This document shows, in pieces, positions 1 to 64,000 of a DNA stretch of 64,000 nucleotides. The number at the start of each line of letters is the position of its first letter. The stretch's first letter is position 1. Source of the stretch: Desulforhabdus amnigena (GTDB taxonomy: Bacteria; Desulfobacterota; Syntrophobacteria; Syntrophobacterales; Syntrophobacteraceae); contig NZ_BSDR01000001.1 of the NCBI RefSeq assembly GCF_027925305.1, positions 1,825,001 through 1,889,000 of the forward strand, read 5' to 3'. The position numbers were made by a program, and so were the translations under genes. The notes beneath the pieces are model-generated. The model searched no databases, was not told the origin of the DNA, and was given only the letters and a program-made list of their open reading frames with translations.

Positions 1-1201
1 ACCAGAGTTTTCCGAGAATTTGGCGAATGCCGAACATCTCCCCCAAAAGACTACCGACCACCACGAGGACCAGGGCCCAGAACAGTGCATTGATGCCCGC
101 CACTTGTCCGTTGGGGTCTTTGCCTCCCAAGGAAGGAGCGAGCAGCAGGCCCCCGGCGACGTATGCCGTTGCAATCCAGAAAATGGCCAACTGGAGATGC
201 CAAGTACGCACGAGGTTACTGGGAAGAATCCAGGAGAGATCGATGCCGTAAAAGTTTCCGGGATCGGCGCGGAAGTGAGCCGTCGCAGCGCCCACCAGCA
301 CCTGCGCCAAAAAGAGCAAAGAGACGATGACGAAATATTTGATTGTGGCCTTCTGGCTTTCCGTAGCCACCCCGGGAAGCAGGTGTGGATGAATGTGCAC
401 TCCTTCCCCATGGCCTTTCCAGCCCAGATAATCGAACCGGCCGAAAATAAAGAGCACCAGGGCCGTCGCGCCAAGAAGAGTAATGATGCTGAGGGCGCTC
501 CACAAAACGGCATCCCGTGTGAGAGTATTTCCAACCAGAGGGTCATATGGGAAGTTGTTGGTATAGGAATAGGACTTCCCCGGCCGGTCCGCCACGGAGG
601 CCCAGGCTGCCCAGGCAAAAAAAGCCGTGAGCTTCCGGATTTCCTCTTTGTCTTCGATATACTTCATGGGAAGGCCTCCACTGACGGTAGGTCCCGAGAA
701 GTAATCGGTCCATTTGCCGATCTGTTTCCGGTATGAAGCCACCTCTGGCTCCGAAAAAATCAGCGTTTTGGTCTTGGGATCATAGCGGTTGGTTTTCAGA
801 AGATTTTTTACTTCCGCTCCGAGCGCTTCCTTTTCGGTATCTGAAAGGGAGGCCGCATCCCTTTTGAAAAGTTTTTGAGCCAGGCTGTCACGTGCATCAA
901 CACCCAGAGTGTGGAGATATTCCGCCGAGAAATCGGGCCCGAGATAGGCTCCATGCCCCCAAATGGTGCCATTTTCCATGAGGCCGTACTTTAGAAAGAC
1001 CTCCTGCCCTTCTGAAATGTCCCTACCGGTGAAAACCATTTCGCCCGATGGCGATACGATTCCCTCGGGAATGGGTGGCGCATCCCGGTAAGCTGTTGCA
1101 GAAATGTAGATCAGGATGGACATGCCAATCACGATGGTCCAGAAAACGCCATGCCGCCACCGGGGTGAAAGGGTTTGAAATGAGCTTTTTTTCAATTCCA
1201 T
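1..1201 (-). CDS. norZ: Quinol-dependent nitric oxide reductase (qNor), N-terminal part, cut by window edge
   Basis: About 400 N-terminal codons of a single-subunit, quinol-oxidising nitric oxide reductase, a membrane enzyme that reduces NO to N2O. A first membrane segment lies near residues 19-37. It is followed by a long periplasmic domain with a GHGAYLGPDF motif (about 82-91) and an SYSYTNNFP stretch near 200, both typical of the qNor N-terminal extension. More hydrophobic helices follow, including WHLQLAIFW, where the family places a haem-ligand histidine. The ATG at 1201 is preceded by a GGAAGG ribosome binding site. The catalytic core continues off the left edge, so completeness cannot be judged. 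In an anaerobe the likely role is NO detoxification (inference). Confidence 0.88.
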   Translation of the reverse strand, partial: MELKKSSFQTLSPRWRHGVFWTIVIGMSILIYISATAYRDAPPIPEGIVSPSGEMVFTGRDISEGQEVFLKYGLMENGTIWGHGAYLGPDFSAEYLHTLGVDARDSLAQKLFKRDAASLSDTEKEALGAEVKNLLKTNRYDPKTKTLIFSEPEVASYRKQIGKWTDYFSGPTVSGGLPMKYIEDKEEIRKLTAFFAWAAWASVADRPGKSYSYTNNFPYDPLVGNTLTRDAVLWSALSIITLLGATALVLFIFGRFDYLGWKGHGEGVHIHPHLLPGVATESQKATIKYFVIVSLLFLAQVLVGAATAHFRADPGNFYGIDLSWILPSNLVRTWHLQLAIFWIATAYVAGGLLLAPSLGGKDPNGQVAGINALFWALVLVVVGSLLGEMFGIRQILGKLW

Positions 1202-1692
1202 TTCGATCCTTCCTTTCTTTTATGTGAGCATGTATTGACAATGAGAGATTTGAATCAAAACCATCCCTACTCAGACAAACCGGCTTGCAAGGTCCTCTCT
1301 TAGGCTCCTCCTTTTCCAATCGTGTCGTTGAAATGGCAATCTATTGCTTTTTGTGGCGATTTTCAAAAAATCGTCCCCTCGGATCAAGGACGCATTGATA
1401 AGCATTTTGAGGATAAGAACCGTATTCGATCGAAGAGGAGGGGGAGATCATCTTACAACATGATGAATATATATACCACCGGCATGCACACGATTGCAAA
1501 TGCCCTTGAACTCCATAGGAACCACAGAGACACGGAGGGCATAGAGAAAGACTCTCAAATGAAATCCTTGTGTTCTCCGTGTCTCTGTGGTCGATGTGAC
1601 AATGTCGCATTGTATATCCCCCTCTACCTGAGAGGGACATAACGAAGCGTGCATGAAGGTTTTTTCTATAAAACGGGGAATCCTGGAAGGAA
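1202..1692. other. Intergenic stretch between norZ and thiD
   Basis: No credible gene lies here; the short open frames lack a ribosome binding site and family features. The only clear structure is the inverted repeat at 1521-1591. Confidence 0.6.
1521..1591. repeat. Inverted repeat of the ACCACAGAGACACGGAG family
   Basis: ACCACAGAGACACGGAG at 1521-1537 is matched by its perfect reverse complement at 1575-1591, 17 bp per arm, around a 37 nt loop. Relatives occur at 5103-5129 and 19045-19128, always between genes, so this is an interspersed repeat family. Confidence 0.85.
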
Positions 1693-2511
1693 TCAGTGAA
1701 AATGCCAGCCAGCCAGTCTGTAAAGTTCATAAAAATGATGGACCGGGCCATGCCCCTTGCCGAGGGGCAGCCCCTGGCGGATAGCTCCCGTTATGTAGGA
1801 TTTGGCCTGGGCCACGGCTTCTTCCACTGCAAGCCCGCGAGCCAGTCCTGCAGCGATGGCGGAAGCAAATGTACAGCCCGTTCCATGAGTGTGAGGGGTA
1901 TCGTAACGGACATTGGAGTATTCACGAAAGTTCGTCCCATCGAAAAGCAGGTCCATGGGAGTTCCGGCCAAATGCCCCCCCTTGATCAAGACATAGCGCG
2001 GACCGAAGGATTTGATGCGCTTTGCAGCCTCTTTCATATCCTCCCGGTTGGTGACCTCCGCACCGATCAGAACTCCCGCCTCGTGCAGATTGGGCGTCAC
2101 CACCAAAGCCAGGGGAAAAAGCTCCCGCACCAATGTTTCGATGGCTTCCCGCCGCAAGAGGGCATCCCCGCTTTTGGCCACCATCACGGGGTCCACTACA
2201 AGGTTTGCGCCGATCTGCAATGCTTCGATATCTTTCGCCACCCTGGAAATAATGCCCGCATTGGACAACATTCCCGTTTTGACGGCATCCACTCCGATAT
2301 CCGTCACGACCGCGTGAATCTGGGATGAAACAAAAGCCGGGTCCAATTCCACGACACCATGAACCCCCACGGTATTTTGAGCCGTGAGGGCCGTGATGGC
2401 GCTCATCCCAAAGACCCCGAGGGCCGAAAATGTCTTGAGGTCTGCTTGAATGCCGGCCCCTCCCCCCGAGTCGGAACCCGCTATGGTCAATGCACGAGGA
2501 ATCTTTGTCAT
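1693..2511 (-). CDS. thiD: Hydroxymethylpyrimidine/phosphomethylpyrimidine kinase
   Basis: Phosphorylates HMP and HMP-P to HMP-PP, the pyrimidine half of thiamine. The N-terminus carries the ThiD substrate loop (AGSDSGGGAGIQADLKT), and the C-terminal region has the ribokinase-family anion hole THGTGCTFASAIAAG. I chose the ATG at 2511 (MTKIPRA) because a GAAGAG element precedes it; an in-frame ATG at 2529 would add six residues. About 270 residues is the normal size. No fused ThiE domain is seen. It lies 109 bp downstream of thiL on the same strand, so the two thiamine genes are probably co-transcribed. Confidence 0.95.
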   Translation of the reverse strand: MTKIPRALTIAGSDSGGGAGIQADLKTFSALGVFGMSAITALTAQNTVGVHGVVELDPAFVSSQIHAVVTDIGVDAVKTGMLSNAGIISRVAKDIEALQIGANLVVDPVMVAKSGDALLRREAIETLVRELFPLALVVTPNLHEAGVLIGAEVTNREDMKEAAKRIKSFGPRYVLIKGGHLAGTPMDLLFDGTNFREYSNVRYDTPHTHGTGCTFASAIAAGLARGLAVEEAVAQAKSYITGAIRQGLPLGKGHGPVHHFYELYRLAGWHFH

Positions 2512-2620
2512 ATTCAACTCTTCTTTCATCTGTTCATCCGAACTGAAATCTCTGGATATTCGGCAAGATCTGGAGGCTCATTTCCGCTCGACTGTCAACT
2601 GCACGGCAATTCCAACGCCG

Positions 2621-3646
2621 TCAACTCCCCGAAAAATGGTCCCATCCTCTTGAACCACCGGCATACAAGACGGTTTTGCCGTCAGCATGCCGCACCTGCA
2701 CTCCCGACATCTCTTCGACGATCCGCCCTATGACATGAGAGGGTGTTCCCATTTCATCCGCCAACGTCCTTTGGATTTCCGGCACAGACGTTTCAGGTGC
2801 GGTGAACAAGAGCTCATAATCCTCACCGCCCGTCAAGGCCCACGTCGAAGCATCCTGCCCTGCTCTCTCCGCCACTTCCTTACATGCGGCGCTGATGGGC
2901 AAATTCTCAACCCAGATCTCCCCTCCCACCCGACTGGCCCCACAGATATGCTGAAGATCGCTCACGAGACCATCGCTCACATCGGCCATGGCATGTACAC
3001 AACCGAGCCGTGCCAGCGCCTGCCCTTCTTTGAGGCGGGGTTGGGGCATGAGATGTTTTTCTATCACAGTCCGGCGGGCAGAATCCGAAATCGACCATTC
3101 GGGATGACCGATGAGTTCCAAACCGGCCCTGGAATCTCCCAAGGACCCGGTGACCAGGACCAAATCCCCAAGGCGGGCCCCTTTTCTCAAAATCATCCTT
3201 TCTGGAGCCACACTCCCCATCAGACAAAGATCGATCACAATTTCCGAATGAATTTTGCTAAGATTTCCACCGACTATGGATCCCCCGGCAAGCCGAATCT
3301 GCTCCCCCATTCCCTGGTACAGACCGTCGACAAAATCAACATCCGTATCGGGCGGGAGGGCGAGCGAGACCAGGGCCCACAGGGGAGTTCCTCCCATGGC
3401 TGCGATATCGCTCACATTGATGGCAACGACTTTCCGGCCCAACTGATAAGGTGTGGTGGTGGTTCGCAAGAAATGCACATTCTCGACCTGAACATCACAG
3501 GTAGCCAAAAAGTAGTCAGGCCCGGAGCCTCGAAGCACCGCCACATCATCGCCTATCCCCACGACCACATCGGGGGGCGGCTGGGGCAGGGAACCGGCGA
3601 TGCGTCCGATCAAACCGAATTCCCCCAAGTCACGTACTCGCATCAT
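2621..3646 (-). CDS. thiL: Thiamine-monophosphate kinase
   Basis: ATP-dependent phosphorylation of thiamine monophosphate to thiamine pyrophosphate, the last step of the pathway. The protein has 341 residues, the usual length. It shows the family's GIGDDVAVL motif near residue 30, the metal-binding NVSDIAAMGG (about 77-86), and a later AMADVSDGLVSDL segment. The start ATG at 3646 has a GGAG box upstream. It sits just upstream of thiD, so the pair covers HMP activation and the final TPP step. No TPP riboswitch was recognised upstream. Confidence 0.95.
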   Translation of the reverse strand: MMRVRDLGEFGLIGRIAGSLPQPPPDVVVGIGDDVAVLRGSGPDYFLATCDVQVENVHFLRTTTTPYQLGRKVVAINVSDIAAMGGTPLWALVSLALPPDTDVDFVDGLYQGMGEQIRLAGGSIVGGNLSKIHSEIVIDLCLMGSVAPERMILRKGARLGDLVLVTGSLGDSRAGLELIGHPEWSISDSARRTVIEKHLMPQPRLKEGQALARLGCVHAMADVSDGLVSDLQHICGASRVGGEIWVENLPISAACKEVAERAGQDASTWALTGGEDYELLFTAPETSVPEIQRTLADEMGTPSHVIGRIVEEMSGVQVRHADGKTVLYAGGSRGWDHFSGS

Positions 3647-3871
3647 TCAGACTCCGTTCTTCAGCTGATAAATTCTTGCTCTCGGCAGACGCTCGACCCT
3701 CGTTGAGGACTCGAGTATCCCCATAAAAAAATAATCATATCGCACTTGGAATCTTCATGGGAGAGATATCTACAAGAAAGTGGCATAAAATCGGATTCGG
3801 AAGGGACCTTTGAAGGGTGGCCGACGAAAAAACCAGAGCGATCGTTTGATCGCCCTGGTCATCATCGTGTC

Positions 3872-5041
3872 TCATCCCATCTTGAGCGAGTAGCTCTTGT
3901 CGATTTTCAAACCTTCTATATCGGTAGTCTTTTCGCCTCGAGAGGCCTTGATCTGGTCAATGCCGCGCTTGACCATGGCTCTCTTGGAAGCATACGCATA
4001 AGCGGTTTCTTCAGTGATCACACCCTTTTCATAAAGGCCCGTGATGCAGTCATCGAAATTCATCCACCCGAAAGGCTTTGCCTGCTGCATCATTTCGTAG
4101 AAGGTCTTCCCCTCCGACTCCCCCTGCACGACGGCTTCTTTGACCCGCAGATTGGTCCCCATTATTTCCAGGGCCGCCACACGCCCTCCACCAATTTTCG
4201 GCAGCAGCCTCTGGGAAACGACCCAGCGTAGAGTGTCCGCCAGTCGAATGCGGATGAGGCGCTCTTCTTCCAGTTCGAACATACCCACTATGCGGTTGAT
4301 CGTTTGCCCCGCATCCACGGTATGCAGGGTGCTGAGAACCAGGTGGCCCGTTTCTGCGGCGCTCAATCCTATTTCCACCGTTTCCCTGTCCCGCATTTCC
4401 CCCACGAGAATCACTTTGGGCGCCTGGCGAAGCGCCGCCCGCAAGCCATTGGCAAAAGAATCGAAGTCTATTCCCAGTTCACGCTGATTGAAAGTAGCCT
4501 TCAGTTGGGGATGCACAAATTCTACAGGGTCCTCCAACGTGATGACATGGACGGCCTTTTTTTGATTGATTTCATTTAAAACCGCCGCGAGCGTCGTCGA
4601 TTTACCGCTGCCAGTGGCACCGGTGATGAATATGATCCCGTATTTTTGGTCGGCCACTTCTTTGAACACGGGCGGCAGCTTCAGATCTTCAAGAGAGGGC
4701 ACCTTGGTGGGCAACTGACGCATCACAATGGAGTATGTTCCACGCTGGGAAAAGATATTCACACGGAATCGCGCCCGTCCCTGCAGATGGTAAGAAAGGT
4801 CACAAGAACCGTGTTTCAAGAGATGTTGAACGCTGCGGCGGTCGCCTCCCGCAAGATTCAGTGCGAGCATTTCCGTATGGTAGGGGGTCAGCTTCTCAAT
4901 GCCCAGGTTTCGGCAAACCACCTTGAGTTGACCATCCACTTCCGCCTGAAGCGGCTTTCCCACCGTGAAATTGATATCCGAGGCTTGAGGGTTCTCCTCC
5001 AAAATGCGACTGAGCAAATAGTCCAGTTCCGGTCGTCTCAC
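3872..5041 (-). CDS. pilT: PilT/PilU-type pilus retraction ATPase (first of two)
   Basis: A hexameric cytoplasmic ATPase of the type IV pilus retraction family, 389 residues. Visible motifs are Walker A GATGSGKST (141-149), an Asp box in ITLEDPVEFVH, and the Walker B/His-box stretch LVGEMRDRETVEIGLSAAE followed by TGHLVLSTLHT. The start appears to be GTG at 5041 with AAGGG upstream. A second family member lies directly upstream at 5154-6236. The longer C-terminal tail and divergent N-terminus could make this the PilU-like partner (inference). No pilB, pilC or pilin gene is in the window. Confidence 0.9.
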   Translation of the reverse strand: MRRPELDYLLSRILEENPQASDINFTVGKPLQAEVDGQLKVVCRNLGIEKLTPYHTEMLALNLAGGDRRSVQHLLKHGSCDLSYHLQGRARFRVNIFSQRGTYSIVMRQLPTKVPSLEDLKLPPVFKEVADQKYGIIFITGATGSGKSTTLAAVLNEINQKKAVHVITLEDPVEFVHPQLKATFNQRELGIDFDSFANGLRAALRQAPKVILVGEMRDRETVEIGLSAAETGHLVLSTLHTVDAGQTINRIVGMFELEEERLIRIRLADTLRWVVSQRLLPKIGGGRVAALEIMGTNLRVKEAVVQGESEGKTFYEMMQQAKPFGWMNFDDCITGLYEKGVITEETAYAYASKRAMVKRGIDQIKASRGEKTTDIEGLKIDKSYSLKMG

Positions 5042-5102
5042 TTGTTTTCCCTTCTAAACCTCATGATCCGGTAGAACACCAAGATTTCATTTGAAAGTCT
5101 TT

Positions 5103-5129
5103 CTCTGTGCCCTCTGTGTCTCCGTGGTT
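5103..5129. repeat. Copy of the CTCTGTGTCTCCGTGGT repeat
   Basis: A single arm reading CTCTGTGTCTCCGTGGTT, related to the repeat arms at 1575-1591 and 19099-19128. It occupies the gap between the two pilT genes. Confidence 0.7.
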
Positions 5130-5153
5130 CAGATGAAATCCGACAATGTCAAG

Positions 5154-6236
5154 TTAGATCTCAGTAAAATCCAGAGGCGGCTCTGTGAGATAGGACTTGA
5201 ATTTTTCCTTGTCCACACACTTCATGTATGCCTCATCCGGGCTGATCCTTCCCGCTTTGAGCTGAGCGGCAATGCCGTCGTCGAGGGTCTGCATTCCGTA
5301 TTTTTTTCCCGTCTGCATGGCCGAAATGATCTGATGGGTTTTAGACTCACGAATCATGGCCCGCACGGCATGGGTGGCAATGAGAATTTCCAGCACGGCG
5401 CAGCGCCCCTTCACATCGGCCCGCTTGAAAAGCGCCTGGGATATGACCGCTCGAAGCCCATCGGCCAGGGTCGAACGCACCTGGGCCTGCTCGCCTGGGG
5501 GAAAGACCTCGATGATACGATCCACCGTCTTGGCGGCGCCGGTGGTATGGAGTGTCGAAAAAACGAGATGTCCCGTAGCCGCAGCTTCCATGGCCAGTCG
5601 TATCGTTTCCAGGTCCCGCATTTCACCGACGAGGATGATATCCGGATCTTCACGAAGGGCCGCACGGAGGGCCGCCGAAAAGGAACGGGTGTGAGTGTTC
5701 AATTCCCGATGATTGACCACGCAATTCTTGCTCGTGTGAACGAATTCGATGGGGTCTTCAACGGTGATGATATGATCCTTGCGCTTTCTGTTGGCTTCAT
5801 CGATGATGGCGGCAAGAGTGGTCGATTTGCCGCTGCCGGTAGGACCCGTAACCAGAACCAATCCTCGGGGAAGCATGGAGAGGCGGCTCACTACGGGGGG
5901 AAGTCCCAATTGTTCCACGGAGAGAATCTCACTGGGAATTTCACGGAAAACCGCTCCAATTCCATTTTTCTGCATGAAATAATTGGCGCGGTAACGGGCC
6001 AGTCCCGTAATCTCATATGAAAAATCCAAATCACCCGTTTCTTCGAAAATCTTGATCTTGTCTTCCGGCGTGATCTCATAAAGCATGGCGCGCAGTTCAT
6101 CATCGTCCAACACCTTGAACTTGACCCGCTCCAAGTCTCCCCTGATTCGCAATACGGGCTGCTGCCCCGAAACCAAATGCAGGTCCGAGGCCTTCTGTTC
6201 GTTCATCAATTTGAAAAACGCATCAATTCTCGCCAT
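5154..6236 (-). CDS. pilT: Type IV pilus twitching motility ATPase PilT
   Basis: 360 residues, the typical PilT length. Walker A is GPTGSGKST (131-139). ITVEDPIEFVH is the Asp box, and LVGEMRDLETIRLAMEAA with TGHLVFSTLHT forms the Walker B and His boxes characteristic of PilT retraction motors. The N-terminal ASDLHLVSG segment matches the PAS-like domain of the family. The ATG at 6236 follows an AAAGGGG box. The gene lies 112 bp upstream of the other pilT, and the gap holds a repeat arm. It is more canonical than its neighbour and is the likelier true PilT. Confidence 0.93.
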   Translation of the reverse strand: MARIDAFFKLMNEQKASDLHLVSGQQPVLRIRGDLERVKFKVLDDDELRAMLYEITPEDKIKIFEETGDLDFSYEITGLARYRANYFMQKNGIGAVFREIPSEILSVEQLGLPPVVSRLSMLPRGLVLVTGPTGSGKSTTLAAIIDEANRKRKDHIITVEDPIEFVHTSKNCVVNHRELNTHTRSFSAALRAALREDPDIILVGEMRDLETIRLAMEAAATGHLVFSTLHTTGAAKTVDRIIEVFPPGEQAQVRSTLADGLRAVISQALFKRADVKGRCAVLEILIATHAVRAMIRESKTHQIISAMQTGKKYGMQTLDDGIAAQLKAGRISPDEAYMKCVDKEKFKSYLTEPPLDFTEI

Positions 6237-6271
6237 AGAGCCCCTTTCGGCTGAAAATCCGGTCTTCTACT

Positions 6272-7204
6272 TTAAAATTCCAGAGAGATCCAGTGCCTGT
6301 GCCGCTCATCCAACCGTTTCAGGCCTTCCCGTTGAGCCAATTTCAAAGCTTCTTCGAATTCTTCCGCAGTGATGGTCCTCCCTATGTCAGGCATACCCAC
6401 GGCCTCTCCGCAAGGGTAATACTGGCTCATGATATTCACATAAGTGTCAATGGAAATCTCCCTGGCGATGAAATGCAGAACAGAGGCGGTGCCGGCAAGC
6501 CCCCCCGGCATGACGAGGTGACGGACCAACAGCCCTCTTTCAGCAATCCCACGGGAATCCAATTGAAGATCCCCCACCTGACGATGCATTTCCCGCAAGG
6601 CTTCCCTGGCTCGATGCGGGTAGTCAGGGGCGTTGCTCAGTCTTTTGGAGACCTCCGGATCCCAAAATTTGAAATCCGGCATGTAAATATCCACTATGCC
6701 GTCCAGGAGTTTCAAAGCGGAGACACGATCGTATCCCCCGGTGTTGTAGACCAGAGGGATGCGAAGACCTCTTTCGATAGCAGGGGGCAGAGCTTCAAGG
6801 ATCTGAGGAATCACATGTGAAGGAGTCACAATGTTGATGTTGTGACATCCTCCTTCCTGAAGGGAAACCATCATATCAGCCAGTTCATCCGGTTTCACGG
6901 GACGCCCCTCGCCCCCATGGCTGATTTCGTAATTCTGGCAAAACACACAACCCAGGTTGCAGTAGGAAATAAAAATAGTCCCGGACCCTCTTCTTCCTAC
7001 CAGCGGTTTTTCTTCTCCAAAGTGGGGTCCGTAACTTGCCACAATGGCATACCGCCCTGTTCGGCAATAGCCTGTTTCACCCTTCATACGGTTAACACGG
7101 CAGAGCCGTGGACATAGAGTGCACTTGGTCATCCACTGAAGGCTTCGGTGAATGCTCTCGCTCAAACGCCCGTTCCGGTAAGCTTCCAGGTATGCGGCCG
7201 GCAT
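6272..7204 (-). CDS. Radical SAM protein, PflA-like (COG1313 type)
   Basis: 310 residues with a radical SAM cluster motif in FISYCNLGCVFCQNYEIS, where CNLGCVFC supplies CxxxCxxC. A second cysteine set near the N-terminus (CTLCPRLCRVNR, then GYCRTG) resembles the extra Cys-rich segment of pyruvate formate-lyase activase-like proteins of the PflX/COG1313 group. These proteins make a 5'-deoxyadenosyl radical; the substrate of this one is unknown. No glycyl radical enzyme gene is nearby. The start ATG at 7204 has GGAAGAG upstream. It runs with the pilT genes but need not be related to them. Confidence 0.85.
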   Translation of the reverse strand: MPAAYLEAYRNGRLSESIHRSLQWMTKCTLCPRLCRVNRMKGETGYCRTGRYAIVASYGPHFGEEKPLVGRRGSGTIFISYCNLGCVFCQNYEISHGGEGRPVKPDELADMMVSLQEGGCHNINIVTPSHVIPQILEALPPAIERGLRIPLVYNTGGYDRVSALKLLDGIVDIYMPDFKFWDPEVSKRLSNAPDYPHRAREALREMHRQVGDLQLDSRGIAERGLLVRHLVMPGGLAGTASVLHFIAREISIDTYVNIMSQYYPCGEAVGMPDIGRTITAEEFEEALKLAQREGLKRLDERHRHWISLEF

Positions 7205-7280
7205 GATCTCTTCCTTTTTATGCTGACAATGGGCTCAAAATGGAAAACCACATTCGGCAGGCTTGAAATTCTTTTGTCTT

Positions 7281-7916
7281 CTAACCAGCCTCCTTGGAGA
7301 GAATGACCACATCGATCTTCCCTTCCAGCTTCTTTTTGAACCGAACCGCATCCTCTTCTGAACCCACGATGGCACCATAATGCATGGGAATGGCCAATTG
7401 GGGGCGGATCGCCAGGGCGGCTTGAACCGCTTCATCCGCTGTCATCACGTAAGTTCCGGAAACGGGCAGAAAAGCCACATCCACCTGCAAGTCTTTCATT
7501 TCCGGAATAAAATCCGTATCCCCCGCATGATAGTAACGAATCCCATCCAGAGAGATCACAAAGGAGAGCATCCCCGCTTTCTTGGGGTGAAAGTTCTTGT
7601 TGATGTTGTATGCCGCTCCCACTTCAATATCCGCACCCGCCACACTTAATCGGTCACCTGGGGTGACAACTTTAATGTCGCCCGTGAGTTTTCCGGCTGA
7701 TGCTGCATTCGTAACGATGACTGTGTCCGCCTTTTGAATCCGGGCGAGATCTTCAGGGGAACAATGATCGAAATGTTCATGGCTTATGAGAACCAGATCC
7801 GCAGGAACCGCCTGTGAGATCTGAAAAGGATCGAAATAGACCGTGATGCTGCCATCCAGACGGATGGTATCATGCCCCAACCAATGGATCTTTCTTATGA
7901 TTTCATCTCTTTTCAT
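7281..7916 (-). CDS. MBL-fold metal-dependent hydrolase (UlaG-like)
   Basis: About 211 residues of a metallo-beta-lactamase-fold hydrolase. The metal-binding motif is SHEHFDHCSPED, with later AGDTDFIPEM and IPMHYG motifs typical of the UlaG/L-ascorbate lactonase-like branch. I prefer the ATG at 7916 (MKRDEII), which has AAAGGGAG at good distance; the open frame extends to 8015, but the extra 33 residues lack family features. The substrate cannot be told from sequence. Confidence 0.85.
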   Translation of the reverse strand: MKRDEIIRKIHWLGHDTIRLDGSITVYFDPFQISQAVPADLVLISHEHFDHCSPEDLARIQKADTVIVTNAASAGKLTGDIKVVTPGDRLSVAGADIEVGAAYNINKNFHPKKAGMLSFVISLDGIRYYHAGDTDFIPEMKDLQVDVAFLPVSGTYVMTADEAVQAALAIRPQLAIPMHYGAIVGSEEDAVRFKKKLEGKIDVVILSKEAG

Positions 7917-8295
7917 GAAATTCTCCCTTTTTGAATGCACGCTCTTTGAATCAACATCGTCTACTCCTTGCTCGTCTCGAATCCCGGCAAGCCCCAAGTT
8001 TTGGAACGATCCCAATGAAGCGAGACCCGACCCATTGTATCGAAAAAATAGGGCTCAAGCCGAAACTGTCGAACAAGCAACAAACAGGCCTGAACATCTT
8101 TTTATGTACTCCCTATTGCCGTTCCGTTTTCCTTTGAGTTAATCTGTTTTCATGAGCAGGTAAGAAGAAAAAATGGTCGAGGCTTCCCCGCCATGACCCG
8201 CTATATCCCGCACGATTGAGAAAATGTATACCTACATTTTTTAATACGATAATGACAAAAATGGTGGAGTCGACCCAAATGAAGGACCAAGGCAG
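7917..8295. other. Intergenic stretch with no recognised feature
   Basis: Between the divergent MBL hydrolase and helicase genes. It must hold both promoters, but no convincing -35/-10 pair, repeat or RNA was identified. Confidence 0.4.
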
Positions 8296-11200
8296 GTGAT
8301 ACAACGTTTTTTAAACGCTCTACTGAATCAGAAGTGGCGGGATTTCAAGGTGACACACCATGCCGTCCTTCCCGCACAGGAAGCACGTTACGGCAAGCCG
8401 GAATTCCCGCTTCCACCCATTCTGGAAGAAACCCTTCTACAATCGGGCATGACTCGACTTTATTGCCATCAAACCCAGGCGTTGGATCACATCCGATCAG
8501 GACAGAATGTAGTTGTAGCGACTCCCACCTCCAGCGGAAAGTCCCTCATCTACAACCTTGCCGTTTCAGAAGCGCTTCTTCAGAACCCTGTACAGCGAGC
8601 CCTTTATCTTTTCCCCATCAAGGCTCTGAGCCGCGACCAGCAGGAGACCCTGGACACCTTCCTCGGCACATTGAACGCGAAGACGGGCAAAAGCGCTTTT
8701 CAGGCCGCCATCTATGATGGAGACACCAACGCTTACCGCAGGGGAAAAATAAGGCAAAATCCGCCCCACATCCTGCTGACCAACCCGGACATGCTGCATT
8801 ACGCTCTCCTCCCCTTCCACGGCAAATGGGAAACTTACTGGAAACATCTGCGTTTCGTGGTCATCGATGAAATGCACACCTACCGGGGGGTTTTCGGGAG
8901 CCATGTCGCTCAAATACTTCGTCGCCTCCAGAGGGTCTGCCGTTATTATGGAAGCACCCCCCAGTTCATTCTCCTCTCCGCCACCATCGCCAATCCCAAA
9001 GAACTGGCGGAACAGCTTCTGGGACATGCTCGGAATTCCATTACGGTCATCCATGATCACGGGGCCCCTCAGGCAAAACGGCATTTTGTTTTCATGGAGA
9101 CAGAGGAAGGAGCGGCGGGACACGCTTCGGGCATGGCGGCCCGCCTGATCGCACGCGCAGCGGAAGCGGGACTCAAAACGATTGCGTTCACCCAGTCACG
9201 GAGGCTCACGGAACTGGTTCACATGAGTGTGCTCCGTTTGGCCCCGCAACTGGCTCGAAAAGTAAGCTCCTACCGGGCGGGTTTTCTGCCCGAGGAGCGC
9301 CGGTCCATCGAGCAAAAACTGGCCGGCGGAGATCTGTCGGCGGTCATTTCAACCAGTGCCCTGGAACTGGGCATCGATATCGGTGGGCTCGATCTCTGCG
9401 TTCTTGTGGGCTATCCGGGTACGGTCATGACGACCTGGCAGCGGGGAGGCCGGGTGGGGCGCAGCGGCCGGGAATCGGCCATCATTTTATTGCCTCAACC
9501 GGATGCCCTGGATCAATACATCGCTCAGCACCCGCAAGAATTTCTCAAGAGCCACTATGAAATCGCCGTCGTAGACCCTTCAAACGAGGAAATTCTCAAG
9601 GCCCACCTCCCCTGCGCCGCAGCCGAACTGCCCCTTGAGGAAGAGGAAGTCCACCAGCAAAACAGTTCCTTTCAAAAAGTGGTGGAGGCACTCACGAAGA
9701 GCGGAAGACTGCTGCAGACCGGAGAGGGAACCCAGTGGCTGGCGTCTTCTCTGCGGCCCCACCGGAACGTGGATATCCGTTCGGTGGGTGAATCCTTCGC
9801 GATCTTCACCACCACTCACGAGGATCAAAAACGTCCCCTAGGGAAAAGTGAAGGACTTCGGGCTCTCAAGGAATGTCACCCTGGAGCGATTTATCTTCAC
9901 CGGGGCGAAACCTACCACGTGGAAAGCCTGGACCTGGCAAACCACGTCATCCATGTAACCCCCAGCGGCGCACCCTACTTCACGCGGGTCAAGAGCGAAA
10001 AGGAGACAGAAATCCTTGAAGTGCTCGCATCCAAGCCCGTAGGCAATTTCGTCATACGCCTCGGAAGGCTGCGGGTCACGGAACACATCCTCGCTTATGA
10101 AAAAAGGCGCCTTTTCACTCAGGAGCTCCTGGGAACGAACCCTCTGGAACTCCCTCCCCAGACTTTTGAAACCATCGGTTTCTGGATAGAAATCGAATCG
10201 GTTCTGGCCAAACATCTTCAGGCCGACGGCCTGCACTTCATGGGGGGTATTCACGCCGTCGAACACGCCGCTATCAGCATGTTCCCACTTTTTGCCCTTT
10301 GCGATCGAAACGATATCGGCGGCATCTCGTGCCCACAACATCCCCAGGTCGGAAAAGGCGCGATCTTTATCTACGACGGGTATCCCGGTGGAATCGGCCT
10401 GGCTGCAAAGGGCTATGAAATCATTTTGCCTCTTCTTGAAAAGACCAAAGAACTCATCGCGTCCTGCTCCTGTCCGGAAGGCTGTCCTGCCTGCATCCAT
10501 TCCCCCAAATGCGGATCGGGCAACAAACCCCTCGACAAACGGGCGGCACTGGCCGTTCTCAAGTTTCTTCTCGGCGAATGGAATCCGTTGCAGACCTCTC
10601 CCACGTCAGCGGAAGAACCGGATGAACCCCTCTTTCATGCTCCGCTGGCAAGATCTCTGGCCCCGAAACGGCGAATCGGTTTCTTTGACCTGGAAACTCA
10701 GCGCCTCGCCAATGAGGTGGGGGGATGGCAGAACAAGCACTTGATGAGGGTATCCGTAGCGGTTCTCTATGAAACGGGTTCGGACGGCTTTCATGTTTAC
10801 AGGGAAGAAGACGTGATGTCACTGGTCCAGGATCTTCAGAAATTGGACCTGGTGGTGGGATTCAATGTGGAACGGTTTGATTATGAAGTCCTCAGAGCCT
10901 ATACCCCCTTTGACTTCCGCAAACTTCCCACTTTTGACCTTCTGAAAGAGATTTATCGGGAACTGGGCTTTCGCCTCAGTTTGGATCACCTCGCCGAAAA
11001 AACCCTGGGAGCAAACAAGACTGCAGACGGCATTCAGGCAGTGAACTGGTTTCGGCAGGGGCAATGGGAACCCTTGATCCATTACTGCAAATCGGATGTC
11101 ATTCTGACAAGAGATCTTTTCCGGCATGCTCTGGAAAAAGGCTATCTGCTCTACAGCAATCGAAACAGCCAGCTCCTGAGAATCCAGACTCCCTGGGACC

Positions 11201-11304
11201 TGGAGCAAATCATTCAGGAAAGCAACGGACACAGGTCCATGCCTGTACAATCCGCAGAGATACAACCTTTGGATTTGTCTGATGTCCAAAATCGCCCGTC
11301 ATAG
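8296..11304 (+). CDS. DEAD/DEAH helicase with DUF1998 region fused to a DnaQ-like exonuclease (MrfA+MrfB-like)
   Basis: 1002 residues. The N-terminal two thirds is a superfamily 2 helicase: TPTSSGKS (76-83) is Walker A, DEMH (191-194) is motif II and LLSATIANP is motif III. STSALELGIDIGGLD and QRGGRVGRSGR follow in the second RecA domain. The cysteine cluster CSCPEGCPACIHSPKC near 723-738 marks the DUF1998 metal-binding region of YprA/MrfA helicases. From about 790 the protein changes to an RNase H-fold 3'-5' exonuclease with FDLET (797-801), VVGFNVERFDYE and YCKSDVILTRDLF, matching the YprB/MrfB type. In Bacillus subtilis MrfA and MrfB are separate proteins acting in mitomycin C repair. The start is GTG at 8296. 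A NusG-like gene follows. Confidence 0.88.
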   Translation: MIQRFLNALLNQKWRDFKVTHHAVLPAQEARYGKPEFPLPPILEETLLQSGMTRLYCHQTQALDHIRSGQNVVVATPTSSGKSLIYNLAVSEALLQNPVQRALYLFPIKALSRDQQETLDTFLGTLNAKTGKSAFQAAIYDGDTNAYRRGKIRQNPPHILLTNPDMLHYALLPFHGKWETYWKHLRFVVIDEMHTYRGVFGSHVAQILRRLQRVCRYYGSTPQFILLSATIANPKELAEQLLGHARNSITVIHDHGAPQAKRHFVFMETEEGAAGHASGMAARLIARAAEAGLKTIAFTQSRRLTELVHMSVLRLAPQLARKVSSYRAGFLPEERRSIEQKLAGGDLSAVISTSALELGIDIGGLDLCVLVGYPGTVMTTWQRGGRVGRSGRESAIILLPQPDALDQYIAQHPQEFLKSHYEIAVVDPSNEEILKAHLPCAAAELPLEEEEVHQQNSSFQKVVEALTKSGRLLQTGEGTQWLASSLRPHRNVDIRSVGESFAIFTTTHEDQKRPLGKSEGLRALKECHPGAIYLHRGETYHVESLDLANHVIHVTPSGAPYFTRVKSEKETEILEVLASKPVGNFVIRLGRLRVTEHILAYEKRRLFTQELLGTNPLELPPQTFETIGFWIEIESVLAKHLQADGLHFMGGIHAVEHAAISMFPLFALCDRNDIGGISCPQHPQVGKGAIFIYDGYPGGIGLAAKGYEIILPLLEKTKELIASCSCPEGCPACIHSPKCGSGNKPLDKRAALAVLKFLLGEWNPLQTSPTSAEEPDEPLFHAPLARSLAPKRRIGFFDLETQRLANEVGGWQNKHLMRVSVAVLYETGSDGFHVYREEDVMSLVQDLQKLDLVVGFNVERFDYEVLRAYTPFDFRKLPTFDLLKEIYRELGFRLSLDHLAEKTLGANKTADGIQAVNWFRQGQWEPLIHYCKSDVILTRDLFRHALEKGYLLYSNRNSQLLRIQTPWDLEQIIQESNGHRSMPVQSAEIQPLDLSDVQNRPS

Positions 11305-11323
11305 CTCAGGAGGTAGTGAGCAC

Positions 11324-11950
11324 ATGGATCCCACCGGATCGAAACAGAAATCGCTCTTTGATCCCAGCCATTCCAAGGGGGCACGCCGGGGGCCTGTAAT
11401 TTTTCCAAAACTGACAGGCACGGAAAGATCCTGGTTTGCCCTCTATGTGCAGGTCAACCACGAAAAAGAAGTCGCAAAACGTCTGGAACAAAAATCGGTC
11501 GAATCTTTTCTACCCTTGCTGGAAACATGGAGCAAGAGGCAGGACCGGCGAAAAAAGATCCATACCCCCCTTTTTCCCGGCTACGTGTTTGTACATACGC
11601 TTCTGGATAATTATACCAACGTGCACATCCTGAAGACTCCCGGTGCTCTGAATATTCTCGGAAATTCCGATGGCCCCCTTCCCATCCCCGGCTATCAGAT
11701 CGAAAATCTCCGGACGATGCTTGCGTCCAAAGAACCTTTGGACTTGCATCCTTACCTGAAAGAGGGAGACTGGGTTCGCGTGACTCGCGGGCATTTGACC
11801 GGATGCATCGGTCTCCTCCTTCGGCAGAACCCCAAGAAGGGAAGACTGGTGGTGAGTATAGATCTCATTCAAAAATCCGTCAGTGTTGAACTGGATATGG
11901 AGGACGTGGAGCCCATCCCAACTCCATCGGAAGGAACTGTCCACCCGTGA
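11324..11950 (+). CDS. NusG-family specialised transcription elongation factor
   Basis: About 208 residues. It has an NGN domain (RSWFALYVQVNHEKEVAKRL, then HTPLFPGYVFVH) and a C-terminal KOW segment (KEGDWVRVTRGHLTGCIG). The order and the divergence from housekeeping NusG fit the RfaH/UpxY/LoaP-type paralogues, which load on RNA polymerase at specific operons. I take the ATG at 11324, which has AGGAGG ten bases upstream; an earlier in-frame ATG at 11282 overlaps the helicase gene. Such factors usually lead long polysaccharide operons, but here the next gene (moeA) is on the opposite strand, so its target must lie elsewhere. Confidence 0.85.
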   Translation: MDPTGSKQKSLFDPSHSKGARRGPVIFPKLTGTERSWFALYVQVNHEKEVAKRLEQKSVESFLPLLETWSKRQDRRKKIHTPLFPGYVFVHTLLDNYTNVHILKTPGALNILGNSDGPLPIPGYQIENLRTMLASKEPLDLHPYLKEGDWVRVTRGHLTGCIGLLLRQNPKKGRLVVSIDLIQKSVSVELDMEDVEPIPTPSEGTVHP

Positions 11951-12002
11951 GGCTGAGAAATCCGCTTGATCCCTTCCCCTAAAAATGTTCTTTCGTGCCG
12001 GT

Positions 12003-13256
12003 TCATACCCGTTGAAAAAGATGAACCGTTACCTCACTACCCGGGTCCAATCCTTCCACATGGGCGGGGATAATGACATAGCCGTCTGACCGTGCGAGTG
12101 TGCTGATCATGGCGGACTTCCCGAAGACAGGAGTTGCGTGAATCTCTCCCTCCACCCTGGAGACGATCACTGGAACATAATCGGTTCGTCCATGTACCGA
12201 AGGCAGCCGGCGGTTCAAAACTGCACGGCATGTATTCCCATACTCCGCTCCGGGTTCAAGCGCGCTTTCCGCTCCTTGAAGGATCATGAGCGAAGGCAGG
12301 ACAAAAGCCCTGCAGATCATCATGGCGGATACGGGCTGCCCGGGAAGCCCCCAGAAAAGTTTTTTCCCGATGCGTGCCAGAATGGTAGGCTTTCCCGGCC
12401 TTACTGCCACTCCATGCACCAGCAGCTCCGCTTCGGGGAAAAAATCCAGCACCCTGAGGGTAAAATCCCGCACTCCAACGGAGCTCCCACCGGACAAAAC
12501 AACCACATCGTGGGTGTCCAGAGCTTTACGGCAGGCGGAGATAAGGGCATCCAGATCATCTTCCACCAAACTCTTGAATCCAACTTCGGCTCCTGCTTCC
12601 TGCACCTGCGCCGTTAAAGTAAATGTATTGATATCTCTTATTTTCCCCGCAGGCACAACCTCCGTTGAAACAGGTACAATCTCATCCCCCGTGGAAAGGA
12701 TGGCCACCTTGGGACGGCGTCTCACAGAAACCGCCTGCATCCCTAAAGCGGCAAGAACGCCAATATCCTGGGGTCTCAGGTGCCAGCCCGCTCCGAACAG
12801 TTCTTCTCCCAGCCCGATGTCTTCCCCTTCTTTGAGCACATTGTCGCCCGGGGCCACGGGCTTTATGACCTCGATGGTCTTCTCATCCATGGGAATCGTA
12901 TATTCCACCATGACCACCGAGTCTGCACCCGACGGCAGCATGCCCCCAGTGGGAATGGCAATGGCTTTTCCTTTTTCCGTGGTGGCTGAAACGGGTTTGC
13001 CCATGGACACTTCGTCTGTTATTTCGAGTAATGCAGGCAGGGATTCGGAGGCCCCAAATGTATCTCGAGCGCGAACGGCGTACCCGTCCATCGTTGCACG
13101 GGCAAAATGGGGTACGGGTTCTGGAGCGGAGACGGGAGTGGCCAGGATGCGGCCACAAGCCTGCTCCAACCGGACTGTCTCGGCTTCGAGAAAATCCAAT
13201 GTTTTCAGTATGTCGAGAACTTCTTCCGCAGTTTTTACCTTGAGAAATTGAGACAT
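12003..13256 (-). CDS. moeA: Molybdopterin molybdenumtransferase
   Basis: Inserts molybdate into adenylated molybdopterin to make the molybdenum cofactor. The 417 residues cover the whole MoeA/gephyrin E fold: ATMDGYAVRA near the N-terminus, LSTGDEIV in the middle, then VLSGGSSVGVRDF and a WGLPGQPVSAMM loop in the MogA-like domain, and a domain IV tail. The canonical GLPGNPVS loop reads GLPGQPVS here. The start ATG at 13256 has AGAGGA upstream. It is divergent from a ModE-type regulator gene, suggesting molybdate-responsive control of this region. Confidence 0.95.
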   Translation of the reverse strand: MSQFLKVKTAEEVLDILKTLDFLEAETVRLEQACGRILATPVSAPEPVPHFARATMDGYAVRARDTFGASESLPALLEITDEVSMGKPVSATTEKGKAIAIPTGGMLPSGADSVVMVEYTIPMDEKTIEVIKPVAPGDNVLKEGEDIGLGEELFGAGWHLRPQDIGVLAALGMQAVSVRRRPKVAILSTGDEIVPVSTEVVPAGKIRDINTFTLTAQVQEAGAEVGFKSLVEDDLDALISACRKALDTHDVVVLSGGSSVGVRDFTLRVLDFFPEAELLVHGVAVRPGKPTILARIGKKLFWGLPGQPVSAMMICRAFVLPSLMILQGAESALEPGAEYGNTCRAVLNRRLPSVHGRTDYVPVIVSRVEGEIHATPVFGKSAMISTLARSDGYVIIPAHVEGLDPGSEVTVHLFQRV

Positions 13257-13572
13257 TTTTTCCTCTGGCAGTGAGTTCTGAACAAGTCGATCATAAATCC
13301 ATCGTCCGCGATCTGATTCCCCAAAACCTTTACATTACCAGGAAAGGGAAAACCAGATGCAAAGTTTCCACAGAGAGAATTCTCATGGAAAGGATTCTGC
13401 CAAAGGCGGGAGCAACACATTGACCGTAAATATCCCTTTATGAGAAGATGAATACAGTCCGCAATTCAATGATCACAGAATGGCGGCATCCAGCCTTTGA
13501 ACATGTTTTCCATCAAAGTCCATGGAATGAGAGCAGCAAACAGCCTTTTCGCAGACAATGGAAGGATTCGAC
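13257..13572. other. Divergent intergenic region between moeA and the ModE-like gene
   Basis: About 315 bp without a gene. It probably carries both promoters and perhaps a ModE-type operator, but no clear palindrome was identified by eye. Confidence 0.4.
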
Positions 13573-13959
13573 GTGGCAACTTTTAAACCCCACCCCAAGA
13601 AACTGGTTGTCAGATCCAAAATCTGGATTGAGGATGAAAACGGAGATGTGGTTTTCGGATCAGGACGTTTGCGCATTCTAAATGCCGTGGAAGAACATGG
13701 GTCCATCCTGGCGGCATCAAAACAGCTCAATATGAGCTATCGCGCAGTATGGGGAAAAATCAAGGCTACCGAAGAACGTCTGGGACAGCCTCTTCTCAGC
13801 AGAAAGGCGGGGGGTGCCCGGGGAGGCGGATCGGAACTCACCCCCCTGGGCAAGGCTCTCGTGGAACGGTTTCGGCAGCTTCAGAAGCTGACCGAAACCG
13901 CAGCTGACAACCTATTTCAGGATATCTTCATCGATGGGCTGGATTATAAGACTTTCTGA
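13573..13959 (+). CDS. ModE-type winged-helix regulator lacking TOBE domains
   Basis: About 128 residues of a LysR-like winged helix as in the N-terminus of ModE: a [17 protein letters not shown] lead, a helix-turn-helix in [19 protein letters not shown], and a [15 protein letters not shown] wing. It stops soon after this domain, so the molybdate-binding TOBE/Mop domains of full ModE are missing. Short forms of this kind are common. GTG at 13573 is preferred because GGAAGG lies just upstream; an ATG at 13558 has no such site. It is divergent from moeA. The 3' end overlaps the convergent sucD gene by 16 bp. Confidence 0.8.
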
Positions 13960-14822
13960 AAAGCCTCTTTAGCAACTTCACCCAGCATACCCAGGTTTTC
14001 CACAACGGCAATACCCGCTTCGCGCATGGCTTTCATCTTGCCCTGAGCGGTTCCGCTCGATCCGCTGATGATTGCTCCGGCGTGTCCCATGCGGCGTCCC
14101 GGAGGTGCCGTAGCGCCGGCGATGAAGCCGACAACGGGCTTGGTCACGTTCTTCTTGATGAAGTCGGCAGCTTCTTCCTCAGCGGAACCACCGATTTCAC
14201 CCACCATGATGATGGCCTTGGTCTCCGGGTCAGCCTGAAAAGCGGCAAGACAGTCGATGAAGTTGGTACCGTTTACGGGGTCTCCACCGATACCGATACA
14301 GGTGCTCTGGCCAATGCCGAAACGCATGATCTGATGAACGGCTTCATAGGTCAGGGTTCCAGAACGGGAAACGATGCCCACAGGGCCCGGCTTGTGAATG
14401 GGGCCGGGCATGATGCCGATCTTGCACTGTCCGGGAGTGATGATGCCGGGGCAGTTGGGTCCGATGAGACGGCTCTTGGAACCCTTGAGGTAGTTTTTCA
14501 CCTTCATCATGTCCATGACGGGGATTCCCTCGGTGATGGCGACGATCAGGGGAACTTCCGCGTCGATGGCTTCCAAAATGGCGTCCGCGCAAAATGGAGG
14601 CGGCACGAAAATCATGGCGGCATTGGCACCGGCATTCTTGACGGCATCCGCAACCGTGTTGAAAACGGGAATACCTTCTACATTCTGTCCGCCCTTGCCG
14701 GGAGTTACACCGGCTACGACGTTCGTACCATATGCTTTACACTGAAGGGTATGAAACTGTCCTTCACGACCAGTAATACCCTGAACTAACAGTCTAGTAT
14801 TTCGATCCACCCAAACGCTCAT
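13944..14822 (-). CDS. sucD: Succinate-CoA ligase, alpha subunit
   Basis: Alpha subunit of succinyl-CoA synthetase, which interconverts succinyl-CoA and succinate with substrate-level phosphorylation. 292 residues, full length. The CoA-binding N-terminal fold is visible ([13 protein letters not shown]), and the phosphohistidine lies in [10 protein letters not shown] (His247). GPNCPGII is another family landmark. The ATG at 14822 is preceded by a GGGGGAAA box. It follows sucC with a 12 bp gap and so forms a two-gene operon. In a syntrophic or sulfate-reducing organism it serves the TCA cycle or methylmalonyl-CoA route (inference). Confidence 0.96.
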
Positions 14823-14834
14823 GATTTCCCCCTT

Positions 14835-16001
14835 CTATGCTTTAGCTACTGCTGCAACTTTTTGGGCGGCATCTGCCAAATCACTTGCCACAGTAATCTT
14901 GAGTCCTGAATCACTGAGAATCTGTCGACCCTTCTCGACGTTGGTCCCTTCCATACGAACGATGATGGGAACCTTCACTTCCACTTTCTTGGCAGCCTCA
15001 ACAACACCCTCAGCAAGGATGTCACAACGGAGGATACCACCGAAAATGTTGATGAGGACACCCTTCACATTCGGGTCGCTCAGGATGATGCGGAAACCAT
15101 TCTCAACCTGCTCGGCACTCGCTCCACCACCTACATCCAGGAAGTTGGCGGGAGCTGCTCCTGCCAGTTGGATGACGTCCATCGTGGCCATGGCAAGACC
15201 GGCGCCATTGACCATGTTGCCGATGTTTCCGCCAGGGAGCTTGATGTAATTGAGGTTATACTTGGAAGCTTCAACTTCAAAAGGATCTTCTTCATCCAGG
15301 TCACGGTAAGCCTGAATGTCTTTGTGACGGAACATGGCATTGTCATCGAAGTTCACCTTTGCATCGAGGGCAATGACTCTCTTGTCGCTGGTGATGACGA
15401 GAGGATTGATTTCCACGAGCGAACAGTCGTAATCTACAAAAAGTTTGTAGAGCTTGGAGAGCATGGGAATGAAAGCTTTGACCACTTCCGGTTCCATGTT
15501 CAGCCCGTAAGCCACCTGACGCGCCTGGTATCCCTGAAGACCCAGGAGGGGATCCACGTAAACTTTGATGATTTTTTCAGGCGTCTTGGCGGCCACTTCC
15601 TCAATATCCATACCACCGGCTTCACTGGCCATGATCACGTTCTTGGCAGTGCCGCGGTCGGGAAGCATGCTCAAATAGAGTTCTTTTTCAATGGGAAGAC
15701 CTTCTTCGATCAGAAGCTTCTTTACCAGTTTGCCTTCCGGGCCGGTCTGGTGGGTCACCAGGGTCATACCCAGAATCTGGCCGGCCAACTGATCCACTTC
15801 CGCTGCAGATTTGGCCAGCTTGACGCCGCCGCCTTTGCCGCGTCCACCTGCATGGATCTGGGCCTTGACAACTACCGGAAAGCTTCCCAATTCAGCGGCA
15901 ATGGATTTGGCTTCATCAACACTGAAAGCCGCTTTGCCACGAGGAGTAGGGACTCCGTATTTTTGAAACAACTCTTTCGCTTGGTACTCGTGAATTTTCA
16001 T
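14835..16001 (-). CDS. sucC: Succinate-CoA ligase (ADP-forming), beta subunit
   Basis: ATP-grasp beta subunit partnered with SucD. The start [12 protein letters not shown] (ATG at 16001, GAGGAG upstream) is the classic SucC N-terminus; a few codons upstream are also open but lack support. Key segments are [19 protein letters not shown] (nucleotide binding), LVEINPLVI and [10 protein letters not shown]. About 388 residues is the expected length. It is the first gene of the sucCD pair. Confidence 0.96.
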
Positions 16002-16409
16002 AGTTCTCCTCACTATCCCCGAAACAACTTCATCCTGTGCAGTGCAGATCAGATCTCACCAACGAGAGCCATCAATCCCAAAAGCATCTGCTATTCGCTA
16101 ATCCGAAATATTCCTAGATGAAACATCTCACAATGTCAAACGTTGTTTGCAGTGTTTTGGACAAAGGAGGAATCTCTACAGCTTGCACGTGTGTTCCGTT
16201 TGGTGTTATAGGGTATTGGGATTATGAGGGTTGGCTTGTTCTACGAAGATCGATACGACAGGAATATTTTTTTTGGAGGGAAAGCTCCAAATGAAAATTC
16301 TTCCGCGAATAAGAGAGGGTTCGGTACACCGTAAACCTCATCCAAATAAACGAACGACATATGCTTTGTTGCAAAATGTCACGCTGCAGGCCATTGAATG
16401 GAGTAAAAT
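16002..16409. other. Intergenic region between sucC and gatB
   Basis: About 400 bp upstream of two divergent genes. A TTTGGAG/CTCCAAA stem lies at about 16271-16290, but the T-run is on the wrong side for a terminator. A short open frame starting near 16291 overlaps gatB and lacks family features. Nothing else was recognised. Confidence 0.4.
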
Positions 16410-17840
16410 ATGGAATTCGAACCGGTCATTGGATTGGAAATCCACGCTCAGCTTCTCACAAAAAGTAAGATTTTTTGCGGTTGCTCCACTGCTTTTGGAG
16501 CGAGCCCCAACACACATACCTGCCCCGTCTGTCTGGCCATGCCGGGAGTCCTGCCCGTACTCAATCGCGACGTGGTCGAATTCACCATCAAAATGGCGCT
16601 GGCCACCCACTGCGCCATCGCACCTTATAGCCAGTTTGCCCGTAAAAACTACTTCTACCCGGATCTTCCCAAAGGCTACCAGATTTCCCAGTATGAACTG
16701 CCCCTCGCCGTCAACGGCTGGGTCGAGATAGAGACGGAAAAGGGTCCGAAACGCATCAGAATTCACCGCATCCACATGGAAGAAGATGCGGGCAAACTCA
16801 TTCACGATGAGTTCCAGCCCATAAGTTACGTCGATCTCAACCGCACGGGGGTCCCGCTCATAGAAATCGTCAGTGAACCGGATATCGCCTCCTCGGAAGA
16901 GGCTGCCGCCTACCTGAAAACGATCAGGGAAATCCTGAGATACCTTGAAATCTGCGATGGAAACATGGAGGAAGGAAGTTTCCGGTGCGACGCCAACATT
17001 TCCCTTCGACCCATCGGCACGCAGACGCTCGGAGTCAAGACGGAACTCAAGAACATGAACTCCTTTAGAAATGTACAGAGAGCCCTCGATTTCGAAATCA
17101 GAAGGCAGAGAGCCCTTCTCGAGCGAAACGAACCCGTGGTGCAGGAGACACGGCTCTGGGATGCAGGGCGAAACGTAACCCAGAGCATGCGGAGCAAGGA
17201 AGAGGCTCATGATTACCGATATTTTCCGGATCCCGATCTGGTGCCCGTTGTGGTGGACGAAAATTGGGTAGAATCCGTGAGGGCGGTTTTGCCGGAACTG
17301 CCTGATGCAAAGCGGGAACGGTTTATTGCTGAATACAATCTCCCTCTCTATGACGCACAGGTTCTCACGTCGTCCAAAGCCCTGGCGACCTATTTTGAAA
17401 CGGTTGTCAAAGCGTTCCCGCAGCCCAAAGCGGTCAGCAACTGGATGATGTCTGAACTCTTGAAACAATTGAAGCGGGATGACCGGGAGATTGAGGTGTG
17501 CCCGGTACCTCCGGAAAATCTTGCAGAGCTCCTGCAATTGCTCGATACGGGCATCATCAGCGGAAAGATCGCCAAGACCGTCTTCGAAGAAATGTACAGT
17601 TCCGGAAAACAGGCCAAAACCATTGTGGAGGAAAAGGGCCTTACACAGATGAAAGACGAGGGGACCATTGAATCCACCATCGACGAGGTCCTCGCGGAAA
17701 ATCCCAAGGAAGTGGAACTCTACCGCAGCGGCAAGGAAAAGCTGTTCGGTTTCTTTGTGGGACAGGTCATGAGAAAGACCAAAGGCAAAGCCAATCCACA
17801 GCTGGTAAACGATATCCTGCGCAGCAAGCTGGGAAACTGA
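16410..17840 (+). CDS. gatB: Aspartyl/glutamyl-tRNA amidotransferase subunit B
   Basis: Subunit B of the GatCAB amidotransferase, which converts Glu-tRNA(Gln) or Asp-tRNA(Asn) to the amidated form. The N-terminus [18 protein letters not shown] is diagnostic. Further landmarks are the cysteine pairs CGCS and CPVCLAMPG, the [14 protein letters not shown] catalytic segment, [14 protein letters not shown], and a C-terminal GatB/YqeY tail ending NPQLVNDIL. 476 residues is full length. gatA and gatC are not in the window. mtnA follows immediately. Confidence 0.97.
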
Positions 17841-17913
17841 TGGATATGGGATGCGGGAAATCGGAACCGTATATTCACGTTTGATCGAATCAGAAGCCAG
17901 GAGGCAATTTAGA

Positions 17914-18966
17914 ATGTTTGAAAAGTGTTTACCTCCCATTTATTGGGATGGAGATGCGGTAGCGATTCTGGATCAGCGGGTGCTGCCCCATCAGGAAAAA
18001 ATTCTGCTCTGCACGAAACCGCAACAAGTGGTCACGGCCATCAAGAACATGTCCATACGTGGAGCACCGGCCGTGGGTGTTGCGGGCGCCATGGCCCTGG
18101 CCCTCGGAGCATACCATATCCAGGCGGCGGATACTCGGACCTTCAAGCGCAAGTTTGTTCGCCTTTGCGAACAGGTAAAAAACGCCCGCCCCACGGGAAA
18201 CAACTTGAGCTGGGCCGTGGAAAAGGTTTACTCGGTGATCCAGGGAAACCCCGACGCAGAGGTCCCTGAACTGCAGGAACTCATCCGCAGGAAGGCAGAC
18301 GAAATCCTTGCACAGGATGTGCAGGACAACCTGGCCATCGGTAAATGGGGAAAAGAAATCATTCCCCGTGGCGCAAAGATTCTCACCTACTGCAATGCCG
18401 GCGCCTTGGCGACCGCCGACTACGGGACGGCGGTAGGAGTCATTCGTGCTGCCTATGCCGAAGATCCCACCATCGAAGTCTATGCCTGTGAGACCCGTCC
18501 CTTCCTCCAAGGGGCCCGACTGACCGCATACGAACTCCAGTGCGCACGGATTCCCGTGACTTTGATTACGGACAATTCCGTGGGAAGTCTCATGCAGGCA
18601 AATGGAGTGGACGTGGTGGTGGTCGGAGCCGACCGCATTGCAGCCAACGGGGATACCGCCAACAAGATCGGCACCTATACCGTGGCCGTTCTGGCCCACA
18701 CACACAATGTTCCTTTCTATGTTGCCGCTCCGCGTTCCACCATTGATCCGACGATCCCCGATGGTTCGGCGATCCCCATAGAACAGCGGGATCCCCGCGA
18801 AGTGACCCACTTCTTTGGGCGTCCCATAGCGCCCAAAGAGGTCAAGGCATTGAACCCGGCTTTTGATGTGACTCCCAACAAGTACATCCATGGAATCATT
18901 ACCGAAGTCGGTATCTTAAGGAAGCCCTTCAAGCAGTCCATTCGCAAAGCCCTGCAGGAGTCGTGA
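17914..18966 (+). CDS. mtnA: S-methyl-5-thioribose-1-phosphate isomerase
   Basis: Methionine salvage enzyme that isomerises methylthioribose-1-phosphate to the ribulose form. 350 residues from the ATG at 17914, which has GGAGG upstream; the open frame extends to 17851 without support. Landmarks are MSIRGAPAVGVAGA near the N-terminus, the catalytic cysteine in TYCNAGALAT, and the catalytic aspartate in VGADRIAANGDTANKIGT. It could instead be annotated as a related aldose-phosphate isomerase of the eIF2B-like family, but the motifs fit MtnA. It is co-directional with gatB. Confidence 0.93.
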   Translation: MFEKCLPPIYWDGDAVAILDQRVLPHQEKILLCTKPQQVVTAIKNMSIRGAPAVGVAGAMALALGAYHIQAADTRTFKRKFVRLCEQVKNARPTGNNLSWAVEKVYSVIQGNPDAEVPELQELIRRKADEILAQDVQDNLAIGKWGKEIIPRGAKILTYCNAGALATADYGTAVGVIRAAYAEDPTIEVYACETRPFLQGARLTAYELQCARIPVTLITDNSVGSLMQANGVDVVVVGADRIAANGDTANKIGTYTVAVLAHTHNVPFYVAAPRSTIDPTIPDGSAIPIEQRDPREVTHFFGRPIAPKEVKALNPAFDVTPNKYIHGIITEVGILRKPFKQSIRKALQES

Positions 18967-19044
18967 AGAAAAAAAGAGGGGGATTGTCAGGCAGCATCCA
19001 AGCACCTCGGGATCTGTAGGGAGTGAATCGCTCTCGAACTCCCA

Positions 19045-19128
19045 TTCACCAGAGAGACACAGAGAACACAGAGGAATTCCATAAGAATTCCAGAATCTTC
19101 TCTGTACCCTCCGTGTCTCCGTGGTGAA
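19045..19128. repeat. Inverted repeat of the ACCACAGAGACACGGAG family
   Basis: Left arm from TTCACCAGAGAGACACAGAG at 19045, right arm ending GTCTCCGTGGTGAA at 19128. Together they form an imperfect hairpin between the convergent mtnA and radA genes. It is closely related to the perfect pair at 1521-1591. Confidence 0.8.
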
Positions 19129-19171
19129 TAACGGGATATTGGAATCCGCCAACTCCCTTACAGTTTTACCG

Positions 19172-20527
19172 TCAGAACAAAAGCTTCAAGACATCCTGCA
19201 AAGACTTCACCCCCATGCATTCGATTTCCAGCTCCTGAGACAATCTTTCCGCATTGCTTTTGGGTACCAGACACTTGGAAAACCCCAGTTTTTGAGCCTC
19301 CAACGCTCTCAGTGCGCTGTGTCCCACCCCCCGAACTTCTCCCGCCAGCCCGACCTCACCCCATACCACCAACTCCGAAGGCAAAGGCCGATCCAGATAG
19401 GTGCTCATGAGAGCCGTCGTCATGGCAAGGTCCGAAGCGGGTTCCAACAGGCGTACCCCTCCCGCCACATTCACGAAAACATCCTGCTGAGTAAAATTGA
19501 GGCCGAGCTTTTTTTCCAGAACGGCCAGAAGCAATGATAGACGATTGCTGTCCACCCCCATGCTCGTACGGCGCGGCTGCAACCAACCGGTAGCACTCAC
19601 CAACGCCTGGAGCTCCACGAGCAGAGGGCGGGTTCCTTCTACCGAACAAGCGACAACAGAACCGGAAACCCCTGTGGGACGTTCCGCCAAAAGCAGCTTG
19701 GAGGGATTGGGAACTTCCTCCAGTCCCACTTCCTTCATTTCAAAAACACCCACTTCATTGGTGGAGCCGTACCGGTTTTTCACGGCGCGCAGAAGCCGGA
19801 AAGTATGCGTGCGATCGCCCTCCAGGTAAAGCACTGTATCTACAAGATGTTCCAGGGCTCTCGGCCCCGCGATGGAACCCTCCTTTGTCACGTGTCCGAC
19901 AACGAAGATACTGACGCGGCTTTCCTTGGCTGCTCGCATCAACCGCGCAGCACATTCTCTCACCTGGCTCACGGAACCCGGAGCCACATCCAGGGCACGC
20001 GTGTGCACGGTCTGTATAGAGTCGATCACCAGTATGTCTGGAGTCCTCTTTCCCACAGCATCGAGAACCGCCTCCAGCAGAGTTTCCGAATACACATAGA
20101 GACTGGGCGATTCGACTCCCAGGCGCATTGCCCTTACCTTCAACTGCTGAGGGCTTTCTTCTCCGGAAACATAGAGTACCTGCTTTTCTTCAGAAAGACG
20201 TGCAAGAACCTGCAACAACAGGGTCGACTTTCCGATTCCGGGATCCCCAGCCACAAGAACGAGTGATCCCGGAATCAATCCCCCCCCCAGCACCCGGTCC
20301 CATTCGCCTATGCCGGAAAGAATACGGGCTTCCGTTTCTGACGGAATATCTATCAATGCGACTGGACAATTCTGTGAGCTCCCACCGACAATGTCCTTGC
20401 CGGTCTTCCTGAAGGCAATCTCTTCCACCAAACTTTCCCAACTTCTGCATTCGGGACAGCGCCCGAGCCACTTGGGACTCACATATCCACATTGTTGACA
20501 TCGATAGATTGTCTTCTGATCGGCCAT
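19172..20527 (-). CDS. radA: DNA repair protein RadA (Sms)
   Basis: RecA-like ATPase that promotes branch migration in recombination. 451 residues with the standard order: an N-terminal zinc finger (CQQCGYVSPKWLGRCPEC), a RecA-type core with Walker A GDPGIGKSTL, and the RadA signature KNRYGSTNEVGVF, where the usual KNRFG reads KNRYG. A Lon-type domain follows at the C-terminus (GGVRLLEPASDLA, then GEVGLAGEVRGV). The ATG at 20527 has GAGGGTGAT upstream. It is transcribed toward mtnA. Confidence 0.96.
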   Translation of the reverse strand: MADQKTIYRCQQCGYVSPKWLGRCPECRSWESLVEEIAFRKTGKDIVGGSSQNCPVALIDIPSETEARILSGIGEWDRVLGGGLIPGSLVLVAGDPGIGKSTLLLQVLARLSEEKQVLYVSGEESPQQLKVRAMRLGVESPSLYVYSETLLEAVLDAVGKRTPDILVIDSIQTVHTRALDVAPGSVSQVRECAARLMRAAKESRVSIFVVGHVTKEGSIAGPRALEHLVDTVLYLEGDRTHTFRLLRAVKNRYGSTNEVGVFEMKEVGLEEVPNPSKLLLAERPTGVSGSVVACSVEGTRPLLVELQALVSATGWLQPRRTSMGVDSNRLSLLLAVLEKKLGLNFTQQDVFVNVAGGVRLLEPASDLAMTTALMSTYLDRPLPSELVVWGEVGLAGEVRGVGHSALRALEAQKLGFSKCLVPKSNAERLSQELEIECMGVKSLQDVLKLLF

Positions 20528-20801
20528 ATCACCCTCTTAATGAAGGATTGGATGTGAAGCTTCGATATAACATTTACAGGGAACGAATCATTACATAGCG
20601 CTTGCGGAGAAAAATGTCATCACCCTCCACTCTGGGAAATGCTATTAAGACTTTCCCCCCCCTTCACCTCTATTCACAAACGGCTCCAGCCATCCGCCCC
20701 TTTACCGCAAAAGCTCCTCACGCTTTCCGCAAGGAAAGCCAAGCCTTCGATTATGCTCGCACGCACGGGTCGCTACAATTCGTTACAGGCCCATTGTTCG
20801 A
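20528..20801. other. Intergenic region between radA and trxA
   Basis: No gene recognised; the short open frames here have no family features. The trxA promoter lies at its right end. Confidence 0.4.
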
Positions 20802-20831
20802 TTGACAAACTCGAAAAGATTGGTTTATATT
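20802..20831 (+). promoter_or_regulatory. Candidate sigma-70 promoter for trxA
   Basis: TTGACA at 20802-20807 and TATATT at 20826-20831, 18 bp apart, about 90 bp upstream of the trxA start. The match to the consensus is strong. Confidence 0.6.
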
Positions 20832-20918
20832 CCGACCCTGAGCATTCAGAAACAGCATAGCTATCAGTGGGATGATGTTAAAATCAGGTAATTCTCTTAG
20901 CAGAGAGGAGTTTTTCTA

Positions 20919-21251
20919 ATGGCTGGAAAAAATATCATTGAAATCAGTGACAATAATTTCGAACAGGAAGTCCTGAAATCTGATTTGCCTGTGCTGGTGG
21001 ATTTCTGGGCTCCGTGGTGCGGTCCCTGCCGGGCTATCGCTCCCGTTGTCGAAGAGCTCTCGGGGGAATATGAAGGCAAACTGAAAGTTGCCAAATGCAA
21101 CGTTGATGATAATCCCAAGACGCCTTCCAAGTACGGCATTCGCGCTATTCCTACTCTCATTATCTTCAAAGGCGGAAACGTGAGCGAGCAGATCACGGGC
21201 GCTGTAGCAAAATCCCAAATTATGGCTGCCATCGATAAGGCAGTCGCTTAA
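20919..21251 (+). CDS. trxA: Thioredoxin
   Basis: A 110-residue thioredoxin with the redox centre WAPWCGPC and the cis-proline segment IRAIPTLIIFKGG. It reduces disulfides in cytoplasmic proteins. The length and the absence of a signal peptide fit TrxA. A good ribosome binding site (AGAGAGGAG) precedes the ATG. It stands alone: radA upstream is divergent and 680 bp of non-coding sequence follows. Confidence 0.96.
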   Translation: MAGKNIIEISDNNFEQEVLKSDLPVLVDFWAPWCGPCRAIAPVVEELSGEYEGKLKVAKCNVDDNPKTPSKYGIRAIPTLIIFKGGNVSEQITGAVAKSQIMAAIDKAVA

Positions 21252-21928
21252 GAATGTTCTGCATAGGGTCTTATGGAGTGCGTCATTGTGGAGCCCCAGC
21301 CCTATCCTTCAATCTTCCTTCTCGACAGTGCTGACGAGCCATGTTTAAGATGGAGTAATTTAAAAGGAGGGCCGGCAAGGCTAACAGGCTGGCCTGCCCA
21401 CAACTCTGCCTCACATCACCCCCCCCTTTCGGGCGCGGGAGCCAGGAAGGTATCTCCGGCGTCGATGAAGGCCAGGCGCGATGATGGGATAGTTGCTTTT
21501 GGGGAGAAAGCCCTCCAACCCATTTGATAACCTCGACGACCTCATTGCATTCAGGCTGTTGACAATAAGCCTGATCCCGCCCCATGCCCCTGTCTTGGAT
21601 AAGACCGTTAGAGCAGGAGAAAAAGGCTGCGGATTCCTTTTAAATGGTTTTTCGTGGCACGCAATTGGGCGCTTGTGGTCATAGATAGAGTCCGGTGCAC
21701 CTGAGTTTACGCAACGTCTTCCATCTAGGGAGGCTCCAGGTTTTTCTTAAACCGATTTCAAGAAAGGTAACCCCTTTGATCTTATGTCAGCCAAAGGGAA
21801 CGGCTTTTGCCAAAATCCATGTCCTACGGCGTACAATGAGCCTGATGGCACATCGGTATTTTGGAGGCCGAAGCCTGGAGATCGGAGTGCACTTCAGTTA
21901 TGCAGAATTGTTTTTTTGAGGAAATTAC
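21252..21928. other. 677 bp with no recognised gene
   Basis: Several short open frames exist on both strands but none has a ribosome binding site plus family features. A G/C-rich patch near 21365-21400 (GGCCGGCAAGGC...) can pair locally. No tRNA or known small RNA was recognised. It may be decayed sequence. Confidence 0.4.
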
Positions 21929-22702
21929 ATGTCTTTTCCGTTTATTAAATTGAAGATATTCTTTCATCACCTTCCACATTTTTTCCTTTTTTTCCTGCTT
22001 CTCCTCTGCACCGGTTGCGGCACATCCCTCACCAATTATTATTTTGGAGACCTCTTTGGCAAGAGCAAGTCGTCGACCATCGAAAGGAGCGCAGAGCAGC
22101 TTGCTTTGGATGGCATGCAGCAGATGAGAGACAAAGACTACGATGACGCTCTCAAGTCTTTCCAGCAATTGAAGGAACACTATCCATACAGTAAATATGC
22201 CATCCTTGCAGAACTCAAATTGGGTGATGCTCACTTCTATAATAAAGACTATAGCAATGCGGCCCTCGCTTACGAAGAGTTCGCAAGGCTTCACCCTCGA
22301 AATGAAGTCATTCCGTATGTGCTCTACCAGATCGGAATGTGTCATTTCCTCTCCTTCAGCACTGTAGATCGAGATCAGGAAGAAACGCGCCTGGCCATGG
22401 AGGCCTTCCAAAAACTCATTCAGACGCATCCTCAATCGGAATATGCTCAGAGAGGCAAAAAACAGCTCTTTGAATGTCAGAAACGTATTGTGGCACACGA
22501 ATTTCAGGTGGGGCAATTTTATTTTCGCCTGGAACAATATGCTTCTGCCAAGGTACGTTTAGACATGATCAAGGATACATATCCCGAAGCCGTCAAAGAT
22601 TTGGGCTATCAGGACGAAATCGACCAGATGCTGGCCAAGTGCGCAACAGAGGTTGTGAAGGAGAAAAAGAAACCCAGTATTTGGACTCGCATAGGATTTT
22701 GA
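21929..22702 (+). CDS. bamD: Outer membrane assembly lipoprotein BamD
   Basis: A lipoprotein of 257 residues. The signal peptide ends in a lipobox LCTGC (cysteine near 30), followed by TPR-like repeats that include LKSFQQLKEHYPYSKYA, AALAYEEFARLHPRNEV and AFQKLIQTHPQSEYA. This spacing is typical of BamD/YfiO, which works with BamA in beta-barrel insertion. The C-terminal tail is rich in lysine. It is followed by about 530 bp before rho, so it seems to be a single-gene unit. Confidence 0.9.
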   Translation: MSFPFIKLKIFFHHLPHFFLFFLLLLCTGCGTSLTNYYFGDLFGKSKSSTIERSAEQLALDGMQQMRDKDYDDALKSFQQLKEHYPYSKYAILAELKLGDAHFYNKDYSNAALAYEEFARLHPRNEVIPYVLYQIGMCHFLSFSTVDRDQEETRLAMEAFQKLIQTHPQSEYAQRGKKQLFECQKRIVAHEFQVGQFYFRLEQYASAKVRLDMIKDTYPEAVKDLGYQDEIDQMLAKCATEVVKEKKKPSIWTRIGF

Positions 22703-23231
22703 ATGCATTCCAGTTGAGAGACCTATTTTGGGGGGGCAACTGGGAAAGGCGGAAACCGCAACAATATGCTGAGAGATGGCTTCAAAAAAGCGAGCCCTCT
22801 TTCAAGCCCTTCGGTTCAAGGAGATGCCAGCCCTCCCCGCGAGGGGTATAATTTTGTGAAAGTTGATCATATCGTTTCAATCAATATTGAGGATTGGTCA
22901 TAAAATTGATTCAACCCGATTGATTGGAAACCAAGCAAAAACGGAGCACGCAGACCTACCTTTTGAAGCGACCTCACGACAGACCAGGTGAAGAAACAAT
23001 TAGAGATCACCCATTGAGCCAAGTCCCACTGTTCGGCCAACACCACTTCCCTGAAATCCGAAAGCTTCTTAAGTAGTGGAAACAGAGCAAGCTTCTTGCC
23101 GGCCTCCACCAATCGCCGGCTATCGAAACAGGAATCTCTCATGCGATGGGAATCCATGTCCCAACCGAAATCGAAGAAAATTATGTAGAAAGTTGCACAA
23201 GTAAACCACGGATAAACGGAGAAAAGCAATC
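22703..23231. other. Intergenic region before rho
   Basis: A 120-codon open frame on the minus strand (22867-23229) has no recognisable family or ribosome binding site, and I do not call it. AAACCACGGATAAACGGAG near 23204 is weakly related to the interspersed repeat family. The rho leader presumably lies here. Confidence 0.4.
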
Positions 23232-24563
23232 ATGACCGAGCCAAACCAAGAGACGAACGATGCACCGGAGAAAGAGACTGCGGAACGGGAACCCCGGGAT
23301 CAGCAGCGCAATGAAATGAATCTGGTGGAACTCAAGAGCAAGAACATCAGGGAACTCATGAGCATTGCCAGGGGCTTCAATATTGAAGGAGCCAGTTCCA
23401 TGCGAAAGCAGGAACTCATCTTTGCACTTCTACAGGCCCAGGCACAAATGAGCGGGCTCATTTACGGTGAAGGAGTCCTGGAAATCCTGCCCGACGGCTT
23501 TGGTTTCCTGAGAAGCCAGAACTACAACTACCTCCCAGGCCCGGATGACATCTATGTATCCCCTTCCCAGATCCGCCGTTTCAGTCTTCGAACCGGCGAC
23601 AGCATTTCCGGTCAGATCAGACCGCCCAAAGACAACGAACGTTATTTTGCCCTTTTGAAGGTTGAATCCGTCAATTTTGAAGACCCGGATGTCGCCCGAG
23701 ACAAGATTCTTTTTGACAACCTCACTCCCCTCTATCCGGACAGGAGGGTCCGGCTGGAAACGGTATCGGATAACCTGTCCACGCGAGTCATGGACCTGCT
23801 CACGCCCATCGGATTCGGACAGCGCGGCCTCATCGTGGCTCAGCCCCGTACAGGCAAGACTACACTGCTTCAAAATATTGCCAATGCCATAACCATCAAC
23901 CACCGGGATGCCTATCTGATCGTTTTGCTCATCGATGAACGTCCGGAAGAAGTCACGGACATGCAGCGCAACGTTCGTGCCGAAGTGGTGAGTTCCACCT
24001 TTGATGAACCCCCACAGCGCCATGTTCAAGTGGCGGAAATGGTCATCGAAAAGGCCAAACGTCTCGTGGAGCACAAACGCGATGTCGTGATTCTACTCGA
24101 CAGTATCACGCGCCTTGCCCGGGCCTACAATACGGTAGTCCCCCCGAGCGGCAAGATTCTCTCGGGCGGTTTGGATTCCAACGCATTGCATCGCCCCAAA
24201 CGGTTCTTCGGAGCGGCGCGTAATGTCGAACAGGGAGGCAGCCTCACCATTATCGCCACAGCCTTGACGGACACCGGAAGCCGAATGGACGATGTGATCT
24301 TCGAAGAATTCAAGGGCACCGGCAACATGGAAATCGTGCTGGATCGCAAGCTCGCCGACCGCCGCATCTTCCCCGCCATCGACATCAACAAATCCGGCAC
24401 CCGAAAAGAAGAATTGCTGCTCGATCCTGAAGATCTCAATCGCATCTGGATTCTGAGAAAGCTGCTTTCGCCCCTGAACCCTATCGACGCCATGGAATTT
24501 CTCCTGGATAAGATGCAGGGCAGCAAAGACAATACGGATTTCCTGGCTTCCATGAATCGATAA
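23232..24563 (+). CDS. rho: Transcription termination factor Rho
   Basis: Hexameric RNA-dependent ATPase that ends transcription. 443 residues. The N-terminal helical segment ([15 protein letters not shown]) is followed by the RNA-binding cold-shock-like domain ([15 protein letters not shown], then [13 protein letters not shown]). The ATPase core has Walker A APRTGKT in its usual context ([13 protein letters not shown]), Walker B in [16 protein letters not shown] and the Q-loop region. Acidic residues at the extreme N-terminus resemble other deltaproteobacterial Rho. It heads the block rho-rpmE-prfA-prmC-murA-comEC. Confidence 0.97.
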
Positions 24564-24782
24564 CCCTTGCAATCCTTGGAATATCGGAAAGAACACCTTA
24601 TATTTTCAAAGCAGTGTGAAAGCTATCGCCCTCAGCTGCAAAAGCTGTGGGAAACATTCCTTCGGAGTGTATCGACTCAAAGAGAGCGAAGCCGTCTAAA
24701 ACTGCTTGAAAGTAATTCGAATAAGTCTATAATGAAAAATTTGCGAAGGCTTACCATCACCAATGAGGAGGAAAACAATCCA

Positions 24783-25004
24783 ATGAAAGAGAACATTCAC
24801 CCCACTTATCACCAGACAGTCATTCGGTGTGCTTGCGGAAATGAAATTCCCACAGGTTCTACCAAAGAAGATATCCGCGTGGAAATTTGTTCCAAATGCC
24901 ATCCCTTTTACACAGGCAAGCAAAAACTCGTGGATTCGGCAGGCCGCATTGAACGCTTCCGCAAGAAATACGAAAAATTCCAAAACAAAGAGACCCAGGA
25001 ATAG
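24783..25004 (+). CDS. rpmE: Ribosomal protein bL31, zinc-binding form
   Basis: 73 residues starting MKENIHP, the family's conserved N-terminus. The cysteines in CACGN and [10 protein letters not shown] make the CxC...CxxC zinc site, so this is the zinc-containing (C+) version. The sequence upstream is open in the same frame from 24567, but the start at 24783 is fixed by homology and by GAGGAGG about 11 bases before it. It lies between rho and prfA as in many proteobacteria. Confidence 0.96.
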
Positions 25005-25202
25005 TCTGTTTTTCAGTCGTCTTTTCTGGCATTCCCTTTAACGAGAATCAATACGCACTTCATGCAGTTCATGCCTCGCCTTTCCCCTCGCATCGGGGGG
25101 GAGGAGCGACGCAGGAAGCGACTTTCTTTTCCGGGAAAGCATTCACCCGGGATTTTGAACTGAAAGACCCTTCGCGAGCTTGGCAACAACACAACAGGCA
25201 AG

Positions 25203-26276
25203 ATGGATATGTTTGATCGTTTGGAAAGTGTCGCAGAAAGATTCCGGAAACTGGAATCGGACCTCAGCAATCCTGACCTTTTGGCTAACCAGAAGGAATA
25301 TCAGAAGATTGTCAAGGAACACTCTGAAATTTCCCCCATCGTGGAGGGTTATCAGCGTTACAAGGATATCAGGCAGCAGATCCAGGAGAGCCAGGAATTG
25401 CTGGAGCAGGAAGACGATTCCGAGATGAGGGAGCTCATTCGAGACGAGATCGTTCAGCTGAAAAAAGAGCTGGAAACGACCGAACAGCAGCTCAAATTCA
25501 TGCTCGCTCCCAAGGATCCCAATGACGATAAGAACGTCATCCTCGAAATTCGCGCAGGAACAGGTGGTGAGGAAGCGGCCCTCTTTGTTGCCGATCTCTT
25601 CCGTATGTACTCCCGCTACGCGGAAATGCGCGGATGGAAAGTGGATATCATGGATTCCCATCCCACGGGAATCGGTGGATTCAAGGAAATTACCGCGGCT
25701 ATCAACGGCAAAGGGGCATTCAGTCGATTGAAATATGAGAGAGGAGTGCACCGGGTGCAACGGGTGCCCGCTACGGAGAGCCAGGGAAGAATCCACACCT
25801 CTGCAGTGACGGTTGCCGTATTGCCGGAAGCGGAAGAGGTCGACGTCTTCATTGACCCCAATGAAATTCGTGTGGATGTTTTCCGTTCGTCAGGGCCGGG
25901 CGGACAGAGCGTCAACACCACAGACTCCGCGATTCGCATCACTCACCTTCCCACAGGGCTGGTGGTGACGTGTCAGGACGAAAAATCGCAGCACAAGAAC
26001 AAAGCCAAGGCGTTGAAGGTGCTTCGAGCCAGGCTTTTGGACCAGATGCAAAGCGAACAGGACGCCAAGATCGCGCAGGAAAGAAAGAGCCAGGTGGGAT
26101 CGGGGGATCGTAGCGAACGGATTAGAACCTACAATTTCCCACAAAACCGTGTGACCGACCACCGGATCAATCTTACGCTCTACAAGCTGGAAAGTGTCAT
26201 GGGGGGAATGATCGATGAAGTCATCGATCCTTTGATCACATACTTTCAATCGGAGGCTCTTAAAAGTGAGGAGTAG
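25203..26276 (+). CDS. prfA: Peptide chain release factor 1
   Basis: Recognises UAA and UAG and triggers peptide release. 357 residues. The GGQ catalytic motif is at 233-235 in [10 protein letters not shown], and the codon-recognition tripeptide PAT lies in [17 protein letters not shown]2 would have SPF, so the RF1 call is firm. No programmed frameshift is seen. It is directly followed by prmC, which methylates the GGQ glutamine. Confidence 0.97.
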
Positions 26277-26362
26277 GGCACGCTGCTCGGCAGCAGCGGG
26301 ACAAGGCCTCACTGCCGCCGAGCTTTCAACATAATATCCATCTCTTTCAAAACCTGGAATTC

Positions 26363-27268
26363 ATGACCCAGCCACAAGCCTCATCAAAGGAATCGGGGAT
26401 GGGAGAAACATGGACCATCCTGAAGGTGATTCAATGGACTACAGGATACTTTGCCCGCAAAGGGATCGAGCAGCCGCGCGCCAATGCCGAAGTACTCCTC
26501 GCACATGTCCTCGGCCTGCAGCGCATCGAGCTTTACCTGCGCCATGATCAACCCCTCACCACCTCTGAACTCGCCCGCTACCGTGAGGCGGTCAGACGGA
26601 GAGCGGCCCGTGAACCCACTCAATACATTACGAAAAAACAAGAATTCTGGTCTCTCGAATTTGAAGTCGGCCCGTCCGTGCTGATTCCACGCCCGGAAAC
26701 AGAATTACTGGTTGAAAACGCCTTAAAAATTCTCGGGACCGGCCCCGCCAGAATCATGGACCTGGGGACAGGTTCCGGGGCGATCTCTGTTGCACTGGCT
26801 CATGAATGCCCTACCCTCCAGATCATTGCTACCGACACATCCGTTCGAGCCCTGGAGATCGCCAGGCGCAATGCCGACCGGCACAATGTGTCGTCGCGCA
26901 TTTTCTTTGTTGCCATGGATCTTTTTGCCGCCCTGGCCCCTTTGCCCCTTTTCGACCTGATTGTCACCAATCCTCCCTACATTGGGGATGCGGAATTTTC
27001 GGAGCTTGCCGCGGAAGTCTCCGGCTATGAACCGCACACAGCCCTTAAAGGCGGTGGGATCGAGGGATTGACGGTCATTCGAAAAATCCTTCAGGAAATG
27101 CCGCTTTACCTAAAGGCCGGGGGCGCTTTGCTCATGGAAATCGGTCACCGGCAGGCAGCTCTTTTGCAAAAAGAGATCGAGGAAAATCCTCAAATCGAAT
27201 TTCACGAATTTATCAGCGATTATTCCGGAATTTTGAGAGTCTTAAAGCTTCGTAAAGTCAACAGGTGA
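26363..27268 (+). CDS. prmC: Peptide chain release factor N5-glutamine methyltransferase
   Basis: S-adenosylmethionine-dependent enzyme that methylates the glutamine of the release factor GGQ motif. 301 residues: an N-terminal helical domain, the SAM-binding [14 protein letters not shown], and the substrate-binding NPPY motif in [12 protein letters not shown]. An alternative ATG at 26399 (MGETWTI) is also possible. Its position just after prfA supports the role. murA starts five bases after its stop. Confidence 0.95.
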
Positions 27269-27272
27269 ATGG

Positions 27273-28523
27273 ATGGACAAACTGGTGATCGAGGGGGGAA
27301 TTCCCCTCCAAGGAGAAGTGAATATCAGCGGGGCGAAGAATGCGACATTGCCCCTCATGGCCGCAAGTCTTCTTGCCGCCGGAAAACACACCTTATCGAA
27401 TGCTCCCAAGTTGAGGGACATTCGCACGATGCAGAACCTGCTGGCACATATGGGAGCATCCTGCGAACACAACGATCTTCTCCAGATCGACACGAGCGAC
27501 ATTCACACGCTCGAAGCTCCTTACGATCTGGTAAAAACCATGAGAGCCTCCGTGCTGGTGTTGGGTCCCATGCTGGCCAGGTACCATCGCGCCCGCGTTT
27601 CACTCCCGGGAGGATGCGCCATCGGTGCGCGGCCCATCAACCTTCACCTCATGGGACTGGAGCAGATGGGAGTCGAGGTCCAGTTGGACCACGGCTACGT
27701 CATCGCCCGTGCAGACAGACTCAAGGGAGCGACCATCAGCTTCGACCAGGTGACTGTGACGGGAACCGAAAACCTGATGATGGCCGCAACACTGGCCGAA
27801 GGGACCACCCTTCTCAAAAATGCGGCTCGGGAACCTGAAGTCGTAGCTTTGGCGGAATACCTCTGTAAGATGGGAGCGCGTATCGAGGGAGCGGGAACGG
27901 CGGAAATCACCATCGAAGGGGTGAAGGAGCTCTTTCCCGGAAGCTTCAGGGTGATCCCGGATCGGATTGAAGCGGGAACGTACCTGGTAGCCGCAGGCAT
28001 CACGGGAGGAGAGTTGAAGCTCAATTCCTGCCGGCCGGAACATCTGGAAGCCGTGATTCAAAAACTGCAGGCAGCCGGATTGAGTATCGACGCGGGAGAC
28101 GATTTCCTGCGGGTTCGAAGCAATGGAATCATTCAGAGTGTAGACATCAAGACGTGGCCTTACCCCGCCTTTCCCACAGACATGCAGGCGCAGTTCATGT
28201 CCCTCATGACTCTCGGCAACGGGGTCAGCGTTATCATAGAACAGATATTTGAAAACCGTTTCATGCACGTGCTGGAACTGAAACGGCTGGGTGCGGACAT
28301 AGAACTGGATGGACGCACCGCAGTGGTCAGGGGAGTGAAAAAGCTGTCGGGAGCCCCCGTCATGGCAACGGATCTTCGCGCCTCCGCTTCGCTGGTCCTT
28401 GGAGCACTGGCAGCGGAAGGAATCACGGAAGTCAACCGCATTTATCACCTGGACCGGGGATATGAAGCCATGGAAAAGAAGCTCGCCGCGGTAGGCGCAA
28501 GAATCTGGCGGGAAAAGAGTTAA
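27273..28523 (+). CDS. murA: UDP-N-acetylglucosamine 1-carboxyvinyltransferase
   Basis: First committed step of peptidoglycan synthesis, adding enolpyruvate from PEP to UDP-GlcNAc. 416 residues, full length. The fosfomycin-sensitive catalytic cysteine is Cys115 in [11 protein letters not shown]. Other landmarks are the N-terminal SGAKNATLP and [15 protein letters not shown] near the C-terminus. It is translationally close to prmC (4 bp gap), so it shares the rho-comEC block. Confidence 0.97.
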
Positions 28524-28592
28524 AGGCTCAGCCGATCCATAAGTGTTCTAAATGTCTTGCAGTTGAACTGAAAACAACGGGAGGTCGCAGCA

Positions 28593-31271
28593 ATGATGGA
28601 ACGTTCGCCCGAGCTCGCTTCCTCCCGGGACCCATCTCCAGAAAATAAGGAAATTTCCCAACCCTTCCAACAAATACCAATGACCTATCAAAGGTCCGGA
28701 TCCGTTTTTTCAAGGATACCCTCTGTTCTCCACATTTCCCGCCCGATGCCGCCGCTGACCCTGGCTTTTGGAGGGGGAATCCTTCTAGGGCATTACACCC
28801 CCTCTATCCTCCCCAATGGGACTCTCATCCTGCTCTCAAGCCTTCTCATGGGCTGTCTTCTTGCCATAAATTTCCGCGGCCCGGCGCCTTTGCGCTCTCT
28901 CATCCCTCCTCTCGCGTTTTTCCTGATACTGGGTCTTTGGGCCGCCCGCCTCAGCTCCCCGATCATGCCTCATCCGCCGGAGCTCGAACCATTCTTCGAA
29001 CGCCCGCAAACCCTTTTCCTGGCCGAGGTCCTTTCTTCTCCCGAATTCCATCCCGAAAAAACGCGCCTTCCGGTGAAACTGCTGCGAGCTTATATCGAAG
29101 GGAAAAGCCTCGCCGTAAAGGGAGGGATCCTTGTCACAATCGACGGCAACCCCGAAATGTCCCCAAAGTGGCTGCCTGGCGACCGTCTCCTCTTGCGTCT
29201 CACTCTCAAACGCTTTCATGATTTTCAAAACCCGGGAGGTTACTCCTACACAAAGAGACAGGCGGAAAAGGGCTACTTCGGCAGGGCTCGCCTTTCGGAT
29301 GCCCGCTGGATCATCAAACTGGCTCCTCCCAGCGAACCGCTCCCTCAATCCGCGCTGCGCTATTTGGGGAATCGCCTGGAAAAGTTTCGACAAGAAACGC
29401 TCTTCTGGCTTCTCGACAACCTGGAAGCGGAAACGGGAAATTTCTACGCGGCTCTCCTGCTGGGCTATCGAAACAGGATCTCCAATGCATGGAACGAGCG
29501 TTTGAACAGAGCCGGAGTCACGCACCTTCTCGCCATTTCCGGCCTGCACCTCGGGTTGGTGGGAATGAGTGTTTTCTGGCTGATCCGTCGAATGGTGCGT
29601 ATTCTTTGCCCCTCGATTCTCATGTGGACGAGCGACCAAAAGCTGGCCATTTGGGGCGCCCTGCCGGCAGCGATACTTTATGCGCTCATCAGCGGTCTGG
29701 CGCTTCCTACCTGGAGGGCCGCGATCATGCTCTTTCTCTTGATGGGAGGACTCTTCTGCTACCGGTTCAGCGACTCAACAACCGCCCTGGCCTCGGCAGC
29801 CCTGCTGATCCTGCTCATTGCCCCCAGCAGCCTCCGGGAGGCGTCCTTCCAGCTCTCCTTTGCCGCCATAATCGGCTTGTTCGCCCTATATCCCATATTC
29901 CAAAAGACCCTGTACGACATCGGTCCGCTCAAATCCCTCTCCGGAAGCCGTTGGGGTAAAATTCCCCGCATCTTTCTGGATGCATTTGGAGTCTCCCTGG
30001 CCGCAAACATCATGGTGCTTCCCATTCTGGTCCATCACTTTCACGGTGTCTCACTCGCCGGTTTTATAGCCAACACGGTACTCGTACCTCTCATCGGTTT
30101 TCTCGTCTTGCCATTTGGACTGACAGGGCTCGCTCTCTCTGCTTTGAGCAAAGGAATAGCCCTCCCCTTCCTGGTGGTCGGCGGCTTTTTTCTTCAATGC
30201 GCTCAGAAAATCATCCTATGGTTCAGTGATCTCTCATGGGCATATTTTTGGGTTGGAAACATTCCAATCCCCTGGATCATCGCCTTCTACGGAACCCTGG
30301 CGATGCTGCTGAGTCCGTGGCGCCGGCAAAGAAAAGCCCTCGGCCTTACCGCTTTGCTTCTTTTCTGCACTACCCTGGAGCTTTCGCAGAATATTCTGTC
30401 CGGTTCAGCCGTCTCCAAGGAGGGAAAGATCCTGAAGGTGACCGTCATCGATGTGGGGCAGGGGAGTTCGACATTCCTCAGGTTTCCCAACGGTGAGAAC
30501 ATGCTCATCGATGGAGGGGGTTTTTTCGACAATTCATTCGATGTGGGAAAGTCTGTAGTGGCTCCCTATCTCTGGTACGAAGGAATTCGAAGACTGGACC
30601 ACGTGGTGCTCTCTCATGATCACCCGGACCACAAAAACGGGCTCCGTTTCATACTCTCCGGTTTCGAGATCGGCGATTTCTGGGAAAGCGGGATCATCGA
30701 AAATCCGGCAGGCTTCAATGAACTTTCCACCATCGCTCACAGGCGTCAGATCCCTGTGAAACGTCTTCCGCAAATGATGAAGGATCAAACATTCGGCCCC
30801 TGCAATCTGCGCATCTTGCATCCCACTCCCTCGTATATACAAAAAGAATGGGACGGCACCGACCTGAACAACGTTTCTCTCGTGTTGCAGATCGATTACG
30901 GCAACACGCGCCTGATTCTCCCTGGAGATATCGACAGGTCGGTGGAGAGTCATCTTTTTGGATCCATGGCTCCTGATGGAAAAAGAGTTTTACTCGTCTC
31001 CCCGCATCATGGGAGCGGGCGCTCCAACAGCGCGGTTCTGCTGGATCACCTGCAACCTCAGGCAATCATTTTTTCCTGCGGATATGAAAACTGGTTCGGC
31101 TTCCCCTCCCCGGAAGCCATCCAGCGCTGTGCGGAGCGACACATATCGATCTACAGGACAGATCTCCAGGGAGCGATACACGCCGTCTCGGACGGACGGC
31201 AATGGACGATAACCGCTCAACAAGACCTGGAAAGCCATGCGAAGCTATTCTTCGGGAGAGGTTTACGGTAA
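28593..31271 (+). CDS. comEC: ComEC/Rec2-type DNA internalisation protein
   Basis: An 892-residue inner membrane channel protein for uptake of single-stranded DNA. It has the full three-part layout: an N-terminal soluble DUF4131-like domain, the multi-helix Competence domain with HLLAISGLHLGLVGM, and a C-terminal metallo-beta-lactamase-like domain with VIDVGQGSSTFLRF and LSHDHPDHKNG. GGGAGG precedes the ATG at 28593. It ends the housekeeping block and is the last gene before the accessory island. Together with pilT genes in the same window it would be consistent with natural competence (inference). Confidence 0.93.
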   Translation: MMERSPELASSRDPSPENKEISQPFQQIPMTYQRSGSVFSRIPSVLHISRPMPPLTLAFGGGILLGHYTPSILPNGTLILLSSLLMGCLLAINFRGPAPLRSLIPPLAFFLILGLWAARLSSPIMPHPPELEPFFERPQTLFLAEVLSSPEFHPEKTRLPVKLLRAYIEGKSLAVKGGILVTIDGNPEMSPKWLPGDRLLLRLTLKRFHDFQNPGGYSYTKRQAEKGYFGRARLSDARWIIKLAPPSEPLPQSALRYLGNRLEKFRQETLFWLLDNLEAETGNFYAALLLGYRNRISNAWNERLNRAGVTHLLAISGLHLGLVGMSVFWLIRRMVRILCPSILMWTSDQKLAIWGALPAAILYALISGLALPTWRAAIMLFLLMGGLFCYRFSDSTTALASAALLILLIAPSSLREASFQLSFAAIIGLFALYPIFQKTLYDIGPLKSLSGSRWGKIPRIFLDAFGVSLAANIMVLPILVHHFHGVSLAGFIANTVLVPLIGFLVLPFGLTGLALSALSKGIALPFLVVGGFFLQCAQKIILWFSDLSWAYFWVGNIPIPWIIAFYGTLAMLLSPWRRQRKALGLTALLLFCTTLELSQNILSGSAVSKEGKILKVTVIDVGQGSSTFLRFPNGENMLIDGGGFFDNSFDVGKSVVAPYLWYEGIRRLDHVVLSHDHPDHKNGLRFILSGFEIGDFWESGIIENPAGFNELSTIAHRRQIPVKRLPQMMKDQTFGPCNLRILHPTPSYIQKEWDGTDLNNVSLVLQIDYGNTRLILPGDIDRSVESHLFGSMAPDGKRVLLVSPHHGSGRSNSAVLLDHLQPQAIIFSCGYENWFGFPSPEAIQRCAERHISIYRTDLQGAIHAVSDGRQWTITAQQDLESHAKLFFGRGLR

Positions 31272-31565
31272 AGTGGAAGTCAGCAAACCATACTTTGAAA
31301 AATCAAAAAGTTACGTTGGGCAAGCTGTATCAAGTTCAAGAGCCCTGTCAAGTTCCCGGCTTTTAAAGGAGCGCCGGGCTTTCTCTCCCAAGTCCCTCTT
31401 TGTTTGACTAAACATACGGGAAATGGTCGAACGTTCCCAATGGATACTCTCCGACTGAGATCAGGTAGAACGGGCAAGGGTGGACGCGATCATGAAAATC
31501 ATGTGATTTGTCTGAGAGCTCCTCCATCTCTTCCATGGCCGAAACCATCGGGGATGCATTGGATG
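31272..31565. other. Junction between comEC and the accessory island
   Basis: Non-coding stretch with no recognised feature. The left boundary of the island must lie here, since the first recombinase fragment begins at about 31566. Confidence 0.4.
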
Positions 31566-31712
31566 GGCGATTCCACACTCATTCCACACCATGAACCTGA
31601 AACCGAGGATGAAATAATGAACATATTGGATAGCTGTGGAATGACAGTTCGACATAACCAGCCGCTATTGTTGGAACTCCTCGATGAAGAACACACCACG
31701 AAATCGTTGTGA
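31566..31712 (+). pseudogene. Serine recombinase 3'-end fragment (copy 1)
   Basis: About 45 codons ending in EDEIMNILDSCGMTVRH, then a PLLLEL segment. They match the last 40 residues of the recombinase at 36344-37984 (MTIRHNHPLLLELL) and of copy 2. The homology continues past the old stop: CACCACGAAATCGTTGTG at 31694-31711 also follows the other copies. The rest of the gene is absent. The fragment lies just upstream of vapB in the same direction. Confidence 0.75.
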
Positions 31713-31891
31713 CGATTGAGATCATCGGGGAGGTTTCCATCACAGAATAACCTTTGGAGAGTGAATCGAGCAGGTCGTCAGTACCCCTGATTTCGTCCCG
31801 CCGTGTGTTACCTCTGTCATATTCGCTGAGCAAAAAATCGCTTGAATTTACACAAAGCATAGTGTAATTGAATGTGTAAAGGAGGTGTCGT
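31713..31891. other. Leader of the vapBC operon
   Basis: Non-coding. The AAAGGAGGTG ribosome binding site for vapB is at the right end. A promoter or operator for the toxin-antitoxin pair is expected here, but none was clearly seen. Confidence 0.4.
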
Positions 31892-32092
31892 ATGGCGACA
31901 AATCTGGCTATTGATGACAAACTGATTGAAGAAGCCCGCCGCATCGGCAAACATGCGACAAAGAAGGGCGTGGTCACTGAAGCGCTCCTTGAATACATCC
32001 AGCGCCGCAAGCAGATCGAGATCCTCGATTTATTCCATTCCGTCGACTATGATCCGGATTACGATTACAAGGAACAGCGCAAGAAACCATGA
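31892..32092 (+). CDS. vapB: VapB-type antitoxin (DUF2191 family)
   Basis: 66 residues. MATNLAIDDKLIEEARRIGK followed by TKKGVVTEALLEYIQRRKQ is the ribbon-helix-helix-like N-terminus seen in DUF2191 antitoxins. The acidic C-terminal tail with DYDPDYDYKEQ is suited to toxin binding. A very strong AAAGGAGGTG ribosome binding site precedes the ATG. Its stop overlaps the start of vapC by 4 bp (ATGA), typical of coupled antitoxin-toxin pairs. Confidence 0.9.
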   Translation: MATNLAIDDKLIEEARRIGKHATKKGVVTEALLEYIQRRKQIEILDLFHSVDYDPDYDYKEQRKKP

Positions 32093-32502
32093 AAGTCCTT
32101 GTCGATACCTGTGTCTGGTCTATGGCATTGCAGCGAAGCGATGGTTCCGATGGTCCGGAAGTGGCCGAGCTGATGGAGCTGGTCAAGGAACTGCGGGTAC
32201 AGTTGATTGGACCGGTGCGTCAGGAAATCCTTTCAGGAATCAAAAGCCTTGATCAGTTCACGAAGCTTCGCGATCATCTGCGCCCATTTCCCGATCTCGA
32301 ACTGACATCCAGAGATTTCGAGACAGCCGCTGAGTTCTATAATCTGTGTCGCTGTAAAGGGGTTCAGGGCTCAAATACCGACTTTCTCATCTGCGCTGTA
32401 GCAGTGCGCCACCAGATGCCCATTTTCACCACAGATGCGGATTTCAATTTCTTCCAGCAACACCTGCCGATCAAGCTCTATCGTTCGCGAATGGCGTCGT
32501 AG
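32089..32502 (+). CDS. vapC: VapC-type PIN-domain toxin ribonuclease
   Basis: 137 residues with the PIN-domain acidic residues: VDTCVWSMAL at the N-terminus, a central glutamate in VRQEILSGIK, and NTDFLICAVAV plus TTDADFNFF toward the C-terminus. Such toxins cut specific RNAs. It overlaps vapB by 4 bp and looks intact. The pair is flanked by inverted fragments of the same recombinase tail (31566-31711 and 32686-32905). Confidence 0.92.
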   Translation: MKVLVDTCVWSMALQRSDGSDGPEVAELMELVKELRVQLIGPVRQEILSGIKSLDQFTKLRDHLRPFPDLELTSRDFETAAEFYNLCRCKGVQGSNTDFLICAVAVRHQMPIFTTDADFNFFQQHLPIKLYRSRMAS

Positions 32503-32685
32503 CCTTACCCAGCGCAGCAACGGCGATAGATGAGATCAAAAGGCGGGGTATCAACCGAATTCCCCGTATGCTTTTCATGCCGGAAACCTCCCTAGTAGCC
32601 CCAGCCATGGAATATCTCCCAAGAAAGCCACCTGATCTCTCTGATCTGCAACCCTCGCCAAGCCCTCCTACGTGGTCTCGACCTT
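32503..32685. other. Non-coding stretch after vapC
   Basis: No feature recognised between the vapC stop and the inverted recombinase fragment. Confidence 0.4.
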
Positions 32686-32705
32686 CACAACGATTTTGTG
32701 GTGTA

Positions 32706-32905
32706 CTAATCTCCCAAGAGTTCCAACAATAATGGCTGGTTATGTCGAACCGTCAACGTAGTGTGCTCGATGATCTCCCCAACAGCGTCTTCAATCTCAG
32801 GTTCATGGTGTGGATTGACTATGAAATGGCCGACCACAATCGGACCGTCAAGCACACCTCGAAGGAGCCGTTGCTTACCGGAAAATGACAAGTTCATGAT
32901 TTTGT
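32706..32905 (-). pseudogene. Serine recombinase 3'-end fragment (copy 2, inverted)
   Basis: About 66 codons on the minus strand. They read KIMNLSFSGKQRLLRGVLDG, then PIVVGHFIVNPHHEPEIED and LTVRHNQPLLLELL. This aligns with residues near the C-terminus of the gene at 36344-37984 (KILNLPFADKYRLLRGILDG). The 18 bp palindrome follows at 32686-32703 with one change. It is in the opposite orientation to copies 1 and 3. Confidence 0.75.
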
Positions 32906-33082
32906 GGGTGACAGCCCCCTGTGTCAATAATCCCTCGGATTCCCTTTTGGTGGAGATGGGGACATTTTCGACGCAGCTATCACTCTCTCCATATGGGTGA
33001 TGCTTGGAAAACAATTGAATTCTCCCCGGCTGAAAATTATCATATCTTCGAGTCCGAACTCAATCCCCTGGGGAGAACTACG

Positions 33083-33964
33083 ATGAATGAACAGAGGTTT
33101 ATATCGGGATATTCCGCCTTTTCCCTAAAACTGCCCTCTCCGATGGCGGAAGGAACATCGCTGATTGCTGAATTCGAGCTTGGCGCCGACACTTCAGAGC
33201 TAGCACCCTATATCAACGCAGTCGCGCAAAAAGCTCTGTATTACGAAAAGCCACCGCACATAAGGTTTTTGCTCGACGGCGTCTTGTGTACTCTCTTTGG
33301 AAGTGGGGGCTCAGCCGCGTCTTTTCATGATCGCGGCCAAGCGCTCGATTTCATGGAGATGCTGATTTCTTTTCTTAACCGTATCTACCAGAACAAGGAC
33401 TCCATCCGACCAAACTACAAGGTCTATAAACCCATATCCATACTAGACCTCTTACGCCTTCTGCCGCGCACGAACTGCCGGGAATGCGGCTTTTCAACCT
33501 GTATGGCCTTTGCCGCAGCTCTAAGCAGGCAAAAAACTGATTCCTTCATGTGTCCTGAGTTCAGCCGCCCCATATCTTTCAAGGCGGTCTATCCAGTTCT
33601 CGATGACAAGGGGAATCTGCTTTCCACAGTAAGCCTCGACATTGATGGCTCTCCCCGGGACTTCAACTGTCGAAGGGAGTATGCAGCGGCCGAGGACTTC
33701 GGGAACAAGATCGACAAAGATCCCGAGCCCATCGGTGGGATATTTTCAAAAACACGAAACGATAGCCTTCCAACGCCTCTCACCCGGAGGGAGCTTGATG
33801 TGCTTCGCCTTATGGCCGAAGGGGCCACGAATATGGAAATCTCCAAGTCCCTTCACGTTAGCCCACATACGGTAAAAAGCCACGTGATTCATATTTTCAA
33901 TAAACTGGGTGTCGATGATCGGACCCAGGCATCCGTCTGGGCAACACGCCATGGTCTCCTTTAA
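33083..33964 (+). CDS. LuxR-type regulator with an N-terminal 4Fe-4S (CxxCxxxxC) domain
   Basis: 293 residues from the ATG at 33083, which has GGGGAG upstream. Residues 132, 135, 140 and 157 are cysteines in CRECGFSTC and a later MCPEF. This is the Fe-S motif found in acetyl-CoA decarbonylase/synthase gamma subunits and related proteins. The C-terminal 70 residues form a LuxR/GerE helix-turn-helix (LTRRELDVLRLMAEGATNME, then SPHTVKSHV). No receiver domain is present, so the Fe-S domain may sense redox state or metal (inference). It sits next to a CGGC-domain gene, another cysteine-rich anaerobe protein. Confidence 0.82.
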   Translation: MNEQRFISGYSAFSLKLPSPMAEGTSLIAEFELGADTSELAPYINAVAQKALYYEKPPHIRFLLDGVLCTLFGSGGSAASFHDRGQALDFMEMLISFLNRIYQNKDSIRPNYKVYKPISILDLLRLLPRTNCRECGFSTCMAFAAALSRQKTDSFMCPEFSRPISFKAVYPVLDDKGNLLSTVSLDIDGSPRDFNCRREYAAAEDFGNKIDKDPEPIGGIFSKTRNDSLPTPLTRRELDVLRLMAEGATNMEISKSLHVSPHTVKSHVIHIFNKLGVDDRTQASVWATRHGLL

Positions 33965-34126
33965 TCCAGCTACCGCTCAGTGATGTTTCGTTTTATTCCC
34001 CAAGTATAAAAAAAAGCCTATATCCCCCAAATGGGCGATGCCTTGGCTACTATGTTTTCATATAGTATCGGCACAAGAGCGGATTTCATGGAAATGCAAC
34101 CTGAACCCATTAGCAAGGAGGCTCGG

Positions 34127-34564
34127 ATGGCGCGAATAGGCATCATTACATGCTCTAACTGTTCGCAGGATACCAACTGTGCAGCGGTCGTGTGTCTTGG
34201 AGACATGAGAAAACGAAGCGGTTTCTTTGAGCGTTATCCTGCTGAAGAACCGCTCGACCTCATCGGTATCATCAACTGTGCAGGATGTCCCACTATTGCA
34301 GCTCCGAAAAAGATACTCAGGAAGGTGCGCGCTGTGGCCGAATTCAAACTGGACGCGCTTCATTTCTCATTTTGCATGACAGCACTTTGTCCCTTCCTTA
34401 CCAAATACGAAAAAACGATTAAGGAGGAGTACCCAAACCTCGAGATTGTTTTGGGAACACACAAGCCGATCGATAAGGGTGAGTTTCAAGAAAAGGTTAG
34501 GGAGCTTCTGTGCCCTTCGGTCTCCCCCACAAGAGCCATGACCGATGTAATCAAGGGAAGGTGA
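34127..34564 (+). CDS. CGGC domain protein
   Basis: About 145 residues. CSNCSQDTNCAAVVC near the N-terminus and NCAGCPT in the middle match the cysteine pattern of the CGGC domain, a putative metal-binding module common in anaerobes. SFCMTALCPFL adds two more cysteines. AAGGAGG precedes the ATG at 34127; the frame is open further upstream. It lies 160 bp after the Fe-S/LuxR regulator on the same strand and may be its target (inference). Confidence 0.72.
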   Translation: MARIGIITCSNCSQDTNCAAVVCLGDMRKRSGFFERYPAEEPLDLIGIINCAGCPTIAAPKKILRKVRAVAEFKLDALHFSFCMTALCPFLTKYEKTIKEEYPNLEIVLGTHKPIDKGEFQEKVRELLCPSVSPTRAMTDVIKGR

Positions 34565-34764
34565 CAGGTCTCCTTGACTTTACCGCCAACACCAATTTAT
34601 GGTGACACGAGGGCTGAACCGGAGCACTGGGAAGATGACTATATTGCAAGCAGAGTTACCTTAAACACTCAGGCATGGGGCATATGGATGCCCGTTTTAT
34701 CCTTTCAATTGCGGGACAGATGGAGGGTGGCATCGTAGTCTCTCCCTCCTGAGCGGAGTATCCA

Positions 34765-35160
34765 ATGGCGAAAGTACGCACCCGTGCCGCAGTGGTGCAT
34801 GAACCCGGCGGCCTATTTATTTTTGAAGATGTTGAAATCGACACTCCCCGTCCGGATGAAGTGGTAGTCCGTATCGTTGCCTGTGGGGTCTGTCACACGG
34901 ATATTGCTGCCCGAGACGGATTCTTTTCCATGCGGTTTCCGACAGTCTTTGGCCATGAAGGTGCAGGGATCGTTGAAACCGTGGGAACGGATGTGACCAG
35001 GGTCCGTGCCGGCGATAGGGTTGTGCTCTCCTTTAGCTCCTGCGGTAAGTGCGGGAACTGGCAGAGATGGCCATCCGGCTCACTGCGTGGCATTCGATGA
35101 GCTCAACTTTGGCAGTACAAGAATTGACGGGACTCCAACTATCTGGACTCCAAAAGGGGA
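34765..35160 (+). pseudogene. Zinc-dependent alcohol dehydrogenase, 5' fragment with frameshift
   Basis: The N-terminal quarter of a medium-chain alcohol dehydrogenase of the aryl-alcohol type. CGVCHTDIAARDG holds the catalytic zinc cysteine, FGHEGAGIVETVG the histidine, and SCGKCGN begins the structural zinc site. The frame then breaks between about 35059 and 35068, because GHPAHCVAFDELNFG continues in another frame. The gene is lost about 30 residues later, where recombinase sequence begins. Gene order or direction of transfer cannot be told. Confidence 0.8.
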
Positions 35161-35167
35161 TCCAACG

Positions 35168-35600
35168 TTCGTTGTGGAGACCTCAAGGCAGGCTATGGTG
35201 AGAGCACCCTGTACGTTCGCGACGGAAAGGGTTCGAAGTCCCCACGGTTCAGATTCCCGATTCTTTGAAACGCCATCTGAAGCAGTTCGTGACATGGAAG
35301 GCCGCACGGGGTGAGCCCTCATGCCCGGACGATCACGTTTTCCGCGGACAGCAAGGGCCATGGACAGCGCAGGCCATCCAGCAGTTGGTCAAAAAGCACC
35401 TGAAAGCGCTCGGGCTGTACGAAAATGAGAAGTCGGTGCATGCATTGCGTCACAGCTACGCCGTTGAATATTATCGGCAGGAGAAGGATCTCAGGGGATT
35501 GCAAAAACAGCTCGGTCATGCTTCGATCCAGACGACGCAAATCTATGCTGATGTGACCGCCGAGGACATCCAAAAGCAGATCCGGGGTCTATGGGGATAA
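35168..35600 (+). pseudogene. Tyrosine recombinase catalytic domain fragment, frameshifted
   Basis: The sequence begins inside the catalytic domain at RCGDLKAGYGESTLYVRDGK. It shifts frame at about 35240, where a base is missing relative to the expected SKSRTVQIP. It then continues to the end with HALRHSYAVEYYR (box II HxxR), LGHASIQTTQIYADV (His and nucleophile tyrosine). The N-terminal SAM-like domain and the first catalytic arginine region upstream are gone. It is fused directly to the alcohol dehydrogenase fragment. Confidence 0.82.
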
Positions 35601-35630
35601 GTGGAAATGGCTTGGTAGAAGAGAGGCCGT

Positions 35631-36347
35631 GTGCGAAACCGTCTACGTCAACGAGCACTTGTCTCCTTGTTGAAATCCCTCGACGGATCTCCGACCATTC
35701 TTGCTAATCAGATTTTCTTCCTATTCGACGTAAGACCCCACCTCGACACCATTACCAACAACATGACAGTCGAGAACGTCCTCGTGGCTGTCGGAACCAT
35801 TCTGCGATCCAAACAACGCCTCCATGAAGATGTCACTGCTTGGGCGCGCAATCTGTTCGACCAAGCTGGACTTCCTTTCGTGGGGAACTCAGCTTCCGGC
35901 GGTATGGAGCGCGATGAATGTGCGACCGATCCGCCATCCGGCCTTTCCGTTGTGCCTTCCCAATCAGCAACTCCGAAGACCGAAGTTCAGCCGCCTTCAC
36001 CAAAAAGGAAAAGCCGCCGAGTGTACCTGGATCTTGCCGTGAAACTGCTTGAGAAAGGCTCCTGCACACATCGGGCCTTGGTGGACGCAATCATGGAACA
36101 GCATCCCGGCTTGAACCGTGAAACCGTCTCGACCTTTGTTTCTGACGTTCAAAACCCCCGATACTCGCCAATAAAGGGCAGGAACGTGGTCAAGTTACCG
36201 CCGGATGGCAGACTGGTCTTCGAGGATAGGATCAAGCCGGTGCTTACTGTAATCGAAAATCCAACCTTCGCCGGGGTTGGGAAGAATGGAGCGGAACCGA
36301 TCACCGATATTGAAAAACAAGCAAACTTTTCCAAAGGTGATGTATGA
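35631..36347 (+). CDS. Uncharacterised protein upstream of the serine recombinase
   Basis: 238 residues, no family recognised. The middle is low-complexity (PPSPKRKSRR). The region near 130-185 (YLDLAVKLLEKGSCTHRALV, then NRETVSTFVSD) looks like a helical DNA-binding fold, such as a winged helix. The start is probably GTG at 35631 with GAGAGG upstream. Its stop overlaps the recombinase start by 4 bp, which indicates co-translation. A recombination accessory or regulatory role is plausible but only inferred. No zinc ribbon or catalytic motif is seen. Confidence 0.6.
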   Translation: MRNRLRQRALVSLLKSLDGSPTILANQIFFLFDVRPHLDTITNNMTVENVLVAVGTILRSKQRLHEDVTAWARNLFDQAGLPFVGNSASGGMERDECATDPPSGLSVVPSQSATPKTEVQPPSPKRKSRRVYLDLAVKLLEKGSCTHRALVDAIMEQHPGLNRETVSTFVSDVQNPRYSPIKGRNVVKLPPDGRLVFEDRIKPVLTVIENPTFAGVGKNGAEPITDIEKQANFSKGDV

Positions 36348-37984
36348 CAAAAGCAGCAGCGTACGTTCGCGTAAGCACCTCAAATCAAATCGATGGGGAA
36401 TCATTATCCACACAAAAATCTATCATCCAGGCTTATTGTGCATCAAAGGGCTGGAAGCTGGTAAACACCTTTAGAGACGCTGGCATATCAGGTTCCAACG
36501 TTGACAACCGGCCAGCTTTACAGGCATTGCTGGCAGCAGTCAAAACAGGAGAAATCGAAGCTGTGGTAGTTCGGGACCTTTCCAGGTTCGGGCGCTCTGC
36601 TCGGGACCTCTTGAACAACCTCCAAGCCCTAAAAGATTCCTCCGTCACGTTCATCAGCATCAAGGAAAACATCGACGGCTCCGACGCCTACAGCCAGTTC
36701 ATGCTCACCATCCTCGCTGCAATATCCCAGTTGGAGTTGGAAATAATTACCAGTCGCATCAAAGAGAACCGGTTGGCTCGCTGGCGAGATAGGCGGATCT
36801 TCTGCGGGAAGGCGCCTTATGGGTATATCTGGAACCCCAAAGAGAAGCGGATTGAGATCGAACCTGAACAGGGCGAGATCTATTCGATAGTGGTGAAAGA
36901 ATACCTGGATTTAGCAAGATCGTTGAACGACATCAGCCTCGAGCTCAACGCTGAAGGCATCCCGACCCGGAACGGCGGGTCCTCGAAATGGTTCAGTGGC
37001 ACACTCTCCAAAATCCTCAAATCTGCTGACTACTGTGGTGAAATAACGGTGAACAGATTTATCACCGACGTGAAAGGCAAGATAATCGGCCATCGCTCGG
37101 AAAGTGAACACATCATCTTCGAAGCTCCGCCACTTATAACGCGGGCCAGATGGGACCGCTTGCAGGAACGTCTGGATAGCGCCAACTCCCGAAGCGGCAG
37201 ACCATCGAAAATGGAGTAGGAGTTCTTGCTTCACGATTTATGTCGCTGTGGCATCTGCGGGGCGAAGATGCGGTCTGATTATGGAACTAGGCGCGCAGAC
37301 GGCAGTCGGTCCCGCCATTACGCCTGCTACTGGCATAAAGTTGGTCCAAAGACACGCGAAATCAAGGGTCACCAGAAATGCCCGCTGCCTCTCATTCCAG
37401 CGGAGCTTCTTGAATGGCAGGTCTTCTATGTCCAGCTCATGAAGCACCTCGGCCTTGAGCCTGAGCATTATGAACCTCTGCTCGATACGCAACACAAGTG
37501 GGACGGCAAAATCGAAGGCCTGGAAAAGAGCCGGAGCAACGTTCAAGCCAGCCTGAGAAGGAAATAAATCGCCCTGCGGAACCTGGACAGCCTGCTTGAG
37601 CATGACGGTTTTGACCAAGCCGCATACTCCCAAAAGCGAAACGGTTTTCTGATGGAGATAAAATCGCTCGACCAGAAGCCGAAGGATACGCAGAAAGACC
37701 TCGATGAACTCCAGCAGCGAAAAGCCGAGGAAGCCGAGTTCGCCAAGCTGATGTCCGGGGCCGATCCCTTCAAGGCCCTGAGCTACAAAATCCTCAACTT
37801 GCCTTTTGCTGACAAGTACCGGCTCCTACGGGGCATTCTCGATGGTCCGATTGTGGTCGGCCATTCCGCATTCAATCCACACGTTCAGCTCGATCCTGAA
37901 GATGAAATGATGAAGATACTGGAGGGGATCGAGATGACGATCAGACATAACCATCCGTTATTGTTAGAACTCCTAGATAATTAG
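36344..37984 (+). pseudogene. Large serine recombinase interrupted by two in-frame stop codons
   Basis: One reading frame of 547 codons broken only by TAG at 37217-37219 and TAA at 37565-37567, with no frameshift. The first part (291 residues) has the resolvase catalytic domain: AAYVRVSTSNQ with the nucleophile serine, VVVRDLSRFGRSARDLL, and a recombinase domain (GKAPYGYIWNP, then RNGGSSKWF). After the first stop comes the zinc ribbon CRCGICGAKM. After the second stop comes a coiled-coil tail ending MTIRHNHPLLLELLDN. The catalytic part alone could still be made, but without the zinc ribbon it is unlikely to work as a large serine integrase. Confidence 0.88.
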
Positions 37985-38327
37985 TACACCACGAAATCGT
38001 TGTGATGACTGAGGCCATCGGGGATGCCTCAGGCTGGCTGTGGATCAGGAAAGTCATTTGATTTCTCCATAGCGTATTCCATGACTTACGATCTTGCGGG
38101 AGAGGGCAGGGTGGGATCAAACCATGAAAATCGTTGAGCTTTGCAGAGAAATGCTCTATATTGGAAACTTACGAAGTCGTGTCATGGAGGTTTGGATCAG
38201 GAGGAACGTGTGATACCGCTCGCTGTCAGGGGGGTAGCACTTCTTGGTTGGGACCACTGGGATCGGGGGACTCCACACTACGGACTTCCGGTCGCCCTGA
38301 GGGCTCTTCCATGATTGTGACCATGCG
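37985..38327. other. Stretch between the recombinase and the inverted-repeat cassette
   Basis: Starts with the 18 bp palindrome CACCACGAAATCGTTGTG (37987-38004), shared with the other recombinase-tail copies. A 267 bp open frame starting near 38134 has no family features and I do not call it. Confidence 0.5.
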
Positions 38328-38563
38328 GGATGGGTCAGGGGGGCAAATTACAGATTCAGGTTGCCGCCCTGAGGGAAACTCCATTAGAGAGGCCAGGTAA
38401 GGATGTTGCCGACGCTACTACATCCACATGCCGACAACCCTTATCAGGTGCTGTCCCGTCGGGTTCCGTGATATCATAATGCAAGACCAGACTCCATTTC
38501 TGCACTGATCCTTCATTGTAGAATTGTAGATCTGAAGACTGGGGATAGCTCGGTCGTTTCCTG
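38328..38563. repeat. Left inverted repeat (IR-L) of the three-gene cassette
   Basis: About 236 bp whose reverse complement matches 41812-42045 at roughly 87% by eye (13 differences in one 99 bp stretch). The similarity starts and stops abruptly. It includes a 33-codon open frame on the minus strand (38418-38516), conserved in length in both copies. Confidence 0.88.
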
Positions 38564-38605
38564 CCTACACGAGAACTACGAGTCTTCCCCAGTGGAAGGG
38601 AATCC

Positions 38606-39580
38606 ATGTCGAGAAACACAAATCTTGAAGAGATCCTGTTTCCGGTAAAACTGTGCGATATCTTTTACGATGGCGGTCCTTCTGACCCGACAGGCGATCC
38701 ATCGTGTGAGACGACCGAGGAGTGGAGAATTTCCATTCCAGGTTACCGGGCTGTAGTCAACGCACTGACTGGCGAACCCCTGGCGGTGGTGAGCAAGAAT
38801 TACCGGCTGGTCACCAACCAGGAAGCCTTCCTGCTTGGTGAACAGTGCTTCAAGGCCGTCTTTGACGCCGTTGACACTTCCGAGATGGAGATTTTCAATA
38901 TCATCACTCCAAAGCAGAAGTCCTTTTGCCATGTGGACATCGTTCACAAGCATTACGCGCTCAACATCTGGGCTCAGGAGATATGGCTTCCCTTCATACG
39001 GCTCACCAACAGCTATAACCGGACCAGAGCACTCCATTTCACTTTGGGATTCTGCCGCAAGCTCTGCGATAACGGGGTCATCTTCGAAAGCGAGACCATA
39101 GAATTCAGGTTCTTCCATACCAAAGACATGATCCCCAAAGGGGAGTTTGAGATTGGATTCCACCACCTCAAAGAGCTCGAGACGGCATTCATCGATCAGA
39201 TGACTCTCCTGAAAGCCTTCCACGTTCCAGAAAATCTGGTTCTCCCCCTCGCCTGTCAGGCCTTGGGCTTGAAATTCGATCTTCGCGCTACAGACCACCA
39301 GAAACGGGAGAAGGAGCACCACAAGTTCGACATACTCAAAGAGGGCATACAAGCACTCACAGAGAGGTATTTCTCCCAATTGGGTGAAAATGGCTACGCA
39401 CTACTGAATATCGTTTCGGACTATGCGAGCAGGCCCTTCGGCGCCCCTCTCCAAAGCATGAGGATCAACGTTTTTCAAAAACGCACGGGCAGCTGGATCG
39501 GGAGTTTCACTAGGGCCATTCGGGCTTCGGATTTCAACATCTCGACTTATCTCGGCCCGTACCTCGACTATTCACTTTGA
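38606..39580 (+). CDS. DUF932 domain protein (phage/plasmid-type)
   Basis: 324 residues. GYRAVVNALTGEPLAVVSKN followed by YRLVTNQEAF, and later SYNRTRALHFTLGFCRKLCD with NGVIF, are the signatures of the DUF932 family. This family is found on plasmids and phages and its function is unknown. AAGGGAA precedes the ATG. It is the first gene of the cassette inside the inverted repeats. No nuclease or helicase motif is visible. Reported contexts of DUF932 are mobile or defence-related (general knowledge); nothing in the sequence shows its activity. Confidence 0.75.
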   Translation: MSRNTNLEEILFPVKLCDIFYDGGPSDPTGDPSCETTEEWRISIPGYRAVVNALTGEPLAVVSKNYRLVTNQEAFLLGEQCFKAVFDAVDTSEMEIFNIITPKQKSFCHVDIVHKHYALNIWAQEIWLPFIRLTNSYNRTRALHFTLGFCRKLCDNGVIFESETIEFRFFHTKDMIPKGEFEIGFHHLKELETAFIDQMTLLKAFHVPENLVLPLACQALGLKFDLRATDHQKREKEHHKFDILKEGIQALTERYFSQLGENGYALLNIVSDYASRPFGAPLQSMRINVFQKRTGSWIGSFTRAIRASDFNISTYLGPYLDYSL

Positions 39581-39652
39581 ACCCTTACCTTCAGTCTTAT
39601 CTGATGTCACCGCGAAGCATGCGCTGCAGTCCAAATTGAAAGAGAACTATCC

Positions 39653-40900
39653 ATGTGGCTGTTCACGACCTCCGGTTTCTTTAGTGTTGTTCAAAAACCC
39701 GGTAAGGCATTCCTGACTGTAAGAGCTCGTGCGTCGGGAGACCTCGACCGCCTTCGGGAAGCCTACATGCCCACGCTGTCCCCCACCCAACATGGGGGAG
39801 GCACCGACTATCCGTACAGAGCCACTATCAGCCACAAAGACTTCGCCAAAGGAATGAAGCGAGTCGTTGAGGATCTGACCTACGCCAACTTCAAGAGTGA
39901 GGTCTCAAAGACCTTGGGCCAAAAGCGTAGCCAGGTCTATTCCAAGGTCTGGAGCGTGCTCCACGATGTCGAAGAGGCCGTCACACCAAAGACGCCGCCA
40001 GTCAAAGGGAAGAAGACTCTGGTCAAAAAGCTCTCCTGCGGAGGAGTGGTTTTCAACAAGCAAGGGCAGGTACTTCTGCGGGAGCCAACCAACCATTTCG
40101 ATGGCTATCATTGGACGTTTCCCAAAGGGCATTGCAAAGACGGCGAACGACACGAAATCGCGGCATTGCGTGAGGTTATTGAAGAAACGGGTGTAGCAGG
40201 AAGGATCATAGACAAGCTTCCGTACGTCTATGCAGGAGGCACCACTCAGAACATTTACTTCCTCATGCTCGTCGAAAGAGAAACGGATGAATTCGACCGC
40301 AAGGAGACGCAGGCGATTCGCTGGGCCTCCCGGGACGAAGCGGAACGACTCATCGGAATGAGCACCAATTCCGTCGGACGCAAGCGCGATTTCAAGGTCC
40401 TGCAGAATGCCTACGAGTTGTACGAACATTTTTCCGCAGCACATGCCAGTTCAATACATATCGCCTCAAGAAAGGACTGGAAGATCCGCGCCATGCCGGG
40501 GATGCGAACGAGCATCCCCATCGCGCTGGAGTTCTCCCCCGAGGAGAAGGCACTGATCGTCTGCGGCCATATTCCCCAAGAGATGGAAGACAAATGGTTT
40601 ATTTTCTATGAAAGAAACCGGCTCTATTTCCATCGAAGTTGGACGGGCTACTGCATCTACATCCTTGAATTCACCGAAATCGGTGCCCGATTCAGCGGAA
40701 CCCGACTGCTCGCCAACCGACTCGACGAGCAGTACTCGAACAAGAACGACGAGTACGATGCGAAGATGGCAGCTTTTCTGATCGACGTTGAATTGCTGGG
40801 CCGGGACGCAGAACTCCCTGTCCTGGACGAAGCGGCACCGGAGATCGAAAAGAATCTTCAACAGTGGAGCGCACTCGGCATGACCATTTTCAAAGTCTGA
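39653..40900 (+). CDS. Three-part protein with a central Nudix hydrolase domain
   Basis: 415 residues. Residues 1-110 (MWLFTTSGFFSVVQK..., with DYPYRATISHKDFAKGM) form a domain of unknown function. Residues about 125-265 form a Nudix hydrolase with a perfect box, GHCKDGERHEIAALREVIEE then TGV. Residues 270-415 form another unknown domain, including MEDKWFIFYERNRLYFHRSW. Nudix enzymes cleave nucleoside diphosphates linked to another group (X), so a nucleotide or ADP-ribose-like substrate is likely but not specified. The gene follows the DUF932 gene by 72 bp. Confidence 0.78.
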   Translation: MWLFTTSGFFSVVQKPGKAFLTVRARASGDLDRLREAYMPTLSPTQHGGGTDYPYRATISHKDFAKGMKRVVEDLTYANFKSEVSKTLGQKRSQVYSKVWSVLHDVEEAVTPKTPPVKGKKTLVKKLSCGGVVFNKQGQVLLREPTNHFDGYHWTFPKGHCKDGERHEIAALREVIEETGVAGRIIDKLPYVYAGGTTQNIYFLMLVERETDEFDRKETQAIRWASRDEAERLIGMSTNSVGRKRDFKVLQNAYELYEHFSAAHASSIHIASRKDWKIRAMPGMRTSIPIALEFSPEEKALIVCGHIPQEMEDKWFIFYERNRLYFHRSWTGYCIYILEFTEIGARFSGTRLLANRLDEQYSNKNDEYDAKMAAFLIDVELLGRDAELPVLDEAAPEIEKNLQQWSALGMTIFKV

Positions 40901-40988
40901 GCAAGCGTGTTCGATCTGACAGACGCCTGTAACCGGCAATACCGGTCTCAGCAATGCCACTCCCATCGAGAGAGCAGGAGATTTCGAC

Positions 40989-41771
40989 TTGACTAACAGT
41001 AATATTGAATCCGACGCACTCACCTCCTCCGATCAGAAGCAAGTGGACGAACGCCTGAACATCGTCAACTCCACTATCAGGCCATTTGCCAGAAAGATCC
41101 ACAAGATCCTGGTAGATCTCCAACCCGGTTGCATCCCAAAAGTACGTTCGCCGTCGAACATGCCCTATATTCGCTATACACCCTATCCCGATGTCTTCCA
41201 TTTGGTGACGAATCAGAGCGCGTGCAGCCTTCAAGTCATGAAGACAAGTCTCGGCATCGGAGAGATTCTGATAGGGGCTGGATGCATTCTATCGGACAAG
41301 GTGAACTACTTCGGCATTAAGATAGACAGTCAAGAATCTGTCGATAGTTTTTTGAGAGCCATCAAGCTATGCTTTCCAGATATTCAAGATTCGTTAGGTA
41401 TTATTAGTAACGTGGCAGGAGAAATATCAAAATTCGAGATATTCACAGAAGGTGCAGTACATTCTATCCTAGTAAACGCCTACGAGCGAGACAAGAAAGC
41501 TCGCAAGAAATGCCTGGATCATTATGGTGCCATATGTTGCGTTTGCAAATTTGACTTTGGTAAATATTATGGGTCCGCATTTCAAGATTTTATACATGTT
41601 CACCACATAAAACCCATATCCAGTATTGGCAAAGAATACATAATAGATCCAATTGCGGATTTGCGTCCGCTTTGTCCGAATTGCCACGCTGCAGTCCATG
41701 CCATTAATCCGCCGTACTCAATCGAGCAGATAAAGCAATTGGTCAAAGAATCGAGCGAAACGAGTAAATAA
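40989..41771 (+). CDS. HNH endonuclease (McrA-like)
   Basis: 260 residues, starting at TTG 40989 with an AGGAGA box. The C-terminal part carries the HNH/zinc pattern: CCVCKFDFG, then HVHHIKPIS, then LRPLCPNCHAAVH, as in McrA-like and type IV restriction nucleases. The first 150 residues have no recognised family and may read DNA or a modification. It is 88 bp behind the Nudix gene and is the last gene of the cassette. A nuclease in this position makes an anti-phage role reasonable (inference). Confidence 0.8.
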   Translation: MTNSNIESDALTSSDQKQVDERLNIVNSTIRPFARKIHKILVDLQPGCIPKVRSPSNMPYIRYTPYPDVFHLVTNQSACSLQVMKTSLGIGEILIGAGCILSDKVNYFGIKIDSQESVDSFLRAIKLCFPDIQDSLGIISNVAGEISKFEIFTEGAVHSILVNAYERDKKARKKCLDHYGAICCVCKFDFGKYYGSAFQDFIHVHHIKPISSIGKEYIIDPIADLRPLCPNCHAAVHAINPPYSIEQIKQLVKESSETSK

Positions 41772-41811
41772 TCACTTATGCAGGAGAATATCATGACTTC
41801 TTCTCTCCTGA

Positions 41812-42045
41812 CAGGAAACGACCGAGCTATCCCCCGTCTTCGGATCTAAAATTCTGCAATGAAGGATCAATGTAGAAAAGGGATCAGGTCTTGCATTATG
41901 ATATTACGGAACCCGGCGGGACCGCACCCGATCAGGATTGTAGGCATGTGGATGTAGTGCCGTCGACAACATCCTACGTGGCCTCTCTAATGGAATTTCC
42001 TTCAGGCGGCAACCTGAATCTGTAATTTGCCCCCCTGACCCGTCC
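41812..42045. repeat. Right inverted repeat (IR-R) of the three-gene cassette
   Basis: Reverse-complement partner of 38328-38563. It begins CAGGAAACGACCGAGCTATC and ends CCCCCCTGACCCGTCC. The 33-codon open frame is conserved on the plus strand at 41859-41957. Confidence 0.88.
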
Positions 42046-42539
42046 TTTGAAAAAACGAAGTCCTGAAAAACCCACGTTTTGCAAATCCTAGCTGGATTGG
42101 GTTGTCCTGTTTCGGAAGCCTCGTATATGTGGGTTGGGGTGAATCAGTGACAGGGTGACGCCTGCGGTACGATAAGTTAATGGCGCCTTCTTGTAGTATG
42201 GCAAAAGCATGAAGTTATCTGATAAGCTGGTCAGCAATTAAGTAAAATGGACATGCATCACGGGGCGATCCTGTTATATAATCATATAAAATTAATTTGG
42301 ATTTCCTTCCCCGCCAGTCCTGGCAATATGCCGTGAACGTCATATCCCGTATTATCGAACCGATTTTCAAGGAACCATACAAGCCGTTTCAGATGGCAAC
42401 GCATGGAAAATTTCATATACGGGCGAACATCACTGAACCAAGAAAAAATTCCAGGACCAAAGAACTTGTACGATCAGGCTGGAATGGGCAAACCTGATGC
42501 CAATGGCGGCTGAAACTGCGAAATCTCGCTGGCCTTTTG
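42046..42539. other. Stretch between the cassette and tonB
   Basis: About 490 bp; no gene or repeat recognised. The right boundary of the accessory island probably lies here. Confidence 0.4.
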
Positions 42540-43505
42540 TCAGTTGTTGCCCTTTTCCTTCAGCTGAAAAAGGATGGGGAGACGGGCCTTGCAGAGGACC
42601 GGTTTTCCGTTCTGCTTTGCCGGACTGAAGGTCGATTTCTTAACGGCCTGCAAAGCTTCCTCGTCGAATCCAGACCCAGCTCCCTGGACCACTTTTACAT
42701 CGACCAGGTGTCCGAGTTCGTCAATGGTGACCAGGAGCAAAACGGTCCCCTCCTTCCCGAGTTCTCTGGCAAACCGGGGGTATCTGGGCAGGACCTTCCT
42801 GACGAACCGGGGACCATCTCCTGAGCCGAACGTCGCGTTGTACGGCCCCCCTCCTCCACCGGCACCGACACCGGAGCCTGCACCGGCACCCTCTCCGGAA
42901 TGGCCTTTTCCGGGGCCATCGACATTTCCCGATCCAGCCCCTTCGCCATGCCCGGAAAGAGCGCCGGCGGCGGCACCGGGGCTCTCACTCTCGGCTTTCG
43001 CCACGGGGGACGAAGAGGGCTCCGCGTTCGCAATGGTCTGCTGCTTCTGGGGAAGCTTAGGCTTTGGCCTGGTTTTTGGCTTCTCCACGGGCTTTTTGAC
43101 TTTCTTGGGAATCGGAACGAGGGGCACGGTCTCCTTGACCGTTTCAGCCGGATGCACCGCTTCCGTTTTTTCCGATTCCGGCTTCGCCGGTGCTTCCCGT
43201 TCAGGTTCCACCGTGGATTCCAGTGCCGGCGGAGACGGAACCTCCTCCGATCCTCCCGAAGGCTTCGGTTCCCCGTTTCCCTTATTCGAAGCGCCTTCTT
43301 CCCCCTCCCCTCCACCGCCTCCAATATCTTGCAGTGTGAGCAGGCTCACCGTGCACAGCGGGAGTTCAACCTTGCGGGGCGGCATCAGCCATGAACCAGC
43401 CAGTACCAGCAGGAAAACCGCGACGTGAACGAAAACGGACACGACCATGCCTTTCAGAACGCCTTCATCGAACAGTCCGTTATTCCTGTAATCCCGAGCT
43501 TCCAT
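42540..43505 (-). CDS. tonB: TonB energy transducer
   Basis: 321 residues: an N-terminal membrane anchor (about 18-40), a long Pro/Lys/Gly-rich linker spanning the periplasm, and a C-terminal TonB domain (FVRKVLPRYPRFARELGKEG, then SGFDEEALQAVKKSTFSPA). It couples proton motive force from ExbBD to outer membrane receptors. GAGGATCAAGG precedes the ATG. It is the third gene after exbB and exbD, all on the minus strand and apparently under the cobalamin riboswitch, which suggests a dedicated vitamin B12 transport system. Confidence 0.93.
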   Translation of the reverse strand: MEARDYRNNGLFDEGVLKGMVVSVFVHVAVFLLVLAGSWLMPPRKVELPLCTVSLLTLQDIGGGGGEGEEGASNKGNGEPKPSGGSEEVPSPPALESTVEPEREAPAKPESEKTEAVHPAETVKETVPLVPIPKKVKKPVEKPKTRPKPKLPQKQQTIANAEPSSSPVAKAESESPGAAAGALSGHGEGAGSGNVDGPGKGHSGEGAGAGSGVGAGGGGGPYNATFGSGDGPRFVRKVLPRYPRFARELGKEGTVLLLVTIDELGHLVDVKVVQGAGSGFDEEALQAVKKSTFSPAKQNGKPVLCKARLPILFQLKEKGNN

Positions 43506-43626
43506 ATTGCCTTGATCCTCAATACCCTTTCGTATTCACTTTCCATCGGAGAAAGTCGGCGAGAGGAAATTAATGTGAAAAAGGTTTCACTCTTTCATGA
43601 ATCACCCGGTTGGATGGCACCGGAGC

Positions 43627-44076
43627 TCAGCTCTCCGGTAAGGGATGTTTTGCGCTTCCCGCGAGCGGTTCCGTTATCATGCCGATCTCTTCGATTCCCG
43701 CATCCCGAATAACTCCCATGACCTGGGCCACGAGCCCGTATTCGACCTTACGATCGGCTCGCAGGATGACGCCTCGTTTCTCCTGACACTCTTTTTGTAT
43801 GGCCGAGAGCCTGGCCCCCAGCATCCCGAGCTCAACCTCGTTATCTTCGACGAGGACCTTCCCGTCGGCAGTCACACTCACCACGAGCCTTTCCGTCTCT
43901 GTGGGAATGGGCCTGGCGGAGACTGCGGGAAGCCTCACGTCGATGCCCTGGATCATCATCGGTGCCGCAACCATGAAAATGATCAGCAGAACGAGCATGA
44001 CATCCACGAAAGGGGTCACGTTGATCTCCGATACCATCCGCCTACGTGAGCGGATGCCACTCATCTGCATACCCAT
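43627..44076 (-). CDS. exbD: ExbD/TolR-family proton channel subunit
   Basis: About 149 residues with one membrane segment. VSEINVTPFVDVMLVLLIIF contains the conserved aspartate of the family, followed by a periplasmic domain. I choose the ATG at 44076, eight bases after GAGGAG; a GTG at 44085 is less likely. It lies between exbB and tonB. Family members of TolR type are hard to tell from ExbD by sequence; the tonB neighbour favours ExbD. Confidence 0.92.
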   Translation of the reverse strand: MGMQMSGIRSRRRMVSEINVTPFVDVMLVLLIIFMVAAPMMIQGIDVRLPAVSARPIPTETERLVVSVTADGKVLVEDNEVELGMLGARLSAIQKECQEKRGVILRADRKVEYGLVAQVMGVIRDAGIEEIGMITEPLAGSAKHPLPES

Positions 44077-44088
44077 TGGAAACACTCC

Positions 44089-44943
44089 TCATCCTGTCTG
44101 CAGGGAACTCTCGTCCCTGCGGCCGCACAAGCTTTGACTTTCCCTCGTAATCCCCAGTGTTTCCGATCCCTCATCGTCCTGCCTGGTCTCACACATCAAA
44201 TCGGTCTTGAGCCTGTTGAGAAAATCGGAAGTGAACTGGAGCATATCGTCTTCTATCACCTGGATCTTGTTGGAGAAGTGGTTATAGGCCACCACTGCGG
44301 GAATGGCGGCCGCAAGCCCCATGGCCGTAGCCACGAGGGCTTCCGAGATGCCCGGGGCCACCACCGCCAGGTTGGCAGAACCTTTCATGCCAATGTCCTG
44401 AAAGCTGGTCATGATACCCCACACGGTGCCGAAAAGTCCGATGAAAGGGGCTGTGCTGCCCGTTGTGGCCAGAAACGACAGCATACGCTGCAACCGCTTC
44501 CTTTTGGAGATGACACCGCCCTGAATGGCGCGATCCACGTTCTCCAGAAGCATATCCGTATGTCCTTCCGTGTTCTTCAGCCTCTTGCTCTCCAAAAGGC
44601 CGCTTACGCGGTTCAGTTCCGCGTAGCCGATCCGGAAGATATGGGCCAGATGGCCTTCCCGAAGCCGATCACATTCTTTATGGAGCGGCTCCAGACTTTT
44701 GCACCGAATGAAAAGGTCCGCAAAAGCCTCCGATTCCCGGTTCACCTTTCGAAACTGGAAAGTCTTGGCCACGATGATGCCCCAACAGACCAAGGAGAGG
44801 CTTAGCAGACCTGCCATGATGGCCTGGACCACCGGTCCCGCATGGATCACCATGCTAAGAATGCCTGTCCCACCCGGGGTGGGAAGAACCTCCGCCACCT
44901 CTGCTGTCGCTTGAGTCGTTGCCGCCAGTATGGTCAAAATCAA
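44089..44943 (-). CDS. exbB: ExbB/TolQ-family proton channel protein
   Basis: 284 residues with three membrane segments. LSFLATTGSTAPFIGLFGTV (family signature) and IPAVVAYNHF lie in the MotA/TolQ/ExbB domain. It forms the proton channel with ExbD and energises TonB. The start is TTG at 44943, with GGAGGTG at proper spacing. It is the first gene of exbB-exbD-tonB and sits about 200 bp downstream of the riboswitch terminator. Confidence 0.93.
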   Translation of the reverse strand: MILTILAATTQATAEVAEVLPTPGGTGILSMVIHAGPVVQAIMAGLLSLSLVCWGIIVAKTFQFRKVNRESEAFADLFIRCKSLEPLHKECDRLREGHLAHIFRIGYAELNRVSGLLESKRLKNTEGHTDMLLENVDRAIQGGVISKRKRLQRMLSFLATTGSTAPFIGLFGTVWGIMTSFQDIGMKGSANLAVVAPGISEALVATAMGLAAAIPAVVAYNHFSNKIQVIEDDMLQFTSDFLNRLKTDLMCETRQDDEGSETLGITRESQSLCGRRDESSLQTG

Positions 44944-45139
44944 TGTTACACCTCCTTCTTATCCTGCCTTGGATACTTCCTGTTAAAAATGCTTCAAGAA
45001 AGTTGAGATGAATTTTTACGCTATTGAGGACAAAATCCTTATGGCATCGTGATCGCCTCTTCAAAAGTGAGTAAAAACAGTCAGAGGATTCAACCCTATC
45101 GGGCCGCGTAGTTATGATCTTGAGTATTAAGCGATCAGG

Positions 45140-45177
45140 CAAAAAAAAATCCCTAGAGCTAAACACTCTAAGGATTG
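45140..45177 (-). terminator. Intrinsic terminator of the cobalamin riboswitch leader
   Basis: On the minus strand ATCCTTAGAG pairs with CTCTAGGGAT (one G-U pair) around a short loop, followed by nine Ts. It lies between the riboswitch and exbB and is likely the expression platform. Confidence 0.8.
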
Positions 45178-45240
45178 CACCCTGCTTCACTTGATCCTTG
45201 ATCAGGTCATCGGAATTTCCACGTACCGATTTCCCAAACA

Positions 45241-45400
45241 GCATCAGGCAGGTCTTCTGACTTACGGATCACTCTACTTTCCGGACCTTCCCATCCCGCT
45301 CCAGGCGCGACAGTGGCATCACCGGATTTCGTCCCCGTTCACAGCGGCGGGACCGTTCCCGACTTTCACGGGATTCCCTTTTAAGCTCAGCACTACTCGA
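45241..45400 (-). promoter_or_regulatory. Cobalamin (B12) riboswitch
   Basis: Read on the minus strand, the 5' part has AAAAGGGAATCCCGTGAAAG and CGGTCCCGCCGCTGTGAA. The B12 box GCCACTGT lies at about 45310-45317, and the 3' end reads AGTCAGAAGACCTGCCTG, all hallmarks of cobalamin riboswitches. It lies upstream of exbB-exbD-tonB, with a terminator in between, so cobalamin should reduce their transcription. Confidence 0.85.
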
Positions 45401-45462
45401 CCAAGAATTCCCGCTTCACACAAAACAACAATATGATCGCATCATTACAATCTTGGACTAAG

Positions 45463-45570
45463 AGCCTATCCGAAAACCTACCTCGGCAGCGGACACCCCC
45501 CTTTCATTCCCTCCTCAAGGGGGGACCAATGGAGGTGTCGCAAAGTCCACAGGTAGTTTCCGGATAGGTT
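45463..45570. mobile_element. Small MITE-like element with terminal inverted repeats
   Basis: About 108 bp. The left end AGCCTATCCGAAAACCTACC pairs with the right end read in reverse as AACCTATCCGGAAACTACC. CTAAG flanks both sides directly (45458-45462 and 45571-45575), which may be a target duplication. The interior has a further C-rich/G-rich fold. There is no coding capacity. Confidence 0.65.
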
Positions 45571-45745
45571 CTAAGTAGCAGCACCTGATCCTCAAATAAA
45601 CTTATTGAGTGAAAGATACAGGATACTCATTATAACGTCAATGATCATCTTTGAAATAAAAGCGGTACTGACAAGGGAAATTTGAACAGGAACCCTGCTG
45701 GTTGACTCAACTGCCACTACCTCCTACTTCAATGTCAACCGTCCC
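45571..45745. other. Non-coding stretch
   Basis: No feature recognised between the MITE-like element and the small membrane-protein gene. Confidence 0.4.
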
Positions 45746-45898
45746 CTATTCTGAGAGATCAAAAGCTTGAACTGCGAGAGATCCGGCCTCAGAACTCTCT
45801 GCATCTCCCCCTGCGTCCTCTTGCTTGAGGAGCACCCCGATGAGAACGCCGAAACAAATTCCGAAGAAAAGGCCAATTTCAAAAGCGAGCCATGCCAT
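45746..45898 (-). CDS. Small single-span membrane protein (50 residues)
   Basis: A 50-residue protein beginning MAWLAFEIGLFFGIC, with one hydrophobic helix (about 4-25) and an acidic tail rich in serine, aspartate and glutamate. A strong AAAGGAGGGAG ribosome binding site precedes the ATG at 45898, which makes a real gene likely despite the length. It is below normal gene-finder limits. No family recognised; small membrane proteins often bind transporters or regulators, but nothing here shows a partner. Confidence 0.6.
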   Translation of the reverse strand: MAWLAFEIGLFFGICFGVLIGVLLKQEDAGGDAESSEAGSLAVQAFDLSE

Positions 45899-46335
45899 GA
45901 CACTCCCTCCTTTGCCCCAAGAGGTTAAGCACGCACTTTCCCCACTCTTATATATTATATCAATATTTTTAATAGCTTAACTAAATCAAAACATCTATTT
46001 TAGAAGGATCGGCTACGGAATTTGAAGAATGTTTTTCAACTTGAATAAAAACCATTTTATCAGTCGCGAGAACTACCAGGAGGCTACAAAAGCAATAGGA
46101 AGTTAAATTTAAAATAATCACTCATATGCCTGGCTGCAAATACAGAGATCCTTTTTGTTTAAAATACCCAATTCCTGAAAAAACGAAAAGGAGAAAAACA
46201 CGTTCTGCCAGGTTCGGACAGATTTATCAGGCATCATTTGTGCATAAAGAAAGCTCCCTTGAATGACACTCCCACTGAGATCGAGGCAACGGTCATGTCA
46301 CGCAGCCGGTCGGTGTGTCCATTGAACGGCAGGAG
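45899..46335. other. Non-coding stretch before the 3D-domain gene
   Basis: AT-rich; no gene recognised. It contains the upstream region of the small membrane protein. Confidence 0.4.
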
Positions 46336-46361
46336 CCATGTCAACAAATTTGTTAACATGG
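46336..46361. promoter_or_regulatory. 26 bp palindrome upstream of the 3D-domain gene
   Basis: CCATGTCAACAAA/TTTGTTAACATGG, arms of 13 bp with one mismatch and no loop, about 85 bp upstream of the ATG at 46447. It resembles a dimeric operator. Confidence 0.45.
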
Positions 46362-46446
46362 ATTGGGTCTAATTGACAAAATGGAAAGGCTGAGGCTTCA
46401 CAGCGCTTCTCTTGGATCACGAGGCCTACCAGGAAAGGAAGAAATA

Positions 46447-46863
46447 ATGTCAAGAAATATCGGAGCATTATCTATCTACTGTTTGGCTACCATGTTTTTT
46501 CATTTCCCACTGAGCGCCCATGCTCACCCCAATCAGGAAACTTCAGACTTTCGCAAAGTCACAGTCAGCGCTTACACCAACACCTCTTCGTGTACAGATA
46601 CGACCCCCGGTCGTACAGCTTCTTCTCTTCGCATCAAACCAGAACATTACCGAAAGTTGGTCGCATTGAGTCCCGACCTGGCGAAGAATTACGACTTTGG
46701 CGATAAATTCTATCTGGTGGTCAAGGGAAAGAGCCACCTGGTAGAATTTCAAGATATCATGCCCAAGAAACACAAGAATAAGATCGACTTTCTTCTTCCC
46801 TCCAAACGGGAATGCATGAAGTTTGGAGTGACCCAAGGGGTACTCATTCCTGTGGACGACTGA
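46447..46863 (+). CDS. Secreted 3D-domain (double-psi barrel-like) protein
   Basis: 138 residues with a signal peptide (MSRNIGALSIYCLATMFFHF, then a cleavage near AHAH). The mature part opens with KVTVSAYTNTSSC and ends in FLLPSKRECMKFGVTQGVLI. It resembles the 3D/RlpA-like double-psi barrel seen in MltA-type and Rpf-type wall proteins, and probably acts on or binds peptidoglycan. The usual catalytic D-x-D set was not verified. AGGAAGG precedes the ATG at 46447. A 20 bp perfect hairpin follows at 46887. Confidence 0.65.
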   Translation: MSRNIGALSIYCLATMFFHFPLSAHAHPNQETSDFRKVTVSAYTNTSSCTDTTPGRTASSLRIKPEHYRKLVALSPDLAKNYDFGDKFYLVVKGKSHLVEFQDIMPKKHKNKIDFLLPSKRECMKFGVTQGVLIPVDD

Positions 46864-46886
46864 TGAGAAACATTTCTTTGAAAATA

Positions 46887-46936
46887 AAACCACTGAAGAT
46901 GCCGTCTTCAAAACTTGACGGCATCTTCAGTGGTTT
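46887..46936. terminator. Perfect 20 bp hairpin after the 3D-domain gene
   Basis: AAACCACTGAAGATGCCGTC (46887-46906) and its exact reverse complement at 46917-46936 around a 10 nt loop. With A-rich and T-rich sides it could serve as a terminator in either direction, though the T-run is short. Confidence 0.65.
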
Positions 46937-47405
46937 GAATCAGGCATGACCGTTGCCCATTCAGAGGGTTCCTGATGAGACCCCTCAATGACATTTCCCT
47001 CCACCATTCCATGGCATCATAGCAATGATGTCATGAACAGCGCCGTTTTCCACATCGCGAACGAATAAATTCGAAGGCTGTCCGCAGATTCTAAAGAACT
47101 GGATTCCCGGCACCTGATCCGCCTATCCCTTCACAATGAGCCTATGCCATCCAAGATGCAAAAATCTTCTCATATGTCCATAATTTCCAAATCATAACAT
47201 TATAACGAAATATCGTTAATATTTGATATCATACCTTCCATATCAGGCCCTCGATCAAAAGGAAAAGGAGCATTTCTCATGGAATCCTCCATGGCTGAAG
47301 GCATCTCGAGGCTCTCCTTCCAGCCTTCAGAGGCTTCAAAAATCGCCTTTCAGAGTTGGCATATGAATTGCTCTTCATATCGATCAACTCAACAAGGAGT
47401 TCGAT
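46937..47405. other. Non-coding stretch
   Basis: No gene recognised. One open frame starting at 47279 runs into the small gene below but has no supporting ribosome binding site. Confidence 0.4.
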
Positions 47406-47561
47406 ATGATTACTTCATTACAAATTCTTTTAGGTCTTTCTATGGGCTTTATGGGTTTCAATTTAATCGGTGAAAATCCAATTCCGGGATGTAGCGCCAT
47501 CTTTGTAGCCGGGGTTTTGATCCTGGCAGGAATCGACCGTTTGTCCCAGTTAAAGCAATAA
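47406..47561 (+). CDS. Small membrane protein (51 residues)
   Basis: Starts MITSLQILLGLSMGFMGFNL and ends AGIDRLSQLKQ, with two short hydrophobic stretches (about 4-21 and 30-43) that could span the membrane. AAGGAG stands seven bases before the ATG. No family recognised. It is too short for default gene calling. A structured element follows at 47644-47729. Confidence 0.5.
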   Translation: MITSLQILLGLSMGFMGFNLIGENPIPGCSAIFVAGVLILAGIDRLSQLKQ

Positions 47562-47643
47562 ACACGGGAAGAGCACTGAAAACCATTCAAGATAAGCGAT
47601 CGAATAGACGTAGACATTGCGCAATTTACGCAGATTAGAATAT

Positions 47644-47729
47644 AAAGCCCCAAAAGGCCATCCCACACCGGCGTAACCCTTTTCACCCATGGGGTAACGA
47701 AAGTGTTTGAGAGGGTCCTTTGGGGCTTT
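47644..47729. repeat. Nested hairpin structure
   Basis: Outer arms AAAGCCCCAAAAGG (47644-47657) and CCTTTGGGGCTTT (47717-47729) enclose an inner stem made from GTAACCC and GGGGTAAC. The compact two-layer fold might be a small RNA, a terminator or a mobile palindromic element. Confidence 0.5.
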
Positions 47730-47826
47730 CAACATTTGCGGGACCGATGTTATGATAATGCAACAGAAAAGAGATCATCATTTGAAACTTGAAACGGACG
47801 AATTCGGACACATCGGAGATTGAAAC

Positions 47827-48219
47827 ATGCCAAAAGAGAGTTTATCGCAAACCATCGATTGGGAACGCCTGCTCCGGGAATTTGAAAATTTTGAGGCATA
47901 CGATGAGTCCTGCCACGCGGCGTGTGACACTTTCACACGATCCCTGATACATCCTGTCCCTGAATTCGTGGAAAAGCTGATCCAAAAGAAAATTCAAAAG
48001 GAAAAACTCAGTTACGAAGAATCGGTCAAGGCGCTTTACTGCTTTCTCTTACAAAAGCGTTACAATGAAAAATTGAATTTACTCCACTTCGCTTTCCATA
48101 TTTTCGATGAGAACACCTGCCTTCCCGACGAAGTCATCAACCAGACCCCATTTCCTCATGAAGAAGGCCTTCCAAGCTTCAAACACTTCAATGATCCCTC
48201 CTACAAAATAGAATGTTAG
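47827..48219 (+). CDS. Hypothetical protein (130 residues)
   Basis: Mostly helical, acidic-basic mixed protein with no recognised family. Features visible are an EFENFEAYDESCHAACDTF segment with two cysteines and a helical LIQKKIQKEKLSYEESVKA stretch. No signal peptide or membrane segment. The last 4 bp overlap the 3' end of the convergent interrupted MBL gene. Confidence 0.65.
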   Translation: MPKESLSQTIDWERLLREFENFEAYDESCHAACDTFTRSLIHPVPEFVEKLIQKKIQKEKLSYEESVKALYCFLLQKRYNEKLNLLHFAFHIFDENTCLPDEVINQTPFPHEEGLPSFKHFNDPSYKIEC

Positions 48220-49019
48220 GATCTCAAGAACTGTTCAATAAAATCAGCGACTTTCTTCTGTCCCTTGAACACGCCGTAATGCCCTTCACAAAGGATGTCC
48301 GCCCTTAGGTTCTGTTGACATTTCAGATTGGAACGTTCTCGTAGAGACCGAATCCATAAGGCATTGCACCGGAAAGGACCGCTTCGAGGCAGATCAAGCA
48401 TCTATCTGAAAATGTGGAACTTTCAGCAAATGTCAACAGAACCTAGAGAGAAGAGCATTTCCAGGGACTGCAGGTAATTCTCTTTGTTTGAAAGAAGGTC
48501 CGGGTGAAGAGGCCCGTGTACATCCTGAGCGAAAACAACCTTCAAACCTTGAGATTTCGTCACATAGACCACTGACCCCGGTGAATGCCCAGGGGCGTGA
48601 AGAGCTTCGATAGTTCTTTCCCCCAAAGCGATTTCTTGTCGTTCTCCCTTAAGCTTTATGTCGATAGGGAAAGCCTCCATCTCGGATCCATACCAACCGG
48701 CAGCCGTCACGGTACTGTCTCCCCTTTCAAGAAATGGCGCATCGAATTCATGGGCGACCGTTCGACAGTGTGTGATTTCCCGCAACGCTTTAGCGCCTCC
48801 CGTGTGATCGAAATGGCAGTGAGTGATCAGGAGATACTCAATTTGTTCCGGGGCTACTCCAAGTTTCTTGATGTTGGATAATATTTTGTTCTGATCACGC
48901 CCACACCCTGCATCCACGAGAGCGGCATGTTCTCTGAAATGGATCAGATAAACCGCTGCATCTTCCGGAGAGCTGAATCTCCCACCACCTACCTGGTATA
49001 TTTCGTCCGTTATTTTCAC
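48216..49019 (-). pseudogene. MBL-fold hydrolase gene interrupted by a MITE
   Basis: A metallo-beta-lactamase-fold hydrolase of the glyoxalase II-like/flavoprotein-like branch, with THCHFDHTGG as metal site and APGHSPGSV further on. The reading frame runs to SLEMLFSL, then enters the element at 48308-48443 and stops at TGA six codons later. The lost C-terminus, ADILCEGHYGVFKGQKK then VADFIEQFLRS, is intact on the other side. Removing the element plus one TA restores one continuous frame of about 221 residues. The truncated 198-residue protein may still fold but lacks the C-terminal helix and a conserved histidine in EGHYG. Confidence 0.88.
48308..48443. mobile_element. MITE inserted in the MBL-fold gene
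   Basis: 136 bp with identical 16 bp terminal inverted repeats GGTTCTGTTGACATTT, flanked by TA on both sides (48306-48307 and 48444-48445). A TA target duplication is typical of IS630/Tc1-mariner-type transposition. No coding capacity. Confidence 0.85.
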
Positions 49020-49463
49020 GATGATCCAATCCTTCTTACCTGTAACCGTTCACCACCCTTTTTATATCCGCAGATTGAGCAGATGCACAGAAAGGGAAAA
49101 ACAGCCAATTTTTGAATTTTCCTTATTCTCTGCACTCTCCGCATTCTCTGCGGTGAACAATTGCCGTTATCCTGCGTTGATGCGTTGAATCGCGGAAAAA
49201 GATATCATTTCGCATTCGTTACTATTATACTGAATAATATTCAATGGCGAATGTGTTGAAAGTGTATTTCTGCAATAGTCTAAACGCGCCCAATCCAATA
49301 ATGTTCAGTTGAGGTAAAATTTAAAAGTTTAAAATAAATTCTTGTCATCCAGATTCTTTCTTGAGGAAAAAATTCTAATACTTGTTGTCGTTGGGACCGA
49401 AATATCTTGCACATGCCGATGCGCGAAGAAGTAACCGGGTAGAAGATGAGAAAGGATGCATTG
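49020..49463. other. Intergenic region before the binding-protein gene
   Basis: No gene recognised. CTCTGCACTCTCCGCATTCTC near 49130 is loosely similar to the interspersed repeat family. The rest is AT-rich and should include the promoter of the binding-protein gene. Confidence 0.4.
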
Positions 49464-50363
49464 ATGATACAGCAGAGCAGCAAATCAGCAGCGCGATTCG
49501 TGTGGAAAATCATTCTTAGTGTTGTTATCTGCACCCTCAGCGTGTCGAGGGTTTTGGCCGGAGACCTTGAAGAAATCAAAACGCGCGGAGTTTTGAGACA
49601 TCTGGGAGTTCCTTATGCCAACTTTGTAACCGGGAGCGAAGACGGGCTGGATGTCGAAATGATAAGACTCTTCGCCATGCATCTCGGCGTTAAGTACGAA
49701 TACGTCAAAACGACATGGGAAAGGGTTTTTTCAGATCTGACGGGAAAGAAAATCACAAATACCGGGGATGAAGTAAAAATCACGGGGGATGTTCCCGTCA
49801 AAGGGGATATTGCAGCCAACGGACTGACGATCCTTCCCTGGCGGAAGAAGGTTGCGGACTTTTCCGTTGCCACCTTCCCCAACCAGGTGTGGGCGGTTGC
49901 CAATGGAGACGCCCCTCTCACCCCCATCACTCCATCGGGAGACGTTCAAAAAGATATCAAGGCAGTCAAGGCTCAGCTACAGGGGAAAGTCATATTGGGC
50001 CTGACCAACACGTGCGTCGATCCTCACCTCTATGGCCTGGAAGAGGCAGGCGCCAAAATAAAAGGTTTCAGGGGAAGCTTGAACGAACTCGTACCGGCAA
50101 TCATGAATGGCGAAGGGGATATCTGCCTCCAGGATGTTTCAGGCGTGCTGATTGCGGTAGAAAAATGGCCCGATAGGGTCAAGATCATTGGACCGGTTTC
50201 TTCTATGCAGAATATGGGTTATGCCTTTGACAAGAATTCCCCCGAATTACGTAACGCTTTCAATGAATTTTTCGAGCAATGCAAAAAAGACGGTACTTAC
50301 AACCGACTTGTGATGAAGTATTATCCTGCTATTTTCAAATTTTATCCCGATTTCTTCAATTGA
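49464..50363 (+). CDS. Periplasmic solute-binding protein, family 3 type
   Basis: About 300 residues with a signal peptide ending at SRVLAGD. It has the family 3 (amino-acid-type) fold: GVLRHLGVPYANFVTG opens lobe 1 and MNGEGDICLQDV plus SSMQNMGYAF occur in the second part. I choose the ATG at 49464, with AAAGGA seven bases upstream, over 49446. No permease or ATPase gene follows; instead a membrane sensor kinase begins 20 bp after the stop, so it may act as the sensory binding protein of that kinase (inference). Confidence 0.85.
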   Translation: MIQQSSKSAARFVWKIILSVVICTLSVSRVLAGDLEEIKTRGVLRHLGVPYANFVTGSEDGLDVEMIRLFAMHLGVKYEYVKTTWERVFSDLTGKKITNTGDEVKITGDVPVKGDIAANGLTILPWRKKVADFSVATFPNQVWAVANGDAPLTPITPSGDVQKDIKAVKAQLQGKVILGLTNTCVDPHLYGLEEAGAKIKGFRGSLNELVPAIMNGEGDICLQDVSGVLIAVEKWPDRVKIIGPVSSMQNMGYAFDKNSPELRNAFNEFFEQCKKDGTYNRLVMKYYPAIFKFYPDFFN

Positions 50364-50383
50364 ATCAGGTGCAGACAAAAAGG

Positions 50384-53041
50384 ATGATCTCTCAGCCCAT
50401 TCTTGGAAAGATGAAAACAAAAATACCAACACTTGCAACAAAAAAATGGAACATCACTGTAGCAGTCGCAAGCTTTGTATTGCTGGGATATATAGGGTTT
50501 CTGCTCTTCGCCAATTACCTTTCACAAGTAGAACTGCAGACAGCCACTCTTCAGCAACTGAAACAGGACATGGAAAAACGCTCCATGGCGGTGAGTTACT
50601 TCTACTCGGAACGCAAGAGCGATCTGAAGGATCTGCGTGAAAATCGCGACATCCTCGCTTACTTTCACAGCAAAGCACTCGGGATGTCCATGGAATACGG
50701 CCTTCAGGCCAGCCTGTTCAGCGTCACGGAATCGTTTAGCCGTCTCTTGAACGAGAAGACATTGGATCAGGAAAAAATTTACACTCAGATTGCATTCATC
50801 AAAGAGAACGGACAGCTGCTCTCAGGGGCTTTCTCCAGCGAATCGAGGGCTAAAAACGTAGAAAGCCTCTCTCACCTGCTCTCTCCGGAACTTGGCGATG
50901 CAGCGATCCTTGTCGATTCCAGCAAGCAGGATCCAGATGTTATTGTTTCCATTGCATATGATTACAAAGGAAAATACAAGGGGCAAATTGTCGCCTGGGT
51001 TTCTTCAGCAACCGTTTACAAACAGCTTGTAAAGGAGACCAGCACCCAGGTCGGACGTTCCCTCTATATCATCCCCAATAAAGGCGAACTCGGTTTGCCG
51101 TCGGATATTCGGCAAAAGCTCAAATCCTATGCCATGCCTGACCTTGAAGGCCTCGAAGCCGGCAAGATATATCGCATCCGCCCCTCTGCCAGGCATGGAA
51201 AATATGAAGAACTGATTGCAGGTCGCTTCCCCGTGAAAGGGACTCCCTTTTCCCTGCTGATTCTATCCGAGGCGTCGGACATATTTGGAAAAACCGCCCC
51301 CTGGCGCCTTCCCATTGCCATGGGTATCTTGTCATTGATCATCTTGGGCGGAACGGCTTTTGCTCTGAAGGTCAATACCCACAATCTTGTGCTTCGAACG
51401 CGCCTGGAAGAAACAGCCCGGAGCAAACAGGACGTGGAGACAAAAAACAGGCAGCTGGAGAAAGAGATTTCCGAGCGCAGAAGGATCGAAGCGGCCCTCA
51501 AGGAATCCGAGGAAAAATACCGAATATTGGTGGACAATACCAATGAAGGAATATTCATCTATCAGGACGACGTCATCAAGTTTCCCAATCGTCGTTTACT
51601 GGCCATTACGGGATACTCGGAAGTCGAGTTGACCGGAATGTCTTTCTCGGACCTGCTCCATCCCGATGAACAGGAGTCAGCCTTGGAAAGGCATACCAGA
51701 TCCTTGAAGGAGGGTGAAGTTGCCGGAGATTATGTCTGCCGGACACTCAATAAAGCAGGAGAACAACTCTGGTTCGAAGTCAATGCTGTCCGACACACAT
51801 GGGAGAAAAAAACAGCTACCCTCAATTTCGTCAGAGATATCACGCCGCAGAAAAAACTTGAAGCGCAACTGCTCCACGCCCACAAAATGGAAGCCGTCGG
51901 AACCCTCGCCGGAGGAATCGCTCATGATTTCAACAACCTCCTTCAGGCCATTCAAGGATATTCGGAGCTGCTCCTCCTGGATAATAAAGAAAATGAACCC
52001 AGCCACGACCATCTCAAAGAGATTTTCAGTGCCGCCCAGCGTGGAGCAGACCTCACGAAACAATTGCTGACTTTCAGCCGAAAGATCGAGAGCAAACTTC
52101 AGCCGGTCGATCTGAACCAAGAAATTGTTCAGCTCAGGAAGCTGTTAGACCGCACCATTCCCAAGATGATCAGCATCGAACTGCATCTTGCAGGGGATTT
52201 GATGACCATCAATGCTGATCCGGCCCAAATGGAACAGGTGCTCATGAACCTGGCAGTAAATGCCCGGGATGCCATGCCGGAAGGAGGCAAACTGACCGTA
52301 GCCACGAGGAATGCCATTCTCGACGAACCTTACTGTCGAATACACATGGGGGCCGTACCGGGAAACTACGTGCTCCTGCAAGTCACCGACACGGGCCACG
52401 GTATGGACACGCCCACTCTGGGACGCATCTTCGAACCGTTTTTCACCAGCAAAGGAATCGGTAGAGGAACCGGGCTGGGTCTTGCAATGGTTTATGGAAT
52501 CGTGAAAAGCCACAAGGGATACATTACTTGCCGTAGCGAACCCGGCAGAGGAACGACTTTCGACATTTATCTTCCAGTAATCGATCGAGAGGAGAGGGAC
52601 ATGGAAAAACCCCTTGAACCAGTAGTTATAAACCGGGGATCTGAGACCATCCTTCTCGTGGATGACGAAGATTATATCAGAGACCTTGGAAAACAAATTC
52701 TTTCAAGATTCGGATACACTGTCTGGACCGCCGAAAACGGAGAAACCGCTCTTGAGATATATGCAACTCATTGGAATACCATAGACTTAGTTCTATTGGA
52801 TTTGATCATGCCGGGCATGAGCGGCACAGAATGTCTCAGGGAACTTCAGAGGATCAATCCCTCCGTAAGAGTTGTCGTCATCAGCGGGTACTCGCCGGAT
52901 GATTCCAGAGATGAACTCATCGAATTGGGTGCCGAAGGTTTCATCAGCAAACCGTATGAAATGAATCAAATGCTGCAGGTAACGCGAAAAGTTCTGGACA
53001 AGAAACAAGGATCTTCAGGGAATGAAACGACGGAGGTCTGA
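50384..53041 (+). CDS. Hybrid sensor histidine kinase with C-terminal receiver
   Basis: About 885 residues. Two membrane segments (about 20-38 and 310-330) flank a large periplasmic sensor domain. Next come a coiled coil, a PAS domain ([20 protein letters not shown]), an H-box with His514 ([20 protein letters not shown]), and a HATPase domain ([33 protein letters not shown]). A receiver domain follows with ILLVDDED, phosphoacceptor Asp806 in [11 protein letters not shown], and KPY. The layout is that of NtrB-like hybrid kinases. Start choice at 50384 is uncertain; ATG at 50411 is an alternative. Confidence 0.88.
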
Positions 53042-53830
53042 ATGAATTGGAAGTTTGCCACATTCAACGTGAATGGTATCCGGGCACGGTTGCCGGTGGT
53101 CCTTCAGTGGTTGGAACAGCATCAGCCGGATGTCCTCTGCATGCAAGAAATCAAAGCTCAGGAAAAGGATTTCCCTCAGGGGGCTTTCCGGGATGCCGGC
53201 TACAGTGTCAGCCTGCGCGGGCAAAAATCCTTCAACGGTGTCGCCATAGTTTCAAAGAAACCGGCCGAAGAACTGCTTTGCCGTCTCGATGAAGAAAATC
53301 CCGATGAGGAGGCCAGGTTCATTGCGGGACGTTTTGACGGGATTTGGGTGGTCAATACGTATGTCCCTCAGGGCAGGACTCCGGAAGATCCAGCATTCCG
53401 ATATAAAATCGACTTCTTGGAGCGGCTGAAAAGATGGTTTGAAAGTCGTTTCGACCCGGGAGATCGCCTTATCTGGGCTGGAGATATCAATGTGGCGCCG
53501 GAGGACATTGACGTATTTGATCCCAAGCGGATGGAAGGGGAAATCGGCTGCCACCCCGCCGAGCGTCAAGCCTTCTCCCGTGTCAAATCCTGGGGTTTTA
53601 TAGATCTCTATAGAAAACACCATCCCAATGAAAAACAATTCACTTTTTGGGACTACCGACTGCCCATGAGTTTCAAGAGGAACCTGGGCTGGCGTTTGGA
53701 CCACATTCTGGTCACAGATCCTGTCGCCAGGGCGTCCCTCGAGTGCATGGTGGACCATGAGCTTCGAGGCAGGGACAAACCGAGCGACCACACACCGGTA
53801 TGGGCCGAATTTGATTTGGAAAAACTCTGA
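53042..53830 (+). CDS. xth: Exodeoxyribonuclease III
   Basis: 262-residue AP endonuclease and 3'-5' exonuclease for base excision repair. NWKFATFNVNGIRARLP, the catalytic glutamate in CMQEIKAQ (Glu36), WAGDINVAP and a final SDHTPVW are the family motifs. GGAGG precedes the ATG, which begins right after the kinase stop, so it may be co-transcribed with the kinase although the functions look unrelated. Confidence 0.95.
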   Translation: MNWKFATFNVNGIRARLPVVLQWLEQHQPDVLCMQEIKAQEKDFPQGAFRDAGYSVSLRGQKSFNGVAIVSKKPAEELLCRLDEENPDEEARFIAGRFDGIWVVNTYVPQGRTPEDPAFRYKIDFLERLKRWFESRFDPGDRLIWAGDINVAPEDIDVFDPKRMEGEIGCHPAERQAFSRVKSWGFIDLYRKHHPNEKQFTFWDYRLPMSFKRNLGWRLDHILVTDPVARASLECMVDHELRGRDKPSDHTPVWAEFDLEKL

Positions 53831-53925
53831 ACACATGAATGCGCTGAAAGAAACACCATACCAGGACCTTGAGACAGTTCAGATCCTGAGCCTGCTCCGG
53901 AAGTTGACACGGAGAGGAGAATAGA

Positions 53926-54426
53926 ATGTACGGACTTCAAGCAATCAATGCGGCGAATGGATGGGTCATCGCACTGGCGGGACTCGGCATCGTATTCACG
54001 GGATTGGTCATCCTGGCCATTTTGATTGCCCAAACGGAAAGGTTTCTCAAGCTTTGGGACAGAATGTGCGAGGAAATTCTCAAACACCGACCGGGACGTC
54101 TATCTTCGGAGCCGGAAATCCTCACCCCGCCACCCAGGGGAAAACCGCCCGCACCCGAAACCGACCGCACAGAAATCCACCTTTCCCATGAAGAATCGGA
54201 AATACTCTCTAATTTCCAATTGATCACGCAACGCATGGGAGAACCTTTCCCCCTGCACTCCCTGCTGGAAAAAGCAGAGAAGCTCGGGGTGCCCAACCCT
54301 CAAAGCTATTTGAATACCTTCTTGAAATGGGGACTCATCGTTGAATCCCGTGAAAAAGATCAAAAAGGTCTTTATCAGTGGAGGGAGGATCTGAAAGTTC
54401 CTTTGGAAGAAGATTATACTTTTTAA
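53926..54426 (+). CDS. OadG-like membrane protein with C-terminal extension
   Basis: 166 residues. A single membrane span (GWVIALAGLGIVFTGLVILA, about 12-34) followed by a charged, proline-rich linker resembles OadG, the gamma subunit of sodium-pumping decarboxylases. The C-terminal 75 residues (LSHEESEILSNFQLITQRMG, then LKWGLIVESREKDQK) form a separate, helical winged-helix-like region that OadG normally lacks. No OadA or OadB is near. GAGGAG precedes the ATG. The role is uncertain. Confidence 0.6.
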   Translation: MYGLQAINAANGWVIALAGLGIVFTGLVILAILIAQTERFLKLWDRMCEEILKHRPGRLSSEPEILTPPPRGKPPAPETDRTEIHLSHEESEILSNFQLITQRMGEPFPLHSLLEKAEKLGVPNPQSYLNTFLKWGLIVESREKDQKGLYQWREDLKVPLEEDYTF

Positions 54427-54495
54427 AGATCAAATATTTCACTAATTCCCTGACCGGGATGGTCACAACGCAGGATGAAAGGGTTTCAGAACTTG

Positions 54496-55749
54496 TCAGA
54501 AGCGCAGTTTTTCCGGAGCAACCAAAAGAAGCACCCCCAGTATCAGCATGATGATTCCCCCCACGAAATTCGTGGCACGTGAATATCTTGCCGTAAGACC
54601 GATTTTTTCGATGCTCCAGATGGCAAGGACAAAAACGACCAGGTCATCCAGCATATAAAACCAAATATAAATTCCCATCAGTGCTTCACGCTTCAGGATG
54701 CCGATATTGTTCATGTCCAGGATTTTTGTATAAGCTTGTGGAATCCCAATAGAACAGGCAAACTCCACTACATTTACGGAAAACGCGATCCCCAGGATTC
54801 CCACGACCACAAGGGGGGTCAGGCTCTGGTGCGCAAGAGATTGGAGGCGGGAGACGGTCTGGGTCCGTTTTTCCAGGCTTGTCACTTTGCACGTTCCCTC
54901 GAATGTGACAAATTCCCAAAGGAAGAAGATTCCACCGCCTATCGCCAGCAATCCGACGAGCGGCGTCACAATACGATCGGCCTTGATAAAATCAAAAGCG
55001 AGGAACCAGGAATTCAAAATAAGAAGGTACATTACCCCCTGAGCCAGGATGAAGAGTCCGGCAAACTGGACCATTCTCCTTAGGGAACCGACATGGGCCA
55101 GAGCCGTCAGAAAGGCCACAAGCACCCACATGGCGCAGGGGTTGAAACCGTCCACCAGACCAAGCACGACCGAAAGCATGGGAAGAGTGAATTCTGTTAG
55201 ATTGACACTTCCCAAAAGGGGAATATCAAAATAAAAAGGACCGGCTTCAACAAGTCCACAGGCTGTGCTCGGTCCCGTTAAAGGGCATACTCCCCCTTTC
55301 TCAGTGTCGCCTGCCACATTCATTTCCAGCATCTGTTCCACTGTCGTATCCATCCGCTCAGTCTGCAGCAATTCCCGTATCTGGCTTCCCGTGGTGTCAG
55401 GCCCGGCAAAACCGACAATGAATTTTTGGCCGATAAGAGTGATGGGGGTAACTTTCGCCAGATGGAACTTATCCGTCAATGCGTCGAAAAGCTGCCGGAT
55501 TTCCGGCTGATCGATATTGAGCAGTTTAACTTTGAGATGAGGCAGCTCCTTTTGCAATTGAGAAAGGAACTCTTTTTCCCTTTTACAATGTCCACACCCT
55601 TCGCGCCAGAAAAGAGAAAGGGTCATGTCACTCCGAACTTCATCGCCGGTGATGACTGCTTCAGGAGAGGCATGCGATAAATTCAAGAGGATGCATAGAA
55701 GAAAAAGCACCAGGCCCATTCGGGCTGACGATGATCCAGAAATTCGCAC
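54496..55749 (-). CDS. Thioredoxin-like/CcdA-type transmembrane redox protein
   Basis: About 417 residues. A signal peptide leads to a thioredoxin-like domain with the redox pair CGHC (FWREGCGHCKREKEFL), followed by about six membrane segments (DGFNPCAMWVLVAFL and FSVNVVEFACSIGIPQAY, each with a cysteine) of the CcdA/DsbD core. It would carry electrons across the membrane for periplasmic disulfide reduction or cytochrome c assembly. I take GTG at 55749 because GAGGAG lies just before it; ATG at 55770 has no such site. Confidence 0.78.
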   Translation of the reverse strand: MRISGSSSARMGLVLFLLCILLNLSHASPEAVITGDEVRSDMTLSLFWREGCGHCKREKEFLSQLQKELPHLKVKLLNIDQPEIRQLFDALTDKFHLAKVTPITLIGQKFIVGFAGPDTTGSQIRELLQTERMDTTVEQMLEMNVAGDTEKGGVCPLTGPSTACGLVEAGPFYFDIPLLGSVNLTEFTLPMLSVVLGLVDGFNPCAMWVLVAFLTALAHVGSLRRMVQFAGLFILAQGVMYLLILNSWFLAFDFIKADRIVTPLVGLLAIGGGIFFLWEFVTFEGTCKVTSLEKRTQTVSRLQSLAHQSLTPLVVVGILGIAFSVNVVEFACSIGIPQAYTKILDMNNIGILKREALMGIYIWFYMLDDLVVFVLAIWSIEKIGLTARYSRATNFVGGIIMLILGVLLLVAPEKLRF

Positions 55750-56105
55750 AGTGGAGTTCTCCTCAAACATAGGGGGCCAGGACCCCGGAATCCATGTAAA
55801 TTGCCTTATAAGCCATCACGGGCATGAAAGCTTTGATAACCAACATAAGCAAGCCAGGTATGGGGACATTGAAAGAGGGTAGATTCTTCAAAACTTGCCC
55901 TTTTGGGCAAAATTCTAACATGATTTCTAATTCCATCAAATACAGGGTTACGGTCACAAGGGTTCATCAGAAGGCCGCCATGCAAAATGAGAACTCGTTT
56001 GACCTTCAGGAAAATTCCATCGGAACCCGATTTCACCCCTTTTATGAGTAGATCCCCATAAGTACTGTACAATTTGACCAGGGCCGACTCAAAGCCCTAT
56101 TCATT
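55750..56105. other. Intergenic region between divergent genes
   Basis: No gene recognised. It must hold the promoters of the CcdA-like and MATE genes. Confidence 0.4.
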
Positions 56106-56134
56106 GACAGAAATTTTAAAAGTTGCTATCCATC
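56106..56134 (+). promoter_or_regulatory. Possible sigma-70 promoter for the MATE gene
   Basis: TTGACA at 56106-56111 and TATCCA at 56129-56134, spaced 17 bp, about 130 bp before the MATE start. The -10 match is weak. Confidence 0.35.
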
Positions 56135-56265
56135 CGACATGTGGATGAACTTATTTTAAGGATTCCGTCCTGCCGCCGAAAGGATTCCCCTCTCTACGCA
56201 TCTTCATCGCTCACGATTGAATCCGGTCAGGCATTCACTCCAAACGAATGGAAAGCCTCTATTCC

Positions 56266-57633
56266 ATGAAACAACAAAACCAACTCACAATGGCGCCCAT
56301 TCCCGAACTCATCCGCCAAATCGCCATTCCCGCCAGCATAGGATTCTTCTTCAACACTATGTACAATGTCGTGGACACTTACTTTGGAGGACTCATTTCA
56401 ACTCAGGTCCAGGCCGCCCTCTCCCTTTCGTTTCCCATTTTTTTCATCATCATTGCCATGGGAAGCGGAATGGCCACGGGCACAACGGCTTTGATAGCAA
56501 CGGCCATTGGAGAAGGAAATCTTCAACAGGCAAGGCTTTTTGCCGTTCAAGGGATTGCTTTCGGAGTCATCCTCTCCTTTTTCCTGACGGTTATCGGCCT
56601 TCTGAGCGCGCCTTTCCTGTTTTCGTTGCTCGGAGCCTCGGAAAGCTATCTGGAAATATGTTTGAATTATATGAATACGATTTTTTTCGGCGCCCCCTTT
56701 TTCATGCTCACTTATATGCTCAACGCCATCCTGAACGCCTTGGGAAACACCAAACCCTATCGGAACTTCCTGGTTGCCGGTTTCTTCTTGAACCTCGTTT
56801 TCGATCCATGGTTCATCTACGGCGGACTGGGCATTCCTCCAATGAGAACCCTTGGAATCGCCATCGCGACAGTCCTCATACAATTGATCGGCAGCATCTA
56901 TCTCGGAACGAGGGTCTTTCAATCTGGCATCCTCAAAGGGAGCCAATGGACGGAATTGCACCCCCGGAAAAAAACGTTTCAGGAAATTGCGCGGCAGGGA
57001 TTTCCGGCAAGCGCCAACACGTTCACTGTGGGTTTGGGGATTTTCGTCATCACATACTTCATCAGCAAATTCGGAAAAGAGGCTGTTGCCGGATACGGCA
57101 TCGCAACGAGGGTGGAACAGATAGCCCTGCTCCCCACTATCGGGTTGAACATCGCCACACTGACCATTGTCGCACAAAATAACGGAGCACGACTCTTTGG
57201 CAGAATTCACGAAGCCGTCAAAACGGCTCTGCTTTATGGTGGTGCGGTCATGTCCTTGGGAACAGCGGGTGTTTTCATGTTCGCCGAGAACCTCATGGGG
57301 TTCTTCACACAGGACCCGCCGGTCATAGAACACGGCACGACCTACTTAAAGATTGCCTCTTTCGTCCTTTATGCGTATACAATCATGTATATCAACATTG
57401 CGGCCCTGCAAGGAATCAAGAAACCCATGTTTGCCATATGGATAGGGCTGTATCGTCAGATTGTGGCCCCCATCATTGTCTTTTATGCTCTGATTCACTT
57501 GCTGGACCTGGGGATTAAAGGCATATGGTGGGGAATATTTTCAGTCACATGGAGTGCAACAGGGATCACGCTCCTTTATTCCAGAAGATTATTGAGGAAA
57601 AACCTGGCATTATGTTCTGATCAGCGTGTTTGA
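56266..57633 (+). CDS. MATE-family efflux transporter
   Basis: About 455 residues with roughly twelve membrane helices. PASIGFFFNTMYNVVDTYFG at the N-terminus and NIATLTIVAQNNGARLFGR in the middle are typical of MATE exporters, which use Na+ or H+ gradients to expel drugs or metabolites. I prefer the ATG at 56266 (GGAAAG upstream); 56248 is also in frame. It is followed by a PtsN-like gene 35 bp later. Confidence 0.88.
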   Translation: MKQQNQLTMAPIPELIRQIAIPASIGFFFNTMYNVVDTYFGGLISTQVQAALSLSFPIFFIIIAMGSGMATGTTALIATAIGEGNLQQARLFAVQGIAFGVILSFFLTVIGLLSAPFLFSLLGASESYLEICLNYMNTIFFGAPFFMLTYMLNAILNALGNTKPYRNFLVAGFFLNLVFDPWFIYGGLGIPPMRTLGIAIATVLIQLIGSIYLGTRVFQSGILKGSQWTELHPRKKTFQEIARQGFPASANTFTVGLGIFVITYFISKFGKEAVAGYGIATRVEQIALLPTIGLNIATLTIVAQNNGARLFGRIHEAVKTALLYGGAVMSLGTAGVFMFAENLMGFFTQDPPVIEHGTTYLKIASFVLYAYTIMYINIAALQGIKKPMFAIWIGLYRQIVAPIIVFYALIHLLDLGIKGIWWGIFSVTWSATGITLLYSRRLLRKNLALCSDQRV

Positions 57634-57668
57634 CTCCTCACAAGAGAACCCTTTGATTTTGGAATGCC

Positions 57669-58139
57669 ATGAAAATATGGGAACGCCTTCAACCTGATTG
57701 TATCTTCTTGGATGCCCACCTTTCGGACAAGGATTCCGTGCTTCGATTTGTAGTGGACATTTTTGCCCGCAAGGGAGCGGTGAGGAATGCAAATCACCTC
57801 TACGAAGGAATGAAAATGCGCGAAGAGGTGATGAGTACCGGCATAGGCGACGGCATCGGTATTCCTCATGCCCCCAGTACCGATGCCAAGGATGCGGCCA
57901 TTCTCTTGATCCGCCTTGCAGAGCCCATAGACTTCGATGCACTGGATGGTCTGCCCGTGGATGTCATTTTGGCCATGGTAGTTCCGCAAAATGCAACCGC
58001 CCTCCATTTACAGGTGCTTGCCGCCATTTCCAGGCTCTGTCACAATCCGAAATTCATGGAGAGCATCAGAGAGGCTGAGAATTCGGAGACGCTTCGTGAA
58101 AAGATCAAATGCATGGAAGAGGAAATGGCCTTCCAATGA
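57669..58139 (+). CDS. ptsN: PTS EIIA-type regulatory protein (PtsN-like)
   Basis: 156 residues of the fructose/mannitol-type EIIA domain. GDGIGIPHAPS contains the phosphorylatable His67, and HLQVLAAISRL follows as in the family. The absence of EIIB/EIIC genes nearby points to a regulatory nitrogen-PTS EIIA rather than a sugar carrier component. It is not in the usual rpoN context. It may be co-transcribed with the MATE gene. Confidence 0.85.
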   Translation: MKIWERLQPDCIFLDAHLSDKDSVLRFVVDIFARKGAVRNANHLYEGMKMREEVMSTGIGDGIGIPHAPSTDAKDAAILLIRLAEPIDFDALDGLPVDVILAMVVPQNATALHLQVLAAISRLCHNPKFMESIREAENSETLREKIKCMEEEMAFQ

Positions 58140-58225
58140 CGGTAAAATCTGTTACATGGTGGCCGGGATTAAAACTGTTCCTACCGGGAGCGAAAGTTCG
58201 AAAATTACATGAGTCCCTCCCGTAA

Positions 58226-58253
58226 GATGGGCAAAGCCTCTTTCTTGCCCATC
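58226..58253. terminator. Hairpin after the ptsN-like gene
   Basis: GATGGGCAA (58226-58234) pairs with TTGCCCATC (58245-58253) around a 10 nt loop. There is no T-run, so a terminator role is uncertain. Confidence 0.4.
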
Positions 58254-58406
58254 GCCATGGCGATCAAAAGTCTTCATTTAATCCGTGCAGAGTAATATAT
58301 TGGCCCATGTAATTGTCATGCCCTCTAGGGACACCTCAGAGCATGAAGATGGGCTATTTTCAGGTAAAGAAAAGAACGACGTTTGAACCATTTAAGGATC
58401 AGAATC

Positions 58407-59678
58407 ATGAAAAGGGAAAGCTATTTGCGGGTATTCTTTTCAGCTTTGGCAGGCCTGGCATTAGTGGCCGGTTGTTCAACAACTCAAACGACTTCAACAC
58501 CGACGCCTCCCATGTCCGTGACACAAACCAGTGTTCAGACGTCTGTGGTTGAGCCGGCTACGGTTTCAAAGAGAGATTTCCGCCACGGTGATGCACCAAC
58601 CCTTGTTCCCTATTACGCTCCGCCGGAAAGAATGGACTTGTGCGGTGAAGCCGTTCCTCTCGATGTTGCAGACGCATGGGAGCGATTCGACAAGGAATTC
58701 ACCCTTGTGGTCTACAACCATGCTCAGGTCTACCTCTGGTTGAAGCGAATGGAGCGATATTTCCCTTGGATCGAAGAAAGGTTGCATTCCTACGGACTGC
58801 CCGAAGACCTCAAGTATGTGGCCATTGTGGAAAGCGACCTGCAACCCAATGTTTGCTCACCCAAAGGAGCAGCCGGCCCCTGGCAGTTCATGCCGACCAC
58901 GGGAGCATCCTATGGGCTGGAACAACAGGGTTCCTGCGACAAGCGATTCGACTTCGAGCAATCCACCGATGCCGCCTTCCGATTGCTGAGGGATTTATAC
59001 AGCCGCTACAACAACTGGGCCCTGGCTATCGCCACTTACAATTGCGGAGACAAGCGCATCACGGATGAAATGCGTTCTCAGGGAGTCAACAACTATTATC
59101 TGCTCAAACTTCCCCTGGAAACAGAACGCTACGTCTTTCGCATACTGGCGATCAAAGCGGTTCTGAGCGACCCGGCAAGGTACGGCTATAATTTACCCCA
59201 AGGCGCGGGGTATCAAGAGTTGAAGCTCGACCGCGTCACAGTGAACTTGAGCAAGCCGGTTCCCATTCAAACCGTAGCATCGGCGGCGGGCATCACCTAC
59301 CGTGAGTTCAAGAAGATCAATCCCTCTTTTCGTTCGGACACCATTCCAGCAGGCGTTCAGGAACTAAAACTTCCAGCCGGCACGGGTGCGGCTTTCGAGC
59401 GCAATTTTCAATCCGTTCAAATACCCCCAAATGCAAGGATGGAAGAGACAACCGCATCTCCTGTTGCCAAAAGAGAAGTCGGACAAGCCGTTCAGGCAAA
59501 AGCCGATCCTCCGAAGCCCAGTGCAGGGTCCAATCCCAAGCGCTCTCACACGGTGAAAAGTGGAGAGACCCTCTCTGGTCTTGCACGCAAATACGAGGTA
59601 AGCATCGACGATCTAAAAAAGGCAAATGGGATAAAGGGAGATACTCTGCCATTGGGACAAACGATCATCATTCCTTGA
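58407..59678 (+). CDS. mltD: Lytic murein transglycosylase (MltD-like) with LysM
   Basis: A lipoprotein of about 423 residues. The lipobox is LVAGC. The SLT domain has the catalytic glutamate in AIVESDLQPNVCSPKGAAGP followed by WQFMPTTGASYGL, and NNWALAIATYNCGD. A C-terminal LysM domain is present (HTVKSGETLSGLARKYEVS, then PLGQTIIIP). It cleaves peptidoglycan in the periplasm. ATG at 58407 is chosen over the TTG at 58383. A strong hairpin follows at 59703. Confidence 0.92.
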   Translation: MKRESYLRVFFSALAGLALVAGCSTTQTTSTPTPPMSVTQTSVQTSVVEPATVSKRDFRHGDAPTLVPYYAPPERMDLCGEAVPLDVADAWERFDKEFTLVVYNHAQVYLWLKRMERYFPWIEERLHSYGLPEDLKYVAIVESDLQPNVCSPKGAAGPWQFMPTTGASYGLEQQGSCDKRFDFEQSTDAAFRLLRDLYSRYNNWALAIATYNCGDKRITDEMRSQGVNNYYLLKLPLETERYVFRILAIKAVLSDPARYGYNLPQGAGYQELKLDRVTVNLSKPVPIQTVASAAGITYREFKKINPSFRSDTIPAGVQELKLPAGTGAAFERNFQSVQIPPNARMEETTASPVAKREVGQAVQAKADPPKPSAGSNPKRSHTVKSGETLSGLARKYEVSIDDLKKANGIKGDTLPLGQTIIIP

Positions 59679-59702
59679 CCTGAAAAAAGAAAAGGGCCTA
59701 CT

Positions 59703-59749
59703 TTTCCATGGGTGACACGGCCGACTTATTGCCGTATCCCCCATGGAAA
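59703..59749. terminator. Hairpin between mltD and glnD
   Basis: TTTCCATGGG (59703-59712) pairs with CCCATGGAAA (59740-59749); an inner ACGGC/GCCGT stem adds to it. It lies between the convergent mltD and glnD genes and could serve both. Confidence 0.65.
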
Positions 59750-59820
59750 TGGCCGTATAATCAAGATCTTGAGCGCTTAGATCAGCCCGCAAGCCCGAAA
59801 TTCACCTGAAAAAGAGAAGC

Positions 59821-62397
59821 TCAAATCATTCCATCCAGCCAGAAACACAAGGCATTTTTGATTTCTGCAATTTGTTCCGGATCTGTAACTTTTTCCCCTT
59901 GATGCGTTCTGATGTAAAAAACGTCGGCCACCTGATCCACCTTGGTCGTGATCTTGGCCACGAAAATTCTCACCTGTAGCTCACACAAAGTTCGACTGAT
60001 GGTATAAAGCAAGCCGACACGGTCTAAGGTGTAAACTTCGAGGATCGTATAAAGCTGGGACGAATCGTTATCGATAAGAATATGGCTTGGAGTCTGGCGA
60101 ACCGGTACGGGGAAATCTTCCCGACTGGCTGCATGGGCTGCAATACGATAATCCAGAGCCATTTTGCCCTGCATCAGTTGCTTCATGTCTTTTTTCACTG
60201 CGTTCCAATCGAAAGCCACATCGCGCTTTTTCGTCGTGCGGCATTGAAAGACAAGAAGCACCAGCCCGTTGTTCATGGTGAAAACCTGGGCTCCAGCAAT
60301 ATTCATATCATGCAAGGTCAGGATACCCGCGACTTGTGACAGCAGCTCGGGTCTTTCCCAGCTCATGAGTGTCAACTCTATCACGCTGTCCTTGGTTGCA
60401 ACCTCCCATACAAAAAGGTCTTCGCTTGCTTGCAGTTGCCATCCGAGCCTCAAATGCCGGGCTATGGCCTCCGGGGGCATGGAGAGCAAATAGCGTGGAG
60501 CCAGCTGAGAAAAATAAGTCTCCAACTCTGCCGTACCGATCAAATCGGCCAATTCTTCTCCTACCTGAACCCTCACCCGTTCGATCCTCTCCGCGATAGC
60601 CTGAGGACTCGGCTCCCCCTTCTCCAGAAGGTGGTGAATCATATCGTAAAGAGCAAAGACCGGTGTGTTTTTCCACTTCTGTTTTCCTTTGGGACCGGTG
60701 GATACCATGTCGGAAAAACTGAGGAGCATGAGCTGATCAAGCTGCAGCGGTGTGGAAATGATGAGCGCACAGTGGGCCAACATCTCTTCATCGGCCAGGT
60801 CCCTCAGGGAGGCGCTGTCCACCAGAAGCAGATGCTGCGCCACCAGAAACTGCACGTTATCGGATTCTTCGGGTTTCAACCCAATGCGCCGGGCAATAGC
60901 GGGTATCATTTCCCCGCCATGGAGGGCATGTCCCCTTCCTGAACTCTTTCCGATATCGTGAAGGAATCCGGCGAGAAAAAGCCAGGTCGGGTCGGTAATT
61001 CCCTGGGCAATTTGGGTCAACTCGGGCTCCGTATCGGTATATTCCCCCGCAATGAGCCGTTTCAGTTCCCTGAGGGTGCGCAGATGATGCTCATGCACCG
61101 GATAAAGATGAAAAGCATCATGTTGAACCAGTCCATGTACCGCCCCCAGTTCCGGAATAAGAGAGGTGAGAAAACCCTGGTCATAGAATTTCCTCAGGAC
61201 GGGCAAATCCGACGAGTCGTTCCGTATCAGATCCAACAGTTCCTCACGAACCATGGGGTCCCCAGAAGCCGTATCCAGCACGTTCCTGTGGTGTTGAATC
61301 CATTGACGCGTCACGTTGGCGAATTGAAGACGATGCGTTGCAGCCAGGTTGAAAAGATGAACCAGGTGCCCGGCCGTGGCAGGGTACCGGTCGGTTTGCA
61401 GGGTGATCCTCCCCGAACGAACCATTACCCCTTCTTCGATGGCCTTCGCTCCAGCTTCTTCAACGATCTCTTCCCGGCTTTCGTGCAAACGCTCCCAGAA
61501 TTCCTGAGAGATGCATTCAACACCGTGGAAAAGTTGAAAGACCTTCTGCATGAAAGATTCCACCGGAAGAAAACCCGCACGAGAAGAATATCCCAAACGT
61601 TCCGTAAGGATTTCCTGCTCCTCGAATCGAAGCTTGCTCTTCTCACTCTTGGAAAGACTTCCAAGAAGACTGAGGAGGCGGGCGAAACTCTTTTCAGCCT
61701 GTTGAAGAAAATCCACCTCCTGGCGGTTCAAATAGCCCCGAAAAATGGCATCCTCCAGGTTGTGAATATTCGATGCAATACGGCATGCAACCCTTATGGA
61801 TTGGATCTCGGAGAGCGCCCCCGGATTTTCGATCAAATCCGGTTCCAGCCAGCTTCCAGGATCCTCGAGCCGGCTTTCCCGATGCCGCACGGAATCGTAT
61901 AAGTACTTGAGGAACTCATCCCGCCGCCCCTCTATAAAAGTATCGAGCGCATCCTCCAGTTGGTCGACAAGCAATCTGTTTCCCGAAATATAACGGTTTT
62001 CCAGGAGCAACACAAAAAAAGAAAAATCCTGGCTCACCCGTTCCATCAAAGAATCCACGGTTCCCTGCTCTACCTTGAGCGTCCAACCGGCTTCGGTGAG
62101 CGGTGAAACGATTTCGTCCAGCCAACTCTCTTTCCAGGGCGACGATTCAGCCTTTAAGAGGAGGACCGGAATGGGCTGACTCGGTCCGACCAGTCCACGC
62201 CCAAAAGCGCCCAGGGCCAATATGGCTCCGCTGGAGCGGAACTGCTCCGTGTCCAGATTGAGGCGATTCACGAGACGGTTATAAAGGGAAATGATGGCCA
62301 CCTCCAGGAGACTGGTATGGCGACTCAAGAGGTCCTCGCCGCCATCACCCAGGATCTGTTCCCGCTGTTTGCGAAGAGACTCGGCAATATTCTGCAT
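59821..62397 (-). CDS. glnD: GlnD-like PII uridylyl-removing protein with degenerate uridylyltransferase site
   Basis: 858 residues with the GlnD order: a nucleotidyltransferase region, a PII-uridylyltransferase helical region, an HD domain (HLYPVHEHHLRTL and GFLHDIGKSSGRG) and two ACT domains near the C-terminus (ELLSQVAGILTLHDMNIAGA and DRVGLLYTISRTLC). In active GlnD the first domain reads GxGRGEL...SDID. Here it is GAFGRGLVGPSQPIPVLL (63-80), so both metal-binding aspartates are replaced by Pro75 and Pro77. The HD site, which removes UMP, looks intact. The protein should therefore lack uridylyltransferase activity (inference). The gene is divergent from hisH. Confidence 0.88.
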   Translation of the reverse strand: MQNIAESLRKQREQILGDGGEDLLSRHTSLLEVAIISLYNRLVNRLNLDTEQFRSSGAILALGAFGRGLVGPSQPIPVLLLKAESSPWKESWLDEIVSPLTEAGWTLKVEQGTVDSLMERVSQDFSFFVLLLENRYISGNRLLVDQLEDALDTFIEGRRDEFLKYLYDSVRHRESRLEDPGSWLEPDLIENPGALSEIQSIRVACRIASNIHNLEDAIFRGYLNRQEVDFLQQAEKSFARLLSLLGSLSKSEKSKLRFEEQEILTERLGYSSRAGFLPVESFMQKVFQLFHGVECISQEFWERLHESREEIVEEAGAKAIEEGVMVRSGRITLQTDRYPATAGHLVHLFNLAATHRLQFANVTRQWIQHHRNVLDTASGDPMVREELLDLIRNDSSDLPVLRKFYDQGFLTSLIPELGAVHGLVQHDAFHLYPVHEHHLRTLRELKRLIAGEYTDTEPELTQIAQGITDPTWLFLAGFLHDIGKSSGRGHALHGGEMIPAIARRIGLKPEESDNVQFLVAQHLLLVDSASLRDLADEEMLAHCALIISTPLQLDQLMLLSFSDMVSTGPKGKQKWKNTPVFALYDMIHHLLEKGEPSPQAIAERIERVRVQVGEELADLIGTAELETYFSQLAPRYLLSMPPEAIARHLRLGWQLQASEDLFVWEVATKDSVIELTLMSWERPELLSQVAGILTLHDMNIAGAQVFTMNNGLVLLVFQCRTTKKRDVAFDWNAVKKDMKQLMQGKMALDYRIAAHAASREDFPVPVRQTPSHILIDNDSSQLYTILEVYTLDRVGLLYTISRTLCELQVRIFVAKITTKVDQVADVFYIRTHQGEKVTDPEQIAEIKNALCFWLDGMI

Positions 62398-62654
62398 TTT
62401 ATTCTCACTTTCCTTTAGATGATTTTATGATCTGTGCTCGCAACAGACAATTCAAAGACTACGATTGTTGCCAGGATAATCGTAAACTCTCCTGCCCCGG
62501 GACGCAAGGCGGCCCGGAAGAATTCGCGTTCAGCGGCAAAGGGTGTTTCCCCGCCATCTTGAACGAGACCATTCCCTTGACCCCAGAAGAAATAATGGGT
62601 ATTTACACATCTTACTTCAAATTGAATACAACCTGCCAGTGAAAGGAGTCATGC

Positions 62655-63293
62655 GTGATCGCCATCTTGGACTACCGGGCCGGAAACCTCACCAGCGTAG
62701 CAAGAGCCTTGAATTTTCTGGGTTTCCCATGTCGGATCACCCATTCCCACGAAGAGATCAAAAGGGCTGACCGAATCATTTTCCCTGGAGTTGGCGCCGC
62801 CGGGAAATCCATGGAAAATTTGAAAGAACTGGGTCTCGATCTCCTGCTTCGCGAACGGCTGGAAGCCGGAACTCCCATCCTTGGAATCTGTGTTGGATTA
62901 CAGGTCCTTCTGGACTACAGTGAAGAAAACGACACGCAATGCCTCGGAATCGTTCGCGGAAGGGTTCGTCTTTTCCCCAGGGACATGCGAGCCGCCAACG
63001 GAACGTATCTCAAAATTCCTCACATGGGCTGGAATGAGGTCGCTTTCACGAAGGATCACCCGGTTTTCAAGAACATCCCCCCCCAGAGCGCATTCTACTT
63101 TGTACACAGTTATTATCCCGACCCGAGCGAACCGGATCAGATCGCCGGTAAAACGGAATATGGAATCTCTTTTGCCTCAGCCGTCGCCCAGAGCAACCTG
63201 GTCGCTGTCCAATTCCATCCGGAAAAGAGCGGCCCCCCCGGACTGCAGCTGCTGAAAAACTTCTGCCTATGGGATGGAGCATTTTCACAGTAA
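62655..63293 (+). CDS. hisH: Imidazole glycerol phosphate synthase, glutaminase subunit
   Basis: 212-residue class I glutamine amidotransferase that supplies ammonia to HisF in histidine synthesis. The nucleophile is Cys79 in LGICVGLQ, and VQFHPEKSG near the end holds the catalytic His and Glu. The start is GTG at 62655 with AAGGAG before it. hisF begins 10 bp after the stop, so the two subunits are co-expressed. Confidence 0.96.
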
Positions 63294-63303
63294 AGGAGAG
63301 ATC

Positions 63304-64000
63304 ATGTTGAGCAAACGCATCATCCCCTGCCTGGATGTCCGGGATGGACGCACCACAAAGGGAATCAAATTCAAAGACAACATCGATATTGGGGATCCCG
63401 TCGACATGGGCCGGTTCTATTATGAAGAGGGAGCCGATGAAATCGTCTTTTACGATATCACGGCATCCAGCGACCGCAGGCCGATCATGCTGGACGTAGT
63501 GAGGCGGGTGGCCGAGACCATCTTTATCCCTTTTTCCGTAGGGGGTGGAATTCGAACACTGGAAGACATGCGGGATGTTCTACTTGCCGGAGCCGAGAAA
63601 GTGAGCGTCAACTCAGCGGCAGTCCTCAACCCCGATATCATACGCCAGGGAGCGGAGGCATTTGGAAGCCAGTGCATCGTACTGGGAATGGATGTGAAGC
63701 AAGTTGAAAAATCTGAAAGGATTCCTTCAGGTTATGAAATCGTCATCAACGGTGGACGCAAGCACATGGGAATCGATGCTCTATGGTGGGCCCTGGAAGC
63801 GGAACGATTGGGAGCGGGGGAAATTTGCCTCAATTCCATCGATGCCGACGGAACTCAGTCCGGATACGAACTGCAACTCACCCGCATGATTTCCACTCAA
63901 GTGCAGATTCCCGTCATAGCTTCGGGGGGAGCGGGCAAACCGGAACATCTGCTCGACGTACTCACCAAAGGCTGCGCCGATGCCGCGCTCATCGCATCCA
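63304..64000 (+). CDS. hisF: Imidazole glycerol phosphate synthase, cyclase subunit, cut by window edge
   Basis: The first 232 codons of His[16 protein letters not shown] holds the first catalytic aspartate, followed by [25 protein letters not shown] and [15 protein letters not shown], where the second catalytic aspartate lies. It is a (beta/alpha)8 barrel that works with HisH. GGAGAG precedes the ATG. About 20 residues are missing beyond the right edge. Confidence 0.95.

Follow-up and report, generated by a model that had tools for sequence, protein, structure and literature searches.

GmrSD nucleases join a DUF262 domain, which has been proposed to hydrolyse nucleotides, to an HNH DUF1524 domain, and BrxU of pEFER is encoded between brxC and pglX, according to a report on BREX (PMC8565348). 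Within a window of 64,000 nucleotides from Desulforhabdus amnigena (the whole stretch of DNA that was analysed), we characterised a cassette in which a DUF932 protein is followed by a Nudix protein and an McrA-like HNH nuclease, the three genes being enclosed by a pair of inverted repeats. DUF932 is a domain without an assigned function, and defence islands collect unrelated genes. The features of the cassette, in window coordinates, are as follows.

38328..38563, + strand: left inverted repeat, 236 bp; 89% identity with the right arm after reverse complementation
38606..39580, + strand: DUF932 protein, 324 aa; Pfam PF06067, 29.4 bits against a cut-off of 23
39653..40900, + strand: three-domain protein, 415 aa, with an undescribed N-terminal domain ('MWxFT'), a Nudix domain and an undescribed C-terminal domain ('EDKWFIF...HRSWTG')
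39653..39982, + strand: MWxFT domain, residues 1–110; aligned relatives, model pLDDT 95.4
40031..40342, + strand: Nudix domain, residues 127–230; PF00293, E 9e-17, Nudix box complete by eye
40445..40804, + strand: C-terminal domain, residues 265–384; relatives on Aeromonas, Paracoccus and Rhodobacter plasmids
40989..41771, + strand: HNH nuclease, 260 aa, TTG start; PF01844, E 1e-7, HNH residues complete by eye
41028..41366, + strand: N-terminal domain of the HNH protein (HNH-N), residues 14–126; 33% identity (E 3e-15) to the tail of the Nudix protein of G045, a genome from another genus of the family
41812..42045, − strand: right inverted repeat, 234 bp

As the preliminary description had proposed, the DUF932, three-part Nudix and McrA-like HNH genes are co-directional, and all three passed the Pfam cut-offs, with NUDIX reaching 61.8 bits (cut-off, 21.1) and confined to residues 127–230 of its protein, and HNH reaching 32.2 bits (cut-off, 21.4) at residues 183–237. 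The three genes are separated by 72 and 88 nt and lack the tight coupling of the DUF932–GmrSD type described below. The third-position GC was 0.48 in the HNH gene (0.40 in its C-terminal part) versus 0.65 in the other two genes. No named defence system was matched by PADLOC over the whole proteins, in agreement with the earlier view that the set is not a recognised system. The only candidate family for the Nudix protein was PDC-S07 (103 residues), the HNH protein was matched through its C-terminal nuclease part only (78 residues), and the window DUF932 protein had no match, with one of the 25 members of its family being matched weakly.

Our best reading, to which we assign a probability of roughly 55%, is that the cassette is a small, horizontally acquired, stand-alone restriction-type anti-phage unit that operates by the mechanism proposed below. 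An anti-phage or conflict role had been suspected from the gene content, and it is supported, by association, because the neighbours of the DUF932 relatives include BREX, GmrSD, McrBC and type I genes. Core BREX genes were present at 13 of the 25 close DUF932 loci (14 of 26 with one plasmid counted), compared with none of the 80 viral MWxFT loci and one of the 26 short Nudix loci of the class; neither comparison set was matched in length or source to the DUF932 set. DUF932 followed pglX by 7–25 nt in 10 of the 25 loci. The GmrSD nuclease was encoded at 11 of the 25 loci and additionally on a P. veronii plasmid, and its start overlapped the DUF932 stop (ATGA) in 12 of 12 GmrSD loci, one of which was read in the sequence, implying a putative translational coupling of the two genes. 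Besides these BREX and GmrSD loci, McrBC or type I restriction genes occurred at three others, where DUF932 lay between an AAA (McrB-like) protein and an McrBC-domain protein (L044), before HsdM (L049) or after HsdR (L066). At 7 of the 26 loci (L051, L053, L058, L062, L063, L064 and L067), no restriction gene was confirmed by search. With four bases shared between the DUF932 gene and that of a type IV nuclease at all 12 such loci, DUF932 has a role that can be tested directly, for which the cassette, with three genes and without BREX, is a small setting. We regard BREX as absent from the window genome because PglZ (PF08665) had no match in the whole genome at E 0.001, in a search whose control matched 2 of 14 known genomes. 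No PglX was encoded beside the cassette, the longest open reading frame between 34000 and 47000 being 415 aa versus more than 1,100 aa for PglX relatives, and neither GmrSD_N (DUF262) nor GmrSD_C (DUF1524) was found by Pfam in the three cassette proteins.

The arrangement of modules recurs in G045, where DUF932 (53% identical to the window protein), MWxFT, Nudix and the HNH-N domain follow one another in the same order as in the window; the HNH nuclease domain is missing there, and no inverted repeat of at least 25 nt was found in the 4.5 kb searched around the locus. Since G045 keeps the module order without the repeats and the HNH domain, the four modules seem to form a set of their own that is not defined by the repeats. 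The expectation that the trio co-occurs elsewhere was thus borne out for the modules and their order, but not for the same three genes, and the repeats did not prove to belong to the gene set. The HNH gene may have arrived separately, because its nuclease domain is absent from G045 and its third-position GC differs. The DUF932 profile (E 1e-15) was detected in only 2 of 55 genomes of the class, both copies lying beside MWxFT–Nudix. Neither DUF932 nor the three-domain protein was found in one other genome of the genus, which fits horizontal gain.

All 25 members of the DUF932 family alignment matched DUF932 at E 0.01, and in the viral library the predicted fold of the window protein matched phage proteins assigned to DUF932 and TIGR03299; its score against TIGR03299 itself was 15.5 bits, far under the cut-off of 110.7. 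No solved structure stood out for this fold (best Z 4.2, which is not proof of a new fold) or for the sequence profile, and phage records contained no match to the DUF932 protein (tblastn, E 1e-3). The three-domain protein had a full-length relative on the Aeromonas media plasmid pE31A (query residues 1–384, 39.5%), and the phylum sample yielded, besides G000, two Nudix-region matches only (E 1e-10, with at most 4 candidates per genome scored). MWxFT is a family common to phages and hosts, and none of the 37 members tested matched Pfam or PHROGs models; MWxFT was also found without DUF932 in G043 and as a second copy in the window genome. No solved structure stood out for the MWxFT fold (best Z 5.5, likewise not proof of a new fold), and the C-terminal domain had no match in Pfam or PHROGs. 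The N-terminal 154 residues of the HNH protein had no Pfam match, the HNH-N domain had no confirmed relative beyond G045 among plasmids, viral contigs and the 394 other genomes of the phylum sample (which does not include G045), and no relative of the HNH protein was confirmed in viral contigs.

In the mechanism that we propose, the HNH protein would be the effector, cutting foreign and probably modified DNA, and its N-terminal domain would give specificity or contact with a partner. DUF932, judging from its position beside GmrSD, could act as the nuclease's partner or adaptor, either loading it or holding it back. The Nudix protein would hydrolyse an NDP-X compound (ADP-ribose-like or a dinucleotide), and this hydrolysis might serve as a signal-clearing gate or remove a phage-made product. 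Such a pairing of Nudix and HNH would be analogous to GmrSD, in which nucleotide-hydrolase-like and HNH domains are placed in one chain. A broader proposal, possible but doubtful in our estimation, is that proteins of this DUF932 subfamily serve modification-dependent nucleases (BREX–GmrSD, McrBC, type I and the Nudix/HNH cassette) as a portable partner subunit that has so far escaped recognition; the cassette would then be a new type IV-like system with two enzymes, in which a nucleotide hydrolase acts as the gate. In the literature searched, ten papers used the term DUF932, once or twice each, and none mentioned it together with BREX.

The MWxFT–Nudix protein might instead undo or sense phage ADP-ribosylation, with the HNH protein as a loosely attached second effector, making the cassette a reduced relative of the systems centred on ADP-ribosylglycohydrolase (ARG) that are described in PMC9503650; we regard this as unlikely. 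Its appeal lies in the company of MWxFT: the second MWxFT locus of the window genome is located two genes ahead of an ADP-ribosylglycohydrolase-like gene (NCBIfam scores under the cut-offs), the three-domain protein on the Aeromonas plasmid follows an annotated ADP-ribosylglycohydrolase with one gene between, a Sphaerotilus plasmid carries MWxFT with Sir2, phosphatase, MoxR, VWA and WYL genes, and in two phages an annotated ADP-ribosyltransferase gene neighbours the coding sequence for MWxFT and a Nudix domain, although a third phage had no annotated ADP-ribose gene by MWxFT and an ARG relative was present at 0 of 83 viral loci. Of the solved structures, Ndx1 and AP4A hydrolase were the best relatives of the Nudix domain, and the weaker ones included ADP-sugar pyrophosphatases (E about 3e-4). 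Moreover, no ARG, Macro, Sir2 or ADP-ribosyltransferase gene was found within the cassette (open reading frames and Pfam), and the DUF932 relatives are linked to restriction genes instead.

Local alignment of the whole arms (236 and 234 nt) gave 89.0% identity with a steep drop at both ends, so that the sharp-ended repeats of approximately 235 bp reported previously were recovered, their likeness being 89% rather than approximately 87%. The spacing also matched exactly, with the first ATG lying 42 bp beyond the left arm and the right arm 40 bp beyond the last stop. Repeat finding showed complementarity of 88% for 38400–38563/41812–41975 and 90% for 38328–38377/41996–42045. A chance origin of the pair is excluded, since only these two copies were returned by a search of the 4.54-Mb genome (E 6e-120 and 1e-82). 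The arm had no match in plasmids (E 0.01), an exact 20-base piece of it was unmatched in viral contigs, 58 other relatives contained merely short pieces (up to E 1) and no full copy, and 394 other genomes of the phylum contained one 39-nt piece and no full copy (with at most 2 candidates per genome scored). With the repeat confined to these two positions in the genome, the concern that the arms are two copies of a common insertion sequence was not borne out, and in view of the lack of a full copy in the other sets searched, identity with a common repeat was likewise rejected. The arms carry 'ggtcagg' motifs that presumably resemble RAYT flanks, and the genome has nine matches to Y1 transposases; the motif is restricted to the two arms and differs from that beside L109, leaving a REP/RAYT origin unproven. 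No Rfam family reached the threshold in 37900–42400, and the folding of the arms was little better than that of shuffled sequences (z −0.60, with 61 of 200 shuffles as good; z −1.78, with 11 of 200). A scan for promoters and terminators gave 7 and 8 sites versus 3.6 and 3.7 expected and was not used as evidence.

Repeat-driven mobility of the cassette is plausible. Still, it is improbable that the cassette is a cargo-only transposon, that is, a 3.7-kb unit moved in trans via its 236-bp ends with the three genes as passenger defence cargo. The sharp arm ends near the coding unit, the restriction of the repeat to this site in the genome, and a recombinase gene and integrase-like fragment just upstream are consistent with such an element, but the recombinase is disabled by two in-frame stops, no transposase gene lies between the arms (open reading frames and Pfam), the arms are 11% diverged, and there is no further copy in the genome and no full copy in the phylum sample. 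The outer ends showed no target-site duplication and no direct repeat of at least 4 nt at the boundary, the best match nearby being 5 nt and off the boundary. With no transposase, target duplication or other genomic copy, the cassette is not an ordinary insertion sequence, as originally stated. No empty site was read in the other genome of the genus, where the synteny matches were scattered across several contigs. Finally, it is very unlikely that ordinary pieces merely gathered in an old island without joint function, the repeats being left over from an intergenic family of inverted repeats: partial weak matches between larger open reading frames elsewhere (78 nt at 67%, L074; 39 nt at 87%, L094), the disabled recombinase close by and the differing composition of the HNH gene point that way, but the module order common to G045, the open frames with catalytic motifs complete by eye and the linkage of DUF932 to restriction genes in other genomes argue against it.

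Compared with known systems, the restriction-type unit that we favour shares its Pfam family and a matching predicted fold with the DUF932/TIGR03299 proteins of phages and plasmids, but the window subfamily is often tied to restriction operons and does not reach the TIGR03299 cut-off. ARG-centred anti-ADP-ribosylation systems are similar in that ARG, Sir2 and WYL genes accompany MWxFT and Nudix at other loci, whereas the cassette has neither ARG nor a transcription factor; DUF932 is not mentioned in PMC9503650. The HNH domain, with complete catalytic residues by eye, is related to that of the McrA-type type IV restriction enzyme EcoKMcrA (6ghc; E 9.5e-4, 79 residues, at residues 161–239 only), but no N-terminal relation was found by sequence search, and the cassette has two extra genes. 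In the case of BREX with GmrSD/BrxU, DUF932 goes unmentioned in PMC8565348 and the window genome has no PglZ match, but DUF932 relatives occur within such operons, overlapping GmrSD where it is present, and the cassette has Nudix and an McrA-like HNH in the place of GmrSD.

The first gene of the cassette encodes a DUF932 protein (Pfam), relatives of which often adjoin restriction enzymes, the tightest association being with GmrSD. One scan of genome contigs with two peptide patterns yielded 25 relatives and a viral scan two more, in a list that is incomplete; L043 (the contig of G045, a genome from another genus of the family) and L069 (with the same ORFs as L049) were left out of the counts. 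With a core BREX gene defined as a BrxC, PglX, PglZ or BrxL relative at E 1e-10, core BREX genes were found in 13 of the 25 counted loci (L044-L068), GmrSD in 11, and one or the other in 15; adding the P. veronii plasmid (L038) gave 14, 12 and 16 of 26, respectively. The corresponding core BREX counts were 0/80 for viral loci with MWxFT (our name for the N-terminal domain of the cassette Nudix protein) and 1/26 for short Nudix loci of the class; since these controls were unmatched to the DUF932 loci in length and source, the contrast serves as a guide and not as a test.

The PglX match ended 7-25 nt upstream of DUF932 in 10 of the 25 loci and approximately 3 kb before it in L045, PglX was directly upstream on the P. 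veronii plasmid, and BrxL preceded DUF932 in L060 and L061, both from Bacteroidota. All 12 DUF932-GmrSD pairs (11 loci and the plasmid) shared an ATGA overlap, in which the final base of DUF932's last sense codon is also the first base of GmrSD, and 10 of these stretches also held core BREX genes. GmrSD was 51% to 97% identical to the plasmid copy. The pairs are partly related, and thus do not represent 12 independent events.

DUF932-GmrSD pairs with the ATGA overlap
P. veronii plasmid: L038
Overlap read in the sequence: L046
Other loci: L045, L048, L050, L052, L054, L055, L056, L059, L065, L068

Overall, 19 of 26 DUF932 loci had a confirmed restriction gene. L044 contained, in order, an AAA protein that we infer to be McrB-like, DUF932, short ORFs and a McrBC-domain protein; DUF932 was followed by HsdM in L049 and preceded by HsdR in L066, and an ORF downstream of it in L064 looked, on inspection by eye, like a cytosine methyltransferase. 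No confirmed restriction system was found among the part of the ORFs scanned in L051, L053, L058, L062, L063 and L067; a ResIII helicase lies close by in L051.

The second cassette gene encodes three parts, of which neither end part matched Pfam or PHROGs.

Parts of the second cassette protein
Residues 1-110 (window 39653-39982, plus strand): MWxFT domain, ~110 aa; other loci L116-L195 and L113-L115
Residues 127-230: Nudix domain
Residues 265-384: C-terminal part

Plasmid pE31A of Aeromonas media encodes all three parts in one protein, which aligns with query residues 1-384 at 39.5% identity; on other plasmids, parts were found separately. The third protein carries an HNH domain towards the C-terminal end, and its relation to EcoKMcrA is limited to residues 161-239. 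None of 219 matching plasmid records reached 80% coverage, the 30 listed of these 219 all began at residue 100 or beyond, and the first 145 residues had no convincing match among plasmids (a single one, E 0.9). Third-position GC was lower in the HNH gene (0.48 versus 0.65), which suggests that the nuclease joined the cassette later. The complete three-gene set was found only in the D. amnigena genome. Separately, a viral contig (L033:2622-10133) encodes a large multi-domain ORF of 2,503 aa, whose Nudix domain is 39% identical to that of the window.

Related modules were recovered from G045 (contig JAJYTC010000089.1, L035:54-15060).

Gene order in G045
1: ORF with a TaqI-type specificity domain, truncated by the contig end
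2: DEAD helicase with MZB (MrfA Zn-binding) and phospholipase-D-like domains
3: DUF932, 53% identical to the window's
4: MWxFT, 52-53% identical to the window's
5: Nudix protein, 46% identical over the domain
6: 2,017-aa protein, taken by eye to be a DUF4011-type helicase

Identity between the tail of the G045 Nudix protein and the window HNH protein was 33% over residues 14-126 of the latter (E 3e-15); thus, four modules follow the same order as in the window with different fusions, and the HNH domain is absent. Together with the TaqI-type-specificity ORF, the DEAD/phospholipase-D helicase and the 2,017-aa helicase-like protein, the unit is possibly a composite defence operon. The DUF932 profile matched 2 of 55 class genomes at E 1e-15 (D. 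amnigena and G045), and in a 395-genome phylum sample it matched D. amnigena and, as a C-terminal piece, G348, with no others. Both DUF932 and the three-domain protein were absent from G026, the other genome of the genus in the set, and G043 encoded MWxFT without DUF932.

At the two ends of 38328-42045 in the window lie inverted-repeat arms of 236 and 234 bp (89.0% identity by alignment), which enclose three plus-strand ORFs and leave gaps of 42 bp on the left and 40 bp on the right. A genome-wide search found just these two copies in 4,536,740 bases. Matches up to E 1 in 58 other relatives were short pieces only, no plasmid record matched at E 0.01, and the 394 other phylum-sample genomes gave one 39-nt match (G242, E 0.001) in a search that scored at most two candidates per genome and may have missed a distant copy. 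Neither a target duplication at the cassette ends nor a transposase among the ORFs and Pfam matches between the arms was found. No inverted repeats of at least 25 nt were found around the G045 unit or DUF932 in L038; in locus L039 and in L034, the second MWxFT locus of D. amnigena, the search gave nothing beyond imperfect pairs, 27 nt long in the former and 25 nt in the latter. Nearby, window 36344-37984 holds a serine recombinase gene interrupted by two in-frame stops; the left repeat begins 343 bp downstream of it, and an integrase-like fragment lies at 35265-35600. A diverged dispersed repeat (37815-38100) lies near the recombinase end, with relatives in G026 and at window 31470-32880, amid which we read the ORF at 32089 as PIN-like.

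In one viral scan, MWxFT was encoded in 159 of 241 candidate stretches, 80 of which were kept. A Nudix-domain relative lay within ~1.4 kb in 5 of these 80, a count separate from two further annotated phages with both domains that were chosen for their matches. None of 37 members matched Pfam or PHROGs; the structure model was confident (pLDDT 95.4), and no solved structure stood out against the predicted fold. The second MWxFT gene of D. amnigena (L034:6305-8254) is followed by a 202-aa protein and then an ADP-ribosylarginine-hydrolase-like gene, an assignment scoring under NCBIfam cut-offs. MWxFT also lies near an annotated ADP-ribosylglycohydrolase (ARG) gene on an Aeromonas plasmid and near Sir2 and WYL genes on a Sphaerotilus plasmid, and adjoins an annotated ADP-ribosyltransferase in two of three phages fetched, the third being without one. 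This neighbourhood fits the ARG-centred systems described in section 3.8 of PMC9503650, although no MWxFT-type domain was recognised in that description and DUF932 is named nowhere in the paper.

Added genes between pglX and pglZ are known in BREX loci (PMC9009780, in part), and a 2026 BREX survey (PMC12839542) lists HNH, GmrSD and further effectors as additions; DUF932 does not occur in its main text, nor do Nudix and HNH in that of a type IV survey (PMC11090510). The literature search found no paper naming DUF932 and BREX together; DUF932 itself occurred in 10 of the papers searched and TIGR03299 in 1. A restriction add-on is therefore of a kind already known, and the DUF932 coupling and stand-alone cassette appear unreported in the literature searched. 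Given the linkage of DUF932 to GmrSD and the DUF932/Nudix/HNH pairing in the window, both directly observed, we propose a stand-alone restriction-type cassette, in which the HNH protein would be the effector, DUF932 its partner, and Nudix a gate or clean-up enzyme. In GmrSD, according to PMC8565348, the DUF262 part is a proposed nucleotide hydrolase and the DUF1524 part is an HNH domain, whereas the cassette has a nucleotide hydrolase and an HNH nuclease as separate proteins beside DUF932.
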